A stretch of DNA of 64,000 nucleotides from an uncultured Clostridia bacterium (GTDB taxonomy: Bacteria; Bacillota; Clostridia; UBA1381), in the NCBI GenBank assembly GCA_944392335.1, contig CALXWJ010000001.1:1-64000 (forward strand), in the 5' to 3' direction. Positions within the stretch are counted from its first letter, which is position 1. Each line of letters starts with the position of its first letter. Under the pieces are notes generated by a model. It made no database searches. It had not been told where the DNA came from and worked only from the letters and a program-made list of their open reading frames with translations. Positions 1-64,000 of the stretch are shown one piece after another. A program made the position numbers and the translations under genes.

Positions 1-703
1 GCGGTGTAACCAAAAGGGGAATTTGAGGAGCGCTGCCGGTGGCAGAAGAAGCGACGTAAAATTCGTGCAGAAGTGCAGAGCAATGCGACACAGCGGGGAG
101 CAGTGCGACAACATTTCAAACAAACTATCCGACCGCTGCCGGCGGCAGAAAAAGGGAGGGTAGTTTGGTGCAGGAGCAATGGGAGCGACAGCGAACAGGG
201 TGACTAAAGCGGCAAACCGAATGGTTTGAGCCTAACTTGAGGAGCCAAAACAAGAAGGGGATGCAGCAATATTTTTTTTGAAATCATACTGCTACAGTAT
301 TTTTATACGCATAAAAGGGAAAATTATCAGAATTTTATTAGAAATGAGAATAACAAAACAGAGGTTGAGCCTCTTTTGTGAATAAATATGGATTTGTCAA
401 TTAATCTATGTAAGTTTTTTTGCATAAGTAAATTTTTTTACAAAAATAGCGTTTATGCCCGAGAAAGTTACTTGACGGCGTGACGAATTTGTATACAATG
501 TCTCAATGGATTTATATAATATATTCTTTCATACAATCCACAGGTGCTAAAAAATTCAAAATCGACACGCAGTCAAGTGAACCGTGGAATAAATGCGGAC
601 CTCATTGTTCGTATTTTAATATACGCTATTTAATTTTTACACCCTTTAAAACCACTTTGATCAATCAAGATGACGGTTATTTGACGGTCTAACATCTGAA
701 AAT
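1..703. other. Gene-poor, repeat-rich leading region
   Basis: I see no convincing gene here. The first 250 bases are richer in G and purines than the rest of the window. They hold a hairpin-forming motif, GCTGCCGGYGGCAG, at 32 and again at 135, and two copies of GAGCARTGCGACA at 78 and 98, with a longer variant at 174. A plus-strand promoter-like pair lies at 472-499 (TTGACG, 16 nt, TACAAT), but the open frame after it (480-692) has no ribosome site and no recognisable protein. An inverted repeat (ACATCTGA at 692, TCAGATGT at 714) overlaps the stop codon of the minus-strand gene ending at 704 and could help end its transcript, though no T-run follows. Confidence 0.5.
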
Positions 704-2149
704 TTATGATTTATCAGATGTTTTATACATTCTGAAAACCTTTGTACAGTGCGGCATGGTTTTTGTCGAAAGATAGTTGCTTGGAAATATATTTTTTTGT
801 GCCCATACATCACGGATGTTATATGTATATATAAGGGGCAGACATACATCACACGGCTTATCGCCGAAATTTAAAATGCATATGGCAAATCCGCCGTCTG
901 ACAATTCTTTTTTATAAACATGAACAAAGGTATCATTTGTTTCTTTTATATATATAGGAAATGCAGCTTTGCATCCTTTATCTTGATTTATTGCTATAAT
1001 TTCACTATTACAGATTATGGAAAGTTCATAATCTGAGAGTTTTTCTATGACAGAACTTATCTGAATAGGAGAGGTAAGAAATGCCCGCAGTGTATATGCA
1101 AATACCTTTTCATCATCAGTAAGGCTGCAATATCCGCCGATAGTCTTGCCATAACCTAATTCCAGCATATCCAGATCATAATAATGACCTTTGTTTATAT
1201 GTGGGTTAAAAATTGCATAAGTACTGTAAATTTCTAAAAGCCTATCCCAGGTACCATCTGAATCCGGGTTGTTTCGATAGGAATTTACATAGTTTTTCCA
1301 ATAATCAATATACCATGGATTTGCAGCGACCGTTACGCAAAATCCAAAATCTCTTGATGCTTTAATAAGCTCTGCTCTCATTAGTTCTGCATTATATGAA
1401 TCAGTGCATGACCAATCATATTTGAGATAATCAAAGCCCCATTCTTCCCATTGTTTAACATTGTTTGCTTCTTTTCGTATCGTGCCGATACCTGTTCCGG
1501 TCGTTGGAAATCTTATATCCGCATCACCGACCGTGCAGCCGGGCAGAAAATCCATGTCAGGCGGACATCCCCATGCCTGCATCATTGGAGTTGAATATAT
1601 TCCCGCTTTAAGTCCTTTCTGATGTATATAGTCACACATTGCTTTCATGTCGGGAAATTTTTCATTTGGCAGCACGGCGTCAAATTTTCCGCCGTATTTA
1701 CCTTGCCATGAGGAATCAAGATTGATATATGAATATCCGTATTCAAATATACCTTTTTTTTCCATTAGGTCAACGGTGTGAATCATATCTTCCTGTGTTA
1801 CCTGATCACCGTATGCGTTCCATGATGTAAAACCCAATAAAGGAGTCAGGAGAATATTATTTTCCTTAATTTCAAGGGTAAGCTTTTTTTCGTCTGTGCC
1901 GTATGAATTTTCGGCGCAAAGTGTAATATCGTATATGCCTTTTTCGCCAATTTTACCTTCAATTATGCCTTTTTCGCTGCACGAAAGCCCTTTTGGCAGA
2001 TTTTTGGCATAAATTTTAATGGGTCTTTTACCTGTTACCGGTATTCTAAAAATAATCGGCTTTTCGGGTGATGCTCCCAAAATATCAGATGAGTTGATTT
2101 GAGGTGCTCCCTCATAGGGTTTAAAAGGTGCAATTTCTGTATGTCTCAT
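704..2149 (-). CDS. GH27-type alpha-galactosidase with N-terminal Ig-like domain
   Basis: This is a retaining alpha-galactosidase (or closely related glycosidase) of family GH27, 481 aa. Residues about 25-95 form an Ig-like lead domain and the TIM barrel begins near residue 104 (LLGFTSWNAYG). The clan-D signature YINLDSSW is at 141-148. The nucleophile motif YLKYDW is at 241-246, making Asp245 the likely nucleophile, and Arg292 with Asp296 or Asp298 lies where the acid/base Asp is expected. No signal peptide is visible, so it probably acts in the cytoplasm on imported oligosaccharides. The start is supported by a GGAGG site just upstream. An AraC regulator lies upstream on the same strand, with a repeat element between the two genes. 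The exact substrate is not settled by sequence. Confidence 0.88.
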   Translation of the reverse strand: MRHTEIAPFKPYEGAPQINSSDILGASPEKPIIFRIPVTGKRPIKIYAKNLPKGLSCSEKGIIEGKIGEKGIYDITLCAENSYGTDEKKLTLEIKENNILLTPLLGFTSWNAYGDQVTQEDMIHTVDLMEKKGIFEYGYSYINLDSSWQGKYGGKFDAVLPNEKFPDMKAMCDYIHQKGLKAGIYSTPMMQAWGCPPDMDFLPGCTVGDADIRFPTTGTGIGTIRKEANNVKQWEEWGFDYLKYDWSCTDSYNAELMRAELIKASRDFGFCVTVAANPWYIDYWKNYVNSYRNNPDSDGTWDRLLEIYSTYAIFNPHINKGHYYDLDMLELGYGKTIGGYCSLTDDEKVFAYTLRAFLTSPIQISSVIEKLSDYELSIICNSEIIAINQDKGCKAAFPIYIKETNDTFVHVYKKELSDGGFAICILNFGDKPCDVCLPLIYTYNIRDVWAQKNIFPSNYLSTKTMPHCTKVFRMYKTSDKS

Positions 2150-2185
2150 GGTTTACCTCCGTTTTATAATATATATTGTATTATT

Positions 2186-2476
2186 CAATAAGGGATTGCC
2201 CTGTTATTCAACGAGGACAAGGGGCTGCCGCTTTTAGCGCAGACCGCTACATACTGTGGCTACGAACAAAACGAACATCTCGATGCACAGAGTACGCCTT
2301 CCGGCAAGGTAATGTATGCAAACCTTCGTTTAGTCCGTTCTGCATCTAAAATCGAGCAGCCCTATGCAATCCTTAATGCAACGGCCTTTTAATCAGTAGG
2401 TTATTGTACTTTCACCGATTACTGATATGCAAATTTCCGCCGACATAGGCGGGATGACAACTTGTGTGCAGTTATA
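2186..2476 (+). repeat. Intergenic structured repeat, copy A (with internal insertion)
   Basis: This copy has the usual left end (CAATAAGGG then TTGCCC) and right end (GACAACTTGTGTGCAGTTATA) of the dispersed element seen at seven other places. It carries about 150 extra bases between the first hairpin and the AATCAGT stem, roughly 2220-2390. The right end overlaps the AraC gene: the GTTATA end supplies that gene's TAA stop (2472-2474). The family is described in the findings. Confidence 0.7.
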
Positions 2477-3344
2477 GAGAACCGTATTGACTTTTTTTCC
2501 TGAATTCCGAAACTGATGTGTTCATATATTTTTTAAACAGTTTTCTAAAATATTTAACATCCTCATAACCGACCAGCCATGCGATTTCCGGTATTTTTTT
2601 GTTTGTATTGGAAAGCAGTATACAGGATTGTTCTATTCTTGTTTTCTGCAAATATTCATTAAATGTCGAGCCGGTATCCGATTTGAATTTTGAACTGAGA
2701 TATGGCAGGGTATAATTTAATTCCATACTTATTTTTGACAATGAGATCTTTTGAGAATAATTTTTTTCAATGTATTTTATGATATAATCCGAAGAAGAAT
2801 CCAATGACGGCAATGTACCCAAATCAATTATTTTTCTCATGGTTCTAATGATAATTTCAATCAGAGTACACCGCATAAGCTCAAAATACCCTTTTTCTTT
2901 GTTTGTGTATTCATTAAACAATTTATTAACCAGGGCAAAAATCGTACCGTCATCATCGTGGTATATGTAATTTGTAGGGTTATATTTTAATATGTTTTGA
3001 TTAAAGCGTATCAGATAATTGCTTATAAGACCGTTGAAATTTCTGCATTGGGCAAGTGAATTATCTATAAATTGAGGAAGAAACAGACAATTGATAATAT
3101 AGCATATTTCATTTTTAGGTATGGTATATTTATGACTGTTTTTGTAGTCAATTATAAAATAATCCCCTTTTTTCACAATCGCTTCCTTTCCGTCAAGCGT
3201 GTGTATTGCCATACCTTTGGAAACATATGCCAATTCAAAAAAATTATGCTTATGGTAGTCTAAATCAAATTGCTGCAGTCCGAATACCGCTATTTGATTT
3301 TTCTTTATATTTTCGATAAAATTATAATCAAAATTATATTCCAT
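2472..3344 (-). CDS. AraC-family transcriptional regulator (cupin + HTH)
   Basis: This 290-residue DNA-binding regulator has a cupin-like sensing domain at the N-terminus (HKHNFFELAYVSKG near residue 32, followed by GDYFIID) and two helix-turn-helix motifs in the last 100 residues (SKISMELNYTLPYLSSKF, then IPEIAWLVGYEDVKYFRKLFKK). This is the usual length and layout of AraC regulators of sugar-use genes. It lies upstream of the GH27 gene on the same strand and is divergent from the beta-helix cluster starting at 3644, with about 300 bp of shared control region. Control of either or both is a reasonable inference. The stop codon lies inside the end of a repeat element, so the last residues may have been changed by its insertion. 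Confidence 0.88.
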   Translation of the reverse strand: MEYNFDYNFIENIKKNQIAVFGLQQFDLDYHKHNFFELAYVSKGMAIHTLDGKEAIVKKGDYFIIDYKNSHKYTIPKNEICYIINCLFLPQFIDNSLAQCRNFNGLISNYLIRFNQNILKYNPTNYIYHDDDGTIFALVNKLFNEYTNKEKGYFELMRCTLIEIIIRTMRKIIDLGTLPSLDSSSDYIIKYIEKNYSQKISLSKISMELNYTLPYLSSKFKSDTGSTFNEYLQKTRIEQSCILLSNTNKKIPEIAWLVGYEDVKYFRKLFKKYMNTSVSEFRKKSQYGSL

Positions 3345-3509
3345 ATTAGAATCACATCCCTGAACAACTACTGATTATTATATAATAGATAGTATGAATA
3401 AGTCAAGAACAAAAATAGTAAATTATATTAAAAATATTGCTAAAAAGAGGAAAAGGGGGATAGTTTTAATGTAATAGGGTGATGAATTTAACCAAATGAT
3501 ATTTCCTTA

Positions 3510-3538
3510 TTGAAAAGGGGATTATTATATGATAATAT
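3510..3538 (+). promoter_or_regulatory. Candidate promoter of the 3644-18134 cluster
   Basis: TTGAAA at 3510 and TAATAT at 3533 are separated by 17 nt, with a TG one base before the -10, giving an extended -10 form. An imperfect palindrome (TTGGGCA/TGCCTAA) follows at about 3577-3593 and could bind the divergent AraC regulator. The rest of 3345-3643 holds no gene. Confidence 0.5.
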
Positions 3539-3643
3539 ATTAATATACAATAATCGTTTGATATTTTCAATAAGATTGGGCAATATGCCTAATATACGGA
3601 CAGCGTATTTATTATTGCAAATTAAAATCAGAGGTGGTTTTCG

Positions 3644-6226
3644 GTGAAAAAAATTATAACGTCAATACTGTCTGCGGTAATGCTGGCTTCAATGGCATCG
3701 GTATCCTTTGCAAAAGAGGATACAGAATATTTTTATGTTGATGTAAATGCAGCCGAAACAGGCAGCGGAACGATCGACGCTCCGTTTAAGACATTGGACG
3801 AGGCAAAAAATGCGGTAAGGGATTTGAAAAGAAACGGAAATTATCCCGAAAACGGTGTAACTGTATTTTTAAGAGAGGGTACATATGTACTGGAGAATAC
3901 CTTTACCTTAAACGAAGATGATGCGGGTGAGGAAAATGCGCCTGTAATCTGGAGATCCTATTATGGTGAAAAGGCGGTGCTTACAACAGGTGTTCAGATA
4001 CCGTTTTCCGAATTTGAGATAAGTGACGATACCCGTATAGACCCGGACGCTATGGGAAGCGTATATTCCTATAATTTACAAAAGAATGGATACAGTGGAT
4101 ATGACGGTTTGTATATAACCGGTCATTCGCAGCATTATTTTTGGAATTTTGGAATGGCAGAAGAGGGTGAACCTCAGTTTGGAACACCTGCCCCTGAGGT
4201 ATTTTTGGGTGAGGATGCATATACCCTTGCGCGATATCCGAATACGGGGGAATATATGAAGATTGACAGAGTGGTTGATCTCGGCAGCGGGGAAAATCTG
4301 TGGTATGAAAATGATAATGTCGGACATCCAATAGAAGGAGAAATGAAAGGATTTACTATAGAGGTGGCAAATGACCGCATAGAGCGATGGAAGAATGCAA
4401 AACACGCATGGGTATGGGGGTATTGGAGATATGACTGGTCGGATCTGGCAACCCCGGTAAAAACTATTGACGCGGAATCAAAGACGCTTGAAACGGTATA
4501 TCCATCACCCTATGAGCCGATGGAGAGTCAAAGATGGTATATATACAATCTTTTGGAAGAATTGGATGTGCCCGGAGAGTGGTTTTATGATGAGGATAAT
4601 GGAGAAATGTACATATATCCGGCGGATGGTTTTAGCAGCAATGATAAAGTTACATTGGCATTTCAGAAGAAAAATGTTATAAACCTGGAAAATACCGAAA
4701 ATATTGAGCTGTATGATTTGACAATTACCGGAACCCGTTCGGACGGATTATTGATACAAGATTGCAATAATATAGATGTTACTTATCTGGAAGTTACACA
4801 AGTGAGCGGAAACGGTATAAAGGCAGAGGGTGAGAATATAAGAATCAGAGGCTGCCATGTGTATACCGTGGGGCAAAATGCGATCACGATAAGCGGAGGC
4901 AATTCGGAGACTCTTGAAAAATCAAATAATCTTGTTGAAAATAACTGGACACACAATTTTGCAAGAATGATAAAAACATATATGGGCGGAATACAGCTCG
5001 GCGGCTGCGGTATAACGGTCAGAAACAATCTTATTTATGACGGACCTCATACAGGTATGCCTATCGGAGGCAACGATCATCTGATTGAGAGAAACGAAAT
5101 TCACAGTGTGTTAAAAGAAGCTTCGGATATGGGAGCGATATACAGCGCAAATATAATGGTACACAGAGGAACTGTTATAAGAAATAATGTTATTCATGAT
5201 CTGCACAGCAATACAGAGGATTCTATCGGGGTTTTCGGAGTATATATTGATAACAGACAATCGGGATACACCATAGAAAGCAATGTATTTTATAACTATA
5301 ATGGTATAGGTGCGTCGTTTAATATGGGACGTGACAATATTATAAGGAATAATATTTTTGCTAATATTAAACAAGGAGTGGTAGTAGGTGCAAGCTTTAA
5401 TAAAAATAATGTCGGCACTCCGGAACAGTCAGGTATTACGGAGGAATTGATTAACAGTGAACCGTATCAGAAATATCCAAATATAAAAACGCTTTTGGAT
5501 GACGATTGGTACTGTACCAAATACAATGTTGTTGAGGGAAATCTGAATTGGAATGTAGAAGTACCGATCCGCATCAATTTAAATAATGTGACCGAAGCGG
5601 AGTTTCGTGAGGTAAATACGGTAATAGACGGTTATGAACCTATTTCAAACCCGGGTTTTTACAATATTGACAAAAACAATTACACATTGGTTGAAAATAA
5701 TACTGTAATGGAACATATTCCCGAATTTGAGAATATAGATATGTCAAAATGCAGTACCATCACATCAAGATTACGCAGAGTTCTCGAAAATAACTCGATT
5801 GTTTTTGCAGTTGATAAACCTGTTGCCTATATCAACTGGGAAAAGAAAACAGTCGCAAAGGATAAAAACTGGATAATGCCTTACAAAACAGAGGATACAT
5901 TATATATACCGTTAAGATATGCGGCAGAAGTTTTAGGATCTGATATAATATGGGATGACGGCAAAATAACAATCGAATATGACGGTACAAGATATATATT
6001 GTTTACATCTGATAATAAATATATGTTAAACGAAGATGAAGGAGAACTTTCAGATATAATATCAAACAGAGACGGCAGAACTTATATATCGGCAGAGGAT
6101 TTTGCGCAATTATTTAACTATGAGCTGTTTACAGATGAAGACGGCTTAATTATCCTCACAGAGGAAAATATTGAGAACGACTTGGATGATGAAATGATCG
6201 AAGACTTGAAAAACCGACTCAGATAA
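3644..6226 (+). CDS. Secreted GH141-like right-handed beta-helix protein with stalk domain
   Basis: This 860-residue exported protein starts with a signal peptide (MKKIITSILSAVMLASMASV, cut near residue 23). Residues about 28-120 have the lead typical of GH141-like proteins: a Val-Asp strand, TIDAPFKTLDEAKNAVR, then VTVFLREGTYVLENTF. A GEWFYDEDNGEMYIYP motif comes before the parallel beta-helix coils at about 345-640, which are rich in Asn turns. Residues about 745-840 match the copper-amine-oxidase N-terminal-like stalk domain (YIPLRYAAEVLG, then TYISAEDFAQLF), common on clostridial surface proteins and not enzymatic there. GH141 members act on fucosylated pectin side chains or xylan; the substrate here is unknown. 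It is first gene of a five-gene run, 11 nt before the next. The C-terminal half of the neighbour at 6238 is a close paralogue. Confidence 0.75.
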   Translation: MKKIITSILSAVMLASMASVSFAKEDTEYFYVDVNAAETGSGTIDAPFKTLDEAKNAVRDLKRNGNYPENGVTVFLREGTYVLENTFTLNEDDAGEENAPVIWRSYYGEKAVLTTGVQIPFSEFEISDDTRIDPDAMGSVYSYNLQKNGYSGYDGLYITGHSQHYFWNFGMAEEGEPQFGTPAPEVFLGEDAYTLARYPNTGEYMKIDRVVDLGSGENLWYENDNVGHPIEGEMKGFTIEVANDRIERWKNAKHAWVWGYWRYDWSDLATPVKTIDAESKTLETVYPSPYEPMESQRWYIYNLLEELDVPGEWFYDEDNGEMYIYPADGFSSNDKVTLAFQKKNVINLENTENIELYDLTITGTRSDGLLIQDCNNIDVTYLEVTQVSGNGIKAEGENIRIRGCHVYTVGQNAITISGGNSETLEKSNNLVENNWTHNFARMIKTYMGGIQLGGCGITVRNNLIYDGPHTGMPIGGNDHLIERNEIHSVLKEASDMGAIYSANIMVHRGTVIRNNVIHDLHSNTEDSIGVFGVYIDNRQSGYTIESNVFYNYNGIGASFNMGRDNIIRNNIFANIKQGVVVGASFNKNNVGTPEQSGITEELINSEPYQKYPNIKTLLDDDWYCTKYNVVEGNLNWNVEVPIRINLNNVTEAEFREVNTVIDGYEPISNPGFYNIDKNNYTLVENNTVMEHIPEFENIDMSKCSTITSRLRRVLENNSIVFAVDKPVAYINWEKKTVAKDKNWIMPYKTEDTLYIPLRYAAEVLGSDIIWDDGKITIEYDGTRYILFTSDNKYMLNEDEGELSDIISNRDGRTYISAEDFAQLFNYELFTDEDGLIILTEENIENDLDDEMIEDLKNRLR

Positions 6227-6237
6227 GGAGAATGGGT

Positions 6238-9200
6238 ATGTATGTTTTGAAAAAAAGCATAAGCATTCTGATAATTTTTTGCTTTATTTTCAATTCTGTA
6301 TGTATAGCGGTCAGAACAGAGGAATTTGAAGCAGGTACGGTGTTTTTTGAAGATTTTGAAACCTATTTGCCAAACAGTGTCCCTGACAGTGATTTTATTG
6401 AATCCTCATCAGAAGATACTGTCAGAATTATTGACGACGGATCAGAAAATAATGTGCTTGAGGTTAAAAATTACAAAAATTCTCCTGCGCTGCCGGTTTC
6501 AATAATCATAAATTACGGGCGAAGCTTTAAGGGCGGAACATATGAATTCAGTTATAAAATAAGATTTAAAAATCATAGCATACGTTTTGCAAAGCTGTTT
6601 AATCTTCAAAACGGCTCGGGCGAGGCTACAAAAGCATGTACGAGTTATTACAGATATTTTTATCTTGATAATGTAAGCCCGTTGGATATTGAAACACAGA
6701 TGGATGCTTTAGACAGATACTGCACAGTTACACAAACAGTTGACTTTGATAATATGACCTACAGGTATCTTATTAACGGTTTACCTTTCGGAAATGTTTA
6801 TAAATTAGCTCAGAACAGTATAGACAGTGCAAAAACAGAGCTCTTTTACGATCCGCAAACTATAGCATGCAATGGAAATTTATATGAATCGGAAAACAGT
6901 GACAGGCAGGTCGGAACATATTATATTGACGATATTAAAGTAAGGAGCACGAAACTGGAGTGTATATCTTCAGGAGTTGATACAAAAGAAAAAGTAAAAA
7001 AGGACATAGGAGTTATAAAGGCGGAATTCAACTATTCCCTTTTATCGGAAAATATAAAAAGGAATAATATTGCGATTTATGAAAACGGGTACAAATTAAA
7101 TGACGGATATAATGTTAAAGCGTATAAAAATATAATATATATCTATTTTAACAATGAATTAATACCCGGAGCACATTATCGGATAAAAGCAGAAAATATA
7201 AATTCTTCAATGACAGAAATTGCAGCAGAGCAGGAGATCGAAATATGTGAATTTACCGTACAGGAGGTAAAAGAAAGGCGTGAATGTGTATTTTATGAGG
7301 ACTTTGAGGACACAGACGCCGGAGTGACGCCTGATTTGATCGGAGATGTCAAACAAAATATGACATACCCGACGGCAGTTGAGTATGACGGAGATAATAA
7401 AGCTCTGAAAATACAGAATAATACCGAAATGCCCGAAATACCTGTTGATGAAATAATTAATTTTGGAAGTACTTTTTCAGATGGAGTATATGATTTCAGC
7501 TACAAAATAAAATTTAAAAATCACAGTGTATATTTTTCCGATTTGTTCTCTCTGGCAAATGCAACCGGTAATACAACAAGAGCAAGTACGAGTTATTATA
7601 GATATTTTTATCTTAATAATGAGAGCCCTCTTGATATTGAACAGCAGATACATGCCATAAATAACTATTGTACAATAACTCAAAGGGTAAACTTTAACGC
7701 AGGGACATATTCTTTTTACATAAACGGTGTTCAATTAGGCGCGGTATATGTACTTAACAATGACAGTATAGACAGAGCGAAAATCAGGCTGTATTACCGA
7801 ACCGATAACCTTGCCTACAACGGAAACCTGTATGAGGTCGGAGGCAGTACAAATGTTGGGACATATTATATAGATGAAATAAAGATTGAAAAGGTAGGAT
7901 TTATGACCTCTAACGAGGGAATATATTTAAGATCAGCAGAAATATACGATGATAACGGGGAAAAAATCCATAAAATTTCCGGCGGTAATATAACCGCAAA
8001 GATCCGGACAGACTATTCGGAAAGTAATCTGTCCGAATGGGTTGTTATTATGGCATTAAAGGATCAAAATGATAAGCTTGTAAGTGTAAAAATTGAGCAA
8101 TGCAGTACTGGTACAGGCGGTGAGGTACAGGCTGAATTTACTGTGCCGCAGGATGAGCAAGAATATAAAATAGAATATTTTATATGGGATTCGCAGCAGT
8201 CTGCGGTTCCTCTTATCAAAAAGGGCGAGCTTGGAACAAGCCTTGAAATATATGTGGATTGCGATGCCTTGCCTGAAGGCGACGGGACATTTGAAAAACC
8301 ATATAGCAGTATTATACAAGCCAAGAACAGAATAAGAAAAATTGCGGAAACGGGACAATATCCAACAGGAGGAATATCGGTTATTTTGAGAGAGGGCAAA
8401 TACAATGTAGGTACCGGACTGGAATTTACTTCGGCGGACAGCGGAAAGGACGATTCTCCAATTTTATGGACGGCATATAAAAATGAAGATGTAACCATAA
8501 CTTGCGGAGAAGAGATAAAGCTGTCTGAATTTTCCAAAGCAAATAATGAACGTATAGACAATGCTTTAGACGGGGAAATTTATTCGGCCAAATTAAGTGA
8601 ACTTGCTTTGTCAGGATATGAAAAAATGTTTATGACAGGTCATTCGCAACATTATTATTGGGCGTATGGACTGGCGGACGAAGGAGAGCCGGAATATGGA
8701 ACGCCGGCGCCCGAAATATTTTTTGGCGGCAACGCAGGAACTTTAGCAAGATATCCCAATGAAGGCTATATGACAATAGATTCGGTTGTTGATGCAGGAA
8801 GCTATGAATGGAATAACAATGTAAACTCTGATTCTGTATCCGGATTTAAGATAAGCGTATCGGACGAACGTATAAAACGATGGGGAAATGCCGACGACGC
8901 ATGGATGTGGGGATGGTGGTCCTACGACTGGTCGGATATGTCAACCCCTGTATCACAAATAAATACCGAAGAAAAAACAATTACATCACAGTATGCATCC
9001 TATTTTAAAGTTACACAAGGACAGCGTTTTTATATATATAATCTGATAGAGGAACTGGATATGCCGGGGGAATGGTATTATGATAAGGATACCGATATTT
9101 TATATGTATACCCGCCTGAGAATTTTTCAGATAATGATACTATTACTTTGGCATTTAAAAATGACAATATCATTACCATGAACGGAACAGAAAATGTAGT

Positions 9201-10188
9201 ATTTAAAAATTTGCATATAACAGGAACAAGAGGCAATGGCATTGAAATCGGACAGTGCAGAAATATATTGATTGATTCGTGCAGGATAGATAAAATAAGC
9301 CATAACGGCATTACGGCAGCGGGGAAAAATATTAAAATTGAAAATACTGTTATATCGGATATCGGGGCAAACGCAATCAAGCTTTCGGGCGGAGGAAGCG
9401 GTGTACTTTCACCGTCAGGCTCACAAATTAAGAACTGTATTATTCATGATTACGCACGAATTATAAAGGGCTACAGCGCGGGTATAAATATGGGCGGCGT
9501 CGGACATATGATAACAGGGTGCGAAATATATAATGCCCCTCATTGCGGAATCCTTTTCGGAGGTAATGACAATATTATTTCTGATAATAATATACATGAT
9601 ATATTAAAGGAAACAAGCGATATGGGTGCGATATATTGTGTAAACAGCATGGTGCAGAGAGGTAATCTTATAAGCGGTAACTATATTCATGATTTATACA
9701 GCAATTCTAAAGCGGCTATCAGTTTGTTTGGCATATATTTTGACAATATGCAGTCGGGAAATACAGTGACTGATAATATTCTCAGCGACATAGAAGGAAC
9801 AGGTGTTTTCTTACATGGTGGACGTGATAATACCGTAACAGACAATTATTTTATAAATTTAGCGGATTATGGTGTAGGGCTTGTTGCTTTGGGTAGAGTT
9901 GATTCTATGAAAAACGCCCGGCGTTCGGATTTTGGGATAAGCTATGAGACGACAAGCGGAGCATATCTTAAATATCCTCATATAACAACATTGATGAGTG
10001 AATCATGGAAAGACCCTGCCTATAATGTGATATGCAATAATGTAAGCTACAATGTAAGGGTACCGCTGTATCTTTATTTGGGAAATGACGTCGGGTCCGA
10101 TATGACATTGGAAGAATTATATGCTATGTGTACACTCGATGAAGGCGATATAGTTTTTGAAAATCCTTTGCAAAATATGGGTAAATGA
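6238..10188 (+). CDS. Secreted protein: two FEDFE modules, Ig-like domain and GH141-like beta-helix
   Basis: A 1316-residue exported protein. I prefer the ATG at 6238 over the one at 6232 because AAGGAG (6225-6230) is 7 nt from the former and 1 nt from the latter. After the signal peptide come a roughly 210-residue module (about 33-243, opening FFEDFETY, closing VGTYYIDDIKV), an Ig-like domain (about 244-345), a second copy of the module (about 349-555), a small beta domain (556-665) and a GH141-like beta-helix (668 to the end). The beta-helix shares GHSQHYYW and GTPAPE blocks with the protein at 3644. The FEDFE module resembles a concanavalin-like sandwich and may bind carbohydrate; this is inference. 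There is no anchor domain, so the protein is presumably released or held by partners. Confidence 0.75.
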   Translation: MYVLKKSISILIIFCFIFNSVCIAVRTEEFEAGTVFFEDFETYLPNSVPDSDFIESSSEDTVRIIDDGSENNVLEVKNYKNSPALPVSIIINYGRSFKGGTYEFSYKIRFKNHSIRFAKLFNLQNGSGEATKACTSYYRYFYLDNVSPLDIETQMDALDRYCTVTQTVDFDNMTYRYLINGLPFGNVYKLAQNSIDSAKTELFYDPQTIACNGNLYESENSDRQVGTYYIDDIKVRSTKLECISSGVDTKEKVKKDIGVIKAEFNYSLLSENIKRNNIAIYENGYKLNDGYNVKAYKNIIYIYFNNELIPGAHYRIKAENINSSMTEIAAEQEIEICEFTVQEVKERRECVFYEDFEDTDAGVTPDLIGDVKQNMTYPTAVEYDGDNKALKIQNNTEMPEIPVDEIINFGSTFSDGVYDFSYKIKFKNHSVYFSDLFSLANATGNTTRASTSYYRYFYLNNESPLDIEQQIHAINNYCTITQRVNFNAGTYSFYINGVQLGAVYVLNNDSIDRAKIRLYYRTDNLAYNGNLYEVGGSTNVGTYYIDEIKIEKVGFMTSNEGIYLRSAEIYDDNGEKIHKISGGNITAKIRTDYSESNLSEWVVIMALKDQNDKLVSVKIEQCSTGTGGEVQAEFTVPQDEQEYKIEYFIWDSQQSAVPLIKKGELGTSLEIYVDCDALPEGDGTFEKPYSSIIQAKNRIRKIAETGQYPTGGISVILREGKYNVGTGLEFTSADSGKDDSPILWTAYKNEDVTITCGEEIKLSEFSKANNERIDNALDGEIYSAKLSELALSGYEKMFMTGHSQHYYWAYGLADEGEPEYGTPAPEIFFGGNAGTLARYPNEGYMTIDSVVDAGSYEWNNNVNSDSVSGFKISVSDERIKRWGNADDAWMWGWWSYDWSDMSTPVSQINTEEKTITSQYASYFKVTQGQRFYIYNLIEELDMPGEWYYDKDTDILYVYPPENFSDNDTITLAFKNDNIITMNGTENVVFKNLHITGTRGNGIEIGQCRNILIDSCRIDKISHNGITAAGKNIKIENTVISDIGANAIKLSGGGSGVLSPSGSQIKNCIIHDYARIIKGYSAGINMGGVGHMITGCEIYNAPHCGILFGGNDNIISDNNIHDILKETSDMGAIYCVNSMVQRGNLISGNYIHDLYSNSKAAISLFGIYFDNMQSGNTVTDNILSDIEGTGVFLHGGRDNTVTDNYFINLADYGVGLVALGRVDSMKNARRSDFGISYETTSGAYLKYPHITTLMSESWKDPAYNVICNNVSYNVRVPLYLYLGNDVGSDMTLEELYAMCTLDEGDIVFENPLQNMGK

Positions 10189-10235
10189 TTTGAAGGATTT
10201 TGGTAAATATATTAAAAAAGAAAGAGGTTTTGAAG

Positions 10236-12476
10236 ATGAAAAAGAAAGTTTTATCTATCGTATTGACACTTGGACTGTTTGTCAGCACAGCGGCACTTCC
10301 TGTATATGCTGAAAATACACAAGATGAGAATGTTGTTTTTTGGGCTGATTTTGAAAATTATGAATTGGAAACAAGACCGATCGATATTATAGGAGAATCA
10401 AGCGGCACTATGATTGGAGATACCATATTGGAAGAAGGTGTGGTTGTAAAGGATGACGGTTCTGGGAATAAAGTATTACAGTTACAAAACAACACCTTAT
10501 CTCCCGCAAATATTGTTCCAACGGTCGTAAATTTCGGGAATACCTATTCAGAGGGTATATATGAAATAAGTTATAAAATAAAGTTGATCAATCATAGCGC
10601 GCGGTTTTTCAGACTATTCAATTTAGGAAATGAAAACGGCGATGCAACCAGAACACAAACAAGCGGCGGTGTTTATTTTTACTTAAATGATGAGGGCGGA
10701 ATACATGTTGTTGATAATATGAACGCCATGGCAGAATATTGTACTGTCACACAGGTAATTGATTTTGGGGCGAAAAATTACTATTATTTAATCAACGGCA
10801 ATTTTATCGGCGCGTATTATCCATTATTACAGGATAGTATTGACAGGGCAAAAATAGAGTTGGGCTGGGATCCGCAGACGCCTGCGGCAAACGGCTCTCT
10901 TGGAGTCGGTCAGGTAGGAACATACTATATTGATGATATTTGTGTAAAGCGTATACAGTTAAGCCTTGACGCGCTGTCATTGGAAAATACTGCCTTTGTA
11001 AGCTGTGATACAAAAGCTGTGACGGGAACCTTCAGTCATGACTTGAAGCCTGATACGGTTTCGTCAGACACTGTGAAGGTGTATGAAAATGATGCTTTAA
11101 TGCCGGCAGGCAGTTATACCGTTTCAGCGGCAGGAAGGAATTTAACGGTTACTTTTGCCGATAAATTAAAATCACTCAGCAAATACAAAATTGTGTTAAA
11201 CGGAGTTGAGAGCGGCTGTTACGTCCCTGCAGATTTTGTTATGGCGGAATTTACAACCGAAAAAATTTATAACCTTATCACAAATCTGCCGATACAAAAC
11301 GGAGATAAATATTATGAACCATATACACTACCTGAGTTTGTACCTGAAAAAGAAACAACGGTATATAATATAAGATATACCAAGAATAATGAGACGATCA
11401 CTTTAAATACAGGAGACATTTTAATGCCCGGTATATACACCGCGGCGATTACCGCAACGGATACGAGCGAGGAATATGAAACAGAGGAAATGACAATATC
11501 CTTTGAGATACTGCAATTTAACGGAAGCGTATACAATGAAGATTTCGAGGGATTTGAAATAAACGAAAGACCTGTCAGTGTGATAGGAGAGGCAGGTCCC
11601 AATAGCGGTGCGAATGTAAAGGTAGTGGATGACGGAACAGGGAATAAGGTACTGCAGCTTATGGCTGATGATGATCCGTTAAAACCGATTTATACCAATA
11701 TTAGTTTTGGAGATAAATATTCGGACGGAGTATATGAATTCAGCTATAAAATAAAATTCGTAAACCATACAACCTATATGGATGAGTTATTCTCGTTAAA
11801 AAATGACGGCGTTGTCGTTGAGGAAAATAAGACAAGCAGCCAATATTATCTTATAGGAGGTAAAAACTGGGCCGATATTATAACACAAATGGACGACGCT
11901 GTAAATAACTATGCAACGGTAAAACAAATTGTCGATTTTGATAATGATATGATACAGACATATGTAAACGATCATTGGTACTATACAAGAGAAGATTTTA
12001 CGGCTGATGCAATAGACTCCGCAGGATTTACATATTTTATGAGAACAGACGATCCCGGACATAACGGGACTTTGGGCGTGGCCGGTACACCGGGACAGTA
12101 CTTTATTGACGATATTAAGGTAGTAAAGGTTGGAGTATATGAACTGAGCAAGGGACTTTATAATGCTGACGGTGAAAAGCTATCATCATTAATCGACGGA
12201 GCCGGCAAAAAAGTGACCGCAGAGATATTGGTTCGTTCTTCCGAGAATTCACATGGACAGAATGCCTATCTGACTGATGGAAATGTAATTGTTTTTACGC
12301 TATTTAAAAACGGGGTGCTTGAAGATGTTGTTGTTAAGGAAAAGTCAGAAATAAGTATCGGTTATGTCGAAGCAACATTTGATATACCGGATGACGCCTC
12401 AGGATACAAATTGAATTATATGATATTTAATAGTTTAGAGGGACTAAGACCTTGTATTGAAAAGGGAGTATTTTAG
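10236..12476 (+). CDS. Secreted binding-type protein with two FEDFE modules
   Basis: This 746-residue exported protein has no recognisable catalytic domain. The start at 10236 follows AAAGAGGT with good spacing; the longer frame from a TTG at 10200 lacks this. After the signal peptide (MKKKVLSIVLTLGLFVSTAA) come a FEDFE-type module (about 33-243), an SbsA-like Ig domain (244-345), a short beta domain (346-425), a second FEDFE-type module (430-636) and a C-terminal beta domain (637-746). The same C-terminal domain type appears inside the protein at 6238 and ends the proteins at 52691 and 57603. A role in binding polysaccharide or tethering the neighbouring enzymes is inferred from domain layout only. 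Confidence 0.68.
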   Translation: MKKKVLSIVLTLGLFVSTAALPVYAENTQDENVVFWADFENYELETRPIDIIGESSGTMIGDTILEEGVVVKDDGSGNKVLQLQNNTLSPANIVPTVVNFGNTYSEGIYEISYKIKLINHSARFFRLFNLGNENGDATRTQTSGGVYFYLNDEGGIHVVDNMNAMAEYCTVTQVIDFGAKNYYYLINGNFIGAYYPLLQDSIDRAKIELGWDPQTPAANGSLGVGQVGTYYIDDICVKRIQLSLDALSLENTAFVSCDTKAVTGTFSHDLKPDTVSSDTVKVYENDALMPAGSYTVSAAGRNLTVTFADKLKSLSKYKIVLNGVESGCYVPADFVMAEFTTEKIYNLITNLPIQNGDKYYEPYTLPEFVPEKETTVYNIRYTKNNETITLNTGDILMPGIYTAAITATDTSEEYETEEMTISFEILQFNGSVYNEDFEGFEINERPVSVIGEAGPNSGANVKVVDDGTGNKVLQLMADDDPLKPIYTNISFGDKYSDGVYEFSYKIKFVNHTTYMDELFSLKNDGVVVEENKTSSQYYLIGGKNWADIITQMDDAVNNYATVKQIVDFDNDMIQTYVNDHWYYTREDFTADAIDSAGFTYFMRTDDPGHNGTLGVAGTPGQYFIDDIKVVKVGVYELSKGLYNADGEKLSSLIDGAGKKVTAEILVRSSENSHGQNAYLTDGNVIVFTLFKNGVLEDVVVKEKSEISIGYVEATFDIPDDASGYKLNYMIFNSLEGLRPCIEKGVF

Positions 12477-12487
12477 TTAAAATTACC

Positions 12488-12527
12488 ATTCCTTACCAAT
12501 GAAAATATTATTTCATTGGTAAGGAAT
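12488..12527 (+). other. Perfect intercistronic hairpin
   Basis: ATTCCTTACCAATGAAA (12488-12504) pairs perfectly over 17 bp with its complement at 12511-12527, leaving a 6-nt loop. No T-run follows, so it is more likely a processing or mRNA-stability hairpin, or a partial attenuator, than a simple terminator. It sits just after the stop at 12476 and 40 nt before the SLH gene at 12568. Confidence 0.7.
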
Positions 12528-12567
12528 TATATAAATAAGTTATTACATTTGTGAAAGGATCCGCATT

Positions 12568-15411
12568 ATGAAAACATTACAAAAAATATGTTTGCTTATA
12601 TTTTGTTTTGCATTAACAGTAGAGACATTTCCCTGTATTGCTGTGAGTGCAGGGGAATTGGATAATGAACTGATATTTTTTTTCGAAGATTTTGAGGATT
12701 TGGAAATAAATGAAAAACCGTCTGAGCTCGGTGGGATTTCTCAGGAATTGATAGGTGATTTTGCGAAAGTTGTTGATGATGGGACCGGTAATAAAGTATT
12801 ACAGATACAAAACAACAGTGCTTCCCCTGCAAGTCCGACAGCATCTATAATCAATTTTGGTAAAACAGTTTCTGAAGGTGTATATGAATTCAGCTACAAA
12901 ATAAAATTCGTAAATCACAGTGTACGTTTTACAAGATTATTTAATTTGGGAAATGAGACAGCTGATACAACAACGACAATAACAAGTTTTTACAGATATT
13001 TTTATCTGCATCACGAGGGGGCGTTGGATATTGTATCACAGATGAATGCTGTTGATGAATACTGTACCGTTACACAGGTTGTTGATTTTGGAGCAGATAA
13101 TTATCACTATCTTATTAACGGTGATTGGCTTGGTGCAAATTATCCGCTTTCGTCAACAAGTATAGACAGAGTTACAACAGAGCTGTTTTATGATATTCAA
13201 AATGAAGCGACTAATGGAAATTTGTATGAATCGGAAACAAGCAGCAGACAGGTAGGAACATATTATATTGACGATATAAAGGCGCAAAGAGTAGGTCTGT
13301 CAATTACATCAATTAATGCAGCAAAGGGCAGCGCCAACGTTGATATATATACGCCGATAAATGTTGAATTCAGCCATGAATTGGATGAATCGACAGTCAA
13401 TTCGGAAAATGTTGATATATATGTGAACGGAGAAATTCTGCCTAAGGATAAATATAATACACAGGCCTCCGGCAAAAATGCTTCAATAGAATTTATAGAT
13501 GGTATGGAATATGATTCCGAATATAAAATAATTTTTGGGGAAAATATAAAGCCCAAGGATCCTGCAGTATATAAAATAGAAAATTTTACAATAACAGAGT
13601 ATCATACTCAGAGTATGCTGGCTGATGACATAGGTGTAATAAATGGCGGAAAATATACCGCTCCGTTTAAACCGGTTTATAATATCGGCAATGATATTTT
13701 AGTTGAATACAAATTAGTAAAGGACGGAGCGGAGATAACAGATTACGATGAAGAAGACGCATTGGAAACGGGTGAATATGTACTGACAATCACCGCTGTG
13801 AACATTAAAAATGGGAAGCGGCAGATAAAGGAATATCGTTTTTCAGTGATTGGCGCGGTTGCACCATATGCGGAAAATGTGATAATATCAGGAGAACCCG
13901 TAGTAGGCGGCGTCTTTACGGCGCAATATGAATGGCATGATGATAATGAAGAGGATACCGAGGGAGAATCAGTCTATCAATGGTACAGAAAAAATTCACA
14001 AACAGGTGAATTTACCCCAATAGAAAATGCCAATGAGCTTACATATACCCTGACAGAAAATGATATAGACTGTGAAATCAAATTCACTGTTATACCGAAA
14101 TCTGTTGCACAGCCGTATGGTGAGCGCGAATATGAAAGCAATATATTAAAATCCGCGTTCAGACCTGCTGCCAACAATGTAAAGGCAGAAAATATTAATG
14201 GGACAATAAATCTTACTTATGATTATTATGATGTAAACGGGTTTGAGGAAGATAAGGAAAACAGAGTGTATGCATGGTATCGTATGGACAGTGAGGAAGG
14301 CGAAAAAGTCATAATAGATGGAGCTTGTGAAAGCAGCTACACATTAGGCGAAAACGATGTAAATAAATTTATAGTAGGTTCGGTCATACCTGCAAAGGTA
14401 AAGGAACCGTCAATAGGCATAGAATATTTTTCCAATGTTGTAAAGGGTGCTTTTCAGCCGAAAGCTGAAAATGCAGAAATACTCGGAAAGGCAACAGTCG
14501 GAAATTCTGTAGGGATCTCATATGACTATTATGATGAGAACGGTGATCTTGAGGGCGCTACCGAATTTGTGTGGTATGTGGGAGAAAACGTTGTTTCCCA
14601 TGATAAAGCAGTGACATTGACGAAGGATATGGAGGGAAAAGAAATTTATTGTGTTGTAACTCCTGTCAGCGTCGAGTATCCCTATAAAGGAGACAGTATC
14701 CAAAGCAATCGGTTAAAAGTAACAGCAAAATCGTCCTCCGCCGGAGGCGGAGGCGGCGGTGGTGGCGGCGGAATATATATTCCGATAAAAGAGCCGAAAC
14801 CCGAGGAAGAAACGGAAAATGATGTAAATACTGGTAATGAGAAAGATGAAGAGAATGAGCCGGAAAATACCTTTTCTGACATTTACGGGCATTGGGCTGA
14901 AGAAAACATAAAACAAGCATACAATATGGGAATTATTAATGGTGTTACAGATACGCAATTTTGCCCTGATAAGGATATTACAAGAGCGGAAATTTCAGCT
15001 ATTATCGTTCGTATGCTGAATCTTGAAACAACAGATATTTGTGATTTTTCGGACATTTATAAAGATGATTGGTATTATTATGATGTTTGTACTGTAAATA
15101 AATACGGATTCATGAAAGGCTATGATAATTTATTTAGACCTAATGACAATATTACAAGAGAAGAAATCTGCAGTGTTATTATGAATATCCTAAATTATAA
15201 AGGCATTACAAAGGAGATAAATCAAGTCGAGTTCAGTGATAAAACCGATATATCTTCATGGGCGGAAGCTGCAGTAGACACTGTTTCAGGACTGGGAATA
15301 GTCAACGGAAGAGGAGACGGTATTTTTGCACCGAAAGAAAGTGCAACCCGTGCAGAATGTGTAACGATCCTTTTGAAAACAATTAATATATTGGAGGGAG
15401 AAAGCATATGA
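12568..15411 (+). CDS. SLH-anchored surface protein with FEDFE module and three Ig-like repeats
   Basis: This 947-residue protein probably displays the cluster's binding module on the cell wall. Order: signal peptide; one FEDFE-type module (about 37-245); an SbsA-like Ig domain (246-350); a beta domain (351-430); three Ig-like repeats, each with a WYR- or WYV-type core (about 431-710; YQWYRK, YAWYRM, FVWYVG); an 11-residue poly-glycine tract (about 728-738); an acidic linker; and three SLH repeats (about 769-947), each with an ITRAE- or TRAE-like motif. SLH repeats bind pyruvylated secondary cell-wall polymer. It is the only clearly SLH-anchored member among the FEDFE proteins and may act as the scaffold. 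Its stop overlaps the next start (ATGA at 15408), implying coupled translation. Confidence 0.8.
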   Translation: MKTLQKICLLIFCFALTVETFPCIAVSAGELDNELIFFFEDFEDLEINEKPSELGGISQELIGDFAKVVDDGTGNKVLQIQNNSASPASPTASIINFGKTVSEGVYEFSYKIKFVNHSVRFTRLFNLGNETADTTTTITSFYRYFYLHHEGALDIVSQMNAVDEYCTVTQVVDFGADNYHYLINGDWLGANYPLSSTSIDRVTTELFYDIQNEATNGNLYESETSSRQVGTYYIDDIKAQRVGLSITSINAAKGSANVDIYTPINVEFSHELDESTVNSENVDIYVNGEILPKDKYNTQASGKNASIEFIDGMEYDSEYKIIFGENIKPKDPAVYKIENFTITEYHTQSMLADDIGVINGGKYTAPFKPVYNIGNDILVEYKLVKDGAEITDYDEEDALETGEYVLTITAVNIKNGKRQIKEYRFSVIGAVAPYAENVIISGEPVVGGVFTAQYEWHDDNEEDTEGESVYQWYRKNSQTGEFTPIENANELTYTLTENDIDCEIKFTVIPKSVAQPYGEREYESNILKSAFRPAANNVKAENINGTINLTYDYYDVNGFEEDKENRVYAWYRMDSEEGEKVIIDGACESSYTLGENDVNKFIVGSVIPAKVKEPSIGIEYFSNVVKGAFQPKAENAEILGKATVGNSVGISYDYYDENGDLEGATEFVWYVGENVVSHDKAVTLTKDMEGKEIYCVVTPVSVEYPYKGDSIQSNRLKVTAKSSSAGGGGGGGGGGIYIPIKEPKPEEETENDVNTGNEKDEENEPENTFSDIYGHWAEENIKQAYNMGIINGVTDTQFCPDKDITRAEISAIIVRMLNLETTDICDFSDIYKDDWYYYDVCTVNKYGFMKGYDNLFRPNDNITREEICSVIMNILNYKGITKEINQVEFSDKTDISSWAEAAVDTVSGLGIVNGRGDGIFAPKESATRAECVTILLKTINILEGESI

Positions 15412-18134
15412 AAAAAAGAATTATAAGTTCAATTTTAATAATATTATTACTAATTATGAATATTGCATATGCCCAAACGGAACAAGTTCCTATCCCTGAA
15501 TGGATCGTCGAAGAAATAAGCACGGGTTCTGGTATGACAGAATACAGATATAAAGATACGTATACACTTTTGAATTATCTGGGTGTGGTTACTGAAAATG
15601 CGGAAGAAATCAATCCGCTTGAAAAGGCTACCCGAGGCTATGCCGTCACATTATTTGCCAAATTGGAAACAGATAAATTAATCAGTCCCGCACAACAGGA
15701 TTTTTCCGATGTGTTAATGTCAAATGAATATGTTGATGGAATACATACAGCTTTACAGTACGGAATAATAGAAAAACAGGGAGATAGATTTTATCCAAAT
15801 AATGTTATTGCTTATGAGGATTGTGTTGAAATGGCAATATCTGTTTTAGGATATGATATAGTCCCTAATATAGATACAATGGCGCTTGCAGATGAATTGG
15901 AGTTGTTCAGGGATATAACCAAAACAGAAGACGCAATGACAAAGGGAGATTTGTTTTTGTTTATAAGAAATATGTTGAGAGCCGAAACAGTGGAATTGGA
16001 ATTTTCCGGAAACAACGGGGGTTATAAAATAATTGGTACGGAAGAAAGCTATCTTGAAAAATATAAAAATATTCAAATAATTACCGGTTATGTGACATCA
16101 ACAGGTATGTCTGCAACATATGGAAAAACAAGTTTTTCTAAAGAGGGCATTGAAATCAATAAAATGTATTATAATACGTTAAATATCATTTCGGAATCTT
16201 TGTTGGGAAAGAGTGTATATGCATATCTTGATTTTGACAGCAATACTATTATTGAGGTATGGGAAAACAGCAGAGAAAATACCGAGACAATAATTGACGC
16301 AAATAATTTTTCGGAAATCACACCCTCATATCTGATATATGAATCGGACAAAAGCAGAAAGAGAATTTCATTTGAGGATAATGCTGATTTAATATATAAC
16401 GGACAATATTGGGGGAAAATTGACAAAGCAATTGAAAGCGGTATATTTGATAAGGCGGATAGTGTGCGTATTCTTGATAATAACAGAAATCAAAAAGGGG
16501 AATTTGTTTTTGTGGAATTTAAAGAATATTATGTAGTGGATAGTGTATCTGCCTATTCTTCATTTATTCGGTTTAAAATGATAGATGAACCGTTGGATTT
16601 ATCTGATAAAGCCTGTGAAGATTACAAAATTTTCAATACAAAGGGAGAGCAGATAGAATTAAAAGACTTGTTGAACAAAACCGTTATAGAGCTTCGCAGA
16701 AGCCAAAGAATAGACGGGAAAAACATATATGAAATGATTAGCTCCACAGAAAAAATTTCCGGAACATTTACCGCACAGAAGACGGAAAATAACATAACAT
16801 ATTATACGGTTGATGGTAAACAGTATGAGGTATCGGATTTTTATTTGTATTATCTCGAAGAAAATGTAACTGATGAGAAACCGAAAATTGGCAGGACTTC
16901 TACTTTTTATTTAAGTGCAGACAATAAGATTGTATATTCAGATGCAGATATATACAGCTATGGATTTGTTCTATCCTCATATATTTCCGAAGAAGATGAA
17001 AAATGTATGATTAAAATGTATACAATGAATGGTAATATGGAAGTAGCCGCATTGGAGGATAAGGTCACATTATTCACGCCCGACTTGTTAAGCGGTGCAA
17101 AAGTTAATGCCAATGTAGCTTTCAACGCTTTACACGAAAATGGAGAAACAGCAAATAAGGTAATTGCATATGAAAAGAATACTGCCGGTAATATCAAAAC
17201 GGTAGTTACCGAGTATGATATGGTAGGAAGGGATTATGAGGAAATAGATTATCCGCTCATAAAAAGTCACGTTGCCGGAGGAGAAGGCTACAGAACGGAA
17301 CAAAATCGTTTTTATTACAGATTTTTTGAAAAAAAATATTACCTTCCTGCATACACGGAAACTATAAACATCCCAAGAGATAAGGACAGATATGACGATA
17401 TTGATTATTTTTCGGTAGGAAATATGTCAAACTTTTCCCTTGATTATTACTGCGTAGATGAACGGATAACGATATATAACTGCGATAAATATTATACCGG
17501 ACAGTTTTGTTTAATAGAAGGTGGTTCAGTAGCGATGGATGAGCTTATAAGACCGGTAATGATAAGCAGCATTTCAGAGGGATTGGATAAAGATGATATG
17601 CCTGTAAAAATAGTTGGTTATATATCAGAAGGACAAGAAAGCTTTGCAAATTTGGATAAAACGGTAATAGCAGATTCTTCATATGATTATTTCGGCGTCC
17701 ATGGAGGCATTGATGAATTGCAAAGAGGAGATATCGTTCAGATGAAAATTGACAGCATGGGAAATGTAACAATGATGAGAATCCTTCTGAAAGCGGACAA
17801 TATGGGAGGTTATCGGACACAGGGTGAAACAATATCAAAGGAAAATACATTCGTTGATACCGGATTATTATATGGAAAAGTTACTGATGTTAATACTGAC
17901 ATAGGAGAAAGATTTTTGTTGAATGTATCTGACAGCGGAACAGATCCGAACCATAATTTGAATTTATATATGAGTACCGAAACATGGGCATACGGTACAA
18001 ATACTTATACAATATATGATTCTGATGCAAAAGAAAAAGTAAGAAATATTACATTTAATGATATAGAAACAGGTGACAGTCTTGTGGCAATAAAGCGTTA
18101 TAATATGGTTACAGATTTGTTCATATACAGATAA
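15408..18134 (+). CDS. Exported protein with degenerate SLH-like N-terminus, function unknown
   Basis: A 908-residue exported protein that I cannot assign. The signal peptide is MKKRIISSILIILLLIMNIA. Residues about 40-190 look like divergent SLH repeats (LNYLGVV, TRGYAVTLFAKL, LQYGIIEKQGDRFYPNN, then VLGYD). The remaining 700 residues are rich in beta strands, charged and free of membrane segments, with no motif I recognise. It overlaps the SLH gene before it by 4 nt and ends the run, so the two may work as a pair, for example as wall-bound partners. A run of short strands suggests several small beta domains. A structure prediction would tell more than sequence does here. Confidence 0.6.
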   Translation: MKKRIISSILIILLLIMNIAYAQTEQVPIPEWIVEEISTGSGMTEYRYKDTYTLLNYLGVVTENAEEINPLEKATRGYAVTLFAKLETDKLISPAQQDFSDVLMSNEYVDGIHTALQYGIIEKQGDRFYPNNVIAYEDCVEMAISVLGYDIVPNIDTMALADELELFRDITKTEDAMTKGDLFLFIRNMLRAETVELEFSGNNGGYKIIGTEESYLEKYKNIQIITGYVTSTGMSATYGKTSFSKEGIEINKMYYNTLNIISESLLGKSVYAYLDFDSNTIIEVWENSRENTETIIDANNFSEITPSYLIYESDKSRKRISFEDNADLIYNGQYWGKIDKAIESGIFDKADSVRILDNNRNQKGEFVFVEFKEYYVVDSVSAYSSFIRFKMIDEPLDLSDKACEDYKIFNTKGEQIELKDLLNKTVIELRRSQRIDGKNIYEMISSTEKISGTFTAQKTENNITYYTVDGKQYEVSDFYLYYLEENVTDEKPKIGRTSTFYLSADNKIVYSDADIYSYGFVLSSYISEEDEKCMIKMYTMNGNMEVAALEDKVTLFTPDLLSGAKVNANVAFNALHENGETANKVIAYEKNTAGNIKTVVTEYDMVGRDYEEIDYPLIKSHVAGGEGYRTEQNRFYYRFFEKKYYLPAYTETINIPRDKDRYDDIDYFSVGNMSNFSLDYYCVDERITIYNCDKYYTGQFCLIEGGSVAMDELIRPVMISSISEGLDKDDMPVKIVGYISEGQESFANLDKTVIADSSYDYFGVHGGIDELQRGDIVQMKIDSMGNVTMMRILLKADNMGGYRTQGETISKENTFVDTGLLYGKVTDVNTDIGERFLLNVSDSGTDPNHNLNLYMSTETWAYGTNTYTIYDSDAKEKVRNITFNDIETGDSLVAIKRYNMVTDLFIYR

Positions 18135-18264
18135 TATCCGCTTGAGAGTTATGTAAATTATATTCAAAAAAATAACTGTATGTTATGAAAACAGATAACT
18201 GTAAATAATAAAAAATTAAAGAAAGGAAAATTATAATATAATTGTCTTTAGTTTGTTGATAATT

Positions 18265-18432
18265 CAGTAAGGGTTTGTTCCGTCATTGTGCGGTGACAAG
18301 AGCAAAACAGGCGATTCGTGAATTACTCCTACGTTGCTGAACTGTAATCAGTGGGAGATTGTACTCTCACTGATCACAAATATTAAACCCGCCGTCGATC
18401 ATGTCGGTGGGACAACTTGTGTGCAGTTATAT
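18265..18432 (+). repeat. Intergenic structured repeat, copy B
   Basis: Forward copy of the dispersed element. It runs from CAGTAAGGG through the AATCAGTGGGAGATTGTACTC stem and the CCCGCCG hairpin to GGGACAACTTGTGTGCAGTTATAT. It has about 25 extra bases between the first and second hairpins. It fills most of the gap 18135-18446; the rest is AT-rich with no feature I can support. Confidence 0.8.
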
Positions 18433-18446
18433 TATACGAGAAGAAA

Positions 18447-20441
18447 ATGGCTTACGATAAAACAAACATGGTATTAAGATACCATATCGGATTTGAAAAC
18501 CCGGAGGAAAGATTTAAACAACTGAAAGAATTTTTAAAAAGAACAGGAATACACAGGGTAATACTGTTTACGAGCAAATTTTTAGAGGAATCTGCATTTT
18601 TTGAGGACGGCTATTATGAAAAACACGCCGATCTTTTAAAGGGATATATAAAACAGCTCAATGAAATGGGTGTAGAAACAGGCATAAACATTTTGAGTAC
18701 AGTGGGACATGTTTTTTACGCAAATGATGGGAAATTCAATTTTAGACGTGCCGTTACAATAGATGCAGAGCCGTCAAGAGGCTGCGCCTGTGTGTTGGAT
18801 GAGGAATTTTTGGAATATGTGAAAAAGCAGTACAGGACTTATGCAAAGTTGAATCCGTCCGTTATCTTTTCCGATGACGATATAAGGGGTATTTCACTTG
18901 GCCAAATCGTTTGCCTATGTGATGAACATGTAAAGAGAATATCAAAAAGAGTGGGGAAAATACTTACAAGAGAGGAGATAAAGAAGCATATTTATTCCGA
19001 TTCATTTGAAACAGATGGGATAAAAAAAGCGTTTTTCGATCAGATGAAAGAGGATTTAAATAATCTTATCGTAACCGCGGCCGACGCCGTGCATGAGGAA
19101 TCTCCCGAAACCGGATTTGGAATCATGACGACGTCTTATCCGTCTATAACGCTTGACAGAAATTTAAAGGAATTTTTTGAAAAAAACTATGATAAAAAAA
19201 TACGTTATATAAGACCGGGCATGGATTATTATCGTGAGGGGGATCATAAGGAGATACCATTGCCGTTTTCGGTGCCCGCAATAACAAGAAATATTATAGA
19301 TGACGATCGGATAGAATATCAGCCGGAAGTGGAAAATGACACATATGGATTTTTTTATAAATCAAATGCGGTTACAAATATGCAGATAGTATGGTGTCTT
19401 GTAAACGGATTTCGGAATATGGAGATAAATCTATTTGATGTTTTGAGCTGTCCCGCGGAAAATTTTGAAGAGATAACAGATATGTTTGCTGAAAATATAC
19501 CATATTACAACAAGCTTGCAGAGCTTATCCCGTTAAATCACAGGGCGGATGGCTTAGGTATATATGCCGATGAAAGGGCATTGCTTAGAAGAAGAGCCAA
19601 CGATGGAGACCTTATTTTCAAGGCAGACTGGTATAATTGGATACAGCTTGACGGCATACCGATAGGCTATGACCACAAAAACACGCCATGGATGCTCCTT
19701 GCCGGAGATGATATTTTGGGAGCAAGCCGTGATAAGACAGATAGCTTTTTAAAAAAGGGTGCTCTTATAGATCTTCGAGCAGCCGAAGCACTTTGCTATA
19801 TGGGCTACGGTGAGAGGATAGGAGTAAAATCCATAGAAGACTTTAAGGCTGAATATTCGGGAGAGAGATTTACCGACAGTGAGCTTAACGGAAGATATAA
19901 ACTGCATCATAATTCCAACTATCTGAATCCATATCTTTTAAAAAGCTCACTTAAAAATATAACATATTATGATAATGCGGAAAGTATTTCATATATTATT
20001 GACCATCATCATAACAGACTCGGCAGAGGTGTTACTCTATTTGAAAACAATGTTGGAGAAAGATTTTGTATATTACCGTTTGATACAAATATTTTCTTGC
20101 AATTTACAAATGTAAACAATAAAAGAAAGCATCAGCTTATAAACGTTCTTACATGGATAGCAAGAGGAAAAAGGCCGGTATGCTCGGAGGATGCTAAGGT
20201 CGTTGTAAATGTAAATACCGTAGATGATAAAAAGATTATAACACTTTTTAATCTTACCAGTGATATAATAAAAAAACCAAAAATATTATATGAGGTAAAA
20301 AATAAACTGAAATTTATCAACTTATCGGGAGAAGAGGAAAATCTTTGCTATGTTGAAAATGAAGGAACGGTTGAAATAGATAAGCCGATAGAGCCGCTTG
20401 GTGTGTTGGTTATAGTAGATTTAAAAAAGGAAAATCAATAA
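18447..20441 (+). CDS. Putative TIM-barrel carbohydrate-active protein, unassigned
   Basis: A 664-residue protein with no signal peptide, so probably cytoplasmic. The start at 18447 follows a GAGAAGAAA stretch; the longer frame from a TTG at 18417 would begin inside the repeat element and is unlikely. The first 380 residues read like an alternating beta/alpha barrel, with acidic clusters such as IFSDDDIRG and a late YIRPGMDYYREGD segment. A flavodoxin-like middle and a small C-terminal beta domain follow. This layout is reminiscent of GH42-like enzymes with a trimerisation domain, but I do not recognise the family and cannot name catalytic residues. Its place after the polysaccharide cluster suggests work on an imported glycan fragment. 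Its TAA stop lies in the end of another repeat copy. Confidence 0.55.
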   Translation: MAYDKTNMVLRYHIGFENPEERFKQLKEFLKRTGIHRVILFTSKFLEESAFFEDGYYEKHADLLKGYIKQLNEMGVETGINILSTVGHVFYANDGKFNFRRAVTIDAEPSRGCACVLDEEFLEYVKKQYRTYAKLNPSVIFSDDDIRGISLGQIVCLCDEHVKRISKRVGKILTREEIKKHIYSDSFETDGIKKAFFDQMKEDLNNLIVTAADAVHEESPETGFGIMTTSYPSITLDRNLKEFFEKNYDKKIRYIRPGMDYYREGDHKEIPLPFSVPAITRNIIDDDRIEYQPEVENDTYGFFYKSNAVTNMQIVWCLVNGFRNMEINLFDVLSCPAENFEEITDMFAENIPYYNKLAELIPLNHRADGLGIYADERALLRRRANDGDLIFKADWYNWIQLDGIPIGYDHKNTPWMLLAGDDILGASRDKTDSFLKKGALIDLRAAEALCYMGYGERIGVKSIEDFKAEYSGERFTDSELNGRYKLHHNSNYLNPYLLKSSLKNITYYDNAESISYIIDHHHNRLGRGVTLFENNVGERFCILPFDTNIFLQFTNVNNKRKHQLINVLTWIARGKRPVCSEDAKVVVNVNTVDDKKIITLFNLTSDIIKKPKILYEVKNKLKFINLSGEEENLCYVENEGTVEIDKPIEPLGVLVIVDLKKENQ

Positions 20442-20589
20442 AGACATATGAGAATTTTCATAGCGCAAATGATTGTAACCGGCAAGAGGAGCAATAGCTC
20501 CTCAGTGTTTTGGCGGGAAATTGTACACTCGCTGTTTATAGATATGAAACCCGCCTGAGAAGGCGGGTGATATCTTTGCTTAGGTTATA
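20436..20589 (+). repeat. Intergenic structured repeat, degenerate copy C
   Basis: A diverged forward copy. It keeps CAATAAAG at the left end, a GGCGGGAAATTGTACACTC segment matching the central stem-loop, a CCCGCCT/AGGCGGG hairpin, and GGTTATAT at the right end. The left end supplies the stop codon of the preceding gene. The rest of 20590-20692 shows no feature. Confidence 0.5.
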
Positions 20590-20692
20590 TTTTCTATGTA
20601 ATCAGAATATCATCCGCTTTATATTGATAAAGCGAAGCGGGTATTCATAAGTCATTCCCAACCGAAAGGACGGTTCATCGTTTTTTAATTCA

Positions 20693-22042
20693 CTATTTTT
20701 TGGCGGTTTCCTCTTGAATATGCTCCCATCTGTTGCGGTGCAGCAAAAGGATAGCAAAAACGGACACCAAAACCGACGTCACCGTAAAATTAAGCCATAC
20801 CCCTGTAAGACCGAGAGGCCATAACAACGCGATCAGGATCAAGGGAAATACCAATGCGTTTGTGATGGATAAGACGGTTGCGGGCAACGGCTTGTTAACA
20901 GCATTGAGCATGCTCTGTGTTGTGAAGCCAAACCATCTGAAAAAATAAGCAATGCAGAATAATCGCAGCGCGTCAGCAGCCATTTGAAGTATTGCGGCAT
21001 CCTCATTTTTGCCAAACAGGCTCACAATCTGCTCCGGGAAGGAGAACATTAAGGCGGCTGCCGTTATCGATACTGCGGCGCTTCCGATAAAACAACATTT
21101 TATCAATGATTTCACACGTTTTGTTGCCCCTGAGCCCCAATTGTATCCTATTGCCGGCTGCAGTGAGTCACATATCCCATACAGCAGCGGCTGAACCATA
21201 TCGTTTCCATACATCAGTACGCCATATACTGCAACCGCACTCTGACCTCCCAATGTCATGAGAGCAAGATTCATTACAATTGCCGTGAGACGACCGGCAA
21301 TATTATTCAAAAATGCCGGAGTACCGCAGAAAATAATATCCTGTACCATAGCCAATGAGAATACCGGCTTTTGAAAATGCAGCAACAGCTTTCCGCGTGC
21401 AAAGGAGAAAATCGCGATAACGGTACAAACCGCCATGGCAGTACTTGTCGCGAATGCGGCGCCGGCCACACTCCATTGAAATACCGCGATATATACATAG
21501 AGCAGGATAACGGTGGTTACGGACATAAATATGTTCAAAAACATGCTTTTGCGGATCAATCCGCAAATACGAAGATAATTATCCGCTGCAAACACAAGGG
21601 TGGTAACGGGCGAACAAATCGCGCTGGCGCGGATATATGCAGCCGCAAGCAATGCCAATTCACCGTCAGCGCCCATAAGTCGGACAAGAAACGGCGCTGT
21701 CGTAAACATAATGACTCCCATGACTGCGCCTGTACCAATTATCATCAGGACAGAGCAAGTGAAAATGTTGTTTGCTTTTTTGTAGTCTTTCCTTCCCAAC
21801 GCGATGGAAATCGGAACTGAGGAACCGACCCCGATCATATCCGCCAACGAAAAATTGATAAATACTATCGGCATTGCTAAATTTATTGCGGCCAATGCAG
21901 TCCAACCAATATACCGGCCCGCAAAAACACCTTCAAAAATACTATAAAGCATACTTGCCAGCATACTGACTGATCCGGGAATTGCAGCAATAAAAAACAG
22001 CTTTACCGGTGAAACTTTAGAAAACAACTCGTTTGAATCCAT
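20693..22042 (-). CDS. MATE-family multidrug/Na+ antiporter
   Basis: This 449-residue membrane protein has about 12 hydrophobic segments and the MATE pattern: an N-terminal SIFEGVFAGRYIGWTALAA block, GVGSSVPISIALGRKDYKKA after the second helix pair, and the repeated fold in the second half (QPAIGYNWGSG). MATE proteins export cationic drugs or metabolites using Na+ or H+ gradients; the substrate cannot be read from sequence. The start is supported by AAGGAG on the minus strand (22054-22059). It is transcribed alone from a strong promoter (22219-22247) through a leader of about 170 nt holding an intrinsic terminator and a possible 13-codon leader peptide, so expression is probably controlled by attenuation. 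Confidence 0.88.
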   Translation of the reverse strand: MDSNELFSKVSPVKLFFIAAIPGSVSMLASMLYSIFEGVFAGRYIGWTALAAINLAMPIVFINFSLADMIGVGSSVPISIALGRKDYKKANNIFTCSVLMIIGTGAVMGVIMFTTAPFLVRLMGADGELALLAAAYIRASAICSPVTTLVFAADNYLRICGLIRKSMFLNIFMSVTTVILLYVYIAVFQWSVAGAAFATSTAMAVCTVIAIFSFARGKLLLHFQKPVFSLAMVQDIIFCGTPAFLNNIAGRLTAIVMNLALMTLGGQSAVAVYGVLMYGNDMVQPLLYGICDSLQPAIGYNWGSGATKRVKSLIKCCFIGSAAVSITAAALMFSFPEQIVSLFGKNEDAAILQMAADALRLFCIAYFFRWFGFTTQSMLNAVNKPLPATVLSITNALVFPLILIALLWPLGLTGVWLNFTVTSVLVSVFAILLLHRNRWEHIQEETAKK

Positions 22043-22059
22043 TAATATACACTCTCCTT

Positions 22060-22113
22060 AAAAACAAAAATGCCGAATAAGACATTCCGTACATGACAGT
22101 TGTCTTATCCGGC
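22060..22113 (-). terminator. Leader terminator (attenuator) of the MATE gene
   Basis: On the minus strand, GCCGGATAAGACA pairs with TGTCTTATTCGGC over 13 bp (one G-U) with a 16-nt loop, followed by ATTTTTGTTTTT. It lies between the promoter and the MATE start codon. A second copy of GCCGGATAAGA followed by CCGTACA lies upstream (22153-22173) and can pair with the same 3' arm, giving a rival structure that could act as an anti-terminator. Confidence 0.75.
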
Positions 22114-22121
22114 GTTACCCC

Positions 22122-22163
22122 TTACGCTGCACTCGCCCTCCGGCAAAAGCCTCTGTACGGCAT
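22122..22163 (-). CDS. Possible 13-residue leader peptide upstream of the MATE gene
   Basis: A minus-strand frame in the attenuator encodes MPYRGFCRRASAA and stops just before the terminator's 5' arm. That position would let a stalled ribosome affect folding of the terminator. The weak point is the ribosome site: the nearest good one (GGAGGT, 22195-22200) is over 30 nt from the ATG. The frame may be chance. Confidence 0.35.
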   Translation of the reverse strand: MPYRGFCRRASAA

Positions 22164-22218
22164 CTTATCCGGCACTAAAATTACGTATTAAAGTACCTCC
22201 GATGACCCAGCAGCCGTA

Positions 22219-22247
22219 ATTATATCAAATAGCAGAGAAGAAGTCAA
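22219..22247 (-). promoter_or_regulatory. Promoter of the MATE gene
   Basis: On the minus strand TTGACT (22242-22247) and TATAAT (22219-22224) are 17 nt apart, a near-consensus housekeeping promoter. Transcription should start near 22212, giving a leader of about 170 nt. Confidence 0.75.
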
Positions 22248-22306
22248 TAGGTTATAGTAATATAACTGAAAACAATTCAAAAACCGTTAAGGTGATGCTA
22301 AAAAGG

Positions 22307-22335
22307 TTGACTTTAATTTGGATTGATGTTATAAT
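22307..22335 (+). promoter_or_regulatory. Promoter of the U32 gene operon
   Basis: TTGACT (22307-22312) and TATAAT (22330-22335) are separated by 17 nt. The first gene starts at 22557, so the transcript has an unusually long leader of about 215 nt. Confidence 0.75.
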
Positions 22336-22420
22336 ATACGGGATGATCAATATCTGAACCAATCAGTTTAAAATATATTTTACGAAAAATGTATATGTGT
22401 TTTTAATAACGCAGAATCAG

Positions 22421-22461
22421 TATATGCCCTCGAAATGCAGTATATATTTCGGGGGCGTATA
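22421..22461 (+). other. Long hairpin in the U32 gene leader
   Basis: The arms 22421-22436 and 22446-22461 pair over 16 bp with two G-U pairs around a 9-nt loop. No T-run follows. A smaller hairpin (CGACC/GGTCG, about 22523-22539) lies just before the GGAGG ribosome site. Together they suggest a structured, possibly regulatory, leader; the function is unknown. Confidence 0.55.
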
Positions 22462-22556
22462 CCGTAAGGAACAAATAGAGCAAAAATATGAATCTTATTT
22501 ATATTTTTATCGGAATTTGAATCGACCGATACATTGGTCGGAAACGGAGGATCAAA

Positions 22557-23786
22557 ATGGAAAAACCCGAATTGCTTGCACCGGGCGGCAGCCTTGAAAA
22601 GTTAAAAATAGCGATAGATTACGGTGCGGATGCGGTATACGTTGGCGCAGAGGCGTTCAGTCTGAGAGCCGCCGCAGAAAATTTTTCCCTCGAGGACATG
22701 AAAGAAGGGTTGAAATATGCCCATGACAAAGGGAAAAAAGTATATCTTGCCGCAAACATAATCCCTCATAATGATGATATTGAGGAGTTTGAAAAATTTA
22801 TTGAACAAATACGCCCGCTGGGTTTTGACGCCGTTTTGATCGCCGATCTCGGAATGTTTGACATGATGAGGGAGCTTGCCCCCAAAATTCCGATTCATAT
22901 AAGCACTCAGGCAAACAACGTGAATTACCGTTCGGCAATTGCATGGTACAAAATGGGAGCAAAGAGAGTTGTTCTAGCACGTGAGCTGAGCCTTGAAGAG
23001 ATCGGACAAATAAGAGAAAAAATCCCTGAGGATATGGAAATCGAGGCATTTGTTCACGGGGCTATGTGCGTTTCATATTCGGGAAGATGCCTTCTTTCAA
23101 ACTATATGACACATCGTGATGCAAACCGCGGCGCCTGCGCCCACCCCTGCAGATGGAATTATTCGCTTGTGGAACAGACAAGACCGGGTGAATACATGGA
23201 TGTATTTGAAAATGAGCGCGGAACATTTATTTTCAATTCAAAGGATCTGTGTATGATAAAGAATATTCCCGAACTTATTAAAAGCGGGATATCAAGCTTT
23301 AAAATTGAGGGCAGAGTGAAAACATCTTACTATGTCGCAACGGTCGTTAAGGCGTACAGAGAGGAAATAGACAGATATTTTGCCGATCCGAAACATTATT
23401 CTTTTGATGAAGCTCAGTATGAGGAATTATGCAAGGTGAGCCACAGACCTTATTCCACCGGCTTTTATCTAGCAAAGCCTACCGATGAGCAGCAGGTATA
23501 CACCGACAGTTCCTATATCCGTGACTATGATCTGATCGGGATTGTTCTTGATTATGACCCAAAAAGCAAAATCGCGACAGTAACTCAAAGAAACAGATTT
23601 TTTGTGGGGGATGAAATAGAAATAATACAGCCGAAAAAACCGTTTGTAAAGCAAAAAGTAACATATATGGAAAATGAAAACGGAGAAAGCATAAGCTGCG
23701 CTCCCCATGCACAGATGATAATAAAAATCCCCATGGTGCAGCCCGTGGTAAAAGACGCCATGCTCCGAATGAAAAAAACAAATTGA
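22557..23786 (+). CDS. U32-family protein (peptidase-like / tRNA hydroxylation TrhP-type)
   Basis: A 409-residue cytoplasmic protein with the U32 signature EAFVHGAMCVSYSGRCLLS (about residues 163-181) and the opening PELLAPGGSLEKLKIAIDYGADAVYVG. Further Cys residues (CAHPCRW) fit the Fe-S-ligand pattern of this family. U32 proteins were named as collagenase-like peptidases; well-studied members such as TrhP and RlhA instead help hydroxylate RNA. The 409-residue length and C-terminal beta domain fit the TrhP-type group, so tRNA modification is the better guess. A clear GGAGG precedes the ATG. An ABC transporter follows after 60 nt. Confidence 0.85.
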   Translation: MEKPELLAPGGSLEKLKIAIDYGADAVYVGAEAFSLRAAAENFSLEDMKEGLKYAHDKGKKVYLAANIIPHNDDIEEFEKFIEQIRPLGFDAVLIADLGMFDMMRELAPKIPIHISTQANNVNYRSAIAWYKMGAKRVVLARELSLEEIGQIREKIPEDMEIEAFVHGAMCVSYSGRCLLSNYMTHRDANRGACAHPCRWNYSLVEQTRPGEYMDVFENERGTFIFNSKDLCMIKNIPELIKSGISSFKIEGRVKTSYYVATVVKAYREEIDRYFADPKHYSFDEAQYEELCKVSHRPYSTGFYLAKPTDEQQVYTDSSYIRDYDLIGIVLDYDPKSKIATVTQRNRFFVGDEIEIIQPKKPFVKQKVTYMENENGESISCAPHAQMIIKIPMVQPVVKDAMLRMKKTN

Positions 23787-23846
23787 ATATCATGCGATCT
23801 TTTCTGTATGTATTTCTTATATAAACAGTGAAATGGAGATTGAAGA

Positions 23847-25484
23847 ATGAACGTCAAGGTATGGAAATGGATTTATAAAAACGGGAAAAACTGTATACCT
23901 TTTATTGTTTTTTTGACATTGGGAAGCATTTTTTTATCGTTGATCTCTTTGCAGTTTTCAATGGAATCAAAAAAGATAATAGATATCGCAACCGGCGTGA
24001 GCGATGAAAGTTTTTTGAGTGCCTGCATAAGAATTGCGGTATTCCTGCTCCTTATGCTGTGTATTCAGATAGCTGTAAATTTTTTGAATGTACATGCTTC
24101 CACACGTCTTGAAATGGGTCTTAAAAACAATATTTTCAGATTTCTTTTAAAAAAGGATTATTTGTCGGTGTCAGAATATCATTCCGGAGAATTGCTCAAC
24201 AGAATAAACAGCGACGTGTCGGTAATAGTAAGCGGAATCCTTACAATTGTGCCAAAGCTGGCATTGTTTGTCACAAGTATTGTGGGAGGGTTTATATATC
24301 TTTACAGGATCGACAGCCTGCTTGCACTGGTCATACTTGCCGTAGGCCCTTTTGTCCTGGTGGGTGCAAGGTTATACAGCAGAAAATACAAAAAACTGCA
24401 TAAAGAGTGTCAGACGGCAGACGGCAGAACAAGCTCCTTTATTCTTGAAATGCTTCAGAATCTGCTTGTGGTAAAGTCATTTAATAATGAAAATATTATG
24501 GTTGACAAAAGCCGTGAACTACAAAAAATAAGCTATAGGCTGAGAATAAAAAGAGCAAAAATTTCGGTTGTGGCACATGTGGGTGTTTTTCTGATATTTA
24601 ACGCAGGGTTTTATCTTGCTTTGGCATACTGTGCGTTAAGACTGTCAAAGGGGGAAATGACATACGGGGATGTTATTGCAATAACACAGCTTGTAAATCA
24701 GATACAGTCGCCTTTTAAAAGCATGTCGGGGCTTGTTCCGCAGTTTTTCGGGGTGATCGCCTCGGTAGAACGGCTTATTGAGCTTGAGAATATTAAAGAT
24801 GAAGCGGATACGGGCAATGAGATCACGAGAAACACATACAGTGAAATGGAGAAAATAGTATTTGACAACGTGAAATTTTCCTATAGTGCGGATTCGGTTG
24901 TCTCGGGCATCAATATGGATATAAAAAAAGGCGAATTTGCGGTTGTTGCCGGGGAGTCGGGAGCGGGAAAAAGTACAGCGATAAAGCTTCTTTTAGGTAT
25001 TTTAAGACCGGACAGCGGCAGAATTTATATACAAACAAAATCAGGGAAAATGGACTTGGGAAGTAAATCAAGGGATCTGTTTGCTTATGTCCCGCAGGGA
25101 AATCTTATCTTGTCTGGAACAATAAGAGAAAACATTACATTTGCAAATAACAATAACGATGAAGATAAGATTATAAACGCGGCAAAAATAGCGCAGATAT
25201 GGGATTTTATACAAACTCTTGACGAAGGCTTAGATACAAAAATAGGAGAAAAGGGACTTGGACTTTCCGAAGGTCAGGCGCAGAGGATATCGATTGCAAG
25301 AGCGCTCTTATATGACGCACCCATACTTTTGCTCGATGAATCGACGTCAGCTCTTGATTCAAAAACGGAAGAGGAACTTTTAGGTGCAATAAAAAGCATG
25401 ACCGATAAGACAGTTATTATTGTATCGCATAAACAAGCGGCTTTTGATGTGTGCGACAAGGTCATATACATTGAAAAAAATTAA
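23847..25484 (+). CDS. ABC transporter, fused membrane and ATPase domains
   Basis: A 545-residue half-transporter of the ABC-B exporter type. Residues about 15-300 hold six hydrophobic segments; the ATPase follows with Walker A GESGAGKST (about 371-379), Q-loop region VPQGNLILSG, signature LSEGQAQR (in place of the usual LSGGQ) and Walker B LLLDESTSALDS, then the switch His in IIVSHK. It must dimerise to work. The substrate is unknown; similar proteins export peptides or lipids. It shares the transcript with the U32 gene before it and the small gene at 25505. Confidence 0.88.
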   Translation: MNVKVWKWIYKNGKNCIPFIVFLTLGSIFLSLISLQFSMESKKIIDIATGVSDESFLSACIRIAVFLLLMLCIQIAVNFLNVHASTRLEMGLKNNIFRFLLKKDYLSVSEYHSGELLNRINSDVSVIVSGILTIVPKLALFVTSIVGGFIYLYRIDSLLALVILAVGPFVLVGARLYSRKYKKLHKECQTADGRTSSFILEMLQNLLVVKSFNNENIMVDKSRELQKISYRLRIKRAKISVVAHVGVFLIFNAGFYLALAYCALRLSKGEMTYGDVIAITQLVNQIQSPFKSMSGLVPQFFGVIASVERLIELENIKDEADTGNEITRNTYSEMEKIVFDNVKFSYSADSVVSGINMDIKKGEFAVVAGESGAGKSTAIKLLLGILRPDSGRIYIQTKSGKMDLGSKSRDLFAYVPQGNLILSGTIRENITFANNNNDEDKIINAAKIAQIWDFIQTLDEGLDTKIGEKGLGLSEGQAQRISIARALLYDAPILLLDESTSALDSKTEEELLGAIKSMTDKTVIIVSHKQAAFDVCDKVIYIEKN

Positions 25485-25504
25485 AAAATATGTGAGGATA
25501 GAAT

Positions 25505-25738
25505 ATGGAAGAAGAAATAAAAGCTGCAATTGAACTGCTCAATAAAAATGAATATATAGTTTTGAAGATCAATAAAGCACAAACGGCGATCGCGCAAAAT
25601 TGCCGTCATGATCAAAAAAGGTGTAATTTTAATCTTCTGGGAATAAAATGTGTAGATCTGCTTTGTGTTCAGGATGCAATAAGAGAGCAGATATTTCCTT
25701 ATATGAAAGAAGAAACAAAAGATAACGAAAAAGAGTGA
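25505..25738 (+). CDS. Small conserved-looking protein, function unknown
   Basis: A 77-residue soluble protein, 20 nt after the ABC transporter, with a weak GAGGA ribosome site. It opens with MEEEIKAAIELLNKNEYIVLKI, helical and acidic, has two Cys (in QNCRHDQKRCNF) that could bind a metal, then LGIKCVDLLCVQDAIREQ and a charged tail. Codon use matches its neighbours and it is on the operon strand, so I take it as real. I do not recognise the family. Confidence 0.6.
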   Translation: MEEEIKAAIELLNKNEYIVLKINKAQTAIAQNCRHDQKRCNFNLLGIKCVDLLCVQDAIREQIFPYMKEETKDNEKE

Positions 25739-25860
25739 TATAACTGCACGCAAGATGTCCCTCGCCGTAATCGGTGGTGGGTTCCATATTTGTAATCAGT
25801 GAAAGGATAATCTCCAACGTTGCGCGCTTGTCCTCGCCCAAGACGGGCAAGCCCTTATTG
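25739..25860 (-). repeat. Intergenic structured repeat, shortened copy D
   Basis: Reverse-oriented copy, from TATAACTGCACGC to CCCTTATTG. It is shorter than the others because part of the central stem-loop is missing. It lies 21 nt before the topoisomerase gene, so it may have replaced part of that gene's original control region. Confidence 0.75.
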
Positions 25861-25881
25861 AACAGTACATATGATTAAAAG

Positions 25882-27990
25882 GTGGTAATTAAAATAAAGC
25901 TTATAATTGCGGAAAAACCAAGCCTGGCAAGAAATATTGCGGCGGGGATCGGAGAAATGAAAAGATCAAACGGGTATTTTGAAGGACAAGGCTATATTTT
26001 AACATGGGTTTTCGGACATTTGTTTTCTCTTGCCGATATTGATTATTATTCGCCGAATCCCGACGGCTCAAAGAGATGGACAACAAAAAATATTCCGTGT
26101 TTCCCCGAAAATTTTGTTTTTGAACTGAAAAAAAATCCGGCAACAAAGGATGTTGACGAGGGTATCAGAAAGCAGTTTGAAACAATAAAAAGCCTTATTA
26201 ACCGTGATGATGTCGATATGATAATAAATGCGGGGGATGCAGACCGTGAGGGGGAAATAATAGTAAGGATATGCGTTGAACATGCCTTGACGAGCAAAAA
26301 AGAATTTAAAAGGCTGTGGCTTCCCGACCAGACGCCCGAAACAATACGCTCGGCGCTTGATGAGATGAAGGACGAATCGGAATATGAAAATCTTGCAAAT
26401 GAAGGCTTTGCAAGAACATACATCGATTGGCTCTACGGCGTCAACCTGACAAGGTATGCAACCTTGAAAACAGGAAAGCTTTTAAGGGTGGGCAGGGTAA
26501 TCGTGCCGATCGTCAAAGCAATTTACGACCGTGACATGAGTATTCGCAGCTTCGTCCCGCAGATTTATTATGCTGTGGTGAGCAAGGCAGTAACAAAGGG
26601 TGAGGAAATCGAGCTTACAAGCAAGGAAAAGTTTGATAAAAACCGGCTTGCACACGCTCAGGCCCTTTGTGACAAATATAACGCGTCAAAGGCCGTTGTG
26701 ACAGCCAAGAAGAAGAAAAAAGACACATTGGCTCCGGGTAAACTTTATTCTCTGACAAAATTACAGAACGTGCTCGGAAAAAAATATAAAATGTCAATGG
26801 ATAAAAGTTTGAAAACGGTGCAGGACTTATATGAAAAAGGATATGTTACATATCCGAGGACAAACTCCGAATATCTGGCGGCGGCGGAGCAGGAAAAGGT
26901 GAAAAAAATTCTGGCGTCGGTTGCAAAGCTTGGCTATCCCGTAGAGTTTAAGTTTAACAAGACAATATTTGACGATTCAAAGATAGAATCACATTCGGCG
27001 CTTACTCCTACATATAAAATACCTAAAAAAGATGATTTGACGCCTGATGAATTTACGGTATACTCAACCATTATGAGAAGATTTGTCGCGGTATTTTGTT
27101 CGGAGGATTGTATTGCGGAAAGATCTGAGCTGAAGATCAATGTGGGCGGTTATGAAGATTTTACGCTGAAAGGTATGATTATTGTTCAGCCGGGTTGGAC
27201 AAAGTACGATGATTACTCTAAAAAAGACAAAATACTTCCCGATATAAATAAGGGGGACATTGTTAATATAAACTTTAAACCGACCGAAAAAGAAACATCG
27301 CCTCCGAAGCATTATACGATTGAAACCTTAAACAATTATTTGAAAAACCCGTTTAAGGATGATAAGCAAAAGATATCGGAGGATGATGATACAGAGGAAT
27401 ATAAGGCTGTATTTGAAGGTCTGGAGCTGGGTACGGAGGCAACCCGCACAGGGATCATAGACAATGCCAAAAAGAGCGGATATATTCAGCTTAAAAAAGA
27501 TGTTTATACCATTCTTCCAGACGGTGAAAATCTGATAGAATCACTGGCAAGGATGAACATAAGCATGGATAAGTACAAAACTGCCGAAGTGGGCAAGGCT
27601 TTAAAAAAGGTATTTCACGGTACCTTTACCATTAAAGACAGTATAGGCATTGCCGAGGATGAAATTTCAGCGGTATTTAAAAAACAGGAAATGAAACCGG
27701 AAATTGATACCGACGACGGCTTTGTGGGCGAAGAAATAGGAAGCTGCCCGATGTGCGGCGGTAAGATCGTGCGTACAGCCTTCGGCTACGGCTGTACGGG
27801 CTATAAAGAAGGCTGCAGATTTATGATAGGAAATGTTATCTGTAACAGGGTGATCTCAAAATCAAATGTCAGGCAATTGCTTGAAACGGGAAGAACATTT
27901 CAGATCGAGGGATTTATTTCTCCCAAAAAGGGCACAAGGTTCAATGCACGGCTGAAATTGGATAACGGGAAAGTTGTTTTTGATTTTTGA
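25882..27990 (+). CDS. topB: DNA topoisomerase III (type IA)
   Basis: A 702-residue type IA topoisomerase that cuts and passes single DNA strands to resolve recombination and replication intermediates. It has the TOPRIM start (KLIIAEKPSLARNIA), the acidic TOPRIM motif GDADREGE, the active-site block YVTYPRTNSEYL with the catalytic Tyr near residue 324, and a C-terminal zinc-type domain (CPMCGG ... CTGYKEGC). The start is doubtful. GTG at 25882 lies inside the ribosome site AAAGGTGG (25877-25884); homologues usually open Met-Lys-Leu-Ile, which would place the start at an ATA codon (25894), 9 nt from that site. An in-frame TAA at 25876 rules out a longer protein. A repeat element lies just upstream. 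Confidence 0.93.
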   Translation: MVIKIKLIIAEKPSLARNIAAGIGEMKRSNGYFEGQGYILTWVFGHLFSLADIDYYSPNPDGSKRWTTKNIPCFPENFVFELKKNPATKDVDEGIRKQFETIKSLINRDDVDMIINAGDADREGEIIVRICVEHALTSKKEFKRLWLPDQTPETIRSALDEMKDESEYENLANEGFARTYIDWLYGVNLTRYATLKTGKLLRVGRVIVPIVKAIYDRDMSIRSFVPQIYYAVVSKAVTKGEEIELTSKEKFDKNRLAHAQALCDKYNASKAVVTAKKKKKDTLAPGKLYSLTKLQNVLGKKYKMSMDKSLKTVQDLYEKGYVTYPRTNSEYLAAAEQEKVKKILASVAKLGYPVEFKFNKTIFDDSKIESHSALTPTYKIPKKDDLTPDEFTVYSTIMRRFVAVFCSEDCIAERSELKINVGGYEDFTLKGMIIVQPGWTKYDDYSKKDKILPDINKGDIVNINFKPTEKETSPPKHYTIETLNNYLKNPFKDDKQKISEDDDTEEYKAVFEGLELGTEATRTGIIDNAKKSGYIQLKKDVYTILPDGENLIESLARMNISMDKYKTAEVGKALKKVFHGTFTIKDSIGIAEDEISAVFKKQEMKPEIDTDDGFVGEEIGSCPMCGGKIVRTAFGYGCTGYKEGCRFMIGNVICNRVISKSNVRQLLETGRTFQIEGFISPKKGTRFNARLKLDNGKVVFDF

Positions 27991-28027
27991 TTTCGGAAAG
28001 TTCAAAATATAGATGGGGAGTATGCTT

Positions 28028-28714
28028 ATGAAAAAAATCATATTGAGAATTTTTTGGATAGCGGCAGCGTTGGGAATTATTGCTTTGATATTTGCGGCGA
28101 TCGTAAATATATATATGGTAAGATCACACAGCGGCAGGATATATTCTCTTGACGATGCGGATAATATAGAGGGGGATTTTGATTGTATAATAATTCTCGG
28201 CGCGGGAGTAAAACCGGACAATACCGTCAGCGACATGCTCAAAGACCGTCTTGAAACCGGTATATCGGTATATCAAAGCAATGCCGCGCCTAAAATATTA
28301 ATGAGCGGCGACCATGGCAGAGTCGATTATGACGAAGTGAATGTTATGAAACAATATGCCGTGGATAAGGGAGTTGATTCCGAAAATGTTTTCATGGATC
28401 ATGCGGGTTTTTCGACCTATGAAACAATGTACCGGGCAAGAGATGTTTTCAAAGTAAAAAAGGCAATAGTGATAACACAGCAATATCATATGTACAGAGC
28501 CTTGTACATAGCTGATAAATTAGGTATCGAAGCAGTGGGCGTGACTGCAGATAGGCATAAATACAGAGGTCAATCATACAGGGAAGCAAGAGAAGTTTTA
28601 GCAAGGGTCAAGGATTTTATAATGGTAATATTCAATCCGGAACCGAAATATCTCGGTGAGGCCATTCCCGTTTCGGGCAACGGCAATATCACCAATGATA
28701 AAAATACGGAATAA
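28028..28714 (+). CDS. SanA/YdcF-like DUF218 membrane protein
   Basis: A 228-residue protein with one N-terminal membrane segment (IILRIFWIAAALGIIALIFA) and a DUF218 domain outside. The core motifs are present: CIIILGAGVKPDN, DRLETGISVYQ, ILMSGDHG and ITQQYHMYRALYIA. Family members are linked to envelope barrier function and vancomycin tolerance; the reaction is unknown. I chose the ATG at 28028 because GGGGAG (28015-28020) is 7 nt away; the ATGs at 28013 and 28022 are badly placed. It follows topB by 37 nt. A short hairpin (ATGCCG/CGGCAT, 28716-28731) lies right after the stop. Confidence 0.85.
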   Translation: MKKIILRIFWIAAALGIIALIFAAIVNIYMVRSHSGRIYSLDDADNIEGDFDCIIILGAGVKPDNTVSDMLKDRLETGISVYQSNAAPKILMSGDHGRVDYDEVNVMKQYAVDKGVDSENVFMDHAGFSTYETMYRARDVFKVKKAIVITQQYHMYRALYIADKLGIEAVGVTADRHKYRGQSYREAREVLARVKDFIMVIFNPEPKYLGEAIPVSGNGNITNDKNTE

Positions 28715-28783
28715 AATGCCGTATTCGGCATATTATAAGAATAAATCGGAATTTAATATATTTACCTGAACGGAGGATATTAT

Positions 28784-29926
28784 ATGAAAAGATTTATTTC
28801 TTTATGCTGTGTTTGTTCTGTTGTGTTTTCAGTTGTATTTAATACGTCTGTATTTGCCGAAAATGATATTGCCGTGAACGCGAAGTCGGCGATTTTAATG
28901 GAACAGAGCACAAAACAGATCCTTTACGAAAATAATCCGGATGAACACTTACCTATTGCAAGCGTAACCAAAATAATGACAATGCTTTTGATAATGGAGG
29001 CGTTGGATAATGGGAAGATCACCATGGAGGATATGGTGCCTGTAAGCGAGAGAGCTATGTCTATGGGCGGATCGACCATGTTTTTGGAAACGGGAGAACA
29101 GCTTTCGGTATATGAAATGCTAAAGGGTATTGCGGTCGCCTCGGCAAATGACGGATGCGTTGCCATGGCGGAATATATTTCGGGCAGCGAAGAGGCCTTT
29201 GTAAATGAAATGAATGCGCGCGCGGCGGAACTGGGGATGGAAAATACTCACTTTACCAACACCAACGGTCTTGATGCGGAGGATCATTATTCCTCGGCAA
29301 GAGATGTGGCATTGATGTCTGCTGAACTTTTAAAGCATGAAAGGATATTTGAATTTACAACAATATGGACCGATAAGATGCACGATGGAAAATTTGATTT
29401 GGCAAACACCAACAAATTAATAAGATTTTATCCCGGAGCAAACGGACTAAAAACCGGCTCCACGTCACAGGCTCTGTGTTGTTTGTCAGCTACCGCATTA
29501 AGAGATGATCTGCAGCTGATTGCGGTTGTATTGGGAGCTCCTACGTCAAATGACAGATTCTCTGCGGCAAGAGCATTGCTGGATTACGGATTTGCAAATT
29601 ATGCTATCGGAAAACCGATAAAACAAAATGATGAAGTGGGAACCGTTGCCGTAAAAAAAGGAGTATATGATGAACTTGCCGTTTGTGCAAAGGATTCTTT
29701 TTCTCTGCTTTTGAAAAAGAGTGAAAAGGGCAGCTGTGAAAGTGAAATCGTTCTCCCCGAATATGTAAACGCTCCGATAGCAAAGGGTGACGTTATAGGT
29801 AAAGCCGTATTTACAAAGGATGGCGAAAATGTAGGAGAGGTAGAGCTTACGGCTGCGAGCGATGTTGAAAAGAAAACATTCACAGACTATCTTGTCGATA
29901 TTTTTTCGGCATTGTTTTCTTTGTAA
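28784..29926 (+). CDS. D-alanyl-D-alanine carboxypeptidase (low-molecular-weight PBP, DacF-like)
   Basis: A 380-residue exported enzyme that trims the terminal D-Ala from peptidoglycan stem peptides. It has a signal peptide (MKRFISLCCVCSVVFSVVF) and all three active-site motifs: SVTK (Ser60 nucleophile, Lys63), SAN (120-122) and KTG (223-225). A C-terminal beta domain of the PBP5 kind follows (about 270-350) and the last residues (FTDYLVDIFSALFSL) form the amphipathic helix that usually docks these proteins to the membrane. The gene has its own ribosome site and ends at a clear terminator. Confidence 0.93.
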   Translation: MKRFISLCCVCSVVFSVVFNTSVFAENDIAVNAKSAILMEQSTKQILYENNPDEHLPIASVTKIMTMLLIMEALDNGKITMEDMVPVSERAMSMGGSTMFLETGEQLSVYEMLKGIAVASANDGCVAMAEYISGSEEAFVNEMNARAAELGMENTHFTNTNGLDAEDHYSSARDVALMSAELLKHERIFEFTTIWTDKMHDGKFDLANTNKLIRFYPGANGLKTGSTSQALCCLSATALRDDLQLIAVVLGAPTSNDRFSAARALLDYGFANYAIGKPIKQNDEVGTVAVKKGVYDELAVCAKDSFSLLLKKSEKGSCESEIVLPEYVNAPIAKGDVIGKAVFTKDGENVGEVELTAASDVEKKTFTDYLVDIFSALFSL

Positions 29927-29949
29927 TACAAAACTAAAAGGGACTTTAG

Positions 29950-29998
29950 AAAAACCGGGTATATTTATCCGGTTTTTCTTGTTTTTTTTATTAAGAAT
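29950..29998 (+). terminator. Intrinsic terminator after the carboxypeptidase gene
   Basis: AAAAACCGG (29950-29958) pairs with CCGGTTTTT (29969-29977) and a T-rich run follows. Confidence 0.85.
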
Positions 29999-30043
29999 CC
30001 ATAATTTGTTACAAAATATTTTAAGAAAATATTATTAAAAATG

Positions 30044-30072
30044 TTGACAATAAAAAAAATATATATTATAAT
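30044..30072 (+). promoter_or_regulatory. Promoter of the SLH gene at 30130
   Basis: TTGACA (30044-30049) and TATAAT (30067-30072) with a 17-nt spacer match the housekeeping consensus, pointing to strong constitutive expression. Confidence 0.8.
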
Positions 30073-30129
30073 ATAGACAAAGTACAGTTAAATATATTTG
30101 TGACAAAATACAGAAAGAAGGAGATAGAA

Positions 30130-32040
30130 ATGAAAAAGAAAATATCAGCTATTTGCATGGCTGTTGCATTATCTATAGGTGCTATGCCGGTTTCACAGGC
30201 AGCATCGCTTGCAGATCTGGTCGGTGTTTTGCCGGAGGATACAGTAACTGTAGGAGCAGATATGTCATTGGGACAAAGCCCTGCCGAGACATTTAATAAC
30301 GGTCCGCTTTCAATAAGCAGCAGAACGCTGTCGCCGATTACAGTTGATTACAGAGCATTGATCAAAATGGACGCGGTATTACAGCAGATAGAATTATATG
30401 AGGCGGGAGCGGAAGCATTGGGCATCAGTGATGAAGAGATCGCGGCTGCAACAGTATCCGGAGAATTTGTTGTTACAATAAATTACCCGACACAGAATTT
30501 CACTGTCCCGGACAGTGTGATAACGGGAACCGATATGGCCGGATTTGAAAGTGTAGACCCCGAAAAGGATTTGACGGCAATATTTAACGAGGTATCAAGA
30601 GATGCATCCGAAGCAGGAAAGCTGACCATAACGGTTGGTGTTGAAGATGTCGGTTTGCAGACGCTTAAGGATAACCTTAATGATATGATGTTCACATGCC
30701 GTGAGGTTGAGATCACTCAATTTGGTACATATACCGTAACAGGCGAGGTTACAGGAACAACAGTAATCAGCTGTCCGGAAGGCGATTTAAAAACGATAAA
30801 TTATCAATTTGAACAGATCGCTGATTCGGCTGATTCCGCAAATAGGGATGCTATTAGTGCAACGGTACAATACAGCAGAAGAAGCGGCGGCGGAAGCCTG
30901 ACCGGCGGAAATTCTCAGGTAGAAAATCGTAATACTTTAACAATTGTTGTCGGTGATGATATTGAAAATATTACATCAGAACATACATCAGGTTCAACGA
31001 TCAATACAAGTGAAATCCAAAAGCCTTCAAGAGCGGGATATATTTTTGATGGATTCTATTATGATCCGGAATTTGAAAATCCGGTAGGCGAAACAATTAC
31101 AATGAATGACGATACTACGATTTACGTTAAGTGGATCGCAGTAGGAACAGAAATTCTTGAAATGGAAAAACACTATGCTTATATTATCGGTTATCCTACG
31201 GATGACGGAAGAGAATTGGTAATGCCTGAAAATAATATAACAAGAGAAGAGGTTGCTACTATTTTCTATCGTTTGTTAAAGCCTGAACCAAGAAGTGCAT
31301 TGCATTCATTAACAAATGATTTTAATGATGTGGATGCAAGCAGATGGTCAAATGAAGCTATATCAACGGTTGCAAACGGTGGTTATATCGTAGGATATGA
31401 CGATGGTTCGTTTAAACCTGCAGACCCTATAACAAGGGCAGAATTTGTAACAATTGCCGCAAGGCTTTTCGGTGCAGGCGAGACGATAGAGGGAACTGAT
31501 CAATTCAGCGACGTAAGCGGTCACTGGGCAGAGGATTATATTAATTTTGCTGTTGATAATGATTGGATAGACGGATATGATGACGGGACTTTTAAACCGG
31601 ATCAATTTATAACCAGAGCTGAAGTTATGAGGATCATTAACAATATGCTGAATCGTCATGTTGATGCCGAAGGTATTGTAGATGCAGCAAAAACATGGGA
31701 TGATAACAGCCCGAGCGCTTGGTATTACTATGATGTAATTGAAGCTACAAATGCCCATATCTATATGAGAGATGAAGGCGAAACAACTGAAACATGGCAG
31801 GAAGTAGTTGAAAATGATTTGTTGGCAAATATGATTGATCCTGAAAAGGTTGAAGTTGAAGTAGAAGTTACAACGGATGAGACTGATACAACGGAAGAAA
31901 CAACTGATCAAACAACGGACGAAACCGATGCAACAGAAGAAACAACTGATCAAACAACGGACGAAACCAATGCAACAGATGAAACATCTGATCAGACAAT
32001 GGATGAAACCGAAACAACGGATGGTACCGAAGCTGAATAA
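30130..32040 (+). CDS. SLH surface protein with InlB-type repeat and acidic Thr/Glu/Asp tail
   Basis: A 636-residue exported wall protein. The ATG at 30130 has AAGGAG 7 nt upstream; the longer frame from 30100 does not. A signal peptide is followed by about 250 residues I cannot assign, then an InlB/Listeria-Bacteroides-type repeat (AGYIFDGFYYDPEF ... IYVKWI, about 290-340) and SLH repeats from about 350 to 555 (NITREE, ITRAEF, ITRAEVMR). After the SLH part comes an unusual tail of about 65 residues made almost only of Thr, Glu, Asp and Gln, partly encoded by three 42-bp repeats. SLH proteins rarely end this way. A consensus promoter and terminators on both sides make it a single-gene unit, probably an abundant surface protein. 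Confidence 0.85.
   Translation: MKKKISAICMAVALSIGAMPVSQAASLADLVGVLPEDTVTVGADMSLGQSPAETFNNGPLSISSRTLSPITVDYRALIKMDAVLQQIELYEAGAEALGISDEEIAAATVSGEFVVTINYPTQNFTVPDSVITGTDMAGFESVDPEKDLTAIFNEVSRDASEAGKLTITVGVEDVGLQTLKDNLNDMMFTCREVEITQFGTYTVTGEVTGTTVISCPEGDLKTINYQFEQIADSADSANRDAISATVQYSRRSGGGSLTGGNSQVENRNTLTIVVGDDIENITSEHTSGSTINTSEIQKPSRAGYIFDGFYYDPEFENPVGETITMNDDTTIYVKWIAVGTEILEMEKHYAYIIGYPTDDGRELVMPENNITREEVATIFYRLLKPEPRSALHSLTNDFNDVDASRWSNEAISTVANGGYIVGYDDGSFKPADPITRAEFVTIAARLFGAGETIEGTDQFSDVSGHWAEDYINFAVDNDWIDGYDDGTFKPDQFITRAEVMRIINNMLNRHVDAEGIVDAAKTWDDNSPSAWYYYDVIEATNAHIYMRDEGETTETWQEVVENDLLANMIDPEKVEVEVEVTTDETDTTEETTDQTTDETDATEETTDQTTDETNATDETSDQTMDETETTDGTEAE
31894..32019 (+). repeat. Three tandem 42-bp units in the tail of the SLH gene
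   Basis: Units begin at 31894, 31936 and 31978. The first two differ at one base by eye (GAT/AAT) and the third has diverged. Each encodes 14 acidic, Thr-rich residues. Being a multiple of three, copy-number change would lengthen or shorten the tail without breaking the frame. Confidence 0.85.
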
Positions 32041-32081
32041 TTAATATTCAAATGAATGGGCTGTAAAAAAATTGCATAAAG

Positions 32082-32109
32082 AATCGAGGGTGAAAATCCT
32101 CGATTTTTT
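32082..32109 (+). terminator. Intrinsic terminator after the SLH gene at 30130
   Basis: ATCGAGG and CCTCGAT pair around an 8-9 nt loop and are followed by TTTTTT. Confidence 0.8.
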
Positions 32110-32207
32110 GCATACTTTATTTGGTTACCCCAACATTTATTATAGAGTCATTTTTATAAGCATGGCAATACAGTCCGCCAAATAGCCGTTTTTTTAAGGT
32201 GGGATGA

Positions 32208-32258
32208 AATATAAAAAAAGCCGATAACCCATCTATTTCTAAATAGGTTATCGGCTTT
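32208..32258 (-). terminator. Minus-strand terminator closing the sigma/SLH operon
   Basis: A perfect 13-bp stem (32217-32229 with 32246-32258) is followed on the minus strand by a TTTTTTT run. It ends the transcript carrying the genes from 35314 down to 32478. Between it and the 54-codon gene (32259-32477) I find no gene I can support. A 16-codon minus-strand frame after a GAGGTGG site ends near 32410 and is too short to call. Confidence 0.75.
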
Positions 32259-32477
32259 GCGTCTTGCGGCTTTGTTATACACTCTGAGTCTTTTCGTCCG
32301 GTTCTTTTATAGCACCGATATTAAATTGTTTTGCATTGATTATGGTTTCATTTTTGTATTTCGAACAGTAGAGGAGGAAGTTTTCAGCATGGTATTGCTA
32401 TTGATTTTCACCCTCGTCTTATTGTGGCATATCGGGCACAGCAATCATCTGTTATCATACAAAAGGACCACCTCAAA

Positions 32478-32642
32478 TCAGCCAATCTTATATCCTTTTG
32501 AAATAAGGGAATTGACTGTTTTTAGTCCCGTTTCCCTGTTTTCAAAATACAGCGGCTTGGTGTTAGGTACTTCTTTTATGAAGATAACTTTGTTGCTTTC
32601 ATCAATCCATACCGACCATGTTTTTGTAATTTGTCCTTGCAT
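32478..32642 (-). CDS. 54-residue protein paired with an SLH gene (copy 1)
   Basis: A small soluble protein of 54 residues with no signal peptide. It starts 1 nt after the stop of the SLH gene at 32644 and has no strong ribosome site of its own, so translation is probably coupled. Aligned without gaps, it matches the protein at 45191 at 23 of 54 residues (about 43%): VWIDE at 11-15, Lys18, Ile20, Lys23, Pro26, Phe33, GLK at 39-41 and KGY at 49-51. The other copy has the same length and the same 1-nt spacing after an SLH gene, which argues strongly that it is a real gene. I do not recognise the family; it reads as a beta-beta-alpha fold. Confidence 0.8.
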   Translation of the reverse strand: MQGQITKTWSVWIDESNKVIFIKEVPNTKPLYFENRETGLKTVNSLISKGYKIG

Positions 32643-32643
32643 A

Positions 32644-33243
32644 TCACTTTAAAGCATTATACAACATAAGGGCTATATCCCCTCTGGTTGTATTTTGTTT
32701 TTGAAATGAATTATCAGCATTTTTAGAGTAGGCAATTTCTATATCATCCATAATTCCTATGCGAACAGCAGTAAAAACATATCCATTTGGATAACCGCCG
32801 CAGGATTCAGCTTCACTTTTCAAATTTTTCATGCATACTATCATTTTTAGCGCCTGTTCATTTGTCAAATTTGCTTCGGGTGCAAATTCTTTTTCGGAAA
32901 TTCCGTTTATAATGCCATCGTTAGCAATTTGATTTATATAACCCGATGCCCAATGTGTTTGAGGGACATCTGCAAACTTTGTTTGTTCATTATCCGGCCT
33001 TGTATCTCCATATGTTGCCCGATATAAAACAACAGCCATTTCAGCACGGGTAATAGTGTTCTCAGGATAAAAATAACCATCCTCGTATCCTGTTAAAATA
33101 TTTTTTTCGGCGAGAGATAAAATTGCCGTTTCTCTTGGGCCGCCTTTGTTAATTATATCGATAAATCCGTCAAATGCAAAGGTATTTATACTGAAAGATA
33201 ATAGGAAAGTTATTGTTGTAACAAATGGTATAATTTTTTTCAT
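32644..33243 (-). CDS. Small SLH-domain exported protein
   Basis: A 199-residue exported protein made almost only of SLH repeats: a signal peptide (cut near residue 23), then repeats with ILTGYEDGYFYPENTITRAE, TKFADVPQTHWASGYI and GIINGISEKEFAPEANLTNE, and a third, weaker one ending NTTRGDIALMLYNAL. There is no attached functional domain, so it may act as a wall-bound cap, sensor or partner for another protein. It follows the sigma/anti-sigma genes and a small secreted protein on the same strand and is followed after 1 nt by the 54-codon gene. A perfect palindrome lies about 30 nt upstream of its start. Confidence 0.85.
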   Translation of the reverse strand: MKKIIPFVTTITFLLSFSINTFAFDGFIDIINKGGPRETAILSLAEKNILTGYEDGYFYPENTITRAEMAVVLYRATYGDTRPDNEQTKFADVPQTHWASGYINQIANDGIINGISEKEFAPEANLTNEQALKMIVCMKNLKSEAESCGGYPNGYVFTAVRIGIMDDIEIAYSKNADNSFQKQNTTRGDIALMLYNALK

Positions 33244-33273
33244 AATAATATCCTTTCATACGTATATGTTATT

Positions 33274-33306
33274 TTATACCGACCGGCCGTAAACCGGTCG
33301 GTATAA
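33274..33306. promoter_or_regulatory. Perfect inverted repeat upstream of the small SLH gene
   Basis: TTATACCGACCGG (33274-33286) and its exact complement (33294-33306) surround a 7-nt spacer. It lies between the small secreted protein gene and the SLH gene. With no T-run on the minus strand it is a poor terminator. It could be an operator (the CCGACCGG...CCGGTCGG form recalls TetR-type sites) or a leader hairpin. Confidence 0.5.
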
Positions 33307-33334
33307 CTTTAATTTTTACAAAAGCCTGAACATC

Positions 33335-33655
33335 TTATTTGAATGCATCCGGTATGTAATCCACATACAATTCATATGAAGATATACCCAGTTTTTCCAA
33401 AATAATGCATCTTCGTGCAGCCAGAATAATTTCTTTTACGTCGTCGGGTGCAGTATTGTAATCCAATTCCGCATATGCTTGATACCATGTAGGTAAAGCC
33501 TCCCATGTTCCATCCGGATTTTGAACATGGATAAGAGCGTTACCGTTTTCATCGACCCCGCTCCATGATGGAGCCGATGCAGAGACGCCTGCACAAACAG
33601 CAGTAGATATTGCCATTGCCGCTGCATAACATATTATTTTTTTAAACTTCATCAT
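33335..33655 (-). CDS. Small secreted protein, function unknown
   Basis: A 106-residue exported protein. The start at 33655 is fixed by AAGGAGGT at 33663-33670; the longer frame to 33727 has no such site. The signal peptide (MMKFKKIICYAAAMAISTAV) leaves about 80 residues, rich in Trp and acidic residues, with WSGVDENGNALIHVQNPDG and a helical end (DDVKEIILAARRCIILEKLG). I know no family for it. It follows the anti-sigma gene and precedes the SLH gene, so it may be the exported effector or ligand of that signalling system. Confidence 0.65.
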   Translation of the reverse strand: MMKFKKIICYAAAMAISTAVCAGVSASAPSWSGVDENGNALIHVQNPDGTWEALPTWYQAYAELDYNTAPDDVKEIILAARRCIILEKLGISSYELYVDYIPDAFK

Positions 33656-33729
33656 ATTGTTCACCTCCTTGAAATTAAAGTGTGTGCGCACTTTCATCCC
33701 CATCCCGCCACCCACCTTAAAATACATTT

Positions 33730-34773
33730 TTAATCAATAGGTATTATTAAATTACCAACTGTAATACTTTCAATGTCTGATATGTCATATATTGCATCAA
33801 AGCAATATCCGATAGTTAAAACCCCGCTGTCATTTTCTGCAATGCCCACATAATTATATGTTGTGTTAAAATCGTTTGTTGGTTCGATCTGAAGGGAGGA
33901 TTGATCTTTGAATTTAATGATCGGTTTTGTTGCTGATACCACATCATCTCCCTTTATTGTGATCCAAACGGATAATGGTGAAATTTCAATTTTTTCGAGT
34001 GTGGTTTCCGCGTTCTGCACGATCTGTACGGGCTTGTTTATATTATACAACGTTGAATTGTCAGTATAGTCAAAGTCCCAGGAAAGTTCAATATTGCATG
34101 GTGCGAGAATATTTTCCAAAATAGCATCTTCTGTATGAACATAATAACACAAATCCTTTAAACTGAGCTTTATATGCTGATTTTTGATGTATTTTCTGTT
34201 CGCTGTATGGTTCATTAAAATCGTCATTTTATTTTTATCATAGGACAGTATCTTGCTTGAGCTTGCACCCAATACCGTCAGCGGCGCGTCGCTTTCTTCT
34301 TCGCCAATTGATAGCATATCGATGCTCCATTGAAGGTCTTTACCGATCAGATCCTGCGTGATCGTGATATTTTCGGGAAGAAGGACTTCATACAGTACAT
34401 ATATCCCGTGGCTGTCTGTAAGAGTCTGTAAGACATTTACCGTTACTCCGTTATCTGAGCCTGTTGCCTGCGGTATATTTACGTTTCCTTCAAGCTCTTC
34501 TATTTGCTGCTCGGTCGGGCGGAAGTATTCGATCAATATTTCATGCCAGTTAAATATTGACGACGCAAGAACGGTAAGCCCCGTAAGCGATATAATGACT
34601 GCTGCAACCAGTGCCGCGCTGAAAATTTTCTTTTTCGTGTAGACCCTCTTTTCTTCAGAGTCAGCGTTTATTCTTTCATTGACCGTTTTTATAATATTTT
34701 TGATTTTGGGTACCGGCTGATCAAATGTCGGCCCCAATTCATTTTGTAATTTTTTCAAGCGATTATTCATCAT
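33730..34773 (-). CDS. DUF4179-type transmembrane anti-sigma factor
   Basis: A 347-residue single-pass membrane protein. About 50 residues lie inside the cell, followed by a membrane helix (IFSAALVAAVIISLTGLTVLA, about 49-69) and a DUF4179-like outer domain beginning SIFNWHEILIEYFRPTEQQIEELEG. The gene overlaps the 3' end of the ECF sigma gene by 11 bp, the classic sigma/anti-sigma pairing, so it should hold the sigma factor at the membrane until an outside signal arrives. The signal is unknown. The short inner part lacks an obvious zinc-binding HxxxCxxC motif, as is usual for this group. Confidence 0.8.
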   Translation of the reverse strand: MMNNRLKKLQNELGPTFDQPVPKIKNIIKTVNERINADSEEKRVYTKKKIFSAALVAAVIISLTGLTVLASSIFNWHEILIEYFRPTEQQIEELEGNVNIPQATGSDNGVTVNVLQTLTDSHGIYVLYEVLLPENITITQDLIGKDLQWSIDMLSIGEEESDAPLTVLGASSSKILSYDKNKMTILMNHTANRKYIKNQHIKLSLKDLCYYVHTEDAILENILAPCNIELSWDFDYTDNSTLYNINKPVQIVQNAETTLEKIEISPLSVWITIKGDDVVSATKPIIKFKDQSSLQIEPTNDFNTTYNYVGIAENDSGVLTIGYCFDAIYDISDIESITVGNLIIPID

Positions 34774-35314
34774 TTTCTCTCCCTTCGATGATCATTTTTT
34801 TCAGCTTTGCCTTACCTCTGAAAAGCTTTGTTTTGACTGTTGACTGAGGTATTTGGACTATATTTGCTATTGTTTTAATTTTTTCATTATAGTAATAGTA
34901 TCTTAAAAAGATTTCACTGTCCGGTTCGCCGAGCGCCGCGATCATATTAAGTAAAAACTCCCTGTCTTCATTTTCGATTATTTTATCCTGCGGACTTGAT
35001 TCATTTGACACAATGCCTTCATCAAGTTCTTCGCTCAATCGGATTTTTCTCAGTTTGTTTTTAGCTGAATTTCTTGCAATAGCTCCCAGATATGTACGGA
35101 TACAGCCCTTTTCCTCGCTGATATTGTTTGCATGCTGCCATAGCGTGAAAAAAGAATCTGAAATAATTTCCTCTATATCTTCCGTTGAGGCAATACCGCC
35201 TGTGGTATTATAAATTACAACACTGAGATAGGGCGTATATAATTTTATAATTTCATCCAAACTGTTTCGGTTTTTCTTTTTAAGATTGTGTAAAAGTTTT
35301 TGTTCTTCGATCAA
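34763..35314 (-). CDS. ECF-type RNA polymerase sigma factor
   Basis: A sigma-70 family factor of 183 residues. Region 2 is at about 15-85 (IKLYTPYLSVVIYNTTGG ... EEIISDSFFTLWQHANNI ... RTYLGAIARNSAKNKLRK) and region 4 at about 120-175 (EIFLRYYYYNEKIKTIANIV then QIPQSTVKTKLFRGKAKLKK). I place the start at a TTG (35312-35314) about 10 nt after AGAGGAGG; the longer frame from a TTG at 35335 would begin on the ribosome site itself. It probably drives its own operon. I could not identify its target promoter by eye. Confidence 0.85.
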   Translation of the reverse strand: MIEEQKLLHNLKKKNRNSLDEIIKLYTPYLSVVIYNTTGGIASTEDIEEIISDSFFTLWQHANNISEEKGCIRTYLGAIARNSAKNKLRKIRLSEELDEGIVSNESSPQDKIIENEDREFLLNMIAALGEPDSEIFLRYYYYNEKIKTIANIVQIPQSTVKTKLFRGKAKLKKMIIEGRENDE

Positions 35315-35573
35315 TTTATGATAGCCTCCTCTCAATTAAAAACAGCGCCATTTTTAACTTGTACGCTTTTATATACACAAAAAATAATAAAAAGGTTTCA
35401 CTTTTTTAAAATTTAGATAAATTTTTTCTTAACCTTCAAAAGTACATAATAATTATATAAGGCAAAACGAATAATATCAAGGTTCTTATAATATATTTAT
35501 ATAATTGGATTGATATTATATATCATTTATAAAATCTATTTTGAGGTGTAAAATGTATATAGGTAATGTATTA

Positions 35574-35904
35574 ATGTAAAAACATAGACAACAATATGAT
35601 TTCAAGGCATTAGGACAAGCAATAAAAAGTGCCCGGCTTTCTGAAGGAATTACGAGAGAACGATTAGGCGAAAAATTAAATCTTGTCCCGCGCTATCTTG
35701 TATCTATCGAAAATGATGGACAGCACCTTAGCTTACAGGTACTTTATGAGCTTGTTACCATGTTTAATATATCGGAAGACCAATTCTTTTTTTGATAAGA
35801 AATCTAAACGTTCAATACTTTGCATACAAATCGACGGATTGTTAGATAGTATTCCGGAAAGGGATTTACCAATTGTTGAAGCAACGACAAGAGAAATCCA
35901 ATAA
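35574..35904 (+). pseudogene. Broken XRE-family transcriptional regulator
   Basis: The reading frame encodes a Cro/C1-type HTH protein: YDFKALGQAIKSARLSEGIT, RERLGEKLNLVPRYLVSIEN, then LQVLYELVTMFNISEDQFFF. It is broken twice. A TAA follows directly after the only ATG (35574-35579), and the frame shifts in a T-run (about 35786-35793), after which DKKSKRS ... RDLPIVEATTREIQ continues in another frame. Small regulators of this kind are common on clostridial conjugative elements, so this is probably debris from one. Its stop codon is provided by the repeat that begins at 35899. The sequence 35315-35573 upstream is AT-rich with no gene. Confidence 0.75.
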
Positions 35905-35995
35905 GGGCTTGCCCCATCATTCAATGAGGACAAGAGCGCAGGCTGTGCTTTGCTGTAATCAGTGGGAGATTGTACTCTCACTGATTACAAATGAT
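35899..35995 (+). repeat. Intergenic structured repeat, truncated copy E
   Basis: Forward copy with an intact left part (CAATAAGGGCTTGCCCC, the GCGCAGGCTGTGC segment and the AATCAGTGGGAGATTGTACTC stem-loop). It stops after CTGATTACAAAT: the GC-rich third hairpin and the right end are missing. Group II intron remains begin about 45 nt later. Confidence 0.75.
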
Positions 35996-36039
35996 CAACC
36001 CTATCTCATACTATTTCAGTTGATGCAGTAACATCTATA

Positions 36040-36120
36040 GTTGTGTAGTGCCGTATACGAGACCCGTACGTACGGTATAACGGTAGGCGGGAGCTACCCA
36101 CCCTCCGTCTATCCTATTTA
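36040..36120 (+). mobile_element. 3' end of a group II intron (domains V-VI), remnant
   Basis: The stretch from 36048 (GTGCCGTATACGAGACCCG, then TACGTACGGT) folds as a domain V: GTGCCGTA pairs with TACGGTAT, a two-base CG bulge follows, then TACG pairs with CGTA under a small loop. Directly after it a GGTAGGCGGG/CCCACCCTCC hairpin resembles domain VI, ending in CTATCCTATTTA. No intron-encoded reverse transcriptase is present nearby, so it is a fragment left by deletion. The call rests on the close resemblance of domain V to clostridial introns. Confidence 0.6.
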
Positions 36121-36226
36121 ATAACAGTAACCGTTTTTATTGTTTTTATGAGTGAAGTTGTATTGAAAAACAAAGAGAAAATCGCTGATTTTGGCTTTAT
36201 ACCTTACTTTACCCATATATTACCGC

Positions 36227-36256
36227 TTGAAAACACGTTTTGGTATATGTTATAAT
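36227..36256 (+). promoter_or_regulatory. Promoter of the LRR-SLH gene
   Basis: TTGAAA (36227-36232) and TATAAT (36251-36256) are 18 nt apart, with TG one base before the -10. A short hairpin (TCCGGC/GCCGGA, 36265-36279) follows in the leader. Confidence 0.7.
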
Positions 36257-36313
36257 TTTATATGTCCGGCAGTGCCGGAACAAATCAAATAATATATACA
36301 AGGAGGAAAATCG

Positions 36314-39300
36314 ATGAATAAACGTTTGATGAGCGGTGTTTTGGCAGCGGGGTTGCTGCTGCTGAACTTATCTGAAGCCGCAGTTGCGGCGTATGACAAC
36401 ACTCACCAAAGAGATATCGGGGTAGATATTTATTCTGATATTGTTGTAGATGAAAATGTATTTGCTGATGAAATATTCCGCAATTGGATACTGGATAAGA
36501 ATAATCTTAACGGTATTGGTGAGGACGGAATATTGAGTTATGATGAGAGACAACTGATAAAGAGTATAGATGTATCGGAAAAGAATATCTCAAATTTAAA
36601 GGGTATAGAGGTTTTTATAAATCTTGAGGAGCTTGACTGTTCACGGAACCTGTTAACTTCGCTGGATTTGTCGCAAAACACTTTACTTAAAACTTTAAAC
36701 TGCAGTAATAACCAAATTACCGAGCTGTCTTTAATTAATCAGCCGGAGCTGACAAGCCTCAGCTGTAATTACAATCGTCTCACATTTTTAGATGTTTCAA
36801 ATAAGCCCAAGCTTCGTGCGTTAAGCTGTGAATATAACTACATTGAAGAGCTTAATATTACAGGAAATACAAGTCTTGAATGGATCAATGTAAGGACAAA
36901 TCTTCTTACCGGGCTTGATACAGCAGATAATGTAAAGCTAAAAGTAATAGAGGCATTTGATAATAAACTTGAAACAATTAATATAAGCACGCTTTCTGAT
37001 TTGGAGTTTTTAAATGTTGCCGACAATAAATTAACAGGGCTTGATTTGAGTCAAAATACAAACCTTTCGGTTGCAGGAGGTTTTGCGGCATCAAATAATC
37101 TTTTGGAAAAAATAACTTTGCCCAACAAGCCTGAGCTGAAAGTTGCACTTTCATCATTTCAGGAGCAGGAGCCTGTTTTGGGATATGACAGAGTAAAATG
37201 GTATGAGGATGAAGATTTAACTGTTGAATTAACCGATTCGGTTACGGCACAGGGACAAAGTCTTTATTCAAAAAGAATTGCCAATGATTATAAGGTATAT
37301 TTTTCAGCTAACGGCGGTAACGGAGTAATGCAGCCGCAGGAAGCAGTATATGGTGAAGAGTTTACACTCAGCGAAAATGCATTTACAAGAACCGGTTATA
37401 TATTTGAAGGTTGGAATACGATGCCAAAGGGTAACGGGACGTCATATGAAGACGCTGACAGTGTTCAAAACCTATCAGGCAAAAACAACGGCGGAAGAAT
37501 TACTTTATACGCACAGTGGAAGCCTGTTGAGTATACAATCAGATATGATGCAAATTCCGAAGAAGCCGAAGGGAGTATGGAAGATCAATCAGCGGTTTAT
37601 AATACAGACCTTACATTGAATGAATGTGGTTTTACCGTTGATGGTAAAGAATTTGCCGGCTGGTCACATCAGCCTGACGAACAAGTAAGATACAGCGGGG
37701 GTGCAAATGTTAAGAATCTTGCATCATCTCAGGGAGATACCGCAGTTTTATATGCTGTCTGGAAAACACCTGCTGAGGAGCTTCAAAAACCTTATCTTAC
37801 ACAGCTTGAAGAAACCTTTAACAGTTATTCAAGCAGTGATTACACTTCTGAGGACTGGGATTTGATTTCAAATGTATATTATGCTACAGAAATGTTGATA
37901 AGAAAAGAAATTGATCCGGAAAATATGAGTTTTTATTGTGACAGCGCCGCTGAAGAAATGGCAGCGATAAAGACAAAGACTGCAAGAGTAGAAGAAATTG
38001 CACAAAAATGGAATCTTAAGCATAATGATGTTATCCGGAATATTAATAACGGTGTTCTGAATGAGGATAATTGTGATGCTGAATATAAAAAGGCAGAATC
38101 CGCTCTTAATGAAATGACAGTAAAAGAGCTCGAACAATATTCTACACTTTTAAATCCGGAAGATCTTGAAAGAATAGCAGAAGAGGCGCTGCAGCAGATA
38201 AATGTTCATTCCGAGGATTTAACTGCTTATGCTGTGGCGGCTAAGTGGATAAGCGGTTTAAACAATGCTGCAAACAGACCTCTTACAGAGGTAAGAACAG
38301 ACAGCTTTGAGTTATATCAAACACTAAATACGCAATATAATCAACTATCGGAAAAAGAACAACAACAGATCGATGAAGATTTAACAGCGCGTCTGCAGGA
38401 ACGTTTAAGTTTGGTAACTCAGAAAAATAGTGCAGTTACTGAATTAAAGGGAGTATATTATTCTATAGATCAGAGTGAATATACAGATTACAGCCGTGAA
38501 GTTCTTATAAAAGCCTTGAATGATGGAATTGAAAAAATTGAAAAGAGCGAATCGGAAGAAATAATTTTGCAAGAACTTGCACAAAGCAAACAGGATATTC
38601 TAAATGTATCTGCCGATGAGGAAGAACCGGAACTTCCGGAAAACGGACCTTCTGATGACGAAGATGACAAAGAAGATGACGATGAAGGCAACGGAGACAA
38701 CAACGGTGGAAACGGCGGAAGTACAGGTGGAAACGGAAGCGGCGGAAATGGCGGAAGTTCAGGCGGAAGCGGAAACGGTGGAAGCTCCGGCGGAAGCAGT
38801 GGCAGCGGCGGAATAACATATCCTGTATATAAAATAGAAATTCCTGCTTTGGAAAATGGAACTGTTACTTCAAGTGTAAAACAAGCATTAAAGGGAACTT
38901 CTGTAACCCTGACGGTAACTCCTGATGAGGGATACCGTATAAAGACAGTAAAAGTAATAGATGCTAAAAACAACGAAGTTGCATTGACAAAGAAAGAAAA
39001 TGGCATTTATACATTTACAATGCCATATTCAAACGTAACAATAAAGGCTGAATTTGTAAGAGAATACTATGATTCTTTTATAGATGTAGACAAGGACACA
39101 TGGTATTATGATGCGGTATGTTATGTAAATGATAATGGTTTATTTAAAGGTATGAGCGATGACACATTCGGAACTGATATGCAAATGCTTCGTTCAATGC
39201 TTATGACGGTATTATATCGTGCGGCAGGTGAACCGGAAGTTAATGAAGATCATGGATTTGCCGATGTTGAGGACGGAATGTGGTATACCGATCCTATCAA

Positions 39301-39610
39301 ATGGGCAAAACAAAACGGTATAACATCAGGAGAAGATGATAATACCTTTGCTCCTCACAAGAGTATAACAAGAGAACAGCTTGTTGCGATGCTTTACAGA
39401 TTTGCCAAAACTCCTGAGTATAAAGGTGATTTAGTAGAGTTCACTGATGCAGACCAGATTGATGAATATGCATCAGATGCATTTAAATGGGCAGTTAATA
39501 AAGGAATTATTAACGGTATGGGTGACGGTACTTTGAATCCGAAAGGTGAAGCAAGCCGTGCTCAGGTTGCACAGATGATTATGAAATTTATGCAAGTTAT
39601 AAATAACTAA
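36314..39610 (+). CDS. Large SLH-anchored leucine-rich-repeat adhesin-like protein
   Basis: A 1098-residue exported wall protein built like an internalin. Order: signal peptide; leucine-rich repeats of about 21 residues (about 95-260; units such as LEELDCSRNLLTSLDLSQN); two InlB B-type repeats (about 326-402 and 405-490; TGYIFEGWNT, KEFAGWSHQP); helical FIVAR-like segments (about 497-770; YTSEDWDLISNV, YTDYSREVLIKALNDG); a Gly/Ser/Asn-rich linker (about 795-835); a bacterial-repeat beta domain (about 836-918); and three SLH repeats (921 to the end). LRR proteins of this kind bind proteins or glycans, so adhesion is the likely role; the partner is unknown. It forms its own unit with promoter and terminator. 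Confidence 0.88.
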   Translation: MNKRLMSGVLAAGLLLLNLSEAAVAAYDNTHQRDIGVDIYSDIVVDENVFADEIFRNWILDKNNLNGIGEDGILSYDERQLIKSIDVSEKNISNLKGIEVFINLEELDCSRNLLTSLDLSQNTLLKTLNCSNNQITELSLINQPELTSLSCNYNRLTFLDVSNKPKLRALSCEYNYIEELNITGNTSLEWINVRTNLLTGLDTADNVKLKVIEAFDNKLETINISTLSDLEFLNVADNKLTGLDLSQNTNLSVAGGFAASNNLLEKITLPNKPELKVALSSFQEQEPVLGYDRVKWYEDEDLTVELTDSVTAQGQSLYSKRIANDYKVYFSANGGNGVMQPQEAVYGEEFTLSENAFTRTGYIFEGWNTMPKGNGTSYEDADSVQNLSGKNNGGRITLYAQWKPVEYTIRYDANSEEAEGSMEDQSAVYNTDLTLNECGFTVDGKEFAGWSHQPDEQVRYSGGANVKNLASSQGDTAVLYAVWKTPAEELQKPYLTQLEETFNSYSSSDYTSEDWDLISNVYYATEMLIRKEIDPENMSFYCDSAAEEMAAIKTKTARVEEIAQKWNLKHNDVIRNINNGVLNEDNCDAEYKKAESALNEMTVKELEQYSTLLNPEDLERIAEEALQQINVHSEDLTAYAVAAKWISGLNNAANRPLTEVRTDSFELYQTLNTQYNQLSEKEQQQIDEDLTARLQERLSLVTQKNSAVTELKGVYYSIDQSEYTDYSREVLIKALNDGIEKIEKSESEEIILQELAQSKQDILNVSADEEEPELPENGPSDDEDDKEDDDEGNGDNNGGNGGSTGGNGSGGNGGSSGGSGNGGSSGGSSGSGGITYPVYKIEIPALENGTVTSSVKQALKGTSVTLTVTPDEGYRIKTVKVIDAKNNEVALTKKENGIYTFTMPYSNVTIKAEFVREYYDSFIDVDKDTWYYDAVCYVNDNGLFKGMSDDTFGTDMQMLRSMLMTVLYRAAGEPEVNEDHGFADVEDGMWYTDPIKWAKQNGITSGEDDNTFAPHKSITREQLVAMLYRFAKTPEYKGDLVEFTDADQIDEYASDAFKWAVNKGIINGMGDGTLNPKGEASRAQVAQMIMKFMQVINN

Positions 39611-39623
39611 GATTATATTTTAT

Positions 39624-39680
39624 AAATCCCCTTGGAAAGCCGATTTTAAACCTTTTGGCTATACCAAGGGGATTTTTATA
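39624..39680 (+). terminator. Terminator after the LRR-SLH gene
   Basis: AAATCCCCTTGG (39624-39635) pairs with CCAAGGGGATTT (39664-39675) and is followed by TTTATATT. An inner AAAGCC/GGCT stem lies in the loop. Confidence 0.85.
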
Positions 39681-39688
39681 TTAAAATA

Positions 39689-39717
39689 TTGACTTTAGTA
39701 ATGTTATAGTATACAAT
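39689..39717 (+). promoter_or_regulatory. Promoter of the YjbR/DUF3795 gene
   Basis: TTGACT (39689-39694) and TACAAT (39712-39717), spacer 17 nt. Confidence 0.7.
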
Positions 39718-39753
39718 AAGAAAAAAAGGGTTTATAAACGGGAGGGGCAAGAT

Positions 39754-40389
39754 ATGCGTTATACATGGATAGATGAGTATTTAATGAAAAAACGGAGTGT
39801 AACAAAAGATTTACAGCCAAGCTGGAATTGGATAAGGTATCATATAGGCGGAAAAATGTTTGCCGCAGTTTGTCTTGACAATCAAAACAACCCGTATTAC
39901 ATAAACTTAAAAGCAGATCCGGCGGAAAGTGAGTTTTTGCAAAGTCAGTATGAGGATATTATTCCGGGATTTTATTCTGATAAGCGCACATGGATTTCGG
40001 TAAAGCCGGACGGGAATGTCCCCGATGAACTGTTAAAAAATCTTTTGGATAAAGCATATCGTCTGATGCTTGAAGGATTCAGCAAAAAACGAATGAGAGA
40101 GATAATCGGGCTTTCCTGCTGCGGAACCGATTGCAATTCATGTGTTTTTTATAAAACCGACTGTGAGGGTTGTAATGAATGTCAGGGAAAGGTATTTCAT
40201 GCCCCGGCTAAAAAACCTTGTCCTATTTATGCCTGTTCGGTGAATAAACACCGGTATGTAAGCTGTGCTGAATGTAGTGAGCTTCCCTGCAGCATATGGA
40301 AAAACACAAAAGATCCGCAGCTGTCCGATACGGAATTTGAAAATTCGATAAAAGAGCGGGTACAAAATTTAATGGATGCATATAAATAA
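39754..40389 (+). CDS. MmcQ/YjbR-like domain fused to a Cys-rich DUF3795-like domain
   Basis: A 211-residue cytoplasmic protein in two parts. Residues 1-115 match the small MmcQ/YjbR fold (PSWNWIRYHIGGKMFAAV, YINLKADPAES, DKRTWISVKPDG). Residues about 120-211 hold about a dozen Cys in close pairs (SCCGTDCNSCVFYKTDCEGC, NECQG, CPIYAC, CAECSELPC), like DUF3795, probably binding zinc or an Fe-S centre. Neither part has a well-defined function. It has its own promoter. A GGGAGGGG ribosome site supports the start. Confidence 0.8.
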   Translation: MRYTWIDEYLMKKRSVTKDLQPSWNWIRYHIGGKMFAAVCLDNQNNPYYINLKADPAESEFLQSQYEDIIPGFYSDKRTWISVKPDGNVPDELLKNLLDKAYRLMLEGFSKKRMREIIGLSCCGTDCNSCVFYKTDCEGCNECQGKVFHAPAKKPCPIYACSVNKHRYVSCAECSELPCSIWKNTKDPQLSDTEFENSIKERVQNLMDAYK

Positions 40390-40461
40390 TGTACTGAAAA
40401 TTGAGAAAGTCTGTAGATATACAGGCTTTTTTTACTTTTTGAAAAAAATTATAAAAAAGTA

Positions 40462-40490
40462 TTGACAAGACTACAACTTTAGTCTATAAT
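40462..40490 (+). promoter_or_regulatory. Promoter and BlaI-type operator of the BlaI/M56 operon
   Basis: TTGACA (40462-40467) and TATAAT (40485-40490) are 17 nt apart. The spacer is filled by GACTACAACTTTAGTC, an inverted repeat (GACTA/TAGTC) with the ACTACA half-site typical of BlaI/MecI/CopY operators. Binding here would block RNA polymerase, so the operon is probably repressed by its own first product. Confidence 0.7.
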
Positions 40491-40499
40491 AATATATGA

Positions 40500-40705
40500 C
40501 CACAGTGGTAGTCCGAAATACCGCAGTTTAGCATGCAGCTGCAGTATTTTTGGACGGTTAAAAAAATTGAATTAGATAACTTGAAAAATAAGCGGCGTAT
40601 CTTGCCCTTTATCGGAGCTTTAAGTATAAACATACGTCGTCGCCTGTAAAAAGAGCAATCTGCTTGCTTCTTTTCCAAGTTATGATTTATGCCGCAAAAT
40701 GGCGG
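40500..40705 (+). ncRNA. Structured 5' leader of the BlaI/M56 operon
   Basis: The leader between promoter and first gene is over 200 nt. A hairpin GTCCGAAATAC/GTATTTTTGGAC (about 40511-40555) comes first. Then an 18-nt arm (40576-40593) pairs, with two mismatches, with 40666-40683, enclosing an inner CGGCGTAT/ATACGTCG stem (40593-40600 with 40632-40639) and a GAGCA/TGCTT hairpin. This multi-branched form looks like a regulatory RNA. I match it to no known riboswitch; it could also be a chance fold. Confidence 0.4.
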
Positions 40706-40721
40706 CGGAATGGAGATTAAA

Positions 40722-41090
40722 ATGGCAAGACAAACCGTAACAGAAACTGAATATGAACTGATGAAGGTATTATGGAATGCAGAAAAACCACTTTCGCTCG
40801 GTGAAATTTTAAATGAGGTAAGTGATAAAAACTGGGTGAGAAATACTGTTGGAACAATGCTTGCTCGTTTGTGCGAAAAGGGCGTTGTAAGCTATGAGAA
40901 AAAAGGCAAGATAAATTTATACTATGCTGTTTTGGCTGAAAATGAATACAGCATGAATGAAACAAAATCTTTTTTATCACGGTTGTATAATGGTTCTATA
41001 GGTAATCTTGTTGCGTCACTTTATCAGAACAGGGAAATTTCAAAAGATGAAATTGAAGCATTGAAAAAAATAATTGATTCGGAGAAATAA
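40722..41090 (+). CDS. BlaI/MecI/CopY-family repressor
   Basis: A 122-residue winged-helix repressor. It has the family opening (TVTETEYELMKVLWNAEKPL), the recognition-helix region (LGEILNEVSDKNWVRNTVGT then MLARLCEKGVVSYEKKGK) and a C-terminal dimerisation helix. Proteins of this type hold an operon off until a partner M56 protease causes their removal. I placed the start at 40722, 6 nt after GGAG; ATGs at 40689 and 40710 are less well placed. The M56 gene begins 3 nt after its stop, and a matching operator lies in the promoter. Confidence 0.88.
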   Translation: MARQTVTETEYELMKVLWNAEKPLSLGEILNEVSDKNWVRNTVGTMLARLCEKGVVSYEKKGKINLYYAVLAENEYSMNETKSFLSRLYNGSIGNLVASLYQNREISKDEIEALKKIIDSEK

Positions 41091-41093
41091 ACA

Positions 41094-41936
41094 ATGTTTG
41101 AGATAGTGAAGACAGTATTCTTATTAAGCTGCATAGGCACAGGGATTACATTGATACTGCTTTTAATAAAGCCTTTTACTGTCAGAAAATTATCTGCAAG
41201 ATGGCAGTATTTTGTATGGCTTGCGGTAGCAGTATGTATGATAATCCCCGTGTGGAAGATGATACCTGCAAGAGACGCTCAAAGGCTTACCCCTTATTTT
41301 GCGCAGGTGCAAACAGAGCAGGAGGGCGCAAAAAACAGCCAATCGGAGCCGCAGACGGTCGTGATCGAAGATACGCCTATGGAGTATAGGGAAATCACGA
41401 TCCGTTCAAAAGGTATCAGGATCTATGACATTATTTCATATGTTTGGCTGGGCGGTGCATGTTTGTTTCTTGCCTTTGCTTTCGGCAGCTATTTCATTTT
41501 TCTTGTCCGCAAAAAGAAAAGCAGCATGGACATGGAAGGAAATGAGACGTTTGAAAATATAAAACAGGAGCTTAATATCAAGCGTAAAATAAGAATACGA
41601 ATATCAAATGATACCGCATCTCCAATGCTTGTCGGGGTGTTTTTCCCGGTGATCTATCTGCCGGGCAGACCGATCGATGAAACGGCGGAAAAGATGATAT
41701 TCAGACACGAGCTTACCCATTATAAGCATAAAGATCTGATTTTTAAATGGTTCTCGCTGGTGGTAAATGCAGTCCATTGGTTCAATCCATTTGCGTATCT
41801 TGTCAGTGCAAATATCAGCGAAGCCTGCGAGGTGGCTTGTGATATGTCGGTAATAAAGGATATGACCGAGCAGGAACAAAAGATATATATGAACACTATT
41901 TTGGATTTGGTTCAAAAAAAGAAACGGAGGGAATGA
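41094..41936 (+). CDS. BlaR1/MecR1-like M56 membrane metalloprotease, without sensor domain
   Basis: A 280-residue membrane protease with hydrophobic segments at about 5-25, 38-57 and 113-138, the zinc motif HELTH at 205-209 and a downstream EACEVACD (243-250) that should give the third ligand. In BlaR1 a further membrane helix and an outer penicillin-binding sensor follow. Here the protein ends at KKKRRE just where those would begin. The next gene starts 1 nt after the stop in another frame and supplies the helix and an outer domain. So the receptor is split into protease and sensor subunits, either by an old frameshift or by design. Confidence 0.85.
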   Translation: MFEIVKTVFLLSCIGTGITLILLLIKPFTVRKLSARWQYFVWLAVAVCMIIPVWKMIPARDAQRLTPYFAQVQTEQEGAKNSQSEPQTVVIEDTPMEYREITIRSKGIRIYDIISYVWLGGACLFLAFAFGSYFIFLVRKKKSSMDMEGNETFENIKQELNIKRKIRIRISNDTASPMLVGVFFPVIYLPGRPIDETAEKMIFRHELTHYKHKDLIFKWFSLVVNAVHWFNPFAYLVSANISEACEVACDMSVIKDMTEQEQKIYMNTILDLVQKKKRRE

Positions 41937-41937
41937 G

Positions 41938-43056
41938 ATGTTTAAAAATTTCTATACAACACAAATGAGCACAGACCATAAACAGCTCCGGATAAGATTT
42001 GTAAAAATGCGGTCTAAAAGCGGCAGACTATCAAAAATTATGGCGGCGGTTATGGCAGTGACCCTTGCTTTTATGATGATGTGCGTAACTATCGTTATGG
42101 CGGCAACGGGAGAGGATGGTCTGGAGCATTGGGATAAAAATGAGATATATTTTCGTGATGGGATTGATTTTAGCATTAACTTGTATAATCAAGATGTTCC
42201 CAAATGGCTGCAAGACAATATTTCAGGAGAAAATGAACTTGTAAACTTCAAAATCAGGAACTATGATGTGCGTTACGCTGACGGTATAGTAAATTATGGA
42301 GGTTTTGCGCAGGTTTCCGGAGAACTAGGTACATACATATTTCCAGTGCAGGTCGGTATAGGTCTGCCGGACGGTGTATTCTCAACCTTATATTCTGAAA
42401 GAGATTTACAGAAATTGTTTGATAATACAAATGCAGCATATTTTACAGGATTATCTTTTACAACAGGCGGCGGAAGCGGTCATATAATAACATCTAATCT
42501 TGTGGTAAACGAATATTTGTCTGCGAACAATGTAGAAATCGGAGCAGGAGAAAATTTTGAGATTTTATTCGGTTTTTCAGAAGATGATCAGCTTGTTTCC
42601 ATTGGCTGCACTTCTCAGTATAATGTTGATAGATTTTACTATCTTACGGCAGATATGACTTCTGTAAAAATGATAGGAGATATTAAAAGTAAATTGAATG
42701 ATGAGTGGTTACTTACTCCCACAGGCAGTGCATTCACATCGTTTGAAAAAAATTATACAAACCGTAATTCTGATGATATTAAAATAAATCTAAAATCTGC
42801 GACAAAAGATGAAATTGTTTTAAATGTATCAAATAAACTTGAAGGTAATTATAGAATGGACATTGATGTGTACCGTGATGATGGTGATAAAGTGATAGGA
42901 ACGGAACGCACAATAGGGTCGGGAGAAATAACGGTTGATTGGAAGGAAAATTTTACTCCAAAATCAGGTGATGTATGCAGGATTAATTTATATATTACTG
43001 ATGAAAACAGTGATAAAGTTGTTTACCGTTGGCAAGAGTATGTAACAATTCAATAG
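41938..43056 (+). CDS. Sensor-like membrane protein 1 (separate outer domain for the M56 protease)
   Basis: A 372-residue protein with a basic inner end (MFKNFYTTQMSTDHKQLRIR) and one membrane helix (about 34-57, IMAAVMAVTLAFMMMCVTIV). An outer region of about 310 residues, beta-rich, has no family I know and no penicillin-binding SxxK motif in a convincing context. Its N-terminal 69 residues match the separated end of BlaR1-type proteins and are almost the same as those of the next gene; the outer parts differ apart from the ends (VYRWQEYVTI). The role is inferred: ligand-sensing partner of the M56 protease. Confidence 0.65.
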   Translation: MFKNFYTTQMSTDHKQLRIRFVKMRSKSGRLSKIMAAVMAVTLAFMMMCVTIVMAATGEDGLEHWDKNEIYFRDGIDFSINLYNQDVPKWLQDNISGENELVNFKIRNYDVRYADGIVNYGGFAQVSGELGTYIFPVQVGIGLPDGVFSTLYSERDLQKLFDNTNAAYFTGLSFTTGGGSGHIITSNLVVNEYLSANNVEIGAGENFEILFGFSEDDQLVSIGCTSQYNVDRFYYLTADMTSVKMIGDIKSKLNDEWLLTPTGSAFTSFEKNYTNRNSDDIKINLKSATKDEIVLNVSNKLEGNYRMDIDVYRDDGDKVIGTERTIGSGEITVDWKENFTPKSGDVCRINLYITDENSDKVVYRWQEYVTIQ

Positions 43057-43073
43057 TAAAGGAGGTAAAGTAA

Positions 43074-44228
43074 ATGTTTAAAAATTTTTATACAACACAA
43101 ATGAGCACGGACCATAAACAGCTCCGGATAAGGTTTGTAAAAATGCGGTCTAAAAGCGGCAGATTCTCAAAAATCATGGCGGCGGTTATGGCAGTGACCC
43201 TTGCTTTTATGATGATGTGCGTAACTATTGTTATGGCGGCAACGGGAGAGGATGGACTGGAGCATTGGGATAAAAATGAGGCATATTTAATCGACGGGAC
43301 TTCCGTAAGTTTGTCAACTGACAAGGAGAATGTACCCCAATGGGTTTACGATAATGTGACAACTGACGGAAATATGGAACTTATAATGAAAAGATACGAA
43401 CTCAGGATGATTGATGGTTGGCTGATACCGATGAACTTACTTGAAATAAAAGGAAATATAGGAAGTATAACATTGGCTTCCAGCGCTGTCGAAAGGGGTA
43501 AAGTCACTAAACAAGACAAAGAAACAAACTCTTATAATCAATTTTTTCAACAAGCAGAAGAAAATGATCGTTTTATTCAATATACATTTATAGAATACAA
43601 CAATGAAGGGTACGGAAATGTAAAAAATATTATGGATAAATTTATACGTGCTAATATACAAGATAACGCAGGTGTTGTACTTGGCTTTACTATGTCTGAA
43701 GATTTTAAAATAAAAAAGGCATTTGTTTCTTTTACAGTAAATGATGAAAATGATAATATCAAGACAGAGTATCCGTGTATCAATATTGATTATATCAATT
43801 TTTCCGATATAGGTGATTTTCAAAATAATATGCAGGAAGCATATATAAAAATATGGGATTATAACTTTTCTGTGTATGAAAAAGATTACGAAAACAAATC
43901 AGTTGACGAAATTAAAATTTCAGTAATAGAAGCAAGCAAGGAAAGAATTACGCTGGATATTCAATGCAATCTTCCCGACATTGAAAGACGAGATATAAAT
44001 ATTTATAATGAATATGAAAATCTTGTTTTTACACCATATGAACATGATAAACTTTTTGGAAGTATCTCATTAACTCCTAAGGTTGAAGATATAGCCTCTG
44101 AAAAATGGGAGCAGGAAAATATTACAGGCAATTTTTTATCAGGACATAAATACAGGGTTACGGTTTGCTTAATAGACAGCAATAATAAAACAGTATACCG
44201 TTGGCAGGAATATGCAACGATCAAATAA
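43074..44228 (+). CDS. Sensor-like membrane protein 2 (paralogue with a different outer domain)
   Basis: A 384-residue protein in tandem with the previous one. The first 69 residues (inner end, membrane helix and the ATGEDGLEHWDKNE stem) are nearly the same; by my count about ten bases differ over the first 207. The outer region diverges sharply, then both end in VYRWQEY-x-TI. A shared anchor with diverged outer parts suggests duplication followed by rapid change or domain exchange, as seen in ligand-recognition or decoy receptors. AAAGGAGG precedes the start. The next gene overlaps nothing but begins 13 nt after the stop. Confidence 0.65.
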   Translation: MFKNFYTTQMSTDHKQLRIRFVKMRSKSGRFSKIMAAVMAVTLAFMMMCVTIVMAATGEDGLEHWDKNEAYLIDGTSVSLSTDKENVPQWVYDNVTTDGNMELIMKRYELRMIDGWLIPMNLLEIKGNIGSITLASSAVERGKVTKQDKETNSYNQFFQQAEENDRFIQYTFIEYNNEGYGNVKNIMDKFIRANIQDNAGVVLGFTMSEDFKIKKAFVSFTVNDENDNIKTEYPCINIDYINFSDIGDFQNNMQEAYIKIWDYNFSVYEKDYENKSVDEIKISVIEASKERITLDIQCNLPDIERRDINIYNEYENLVFTPYEHDKLFGSISLTPKVEDIASEKWEQENITGNFLSGHKYRVTVCLIDSNNKTVYRWQEYATIK

Positions 44229-44241
44229 AGGAGGATTTACA

Positions 44242-45189
44242 GTGAAAAAAATAATTGGTTTGTTATTGGTATTATCAGTTTTTTGCACATTGGGAATAAA
44301 TGTATTTGCACAGGATACGGTAGGCGGAAAAATCACGCTGACGCAGTTTTTGGGAGTTGACGAGGAAAACGCAAAAACCGTTACTCTCTCATACGGCGGA
44401 AATACTTACACGGTGGATAAAGCAAAATTTTTTGATTTGGCCGACAGTATTATTCTTACATCTACGCTTGACCCGCAGGAAACAGACATGGACGGGATTT
44501 ATATCACAGCACAGACAAGCAGCGGCGAATACTGTTACGCTTATCTTTCCGAAGCCGGCGGGGCTGACAAATACAGTCTTGCAATGAGCAGACTGCCTTA
44601 TGCCATGTATATAGCGGACAACAAAGAAGAATTGAACGGTCTGTATTCCATTGCCGGAATTTCATCAAAAAAGGTTTCTGATTGGGCAAAGGATACCGTT
44701 GCGGAATTTGAAAGCACTTATGGATTGTCAGAGCCCGATTTCGGTACCTCAGACTACACACAAAATATCACAAGAGAAATTTTTTGCAATATGGCGGATT
44801 ATACACTCCGACAGAACGGATACGACACCGGACATTATGATCAAAACCCGTTTGACGATGTTTCATCACCTACAGTCAGCAGACTGTACTATTCGGGCAT
44901 AATCAACGGAAAATCCGAAAAGACATTTGCACCAAATGATTATATCACCCGTGAGGAAGCTGCTGCAATTTTATATCGTATGGCAGAATTTATGAAAAAG
45001 GACATACCAAACGCGGCCGGTTCCTCGTATTATAATGATGAAGAGAAAATTTCCGACTGGGCAGTAGATGCGGTGAGTGCAATGCATGATATGGGAATTA
45101 TGGAGGGTGTGAGTGACAATGAATTTTCTCCAAAAACCACATATACCATTGAACAGTCGATCGCCACAATGATGAGGTTATATGAATAG
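44242..45189 (+). CDS. SLH-domain exported protein of the BlaI/M56 operon
   Basis: A 315-residue exported protein starting at GTG (44242), 7 nt after AAAGGAGG; the frame from 44212 lacks such a site. The signal peptide (KKIIGLLLVLSVFCTLGINV) is followed by a domain of about 150 residues that I do not recognise (ITLTQFLGVDEENAKTVTLS, then an Asn/Tyr-rich stretch). SLH repeats follow from about 175 (NITREIFCNM, GIINGKSEKTFAPNDYITRE, EKISDWAVDAVSAMHDMGIM, FSPKTTYTIEQSIATMMRLY). It is a counterpart of the SLH protein at 32644: both end signalling operons and both are followed after 1 nt by a 54-codon gene. Confidence 0.82.
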   Translation: MKKIIGLLLVLSVFCTLGINVFAQDTVGGKITLTQFLGVDEENAKTVTLSYGGNTYTVDKAKFFDLADSIILTSTLDPQETDMDGIYITAQTSSGEYCYAYLSEAGGADKYSLAMSRLPYAMYIADNKEELNGLYSIAGISSKKVSDWAKDTVAEFESTYGLSEPDFGTSDYTQNITREIFCNMADYTLRQNGYDTGHYDQNPFDDVSSPTVSRLYYSGIINGKSEKTFAPNDYITREEAAAILYRMAEFMKKDIPNAAGSSYYNDEEKISDWAVDAVSAMHDMGIMEGVSDNEFSPKTTYTIEQSIATMMRLYE

Positions 45190-45190
45190 T

Positions 45191-45355
45191 ATGGAGAATA
45201 TCGATATAAGAGTGTGGACAGTATGGATCGATGAAACGAGAAAAATCATTTCAACAAAGCAAATACCGGATGCAAAGCAAATAAATTTTGACAACAGTAA
45301 TATCGGATTAAAAAAAGTATCCGAGCTTGTTTTAAAGGGCTATAGGATTTGCTGA
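45191..45355 (+). CDS. 54-residue protein paired with an SLH gene (copy 2)
   Basis: Homologue of the small protein at 32478: same length, 23 of 54 residues the same without gaps, sharing VWIDE (11-15), GLK (39-41) and KGYxI (49-53). It begins 1 nt after the TAG of the SLH gene; GAGGTT in that gene's end can serve as ribosome site. There is no signal peptide or membrane segment, so it acts inside the cell, perhaps at the level of folding, export or control of the SLH partner. The function is unknown. Confidence 0.8.
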   Translation: MENIDIRVWTVWIDETRKIISTKQIPDAKQINFDNSNIGLKKVSELVLKGYRIC

Positions 45356-45423
45356 CGGATAATTCATACCGGAAGATGGTATAATTAAATATTGCGGTAT
45401 TTTTGGAAAACGCGTATAAAACA

Positions 45424-45460
45424 AAACAGCAGTCAAAATTCAGATGACTGCTGTTTAAAA
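45424..45460. terminator. Bidirectional terminator
   Basis: AAACAGCAGTCA (45424-45435) and its exact complement (45445-45456) form a 12-bp stem with T-rich sequence on both sides. It ends the plus-strand BlaI operon and the minus-strand sdpRI operon. Confidence 0.85.
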
Positions 45461-45464
45461 TTTT

Positions 45465-46106
45465 CTAAATCCCTTTTTTAAAAAGGATGTATGAATATAT
45501 ACATGGAATTAGGACTGATGCAAAAATAACCGATACGATTATCACGGGATGTATTGTTAAAAATGTACACAATGCAAGTAAAAATCCGCATGCAACCATG
45601 ACTTTGCCGCCGAGACGATGTGTTTTGTTCCAGTTTTCTTCACTGGAAAGAGTCCATGGAAGCCTTATGCCCGCAGTATAGTTTTGTCTGCATTTGGGCA
45701 GATAATTTCCCATAACAATAAGTATTATACCGATCAGAAGAGGCAAAAATCTTATTAGATTGATATTGTCGTTGATCGCATAAAACAGTATGGATGACTG
45801 TGTAAAAACGGATAAAACGGGAATGATCCAATGGGAAAATGCTTTCATTACCACATTTATTGATTTTTTTCTCGGATCATTTTCAATCATGAACCAAACA
45901 AATATATTTAACAAAAACATAATACCGGGTATCATAAATGCCGCCTGCAATTTGGGACTGTATCCGTCCGGTCTGAATTTGAAATCAAAGTGTGTTGCAA
46001 CCTGATCCGGGAGCTTATCATAGCAAATAAGTGATAAAAGAATGGGAAGAATACATACGGCTGACGAGAGCCAAAAGCTTTTTTCTTTAAAAATATTGTG
46101 TTTCAC
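45465..46106 (-). CDS. sdpI: SdpI-family immunity membrane protein
   Basis: A 213-residue protein with about six hydrophobic segments, a DUF1648-like start (LPDQVATHFDFKFRPDGYSPK) and the SdpI motif NWNKTHRLGGKV in the second half. In Bacillus subtilis SdpI protects against the SDP killing peptide and also signals to SdpR by holding it at the membrane. The start is a GTG (46106) with AAGGAG 7 nt upstream, 1 nt after the SdpR stop. No SDP toxin genes (sdpABC) are visible in this window, so it may protect against toxins from other cells. Confidence 0.85.
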   Translation of the reverse strand: MKHNIFKEKSFWLSSAVCILPILLSLICYDKLPDQVATHFDFKFRPDGYSPKLQAAFMIPGIMFLLNIFVWFMIENDPRKKSINVVMKAFSHWIIPVLSVFTQSSILFYAINDNINLIRFLPLLIGIILIVMGNYLPKCRQNYTAGIRLPWTLSSEENWNKTHRLGGKVMVACGFLLALCTFLTIHPVIIVSVIFASVLIPCIYSYILFKKGI

Positions 46107-46107
46107 G

Positions 46108-46383
46108 TTAATTCTCCTTCTTAATTTCTTTAAAATCTGAAAACCAAAGCATTATTTCTTCAAATACTGAAATATTAAGCTCATAATAAATAAAATTTTT
46201 CTCTTTTATTTCACAAATCAAATCTGCTTGTTTCAGCTGTGATAAATGGTAGGAAACAGTTGCATTTGTCATATCAAAGTGAGATGCGATTTCCCCTGCC
46301 GACATTCGCCCGTTTTTGAGCATAATCAGTATTTCACGTCTGTTTGAGTCGGATAAGGCTTTAAAGGTTTTTGCGAAAATCAT
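46108..46383 (-). CDS. sdpR: ArsR-family autorepressor (SdpR-like)
   Basis: A 91-residue winged-helix repressor: FAKTFKALSDSNRREILIML, then AGEIASHFDMTNATVSYHLS and QLKQADLICEIKEKNFIYYE. It lacks the Cys pair used by metal-sensing ArsR members. Position directly before sdpI matches the sdpRI operon. Two inverted repeats of TTTAGAAA type flank its promoter, which fits self-repression. Confidence 0.85.
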   Translation of the reverse strand: MIFAKTFKALSDSNRREILIMLKNGRMSAGEIASHFDMTNATVSYHLSQLKQADLICEIKEKNFIYYELNISVFEEIMLWFSDFKEIKKEN

Positions 46384-46400
46384 ATTTTTGCCTCCCGCAA

Positions 46401-46482
46401 TTTATTTAGAAATATTTATAAATAGATTGTAACATAATAACAGATAAAAGTCAAGGGTATTTAGAAAATTTTCTAAATACCC
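46401..46482 (-). promoter_or_regulatory. sdpRI promoter with two operator-like palindromes
   Basis: On the minus strand TTGACT (46449-46454) and TACAAT (46426-46431) are 17 nt apart. A perfect 28-nt palindrome (46455-46482, core TTTAGAAAATTTTCTAAA) touches the -35. A related, imperfect one (TTTAGAAATATTTATAAA, about 46403-46421) lies just after the -10. Both share the TTTAGAAA half-site and are the likely SdpR targets. Confidence 0.7.
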
Positions 46483-46490
46483 GTTTGATA

Positions 46491-46633
46491 TTGTAACTGC
46501 GCACATGTTGTCCCCCGCCGTAATCGGCGGCGGGTTCTATATTTGTAATCAGTGAGAGTACAATCACCCACTGATTACAGCAAAGCACAGCCTGCGCTCT
46601 TGTCCTCGCCCAAGACGGGACAAGCCTTTATTG
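46491..46633 (-). repeat. Intergenic structured repeat, full copy F
   Basis: Reverse-oriented, about 143 nt, from GTAACTGCGCACATGTTGTCCC to GACGGGACAAGCC then TTTATTG. The CCCGCCG hairpin, the GTAATCAGTG/CACTGATTAC stem and the CTTGTCC stem are all present. It fills the space between the sdpRI promoter and the end of the immunity transporter gene. Confidence 0.88.
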
Positions 46634-46644
46634 AAATATAGAAT

Positions 46645-47373
46645 TTATATGTCCCTTTTCTTTATAATTAAACTCGCGAAAGCAGAGCATAAAATAATGT
46701 AAATAACACAAATAACCAAAAACGGTAAATATCCGCTTTCATATATCTTTTGAGGAGCGTTGGAATTCATGCCATATGCCATAAGTGAATACGGCCATAT
46801 GTGACCGAATCCCTTTGCCAAAAACATAAGTCCCGATAATCCGCCGCCCAATGCTATTGCAATGGGGAGAGCAAAATTTTTTATAAAAAGTGAAATCAAA
46901 AGCTGAATTGACGCCATAACCAGACCGCCCAATGTCCCAAATCCGCACCATATTAAAATTTTATCCCATGGAACGGGTGAGGTTAAACCGACTATTTTTC
47001 CCGATATTACAAATAACGCACCAATCCATAATTCGCTCAATAAAATCATGGATCCTGCCATAATCAGTTTAGAAATAAATATCATGTTTCTGCCTTGGGG
47101 CATAGTTAAAACCTTGTTCCAGTTTCGGTTATTTTCCTCTTCATGCATGATGTATGAACAATAAATTCCTATCATAATGGGGAGGAAAAAATAACAGGTA
47201 AACAGTGTGTGCTGCGTCCAAAGACTGTACCACTCACTTTGAAGTATTTCAATATTCCCCAGATAATTAACTGTCCCTAAAAATGCAGGAACAATCGGCA
47301 TTAATACAAATGCGATCCATATAGGCGACCTTTTCAATTTCATACGCTCTGCCTTTAACATTTTAAAAAACAT
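46645..47373 (-). CDS. Lantibiotic-immunity-type ABC permease (LanG/MutG-like)
   Basis: A 242-residue ABC-2 membrane protein with about six hydrophobic segments, opening MFFKMLKAERMKLKRSPIWI, the usual start of these small permeases. It has EEENNRNWNKVLTMP after the second helix, a motif seen in lantibiotic-immunity and bacitracin-type permeases. It lies downstream of a second permease (3-nt gap) and an ATPase, the LanF-LanE-LanG order. It should form a transporter that removes antimicrobial peptides from the membrane. Confidence 0.82.
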   Translation of the reverse strand: MFFKMLKAERMKLKRSPIWIAFVLMPIVPAFLGTVNYLGNIEILQSEWYSLWTQHTLFTCYFFLPIMIGIYCSYIMHEEENNRNWNKVLTMPQGRNMIFISKLIMAGSMILLSELWIGALFVISGKIVGLTSPVPWDKILIWCGFGTLGGLVMASIQLLISLFIKNFALPIAIALGGGLSGLMFLAKGFGHIWPYSLMAYGMNSNAPQKIYESGYLPFLVICVIYIILCSAFASLIIKKRDI

Positions 47374-47376
47374 TGT

Positions 47377-48138
47377 TTATACCTCCTTTTTACAAAACAA
47401 ATATCTGCCGATCAAATAAAGCAATATCCCGGCACAAATAAGTACACAAAAAAAAGTCCAATCAATCGGCATAAGATCAAAATATGCGTTTTCATACCTG
47501 CTTTCCTTTGTCCAGCCAAACAGCCCCACAAATTGCAGAACCCCGTAGTATCCCCATAAAACCATTCTTCTCAAAAACGGCAAAGAAGGTAAAAACATAG
47601 AAAATATTCCTATAAATTCACCTATTATACCTGTGAAAAAAGCAATTGCCTGATTTTTAAACAGCATTGACAATGTATGCTGAAATATGTATATTACAAC
47701 AGTCGGTATAAGTGTAAAGATAAAATAAAGCAGGTAAAGTTTTATTGGGAATGGACCTAAAAATCTGTTTACTACGCCGAATATAACGGTTACTGCCCAC
47801 ATAAGCACAACACAAACAGTGATTATACCCAATCCATATAGTAACTTTGCGTCAAATAATTTACCTCTTTTTTCCATACAGCAAAGCAGTTTTTGCATTT
47901 TTCCTTTATGCTCAAGATTGCATAGTCTTGAGGCAATCACCATAGATAACAGCGGAAGAAAGATCGCATTGACAAGAGGGAACTGATATAAAAACATTCT
48001 CCAGCCGTATTTTATGATTTCATCGTCCACGTCTCCGTACAGACACCAGCATAAGCATATTGCGGTAATTGCAAAAGCTGTCGGAAAAATAAAGCAATGT
48101 CTTGTTTTAAGATACTCACATTTTAATAAGCGTATCAT
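47377..48138 (-). CDS. Lantibiotic-immunity-type ABC permease (LanE/MutE-like)
   Basis: A 253-residue ABC-2 membrane protein, opening MIRLLKCEYLKTRHCFIFPT, with about six hydrophobic segments and SRLCNLEHKGKMQKLLCCME after the second. It overlaps the ATPase gene by 4 nt and is the second membrane subunit beside the protein at 46645. Two unequal small permeases plus one ATPase is the layout of LanFEG and of the C. difficile CprABC transporter. Confidence 0.82.
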   Translation of the reverse strand: MIRLLKCEYLKTRHCFIFPTAFAITAICLCWCLYGDVDDEIIKYGWRMFLYQFPLVNAIFLPLLSMVIASRLCNLEHKGKMQKLLCCMEKRGKLFDAKLLYGLGIITVCVVLMWAVTVIFGVVNRFLGPFPIKLYLLYFIFTLIPTVVIYIFQHTLSMLFKNQAIAFFTGIIGEFIGIFSMFLPSLPFLRRMVLWGYYGVLQFVGLFGWTKESRYENAYFDLMPIDWTFFCVLICAGILLYLIGRYLFCKKEV

Positions 48139-48866
48139 AAGCTCTGCTCCTTTCCGGTAAGATCAAGAAAGATTTCTTCCAATGTTTTTGACGGGTCTGT
48201 ATCGTGGAGATTTGATAACGTGCCTTGATACATCATTTTGCCGTTTGCTATTATTCCTATATTATCTGCAAGCTGATCGATCTCAGAAAGAAGATGGCTT
48301 GAAACGATCACTGTCATACCGTATTTTTGGGGAAGCGATCGAATAAGCTCGCGCATTTCATGAATACCTGCCGGGTCAAGCCCGTTTGTCGGCTCGTCAA
48401 GGATCAGAAGCTTTGGAAAGGATAAAAGCGCGTAAGCAAGACCCAGCCGCTGCTTCATCCCCAAGGAAAATGCAGAAACCTTTTTGCTTTGCTGCTTATC
48501 AAGCCGGACGATTTTAAGTACCTCATCAATATTGGAAGACGGAACATCCAAAAGAGTCTGACATATTTTTAAATTTTCCTTAGCTGTTAAATGCCCGTAG
48601 TAAGAAGGCGATTCAATGAGAGATCCAATGTCTTTTAAAATTGAGATCCTGTTTTTGTCAGTGACCCTTTTTTCAAAAATATCAATTTCGCCCTTTGTCG
48701 GGTGTACAAGTCCTAAAAGCATTTTTAGGGTGGTGGATTTCCCTGCGCCGTTCGGTCCCAAAAAGCCGTAGATACTTGTGTCCGTTACAGTCATGTTTAA
48801 GTTGTTTACGCACAGGTTCTCACCGTATTTTTTGGTAAGCCCGTTTGTTTTTACAATTTCTTTCAT
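48135..48866 (-). CDS. ABC transporter ATPase (LanF/CprA-like peptide immunity)
   Basis: A 243-residue ATPase with Walker A GPNGAGKST (near residue 37), signature FSLGMKQRLG, Walker B LLILDEPTNGLD and switch His in VIVSSHLLSE. It powers the two permeases encoded downstream. In this family the transporter protects the cell from lantibiotics and similar peptides. The genes are divergent from a two-component system that probably controls them; an extended -10 (TGGTACAAT, 48901-48909) lies upstream on the minus strand. Confidence 0.88.
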   Translation of the reverse strand: MKEIVKTNGLTKKYGENLCVNNLNMTVTDTSIYGFLGPNGAGKSTTLKMLLGLVHPTKGEIDIFEKRVTDKNRISILKDIGSLIESPSYYGHLTAKENLKICQTLLDVPSSNIDEVLKIVRLDKQQSKKVSAFSLGMKQRLGLAYALLSFPKLLILDEPTNGLDPAGIHEMRELIRSLPQKYGMTVIVSSHLLSEIDQLADNIGIIANGKMMYQGTLSNLHDTDPSKTLEEIFLDLTGKEQSL

Positions 48867-48900
48867 TTTGTTTTACCTCTTTTCTTTTTGGATATAACAA

Positions 48901-49007
48901 TTGTACCATACCTTCCTTTCGTAAAACTTAATTTAATCTTACATTAACCTTAAATTTATTTAAAATGTTAAAGCTGTATTTATTTTGAAGGTTGTTTATG
49001 ATATAAT
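48901..49007. promoter_or_regulatory. Divergent promoter region, immunity transporter and two-component system
   Basis: The minus strand has an extended -10, TGGTACAAT (48901-48909), for the ABC operon. The plus strand has an extended -10, TGATATAAT (48999-49007), for the regulator genes. Neither has a good -35, as expected for promoters that need an activator. Between them lie several TTAA-type direct repeats (ATTTAATCTTACATTAACC, about 48931-48949) that could bind the response regulator. Confidence 0.5.
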
Positions 49008-49067
49008 AAAAGTAACAATTCTTTGTTAATAAGAAAAACGCATTTTTACTATTTAGGTGATCAGGAT

Positions 49068-49772
49068 ATGAATGAATTAAAAAATAAAAAGATTTTGATT
49101 GTGGATGATGAAAAAGGACTTTTGGACATGATAAAAGATATCTTATTATCAGACGGATTTTATAATATATATACTGCCCAAAATTGCAGTGAGACTATGG
49201 ATATAATAAAACAGCAGCCGATTGCACTTTTCGTTTTAGATGTAAATCTGCCGGATGGGGACGGATTTTCGCTTTTTGATGATATACGAAAAATATCAAA
49301 GGCTCCCGTAATCTTTTTGACGGCACGAGGCGAGGCGGATGATAAAATAAAAGGGCTGGGGCTTGGCGCCGATGATTATATAGTAAAGCCGTTTTTGACC
49401 GAAGAACTTTTACTCAGGATAACAGCGCTTCTTCGCAGAACCTATGTAAAAACAGATAAAGAATCATCGTTTATGCTTTCCGACAGAACCGTAGATCTTG
49501 AGAATGCACAGGTTATATATGATGACAATAAGATACAGCTTACAGCAAAGGAATTTATTTTATTAAAAAAGCTCTGGGAAAATAAAAATAAAATTGTTAC
49601 CAATGACGCTTTATGCATGGCGGCATGGGGTGATGATTATTATGGTTATGAGAATACTTTAATGGTGCATATACGAAGAATACGTGAAAAAATAGAGAAA
49701 AACCCTTCAAACCCCATGCATCTTATAACTGCGAAAGGGCTTGGATACAAGTTGGTGACGGAAGATGAATAA
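49068..49772 (+). CDS. OmpR/PhoB-family response regulator (CprR-like)
   Basis: A 234-residue regulator: receiver domain with the acidic pair in KILIVDDEKG, phosphorylation site Asp58 in FVLDVNLPDGDG, the conserved Lys in DDYIVKPF, and a C-terminal winged helix (LTAKEFILLKKLWENKNKIV ... MVHIRRIREKIEKNP ... GLGYKL). The ATG at 49068 is 7 nt after AGGTGA; the longer frame from a TTG at 49023 is unlikely. It overlaps the kinase gene by 8 nt. It probably switches on the divergent immunity transporter. Confidence 0.9.
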   Translation: MNELKNKKILIVDDEKGLLDMIKDILLSDGFYNIYTAQNCSETMDIIKQQPIALFVLDVNLPDGDGFSLFDDIRKISKAPVIFLTARGEADDKIKGLGLGADDYIVKPFLTEELLLRITALLRRTYVKTDKESSFMLSDRTVDLENAQVIYDDNKIQLTAKEFILLKKLWENKNKIVTNDALCMAAWGDDYYGYENTLMVHIRRIREKIEKNPSNPMHLITAKGLGYKLVTEDE

Positions 49773-51108
49773 GACTGTTTTTAAAATTTTTATTTGCTTT
49801 ATTTTATTATCAGCTTTCATTTCAACTACACTTTTGTGTATTAATTTTGCCGGAATGGCATTTTTGCAAAGTGATACAAATAATAACTATCCGTACAACG
49901 AGCGTTATGTATTGGAGCAAATCAGCAAAAATATTATAATATCGGATAACCAAATAAGATTAGAGAACAAAAGTGTTATTCCTGATAATAATTGGTGCAT
50001 ATTGGTTAATGGGGACGGAAATGTTATATGGGGTCATAATAAACCGGATGATATACCCGATCACTACACTATTAACGACATAGCAAGACTGACACGATGG
50101 TATTTAAATGACTACCCGGTGTATGTTCGTACAGAAGAATACGGATTGCTAATACTGGGAACACCTAAAAATTCTGTGGGGAAATATGAACTCAGGTATT
50201 CCATGGCATGGTTTGAATCTTTGCCTCAAAGGATATTAATTATTATAACAGTCAATTTGATTTTGGCAGCATTTTTAGCGTGTATATTCGGTATAGTTTT
50301 GTATAGAAGATTAAGGACACTGACTTTGGGAATTAAAGATTTAAGGCAGGAAAAAAAAGTATATCTTAAAGAAACAGGGATTTTTAAAGAAATATCTAAA
50401 AGTATTAATGAAACATCTGAAAGTATTGAACGCAAAAATGAAGCCCTTTTATCAAGAGATAATGCACGTTCAAATTGGATAGCAGGCGTTTCTCATGATA
50501 TCAGGACGCCTCTTTCCATTATTATGGGATATTCTGAAGCACTTGCAAGGTCTGTTGATATTTCAAAAGAAAATCAAACAAAAGCAAAAATGATTACCGC
50601 GCAAAGCATAAAGATAAAAAAACTTGTTGATGATTTAAACCTGATATCTTCACTTGAGTATGATATGCAGCTGTCAAAGAAAAAACCGGTAAGAATTTGC
50701 CTTATAATAAGAAGTATTTTAACCGATTTAATTAATAATGGGCTTTCTGAAAAATATAAGATAAATCTTGATTTTCAATATGAAAAGGCCGTGATCATGG
50801 GAGATGAAATGTTATTGGAACGCGCCTTTTTTAATTTGATCAATAATTCAATAGTTCATAATGAACAAGGATGCAAAATTGAAATATCAGAATATATGTA
50901 CAATGATTCCGTTTATATACGGATTTCGGATAACGGAAGAGGAGTAAGTGACGAGGTGATTCAAAATATCTCACAAATACCAAAAACAGCGCATGGATTG
51001 GGGCTTCCGATGGCATATAGAATTATTTGTGTTCACGGAGGGAAGATGACAGCTGAAAATAATAATGGTTTTACGGTAAAAATTATTTTGCCCCAAATAA
51101 ATGAATAA
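49765..51108 (+). CDS. Sensor histidine kinase (CprK-like)
   Basis: A 447-residue kinase with membrane helices at about 5-30 and 153-177 and an outer domain of about 120 residues between them (LVNGDGNVIWGHNKPDDIPD). A HAMP-like linker, the H-box with His244 in GVSHDIRTPLSIIMGYSE, an N-box (ERAFFNLINNSIVHNE) and G-boxes (DNGRGVSDE, HGLGLPMA) follow. The outer domain is larger than in BceS-type kinases and resembles the peptide-sensing kinases of the CprK kind, so direct sensing of lantibiotic-like peptides is likely. Confidence 0.9.
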   Translation: MNKTVFKIFICFILLSAFISTTLLCINFAGMAFLQSDTNNNYPYNERYVLEQISKNIIISDNQIRLENKSVIPDNNWCILVNGDGNVIWGHNKPDDIPDHYTINDIARLTRWYLNDYPVYVRTEEYGLLILGTPKNSVGKYELRYSMAWFESLPQRILIIITVNLILAAFLACIFGIVLYRRLRTLTLGIKDLRQEKKVYLKETGIFKEISKSINETSESIERKNEALLSRDNARSNWIAGVSHDIRTPLSIIMGYSEALARSVDISKENQTKAKMITAQSIKIKKLVDDLNLISSLEYDMQLSKKKPVRICLIIRSILTDLINNGLSEKYKINLDFQYEKAVIMGDEMLLERAFFNLINNSIVHNEQGCKIEISEYMYNDSVYIRISDNGRGVSDEVIQNISQIPKTAHGLGLPMAYRIICVHGGKMTAENNNGFTVKIILPQINE

Positions 51109-51114
51109 TGATTT

Positions 51115-51260
51115 TATAACTGCGCACATGTTGTCCCCCCCCGCCTTAATCGGCGGCGGGTTCCATATTTGTAATCAGTGAGAGTACAATCTCCCACTGA
51201 TTACAGCAAAGCACAGCCTGTGCTCTTGTCCTTGTTGAATGACGGGACAATCCATTATTA
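51115..51260 (-). repeat. Intergenic structured repeat, full copy G
   Basis: Reverse-oriented, 146 nt, from TATAACTGCGCACATGTTGTCC to GACGGGACAATCC then ATTATTA. It begins 7 nt after the kinase stop. All hairpins are intact, including AGCACAG/CTGTGCT between the first and central stems. Confidence 0.88.
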
Positions 51261-51477
51261 AATGAAAAAGAAAATCCTGCTCACATTAAAACAGATCCTG
51301 TAACACACAGGTTAAGAATGTTCACAAAGCGGTATGTAAAAGTTTTTTGCCGGCATATTTTGTGCTTGCAGCAGTTTCACTGCTGCAAGGAATTACTTTT
51401 ACAGTGCGTGTTATAAAATAAATTATTGAAAATGAGCGTATTAAAGGAAGGCGGCTTGGATACTATCATATTTAATA
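51261..51477. other. Noncoding stretch with nested inverted repeats
   Basis: No gene is seen. A perfect 10-bp hairpin (CTTGCAGCAG/CTGCTGCAAG, 51365-51389) sits inside a longer pairing (TGTAAAAGT at 51335 with ACTTTTACA at 51393). It could end the minus-strand AraC transcript, but no T-run follows on either strand. Confidence 0.45.
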
Positions 51478-52314
51478 TCATTTTTTTCGACTGTTTTTCC
51501 TGTGTTGAGAAGGAGTTAGACCATAAAATTCTTTGAATTTCTGAGTGAAGTGCGATGTAGGAACTATATTTACCAACTCCGCGATTTCAGTTATTGATTT
51601 GGAAGTTGATGATAGTAAATCAAGCGATGCCAAAAGTCTAAATCTTGTTATGGTTCTGTATGGGGTTTCGTTATAGGTATTTGTATACTGTCTTAAAAAT
51701 GTGCGTCGTGATGTTTTTACATAATTTGCAATTTCATTGATACTGATGTCATTTAAGGCATTTTTTTCAATATATTGGCGAGCAGATGCTGCAATGTCTG
51801 AGGATTGTGTATAGATGGTACTGTTTATATCAATAGGCGACAGCTTAATTAAAATATTGAGGATTTCATGCATATATAATTCTTGAGTACAGGTATCATG
51901 TTGTGCAGCATCAATAATTCTTGAAAAATAGGCGGAAACATCCGCTTTTTTTATTGTTATTGGTTGTGATATTTTAAAAAGGTCGCATAGATTTTGTATG
52001 TATTCACCATGCACACAAAAATATAACTTTTGATAAGGATTATGCTTATCTGCATTATAACTGCAGCGTATTCCTTTCTGGATAACACAGCAATCGCCGG
52101 CAGATAATTTTAATATTTTATTTTTGTAATATATGTTGCCTTCGCCTGAAAGTATATATTCAAAAAGATAGTGGGGAAGAACTTGCCCATATGAACCGTA
52201 TTCAGGAGTAGGAAAAGTTTTACCGATTATGTTGACATTTAATAATTGATGCTGCTTAATACTAAGATCTCTCCATTGTATTTCGCAATCGTTCAGCATG
52301 GGGTGGGGTTGCAT
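51478..52314 (-). CDS. AraC-family transcriptional regulator
   Basis: A 278-residue regulator with an N-terminal cupin-like domain (LPHYLFEYILSGEGNIYYKN, then LSAGDCCVIQKG) and a C-terminal double HTH (DISINEIANYVKTSRRTFLR, then SITEIAELVNIVPTSHFTQK). It is divergent from the large secreted SGNH protein at 52691, with a repeat copy between them, so control of that second glycan cluster is a fair inference. The protein is unrelated in detail to the AraC regulator at 2472. Confidence 0.85.
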   Translation of the reverse strand: MQPHPMLNDCEIQWRDLSIKQHQLLNVNIIGKTFPTPEYGSYGQVLPHYLFEYILSGEGNIYYKNKILKLSAGDCCVIQKGIRCSYNADKHNPYQKLYFCVHGEYIQNLCDLFKISQPITIKKADVSAYFSRIIDAAQHDTCTQELYMHEILNILIKLSPIDINSTIYTQSSDIAASARQYIEKNALNDISINEIANYVKTSRRTFLRQYTNTYNETPYRTITRFRLLASLDLLSSTSKSITEIAELVNIVPTSHFTQKFKEFYGLTPSQHRKNSRKK

Positions 52315-52342
52315 ATTAAAACCTCCTCAACATAGGTTAGTA

Positions 52343-52485
52343 TATAACTGCGCACATGTTGTCACCCGCCGTAATTGACGGCGGGTTCCATATTTGTAAT
52401 CAGTGAGAGTACAATCTCCCACTGATTACAGCAAAGCACAGCCTGCGTTCTTATCCTCGTTAAATGACGGGACAAGCCCTTATTG
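52343..52485 (-). repeat. Intergenic structured repeat, full copy H
   Basis: Reverse-oriented, 143 nt, from TATAACTGCGCACATGTTGTC to GACGGGACAAGCC then CTTATTG. It is very like copies F and G. It lies between the divergent AraC gene and the promoter at 52596. Confidence 0.88.
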
Positions 52486-52595
52486 GACATATTTTAACAT
52501 TATTTCAAGTAGTTTGCAATAATAAAATTTAACAAAAATACCTTATATTGCAAAAATAATTGGCATTTTTTTTATACATAATGGAACAATGTTTG

Positions 52596-52624
52596 TTGTT
52601 TGTGATATTTTAATATGGTACAAT
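52596..52624 (+). promoter_or_regulatory. Promoter of the second surface cluster
   Basis: TTGTTT (52596-52601) and TACAAT (52619-52624) are 17 nt apart, and TGG before the -10 gives the extended form. The weak -35 fits control by the neighbouring AraC regulator. Confidence 0.55.
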
Positions 52625-52690
52625 ATATACATAAGATAACCTAAAAAACATAACTTCGTTTTGCAAAATGAATAAATTTAAGGAGGAGAA

Positions 52691-55600
52691 ATGATGAAGA
52701 ATGAAAAAAATGTATTATCAAGGTTGATCGCTTTGATAATGGGAATTCAAATGTTTAGTTCGGCGGTTGCGTTTGCTGAAACAGCAGCAGATGTAACAAA
52801 GGTTAACAGAGATGCCGATGCAATAATAATAACCTTTGACAATTCTCCAAAAAGTGATGACGCAGTGATATTAGGGACAGATATGAGTGAACAGGATTGT
52901 ATGGTTAAGGTTGCGGGTAATACTCTTGAAATTTCCACACAAAGTTTGGACAATGGTAAGTATTATTTAAGGGTTGACGGTTTACAAACAAGGCTTTATG
53001 ATTTCACAGTTAATAATATGCAGGAAGATTGGGTTACAGACAGTGTTGCAGGAATAGGAAATGCTCCATATGCTGCAGATGAATGGATGTTTATGACTCC
53101 GAGCAAAGATAATATAAAAATATATGAATATAACGATGATGAAGGAGCCGGGCAGACGGTCAGTTATGCTGCGGGCGCTACATTCCTGCATGACAGAAAT
53201 TATGCGGATTACATATATAATGACGCTGACATAGAATTTGACTATAAAAACCCAAACAATAGTGATTTGGGTACAAATGGAGGCTATGGCAGTTTTAACG
53301 TATTGTTAAATACTGCTGTAAATACCGGAAGCATAAATCAATGGGCCACATATATTCAGTCCAAACAGGGCGCATATATATTGTCGTTAAGATGTGAACC
53401 AAAAGGGGAAAGACTGAACGCATATATCTATAAATGGGACGGACGCCCTGATTTATCAACTCAGTATGGCACGGGCTATCAGATTAACGGTTCAATGTTC
53501 AGTGAAGAAAACGGTTCGTTTGAATTGGCATACAAGAACGGTATTGTTGAAAATTATGCTGCGGGGAAGGAATATAGATTTAAGATCAAGACAAGGAATG
53601 TTACCGAAGGAGTTAAAGTAACTCTTTACGTTGCAGAATATAATGAAGGAGTGTTAGGGGAGTATAAAGAAGCATTGTCTTGCATTGATACTGAATCGGC
53701 AATTCTTGGCGGCACTGCATATTTTATGAGTATGTCGAGTGATCCCAACAGTAAATATTTATCAACGCATTATGTTAAAAATATAAAAATAGCAGATACA
53801 TCAATCAGGGAGATCGCCGCAGATGTTCCGTTTGTTGAGAATGTAACTGCAACAGACAATATTATAATTGATTTTTCAACACCTGTAAATACTGCCTCTT
53901 ATGACAATATAAAGGTTATGACTATCGGAGAAGAGGTTATGCAATTCCCTTGTGACATCACTGCTGAAAAAGACGATGCATCAAAGGTGATCGTTGATCT
54001 TTCAATGATACCGGCTGTTGAAGGGGTCGAGTATCATCTGAGCATAGATAAGGGCGTGCAATCGGCTTTTGGCATAGGGCTTGACAAACAATATGATTAT
54101 ACATTTACAAAAAAACAATTATATGATGATTTTAATGCGCCTGTAAACACAACAGATGAAAGCGGAAAGGTTACAGAACAGGTAAGTGCAGACTGGAAGG
54201 TCGGAGAATTTACGAGCGGAAATCAAAACCGATACAAAGCCGAGTATATTTATAACAACCAGCTGTTTTTAGGAGGAAGTAATCCTTTAACCACTACACA
54301 TACAAATTCTGATAATGTAACAATCCCAATAAATGATGATCCCAGCGTAGTAATAAATAATACTTATATGGATTACAACTTTGAAAATTCAGCACTTGAA
54401 TTTGATTATATGTCATATGTCAATTCTTCATATGGGAATCATTCATATGACTCAACGAGAGTATTTTTCAGAGGGACAAATTATGTTAACTGCACCGGAT
54501 ATATTTATAATGACAGCGGTTTGGCAACAGGCGCTTACAGAGCAGTGAAATCAGATAGCGGAGCTTATGTTCTGGAAATCAGTTATAACGGGAAAAAAGT
54601 TTCTTTGAGAAAGGTAGGAGCTGAAGAAGTAAATTATACCGCAAGAGGAGACCAGCCTGTGGGTGAGGAGCTTGCAGCGTTGAGAGATGTTGAAGACTAC
54701 AGTCTGGGCGATACGGTAAGATACAGAATAGTAACCGAGAATACTGCAGACGGAGTATTAATTAATGTTTACGCGGCTAAAAAAACAGACGGCGTATTAG
54801 ATGATTATAAAAATATTTTATCTTATCTTGACACGGCGGCTGATGCAAAAACATCAGGAAGCTTTTGTTTTACCGTGACCGGTTCTAACGGAGGAAAATA
54901 TTTTTATGCCAATTCAACCGTAATTGACGAGCTTATGTATACAAGTGTTGAAATAGAGAATCTTGAAGATGAGGAAAATCTCATTAAAGAAAGGATCGAT
55001 AAAATATATAACAGTTCAAATTGGAATATTTATGAGCAGGAGATCCGGCAGCTTAAAGAAGATTATGACGCATATGTTGCGATAACAAATTATTTTGATA
55101 CTGAATATACAGAAAAACTTAATAAGCTTTTAACAGGGAAAACTAATGAGGAAATTTCAAAAGAGGTAATTGAAGAGCTTAGCTCAAAGGACAGCATAAA
55201 AATTGTTTATATCGGAGGATCACTCACAGCAGGCGGAGCGGAATATCAGGAAATGTTTAAAAATTATATTTCTGAAAAAACCGGTATTTTGGCAGAGAAT
55301 ATTACAATAATAAATGTGGGAAACGGCGGACAGGGCTCGGCATGGCATCAGGTGAGACTGTATGATGAGGTCATGTCGGAAAATCCTGATATTGTATTTG
55401 TTGATTATGCCGGAAATGACGACGGATATTATTCTGAATCAAATGAAATGGCAGAAGGCGTGCACAAGGCAAATCTTGCTGCGGAAGTGACAATAAGAAG
55501 ACTTCTTAACATGGAAAATGCCCCTGTTATTTGCTTCAATATAATTCCCGCAAAAGACAGACTTGTAAAAATGTCTTTGTTAAACAAAGGAATTACTCAT

Positions 55601-57532
55601 TACATAAACAGCAGCGGCAATGTAAGAGAAATAGAGATACCGGCATACAGGTTTACTCTTGATGTATTTGAATATTATAACACTCCGGTATTTAATATTA
55701 CCGAAGAACTCTTAAAGTATGTGACAATTAAAGCTGCCGATGAAGACGGCGCTTACACAAAGGATGTCACCTATGAAACATACAAGAGAACCGATGTGAA
55801 TACATATGAAAAATCAACCGATGCGGAATACCTGTTTAATGTTACTGAAAATGATTTGTCGGATTTTGAGGTGTTCATTGATTACGATACCATAGAAGCA
55901 AAATATGCCAAGGAATATAATTTTAACGAAGCTCAATACGGCAGCACATTCAGAGCGCTGGCTGCCGACAATGTCCATCCTGCAGAGGGATATGACGGAT
56001 ACAAGCTGTATGGAGATATAATCCTTGATCTTGTTGAAAATAATACAGATTCGGCATTAAGGCGTTCAGAGCTTATGGAAAATCCTATAACAAAAAATGC
56101 CGATGTGTACGATAGATTCAATATGACAAAAAAAGCCGTTTCAAGCAGTATAATAGCACAAAGTGATGATATTACAATTGATACATCTGCCGGCGGAAAT
56201 TATGAAGATGCAGAATTTACCAGTGCAAATCTAAGGAAAGTTTCGGGAGTACGGCTTACGGGTCCATTAACCCTAACATATAAATTCAAAGGTCACGTAT
56301 TCTATCCGGTATATGACAACAAAGATATTCTTGTAAAATATGCAACTGTTGATAATCGTGCATTTCTTTCAAACGCAAGGTATTATAATGATACGATGCT
56401 TACAAATTCGGATTCTCATGAATTTAAAGTTGAGCTTCCTGCAGATGTAACATTGTGCATAGGCGGATTCTTTACTGATGAAGATACACTGCTTAACAAT
56501 TTTGAAAAAAATAAAGAATATACTATGGTAGATCTTTCAACTGCGGCAAATGTTTACGGTGCGTATACAGAGGGAGACGGAAAAGTATTTTCGGCTTACA
56601 ATGATGAATATAAACGCGGTATGACTCCCGATATACTTGTAAATTATAAAGAAAATAACTGGATCAACTCAAGCCCTGACGCTATTGAAATTTATAATTA
56701 TTTCACAGCGCAGAGTTATTCGGGAACGCCTTTTAATGTAGAGAGTCTGCTAAACAAGCGATTTAAGGCAGTTTCCCCTGTATATGATATTGTAACGGCA
56801 AGATATGCACAATGGCATAACAATAATGTATTGGATGAAGGCAACGCGGAACTGTCTGTTCCGACAATCGATGTTCCTGATGATATATATACAAATATCC
56901 ATCTTTTAATAGCTGATTACAATACAGATATTGCGGGGGCTGTTATGCGGATAAATTATGCCGATGGAACAAAGGACGACGTCACATTTAATACATATTA
57001 CAAAACAGATGTAACGGGCATTGATGGAGCGGAAAAAATACTTACAGGTACATCCTATGATAATATAACAGGTAAAAAGGAAGGTATTGAATATAATCTG
57101 TATGAGTACACTCTGGCAGTACCGCAGCAGAAGAGAATAGAGTCTATAAGTTTTACAGACGGACAATATTACAGAATTTACGGTCTGACTCTCGAAAAAG
57201 CATATGCAAGCGGGCTATTTGATATAAGTTTTAAAACGGCGGATAATAAGACAGTTTACAATTTGGAAAAATATGCGGGAGAAGCACTTAATGTTGAGTT
57301 TATGGCAGAGAAGGAAACTCAGGGGGAAATTATCCTTGCGGTTTATGATGGCAGGAGAATGGTGAGTATAAAAGAAATTGATGTTAATACAGTAAATTCT
57401 TCTGATTATATAAATATAGTGAGGGATACGATTAATATTCCGGCAGATTATAAAGAAGGGTACAGTATATCGGCATATCTTTGGGATAGTACGGAAGAAA
57501 TGATGCCTTTAACAGTTAAGATTATTAAATAG
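52691..57532 (+). CDS. Giant secreted SGNH-hydrolase with two beta-sandwich modules
   Basis: A 1613-residue exported protein. Order: signal peptide (cut near residue 30); Ig-like domain; beta-sandwich module 1 (about 110-370); SbsA-like Ig domain (371-475); module 2 (476-755); helical segment (760-835); SGNH/GDSL hydrolase (about 836-1125); a long beta region; and the shared C-terminal domain (about 1510-1613, YLWDSTEEMMPL). The hydrolase has Ser844 in IGGSLTAG, Asn909 in GND, and Asp1093 with His1096 in DNVHP, a complete catalytic set. Such enzymes in glycan clusters often remove acetyl or methyl esters. The starts at 52691 and 52694 are both possible; AGGAGG is 7 nt from the latter. There is no anchor domain. 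Confidence 0.82.
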   Translation: MMKNEKNVLSRLIALIMGIQMFSSAVAFAETAADVTKVNRDADAIIITFDNSPKSDDAVILGTDMSEQDCMVKVAGNTLEISTQSLDNGKYYLRVDGLQTRLYDFTVNNMQEDWVTDSVAGIGNAPYAADEWMFMTPSKDNIKIYEYNDDEGAGQTVSYAAGATFLHDRNYADYIYNDADIEFDYKNPNNSDLGTNGGYGSFNVLLNTAVNTGSINQWATYIQSKQGAYILSLRCEPKGERLNAYIYKWDGRPDLSTQYGTGYQINGSMFSEENGSFELAYKNGIVENYAAGKEYRFKIKTRNVTEGVKVTLYVAEYNEGVLGEYKEALSCIDTESAILGGTAYFMSMSSDPNSKYLSTHYVKNIKIADTSIREIAADVPFVENVTATDNIIIDFSTPVNTASYDNIKVMTIGEEVMQFPCDITAEKDDASKVIVDLSMIPAVEGVEYHLSIDKGVQSAFGIGLDKQYDYTFTKKQLYDDFNAPVNTTDESGKVTEQVSADWKVGEFTSGNQNRYKAEYIYNNQLFLGGSNPLTTTHTNSDNVTIPINDDPSVVINNTYMDYNFENSALEFDYMSYVNSSYGNHSYDSTRVFFRGTNYVNCTGYIYNDSGLATGAYRAVKSDSGAYVLEISYNGKKVSLRKVGAEEVNYTARGDQPVGEELAALRDVEDYSLGDTVRYRIVTENTADGVLINVYAAKKTDGVLDDYKNILSYLDTAADAKTSGSFCFTVTGSNGGKYFYANSTVIDELMYTSVEIENLEDEENLIKERIDKIYNSSNWNIYEQEIRQLKEDYDAYVAITNYFDTEYTEKLNKLLTGKTNEEISKEVIEELSSKDSIKIVYIGGSLTAGGAEYQEMFKNYISEKTGILAENITIINVGNGGQGSAWHQVRLYDEVMSENPDIVFVDYAGNDDGYYSESNEMAEGVHKANLAAEVTIRRLLNMENAPVICFNIIPAKDRLVKMSLLNKGITHYINSSGNVREIEIPAYRFTLDVFEYYNTPVFNITEELLKYVTIKAADEDGAYTKDVTYETYKRTDVNTYEKSTDAEYLFNVTENDLSDFEVFIDYDTIEAKYAKEYNFNEAQYGSTFRALAADNVHPAEGYDGYKLYGDIILDLVENNTDSALRRSELMENPITKNADVYDRFNMTKKAVSSSIIAQSDDITIDTSAGGNYEDAEFTSANLRKVSGVRLTGPLTLTYKFKGHVFYPVYDNKDILVKYATVDNRAFLSNARYYNDTMLTNSDSHEFKVELPADVTLCIGGFFTDEDTLLNNFEKNKEYTMVDLSTAANVYGAYTEGDGKVFSAYNDEYKRGMTPDILVNYKENNWINSSPDAIEIYNYFTAQSYSGTPFNVESLLNKRFKAVSPVYDIVTARYAQWHNNNVLDEGNAELSVPTIDVPDDIYTNIHLLIADYNTDIAGAVMRINYADGTKDDVTFNTYYKTDVTGIDGAEKILTGTSYDNITGKKEGIEYNLYEYTLAVPQQKRIESISFTDGQYYRIYGLTLEKAYASGLFDISFKTADNKTVYNLEKYAGEALNVEFMAEKETQGEIILAVYDGRRMVSIKEIDVNTVNSSDYINIVRDTINIPADYKEGYSISAYLWDSTEEMMPLTVKIIK

Positions 57533-57545
57533 TATTTAGACAATT

Positions 57546-57595
57546 ACAGCGGCGGCCGACTGCCTGCCGCCGCTGTATGTTTCTTTATTATGGAG
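57546..57595 (+). terminator. GC-rich hairpin between the two giant genes
   Basis: ACAGCGGCGGC (57546-57556) pairs perfectly with 57566-57576 and is followed by ATGTTTCTTTATT. It is a strong stem with an imperfect T-run, so it is probably a partial terminator that lowers expression of the next gene. Confidence 0.65.
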
Positions 57596-57602
57596 GGGAT
57601 AT

Positions 57603-60600
57603 ATGGTGGATAAGAATTTTGGAAAAACAGCGGCAATATTGGCGGCGGCTTTGGTTTTGGGATGTGTTATTCCTCTTGAGTTTTTATTCGTTGAAAATTC
57701 AAAAGCCGAGGCATATGATGAAGAGATACAAAATAACTCTGCTAAAGATATTTATGTTTCGCCGAACGGCAGCCAAAGCGGAGACGGAAGTTTTAATAAT
57801 CCTTTCAGAGAAATAGAGAGTGCTGTAGAAAAGGCAGATGAATTAAGGAACAGTATTTCATCTTTACAAGAGATAAATGTAATATTAAGGGGCGGGGAAT
57901 ACAGAATAAATAAAACAATAAATTTGAATAAGACGGGGAGTGCCGCTAATGATGCGGCAAAGCTTGTAATCCGGGCATATGAAGGAGAAGAGCCTGTTTT
58001 AAAGGGCTCGCAGGAGCTTGATGTGTCTCAGTTTACACAAGTTTCTGATGAAGATATATTAAAAAGAGTAGCCGATAGCGCAAAGGATAAAATTGTTTGT
58101 ATGAGTGTGGCGGGATTGGGAGTTGCAGATAAGAATCCTGAAATTCCTTCGTCATATATAAAAATATATAATAACGATAAAGAGCAAACTATAGCTCAGT
58201 GGCCTAACGGCGAGCATAATTATGCGGTTTTTTCTCCTGTTTCAGAAGGCGGAATAGGAAATGCGCAAGGGGGAAGCTTTAAATATCTTGATACAGACCG
58301 GCCGGATAATTGGAGCGATCCGGAAGATGCGGTGGCAGTAGGATATTTTGGTTATGATTACAGACAGGAAGCAATTTCTATAAGTGAGATTGACACGGAA
58401 AAGTCTATAATAAAGCTTGCTCACGGCAGTGATTTTGGGATTAACAGCAAACAGTCGAGAAGATGGAAAGCATATAATATACTTGAAGAGCTTGACAGAC
58501 CGGGAGAATGGTATATAGACAGAGACGCCCAAATGCTCTATTACTATCCTGCAGAAGATTGCGGGAAGGTGGAAATCGGGGTTTTCAGCGATAACATGTT
58601 TGATATAACCGGGGCTTCCAATATAACCTTCAGTGGATTGACTTTTAAAAACACCTCCGGCGGTGTAATTCATTGTTATCACGATAAAAACAGGAAAAGT
58701 GAAAATATTACCATAGAAAAATGTACCTTTGAAAATATAGGCGGACATGCAATTAATATGTATACATATCAGTTTGCTGATTTTTACGATATAAATCAAT
58801 GGTCAAATATTGTGGGAAATCTTTATAATGTTGAGATAGCGAATAATATATTTTATAATACATATCAAACTCCTATAACCGTACATTCGGGTGATTTTGA
58901 AAATTTCACGGGTCATGGAGTTAAAATATATAACAATTATGCAAATCAAACGGCGCCGTTTTCTTTGAGCGGTTATCTTTTGGGAAGCGTGAATGCTGTG
59001 GAGGGAGAAATAAGGAATAATCTTGCCCATAACGCACCATATCATGTTTTGGGAGCTACAGGACTGAGAAATAAGATAATGTATAATGAAACGGTCAGCG
59101 CTGTAAGAGAAACGGTTGATGCGGGCGCGTTTTATGTAGGCAGGACCGTTATGCATAGAGACAATGAATACGGATATAATTTTTTCTATAAAACGAATCC
59201 CGTTCAGGATATTTTAAAGCCATATACGCACAACAGAGCAATATATTTTGACGATGGCTATTCAAACGGCATTGTACACCATAATATTTCTGTTGACGGA
59301 GATAAATCTTTTTATACAAGCGGCTCGGGAAATAAATATAACAGTAATATCTCGGTTGACTGTCCAAATGGGATAGAGATATCGGTACTGGCAGGCGCAG
59401 ACAGATATTCATCCCTGATAGCAAAAAAAGAGCTTAAAAGTGATGAAAATCCTAACGGGGCTGAAAGTGATGAGATAAAGAATAAGGTTATAAAATTCTT
59501 AACTGAATTTCCTGAAATAGAAAATGAATATGATGTAATAAGCCAAAGCGGGTTTGCTGTTACTTCGGGAAATGAAGCAGAGGGAAACCTTACTGTTAAC
59601 GGAACTAATCCCGAAACCGGAATGAGTACGGCAATGCTTGCGGCAAACAGAATTGAAGATAATATAAATCTTAGCGGTTATAATATGTTTGTCAATCCCG
59701 AAGAGTTGGATTTCAGGGTAAAAAAGACGTCTGAGGCTTATATGCTTAATCCTGATTTGATTTCGGAAGATTTTGATCTTTCGGATATCGGGCTGCAGCA
59801 GGATCAAGGTTTTGATTTGTCGAGGATAACCGAAAAAAGAAGCTTTAGTAAACTGTATCCCGCTAAAGGAGAAACAGTCGTTGCAGAAGAAGGGGTAGAG
59901 TTTATGTGGGAAAGGTCGTTTGACGCCGACAGCTACAGGATTATTATTGCAGAAGACAGTGATTTTAAAGATATAATTGTTGATGAGATTGTTCCGTATA
60001 ATCATTATACAATGAAATCAGACGACAGTATTTCCGGATATTATTTCTGGAGAGTATATGCTGTTAATGAAACAAGGTCTATGTCCGGAGAATGGGAGTC
60101 GGAAGAAGGGAAAACGGGATTTTATATTACTCAGAAAACTTCTCCGATACCGATTGATATAGAAATGGTAGATAAGAACGCGATTATTGAGTTTTCGCAG
60201 CCGATGTATAATTATGCCTTGAATGATATTGCGGTAAAAGACGGAGATATTGAGATTGATGTTAAAAAATATCTTGATAATACTGATGACAGAAGAATAA
60301 TTATAGATTTTTCCGGAGTTGAATATAAAGAAGGAAAAACTTATACTATTGAAACCGGAACAGAGCTTATGTCGGTTTATGGACAGAAAATTTTTATGCC
60401 ATATGTTTTCAAAGTGACTGTGGCAGAGGGAGTATATTCCATTGAAGCGGTTGAAGATATCCTTACAGTCAAGGAAATAAATGTTAATCAGGTTAAAAAC
60501 AACATACAAATTGTATTTTCGGGGCATATTTCGCAGCAGAGCTTAGATAGTATAAAAGTAACCTTGGGTGGAACGGAACAAGAGTGCGGTAAAGAGTATG

Positions 60601-62906
60601 ACAAGCTAAACCCATGTGTAATTTATTTAAATACCGAAAATTTGAAAATAGAGAACAAAAAATTATATTACATAGAAATTCCTGATACGGTAACAACCGA
60701 TTTTAATACAGCCATTGATCGTGCATATAAATATACCTTTAGAAAAAGCGGTGTTGAATATGACTTTAATGCTAATGGTATGAGTACAAGAAAATGGAGA
60801 TTCGATAACGGCGCAAACAGAAATTCAGATGCGTATATTTATGATAACCGGTTGTTTTTAAGCGACATAAACCCTAATGATACAGATAACCGATATAACG
60901 GAATCCCTTATTCGAACGGAAGCGTTTTTGTAAAGCCCGAAGAATTTAGAAATATAGAGATGGAAAATTCTATAATAGAATTCGACTATGTAAATTACGG
61001 ACGTGGATTCGGAAACGGGAACTATGTAAATATGCGCGTATTTATGAGAGCCGAAGATGTAAATAACAGTTCGGATGCATTGCAAAGCAGTATAAGTACG
61101 GCTAACGGTGCTTATATACTTGAAATATCGCAGTACGGAAAAGAGATTGATATCAGAAAATGTACAGGCGGTACAGTCAGCTTTGGAGCGCTTCAGGGCA
61201 ATGTGGGAACAACACTTTCCGAGAAAAGAACATTAGAAGGATATGAAGTGGGAGATAAAGTGCGGTTTAGGATCACACTAAATAATGAAGAGGATAACAA
61301 TGCAGCCGAACTTGTGGTCTACGCCGCCCTGTACAATGAAACAGGAGAGTTAGGAAAATATAAACAAGTAGCTTCCGCTAAAGATACGCAAAATCCTTTG
61401 CTAAATGGAGGCGTATATTTTTCCGTAAATCCTTCAAATGGCGTAAAATATTATTATATTAATTCTCACGCGATCGATAATTTCAGTTTTTATACCACAG
61501 CTTTGGAGTCAAGCTCGGAAGATGACATGTTTGTAACTGAAATGCTTAGCTGTGACGAAAAGATATCTTTAATATTTTCTTCGGGTATTGATGAAAATAC
61601 ATTGAATGCTGTTTCTGTAAAAAATACAGTTACCGGTGAAATGTATATTATATCACCGGAGGTAAATATTTATAATTCAAAACAGCTTGATATTTCGTTT
61701 GATTTTATCGACAAAAATTATGAAAATTATGAGCTTAAAATAAGTAAAGATTTAAAAAGCGTATTTGGCAAACCGCTTTTTAATGAATACAATGCAAAGA
61801 TCAATGTAACAGGAATGTATTCATATATCGATACAAACGTTCAAAACTGCAGTAACTGGTATGTTAAAAGGGCAGGGTATAGTGAAAGCAATGCTTATAC
61901 AAATGACGGATGGATATATCTTGCACCGTATTCTTTCGATCATAAATATTTTGAAGAAAAAACGCCATATTCAGATGGTGCGCTCGTAAATGAAAAGAAT
62001 TATGACGAGTATGACTATGCGGATTCAATTCTTGAATTTGATTATAAAAATTTGAACACGTCTTCCGTAAAGGGAAACGGCAATTATTCCGGTATGAGAA
62101 TTTTTATCCGCTCGGGAGAATTTGATACGGTATTTTCGGACGGCTATAATAAAATTTCATCATCAAAGGGAGCTTATATAATTACTCTTTACCCAAGCTC
62201 CGACAAATTATATGCAGGGCTTAGAAAATGGGACGGAAGCGAGATAAACATAGCGGAAAGAGTGGATCTTGGCGGAACGGTATTGATAAGTGAAAAAGCT
62301 GTAAACGAGTGGAGAGCAGAAGATGAATACAGATATAAAATAAAGACAACAAATGTTCAAGATGGTGTTTTGATTGAGCTTTATATGACAGAATACATAG
62401 ACGGAAAAGAGGGGAACTATAAAAAGGTTTTGGAATATACAGATAATGATAATCCATATATAAGCGGTACATTTTTCTTTACAGCCTGTGGTTCTTCCGC
62501 TTCATATATAAACGGTTATATAAGTTCGCATTTTATTAAAGATATAAGTTATATTACGGCACCGGAAACGGAGAAGATAGAAAATGTCTGTCTTACAGAT
62601 AGCTTATTTATAAATGATAACAATGAGATCATAACAGACTTAACAGGATATAAGAATATGGAAATAGGGTTTATTCAGGGTATTTCTTCAAATCTTTCCC
62701 GTTCTGAAAAAGCAAATCTGATGTTAGCTCTTTATAATAAAGAAGAGGCTTTGATACAAATTGTTTCAAAACCTGTCACACTGGCTGCAGATGCCAAGAT
62801 AGAGGAAGATATTACATTTAGAGTGTCAGAAAATATAGGAAATAATTATATAACAAAGGTATTTATATGGAATAATGAAATGGTACCTTTAGGAAAAGCA
62901 AAATAA
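57603..62906 (+). CDS. Giant secreted GH141-like beta-helix protein with two beta-sandwich modules
   Basis: A 1767-residue exported protein. Order: hydrophobic signal (ILAAALVLGCVIPLEFLFV); GH141-like lead (IYVSPNGSQSGDGSFNNPFR, VILRGGEYRI); GEWYIDRDAQMLYYYP and beta-helix to about 660; a fibronectin-III-like domain (about 755-850); two SbsA-like Ig domains; beta-sandwich module (1052-1303); another Ig domain; a second module (1406-1653); and a C-terminal domain like that of the gene before. It is less like the 3644 and 6238 beta-helices than those two are to each other. It probably cleaves a complex plant or host glycan. GGAGGGG before the ATG supports the start. Confidence 0.75.
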   Translation: MVDKNFGKTAAILAAALVLGCVIPLEFLFVENSKAEAYDEEIQNNSAKDIYVSPNGSQSGDGSFNNPFREIESAVEKADELRNSISSLQEINVILRGGEYRINKTINLNKTGSAANDAAKLVIRAYEGEEPVLKGSQELDVSQFTQVSDEDILKRVADSAKDKIVCMSVAGLGVADKNPEIPSSYIKIYNNDKEQTIAQWPNGEHNYAVFSPVSEGGIGNAQGGSFKYLDTDRPDNWSDPEDAVAVGYFGYDYRQEAISISEIDTEKSIIKLAHGSDFGINSKQSRRWKAYNILEELDRPGEWYIDRDAQMLYYYPAEDCGKVEIGVFSDNMFDITGASNITFSGLTFKNTSGGVIHCYHDKNRKSENITIEKCTFENIGGHAINMYTYQFADFYDINQWSNIVGNLYNVEIANNIFYNTYQTPITVHSGDFENFTGHGVKIYNNYANQTAPFSLSGYLLGSVNAVEGEIRNNLAHNAPYHVLGATGLRNKIMYNETVSAVRETVDAGAFYVGRTVMHRDNEYGYNFFYKTNPVQDILKPYTHNRAIYFDDGYSNGIVHHNISVDGDKSFYTSGSGNKYNSNISVDCPNGIEISVLAGADRYSSLIAKKELKSDENPNGAESDEIKNKVIKFLTEFPEIENEYDVISQSGFAVTSGNEAEGNLTVNGTNPETGMSTAMLAANRIEDNINLSGYNMFVNPEELDFRVKKTSEAYMLNPDLISEDFDLSDIGLQQDQGFDLSRITEKRSFSKLYPAKGETVVAEEGVEFMWERSFDADSYRIIIAEDSDFKDIIVDEIVPYNHYTMKSDDSISGYYFWRVYAVNETRSMSGEWESEEGKTGFYITQKTSPIPIDIEMVDKNAIIEFSQPMYNYALNDIAVKDGDIEIDVKKYLDNTDDRRIIIDFSGVEYKEGKTYTIETGTELMSVYGQKIFMPYVFKVTVAEGVYSIEAVEDILTVKEINVNQVKNNIQIVFSGHISQQSLDSIKVTLGGTEQECGKEYDKLNPCVIYLNTENLKIENKKLYYIEIPDTVTTDFNTAIDRAYKYTFRKSGVEYDFNANGMSTRKWRFDNGANRNSDAYIYDNRLFLSDINPNDTDNRYNGIPYSNGSVFVKPEEFRNIEMENSIIEFDYVNYGRGFGNGNYVNMRVFMRAEDVNNSSDALQSSISTANGAYILEISQYGKEIDIRKCTGGTVSFGALQGNVGTTLSEKRTLEGYEVGDKVRFRITLNNEEDNNAAELVVYAALYNETGELGKYKQVASAKDTQNPLLNGGVYFSVNPSNGVKYYYINSHAIDNFSFYTTALESSSEDDMFVTEMLSCDEKISLIFSSGIDENTLNAVSVKNTVTGEMYIISPEVNIYNSKQLDISFDFIDKNYENYELKISKDLKSVFGKPLFNEYNAKINVTGMYSYIDTNVQNCSNWYVKRAGYSESNAYTNDGWIYLAPYSFDHKYFEEKTPYSDGALVNEKNYDEYDYADSILEFDYKNLNTSSVKGNGNYSGMRIFIRSGEFDTVFSDGYNKISSSKGAYIITLYPSSDKLYAGLRKWDGSEINIAERVDLGGTVLISEKAVNEWRAEDEYRYKIKTTNVQDGVLIELYMTEYIDGKEGNYKKVLEYTDNDNPYISGTFFFTACGSSASYINGYISSHFIKDISYITAPETEKIENVCLTDSLFINDNNEIITDLTGYKNMEIGFIQGISSNLSRSEKANLMLALYNKEEALIQIVSKPVTLAADAKIEEDITFRVSENIGNNYITKVFIWNNEMVPLGKAK

Positions 62907-62939
62907 GCTCAAAATAAAAGAAAGGATGGGGTTATTTAT

Positions 62940-64000
62940 ATGAGAAATACAGTAAAAAGCATCTCTGTAGTAGTATGTATGGCTGTAATGATCAGTTCGG
63001 TAAATTTTATAACGGGAGCAGAAGAAAAATTCGCTATTGATGATTACGAATTTGATGGGATTAATAAAGCGGTAATATCCTTTAATAAAAATATCGGAAG
63101 CGATAATTTAGACCGAATTTCTATATTTGATGCAGTCGGAAAAGAGGTCACTCAAAACACAAAAATCAGCATTGACGGTGATAATATTGAGGTGGTGTTT
63201 TCCGATATTTACAATTCAATGAAGTATTTTATAAAAACCTCTGAAGAACTTATTTCTGAGGAAGGAGAAACAATTGACGAAGAATACTCCTTTCTTTTGC
63301 AAACGGAGGGGATCAGAGAGGATTTTAACGAAGGCGGAGATACATCATCCACATGGAAGAGAACATCAAAGGCAGAGGTCAACTTGCCTGCAAATTTATA
63401 TGATAACAGGGTTTTTGCGGCAAATAATCCGATAACCGATACAAGATTTATATATAATCAAAAACCCTATACAGAGGCTGCTGTTTTAATATATGACGGT
63501 GAGTATGAGAATTATAATTATAATGAAAAATCACTCCTTGAATATGATTTAAATATTAATTTAAAAGGTAATTTGGGAGGAAATTATGACGGTATCTCAA
63601 CCTTTTTTAAAACAGGAGGATTTACAACCAACGCAAAGGCAAATGATTGGAGCAGTCAATCCCTTTCTTCTCAAACAGGCGCGTATATATTAAGAGTATA
63701 TGATAACGGACAAAATGTTGAACTGAGAAAATGGCTGGGCGACGAAAAGGAGATTGGTGCAAAAAATGCAAGCGGACAGTACAATATAGGCACAGTTTTG
63801 GGAGAAAAAGTAAGCCTTGACCATGAAGTTGATATACCGTATAGATATAGGATCGAAACGGAGGAAATATCAGATGGGACAAAAATCACGGTAAAACGCG
63901 CGGAATATGATAATAACGGCAATCCGGGTGAATTTACGAAAGTTATTGAATATCTTGACACTGAAAATATACCTACGGGCGGAAGTTTTTATTTTATGAC
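62940..64000 (+). CDS. Secreted protein with Ig-like domain and beta-sandwich module (cut by window end)
   Basis: The frame is open from the ATG at 62940 to the window end (353 residues). AAAGGATGGGG lies upstream with good spacing. A signal peptide (about 1-27, ISVVVCMAVMISSVNFITGA) is followed by an SbsA-like Ig domain (about 30-125, YEFDGINKAVISFNKNIGSD) and one copy of the beta-sandwich module found twice in each of the two genes before it (TGAYILRVYDNGQNVELRKW). The order resembles the N-terminus of the 52691 protein. The catalytic part, if any, lies beyond the window. Confidence 0.8.
   Translation, partial: MRNTVKSISVVVCMAVMISSVNFITGAEEKFAIDDYEFDGINKAVISFNKNIGSDNLDRISIFDAVGKEVTQNTKISIDGDNIEVVFSDIYNSMKYFIKTSEELISEEGETIDEEYSFLLQTEGIREDFNEGGDTSSTWKRTSKAEVNLPANLYDNRVFAANNPITDTRFIYNQKPYTEAAVLIYDGEYENYNYNEKSLLEYDLNINLKGNLGGNYDGISTFFKTGGFTTNAKANDWSSQSLSSQTGAYILRVYDNGQNVELRKWLGDEKEIGAKNASGQYNIGTVLGEKVSLDHEVDIPYRYRIETEEISDGTKITVKRAEYDNNGNPGEFTKVIEYLDTENIPTGGSFYFM

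Follow-up and report, generated by a model that had tools for sequence, protein, structure and literature searches.

The 64,000-nucleotide stretch of DNA analysed here (the window), from an uncultured Clostridia bacterium, encodes an M56 protease followed by two tandem genes for sensor-like proteins, and raises the question of whether a BlaR1-type receptor is divided between separate proteins and, if so, where it is cut and what each part would do. The genes form one operon on the + strand, in the order BlaI-type repressor, M56 protease, sensor S1, sensor S2 and exported SLH-domain protein, the last of which is likely the final gene of the operon (Table 1). The preliminary description of the locus started at 40722, which is probably where the repressor, the first gene of the operon, begins; several homologues of this repressor open with MARQTVTE. 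The paired repressor typical of the BlaR1 family appears to be present, as the BlaI homologue and two operator-like dyads at the promoter. The sequence of dyad 2 also occurred upstream of blaI in L065, L088, L090, L096-L099, L101 and L149, and similar dyads precede most blaI genes of related operons. A scan of the 3.64 Mb genome with the dyad pattern gave exact matches only at the two sites of this operon, and no target of the BlaI-type system was found outside it. In several other operons, relatives of the exported TVGG-ITLTQFLG-domain SLH protein, with variable tails, are encoded after the last sensor; this protein is the likeliest output or partner of the sensor system. Just upstream of the operon, the window (36314-39610) encodes an exported protein of 1098 aa that has leucine-rich repeats, InlB-type repeats and three SLH domains.

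Table 1 Features of the operon and its promoter region (window coordinates)
Feature	Coordinates	Strand	Basis
Sigma-70 type promoter, TTGACA-17-TATAAT, full consensus	40462..40490	+	12/12 consensus positions matched
Operator-like dyad 1, GACTACAACTTTAGTC, between -35 and -10 boxes	40469..40484	+	Sequence
Operator-like dyad 2, GACCACAGTGGTAGTC, just after promoter	40498..40513	+	Sequence
BlaI/MecI-type repressor	40722..41090	+	Penicillinase_R match, 1.5e-30
M56 zinc protease without own last transmembrane helix or sensor, 280 aa	41094..41936	+	Peptidase_M56 match
Sensor S1, 372 aa, outer-domain class A	41938..43056	+	ORF
S1 N-terminal putative plug peptide MFKNFYTTQMS, equivalent of BlaR1 autocleavage loop, P4-P1' = Y6-M10	41938..41970	+	Alignment via L104 to 8exp; conservation
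S1 Arg20 codon, equivalent of BlaR1 domain-swapped Arg294'	41995..41997	+	Alignment; invariant in 84/84 sensors
S1 transmembrane helix (BlaR1 alpha10 equivalent), ends VMA	42028..42108	+	Predicted helix 30-57, low confidence
Sensor S2, 384 aa, outer-domain class A	43074..44228	+	ORF
S2 anchor, 207 bp near-identical to S1	43074..43280	+	8 differences in 207 bp
Exported SLH-domain protein, N-terminal TVGGKITLTQFLG domain	44242..45189	+	GGAGG before GTG start; SLH, 8.6e-20

The preliminary description held that the protease ends before the last helix of BlaR1, and that this helix and the sensor are encoded separately, twice in tandem. Both statements were borne out: the match to Pfam Peptidase_M56 (PF05569; 5.7e-51) covers model positions 3-271 of 296, and two separate ORFs follow. 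The subunit can be aligned to S. aureus BlaR1 as far as residue 269, and its predicted fold matched the cryo-EM structures of S. aureus BlaR1 best (8exr, E 9.1e-7). It carries HELTH, CEVACD and an equivalent of Tyr261, and the BlaR1-type gluzincin core (HEXXH, ExxxD, Tyr261) is present in the split protease; HEXXH and the Tyr261 equivalent were intact in all 50 split M56 proteins that cover the site. The NCBIfam equivalog model blaR1_generic matched the protease part only (125.8 bits) and did not reach its curated cut-off of 400 bits. Most split M56 proteins share a conserved VIEDTPxEYREI stretch in the outer loop (residues ~88-101 of the window protein, 41355-41396), roughly where BlaR1 has the loop that occupies the ligand site of the sensor.

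In S. aureus BlaR1, loop 271-289 occupies the active site and is cleaved between S283 and F284, being held there by L280, H282 and F284 at the P4, P2 and P1' specificity sites; two chains exchange helix alpha9, on which Arg294 lies, along with the last helix, so that Arg294' contributes to the active site of the other chain (PMC9834060). With the natural fused relative L104 as a bridge to BlaR1 (8exp), the alignment ran without gaps through the junction and placed sensor residues Y6-T7-T8-K/Q9-M10 on L280-S281-H282-S283-F284, and R20 on R294. T8 and R20 were invariant in 84 of 84 sensors, which also all have Y or F at position 6; M10 and F21 were each found in 83, and the helix-terminal Ala55 in 77. 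By this alignment, the gene break falls within the autocleavage loop, where the swapped part of BlaR1 is hinged, and each sensor therefore bears the putative plug, the Arg294 equivalent, the last helix and the outer domain. Thus the part swapped between BlaR1 chains appears to be a separate protein in the split system, and the sensor anchor would, by alignment, be more than a membrane helix, including an active-site plug loop and an equivalent of the catalytic arginine. In the single-chain AlphaFold model of S1, pLDDT was about 30-50 in the plug region. A hand alignment of the repressors showed S/A-L in most family members at the position of the BlaI cleavage site (N101-F102 equivalent), which would fit a bulky P1' residue.

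We examined the distribution of this arrangement by a sensor-profile search of 150 relatives, which gave matches in 37 genomes, some of them fused relatives. The recurring plan is BlaI, an M56 protein of about 275-288 aa, and then one to three separate sensor ORFs. Of the 49 operons that contain protease and sensor, 28 have one sensor, 14 have two and 7 have three; note that the operon and sensor counts include some closely related genomes. The anchors were conserved across the 84 sensors compared, which answers the question, posed in the preliminary description, of copy number and anchor conservation at related loci. We counted a sensor as free-standing when its match began at position 1-2 of the anchor model. 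By this rule, 391 evenly sampled genomes of the class included roughly 23, from nine families, with such sensors; among 299 genomes sampled from the phylum, the genome of the window alone had them. Long fused forms make up the majority of M56 proteins in the class. In the fused M56-sensor relatives the match to the anchor model begins at position 7, and they therefore do without the first six residues of the free sensors.

The two halves are not made as one polypeptide: they are separate ORFs, the gap from M56 to the first sensor varies between -44 and +263 nt, with every frame represented (20/15/14, i.e., random), and a ribosome-binding-like motif lies ahead of 83 of the 84 sensors, compared with a background of 13%. 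The range and frames of this gap ruled out frameshift joining or read-through of protease and sensor. In a tree computed without three distant rows, the 49 split M56 proteins fell on one side of a branch separating them from the nearest fused or truncated M56 proteins (SH-aLRT 97.6); the first tree, which contained those rows, had a very distant fused protein of the same genome (C16) among the split ones, on a branch of 7.5. The grouping is consistent with the split having arisen by one old fission. In one related genome (L138:2990-10285), a fused BlaI-M56-sensor set, with a fused protein of 655 aa, adjoins a split BlaI-M56-sensor-sensor-sensor operon.

The two sensors of the window share a near-identical anchor. 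The preliminary description had estimated about ten differences in the first 207 bases; the near-identity stood, and the count was corrected to eight by alignment. The first 57 codons differ at seven nucleotides with residue 31 as the sole protein change, and one of the 69 residues encoded by the 207 bp differs. Beyond the anchor, the strong divergence described earlier was also found, with 32% identity over 300 residues before the common VYRWQEY end. Neither sensor had a Pfam or NCBIfam match above cut-off. The penicillin-binding sensor domain found at the C terminus of BlaR1 and MecR1 had no match in the sensors in Pfam or NCBIfam, and no penicillin-binding or beta-lactamase family appeared among their matches in these databases even at E up to 1, in agreement with the earlier remark that no penicillin-binding motif is evident; the ligand is thus likely not a beta-lactam. 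The predicted model of S1 has a C-terminal fibronectin-III-like domain. Matches in the fold search were weak, the best single-domain match being fibronectin type III (TM 0.66 by target length, 95 columns), and the N-terminal half of the outer domain gave no convincing match.

Across the related operons, the outer domains fell into at least four blastp classes (26, 20, 7 and 3 members). Class B outer domains carry Cu_amine_oxidN1, and one examined member also has Big_14 and an M23 peptidase domain; the class C outer domain is DUF4829-like in two members. There is also a weak SLH match in the sensors, and these envelope-type domains (Cu_amine_oxidN1, M23 and the weak SLH match) suggest sensing of the cell wall or surface layer. 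Classes are mixed within operons, as in L067 (A-A-B), L079 (C-B-A) and L090 (A-B). The nearest anchor was that of a sibling in the same operon for 22 of 53 sensors, whereas the nearest outer domain was that of a sibling for only one, and lay outside the sensor's own operon for 50. Similarity of M56 correlated with that of the cytosolic anchor (rho 0.67), less with that of the helix (0.49) and not with that of the outer domain (0.09), although the correlation between anchor and M56 could stem from common ancestry of linked genes. A congeneric genome (G002) is 98% identical to the window in BlaI and 99.6% identical in S2 (over 284 aa), but its S1 outer domain is only 32% identical to that of the window; the block of low identity runs from ~41220 in the M56 gene, including the outer loop of the protease, to the start of S2. 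The outer domain closest to that of S1 comes from another genus (L067). Taken from sequence comparison, these data point to outer domains that have been swapped between species without tracking the protease, and to an anchor that does track it. This pattern fits recombination or gene conversion at the anchor, and the suspicion of gene conversion raised in the preliminary description gained support from the sibling counts, which indicate homogenisation.

Sensors also occur without an adjacent protease. On contig C65 of the same genome (L012:2851-4502, - strand), BlaI is directly followed by a third sensor of the same kind, and no M56 gene is present. The 22-bp dispersed repeat AATAACnnGACAAGCCCTTATT lies in the BlaI-sensor gap, where the protease gene would be, and on both sides of the locus, as if the protease had been lost at a repeat-flanked gap. 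No other intact split protease of this kind was found in the genome, and the M56 protein of the window could therefore serve three sensors. Two further M56 genes of this genome, on C66 (L014:1345-2492) and C90 (L013:1595-2458), look broken; one is split by a frame change, and the other breaks off directly behind the LTTQM motif, close to the end of a contig. A dispersed, MITE-like short repeat around GACAAGCCCTTATT occurs at eight exact places in the genome, and related 14-mers lie in the window at 25846, 35900, 46619 and 52471 (four, against 0.02 expected by chance). In another genome (G009, C17; L085:5739-11372), an orphan class B sensor has neither BlaI nor M56 beside it; exported SLH, solute-binding-like and TVGG-type proteins are encoded nearby.

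The reading that we favour, and hold to be probable, is that one protease is served in trans by exchangeable sensor-plug subunits, which supports the interchangeable sensors suggested in the preliminary description. The M56 protein would contribute three membrane helices and the zinc protease; from the sensor would come the plug peptide fitting the active site, a short helix bearing the arginine that would complete the active site of the partner, and the last helix together with the outer domain. Without a signal, the plug would sit in the active site while BlaI represses the operon. When the outer domain detects its ligand, probably a component of the cell envelope, motion would pass via the last helix, the plug would depart, and the protease would cleave BlaI; expression of the operon would follow, and with it that of the sensors and of the exported SLH protein. 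With a single split protease for S1, S2 and possibly the C65 orphan, these sensors may share it or compete for it, and different stimuli would therefore, on this proposal, converge on one repressor. Over half of the operons have a single sensor, so that sharing is not universal. We infer the physical complex, plug occupancy, the ligands and their sensing, BlaI cleavage, mixed pairing and sharing; the plug in the active site, the role of Arg294' and the cleavage of BlaI are taken over by analogy from established work on BlaR1. An extended form, which we regard as possible but somewhat short of an even chance, would be a combinatorial hub in which the protease is incomplete, neither shut nor fully active without a sensor; sensors, orphans included, would plug in as like or mixed pairs via the plug/arginine/helix module, and new outer domains would be acquired by recombination there.

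The anchor resembles a long signal peptide, and the sensors could instead be envelope proteins, exported and jointly regulated by BlaI and M56, whose anchors are merely unusual signal peptides or membrane anchors, with M56 acting alone or sensing by its own outer loop. The predicted helix of S1 ends in V-M-A|A, a possible signal-peptidase site, and its Ala55 is widely conserved; one outer domain contains an M23 peptidase domain; and mycobacterial BlaR, in the account given in PMC5473688, functions without a known sensor domain. However, conservation is highest in the cytosolic first 21 residues, which match the plug and Arg294 of BlaR1 and not a signal-peptide pattern, the anchor tracks M56, and the pieces missing from M56 are exactly those in the anchor. 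A signal-peptidase site is moreover found at the same relative place in BlaR1, at Gly331, 37 residues past Arg294 (PMC9834060), compared with 35 residues from Arg20 to Ala55 in the sensors. We therefore consider this explanation unlikely.

We give still less credence to the idea that the sensors are mainly decoys or inhibitors, with one per operon signalling and the rest keeping the protease shut. The plug peptide is predicted by homology to be autoinhibitory, and tandem copies have the plug in common and not the outer domain; nevertheless, the outer domains have been retained at full length and are diverse, extra copies show no signs of decay, and the arginine is kept in every sensor. Hardly any credence remains for the split genes being the remains of a fused BlaR1-like gene after frameshift and duplication, the contrary case named in the preliminary description. 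Broken M56 genes do occur elsewhere in this genome (C66 and C90), but the comparative data exclude recent debris beside fused homologues, because the split is kept in 49 conserved operons across many families, the active sites are intact, the sensors have ribosome-binding sites and the frames are random; the split M56 proteins also group together in the tree.

The preferred reading, of a protease served in trans by sensor-plug subunits, bears on a question that is only partly solved for BlaR1, namely how a signal outside is coupled to the protease inside, where the domain-swapped helix and the self-cleaved loop are most puzzling. Nature appears to have cut the receptor at precisely that loop and to have kept both halves across families; the plug, arginine and sensor would therefore be mutable, swappable and titratable on a separate chain, making the plug-release model directly testable. 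If true, this would be an unusual bacterial case of signalling by one protease with many sensors, and the common plug/arginine/helix module would predict where further hidden sensors are located. Searches of the open-access literature brought up no account of an M56 receptor split in this way.

Among known systems, S. aureus BlaR1/BlaI (PDB 8exp-8ext; PMC9834060) shares the BlaI-type repressor, the M56 gluzincin with HEXXH and ExxxD, and a sensor joined to the last membrane helix with a signal-peptidase site beyond; by sequence, its autocleavage loop and the Arg294 on its domain-swapped helix also have equivalents in the sensors. BlaR1 is, however, one polypeptide with one penicillin-binding sensor, whereas here there are two polypeptides, split in the autocleavage loop, and one to three sensors. 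MecR1/MecI of S. aureus follows the same protease-repressor logic but has a fused beta-lactam sensor; the NCBIfam MecR1 model matched over the protease only, far below its cut-off. In M. tuberculosis, BlaR (Rv1845c), with its repressor BlaI, is likewise an M56 protease without an attached extracellular sensor, according to PMC5473688 citing Sala et al. 2009; the part of that article concerned with it mentions no separate sensor genes, in contrast to the dedicated sensor genes of the window operon. The fused M56-sensor relatives of Clostridia (L104 and the 655-aa protein of L138) have the same LTTxM...RF module at the junction but, unlike the split system, continuous with the protease. The split operon thus probably encodes a BlaR1-type signalling system in two polypeptides.
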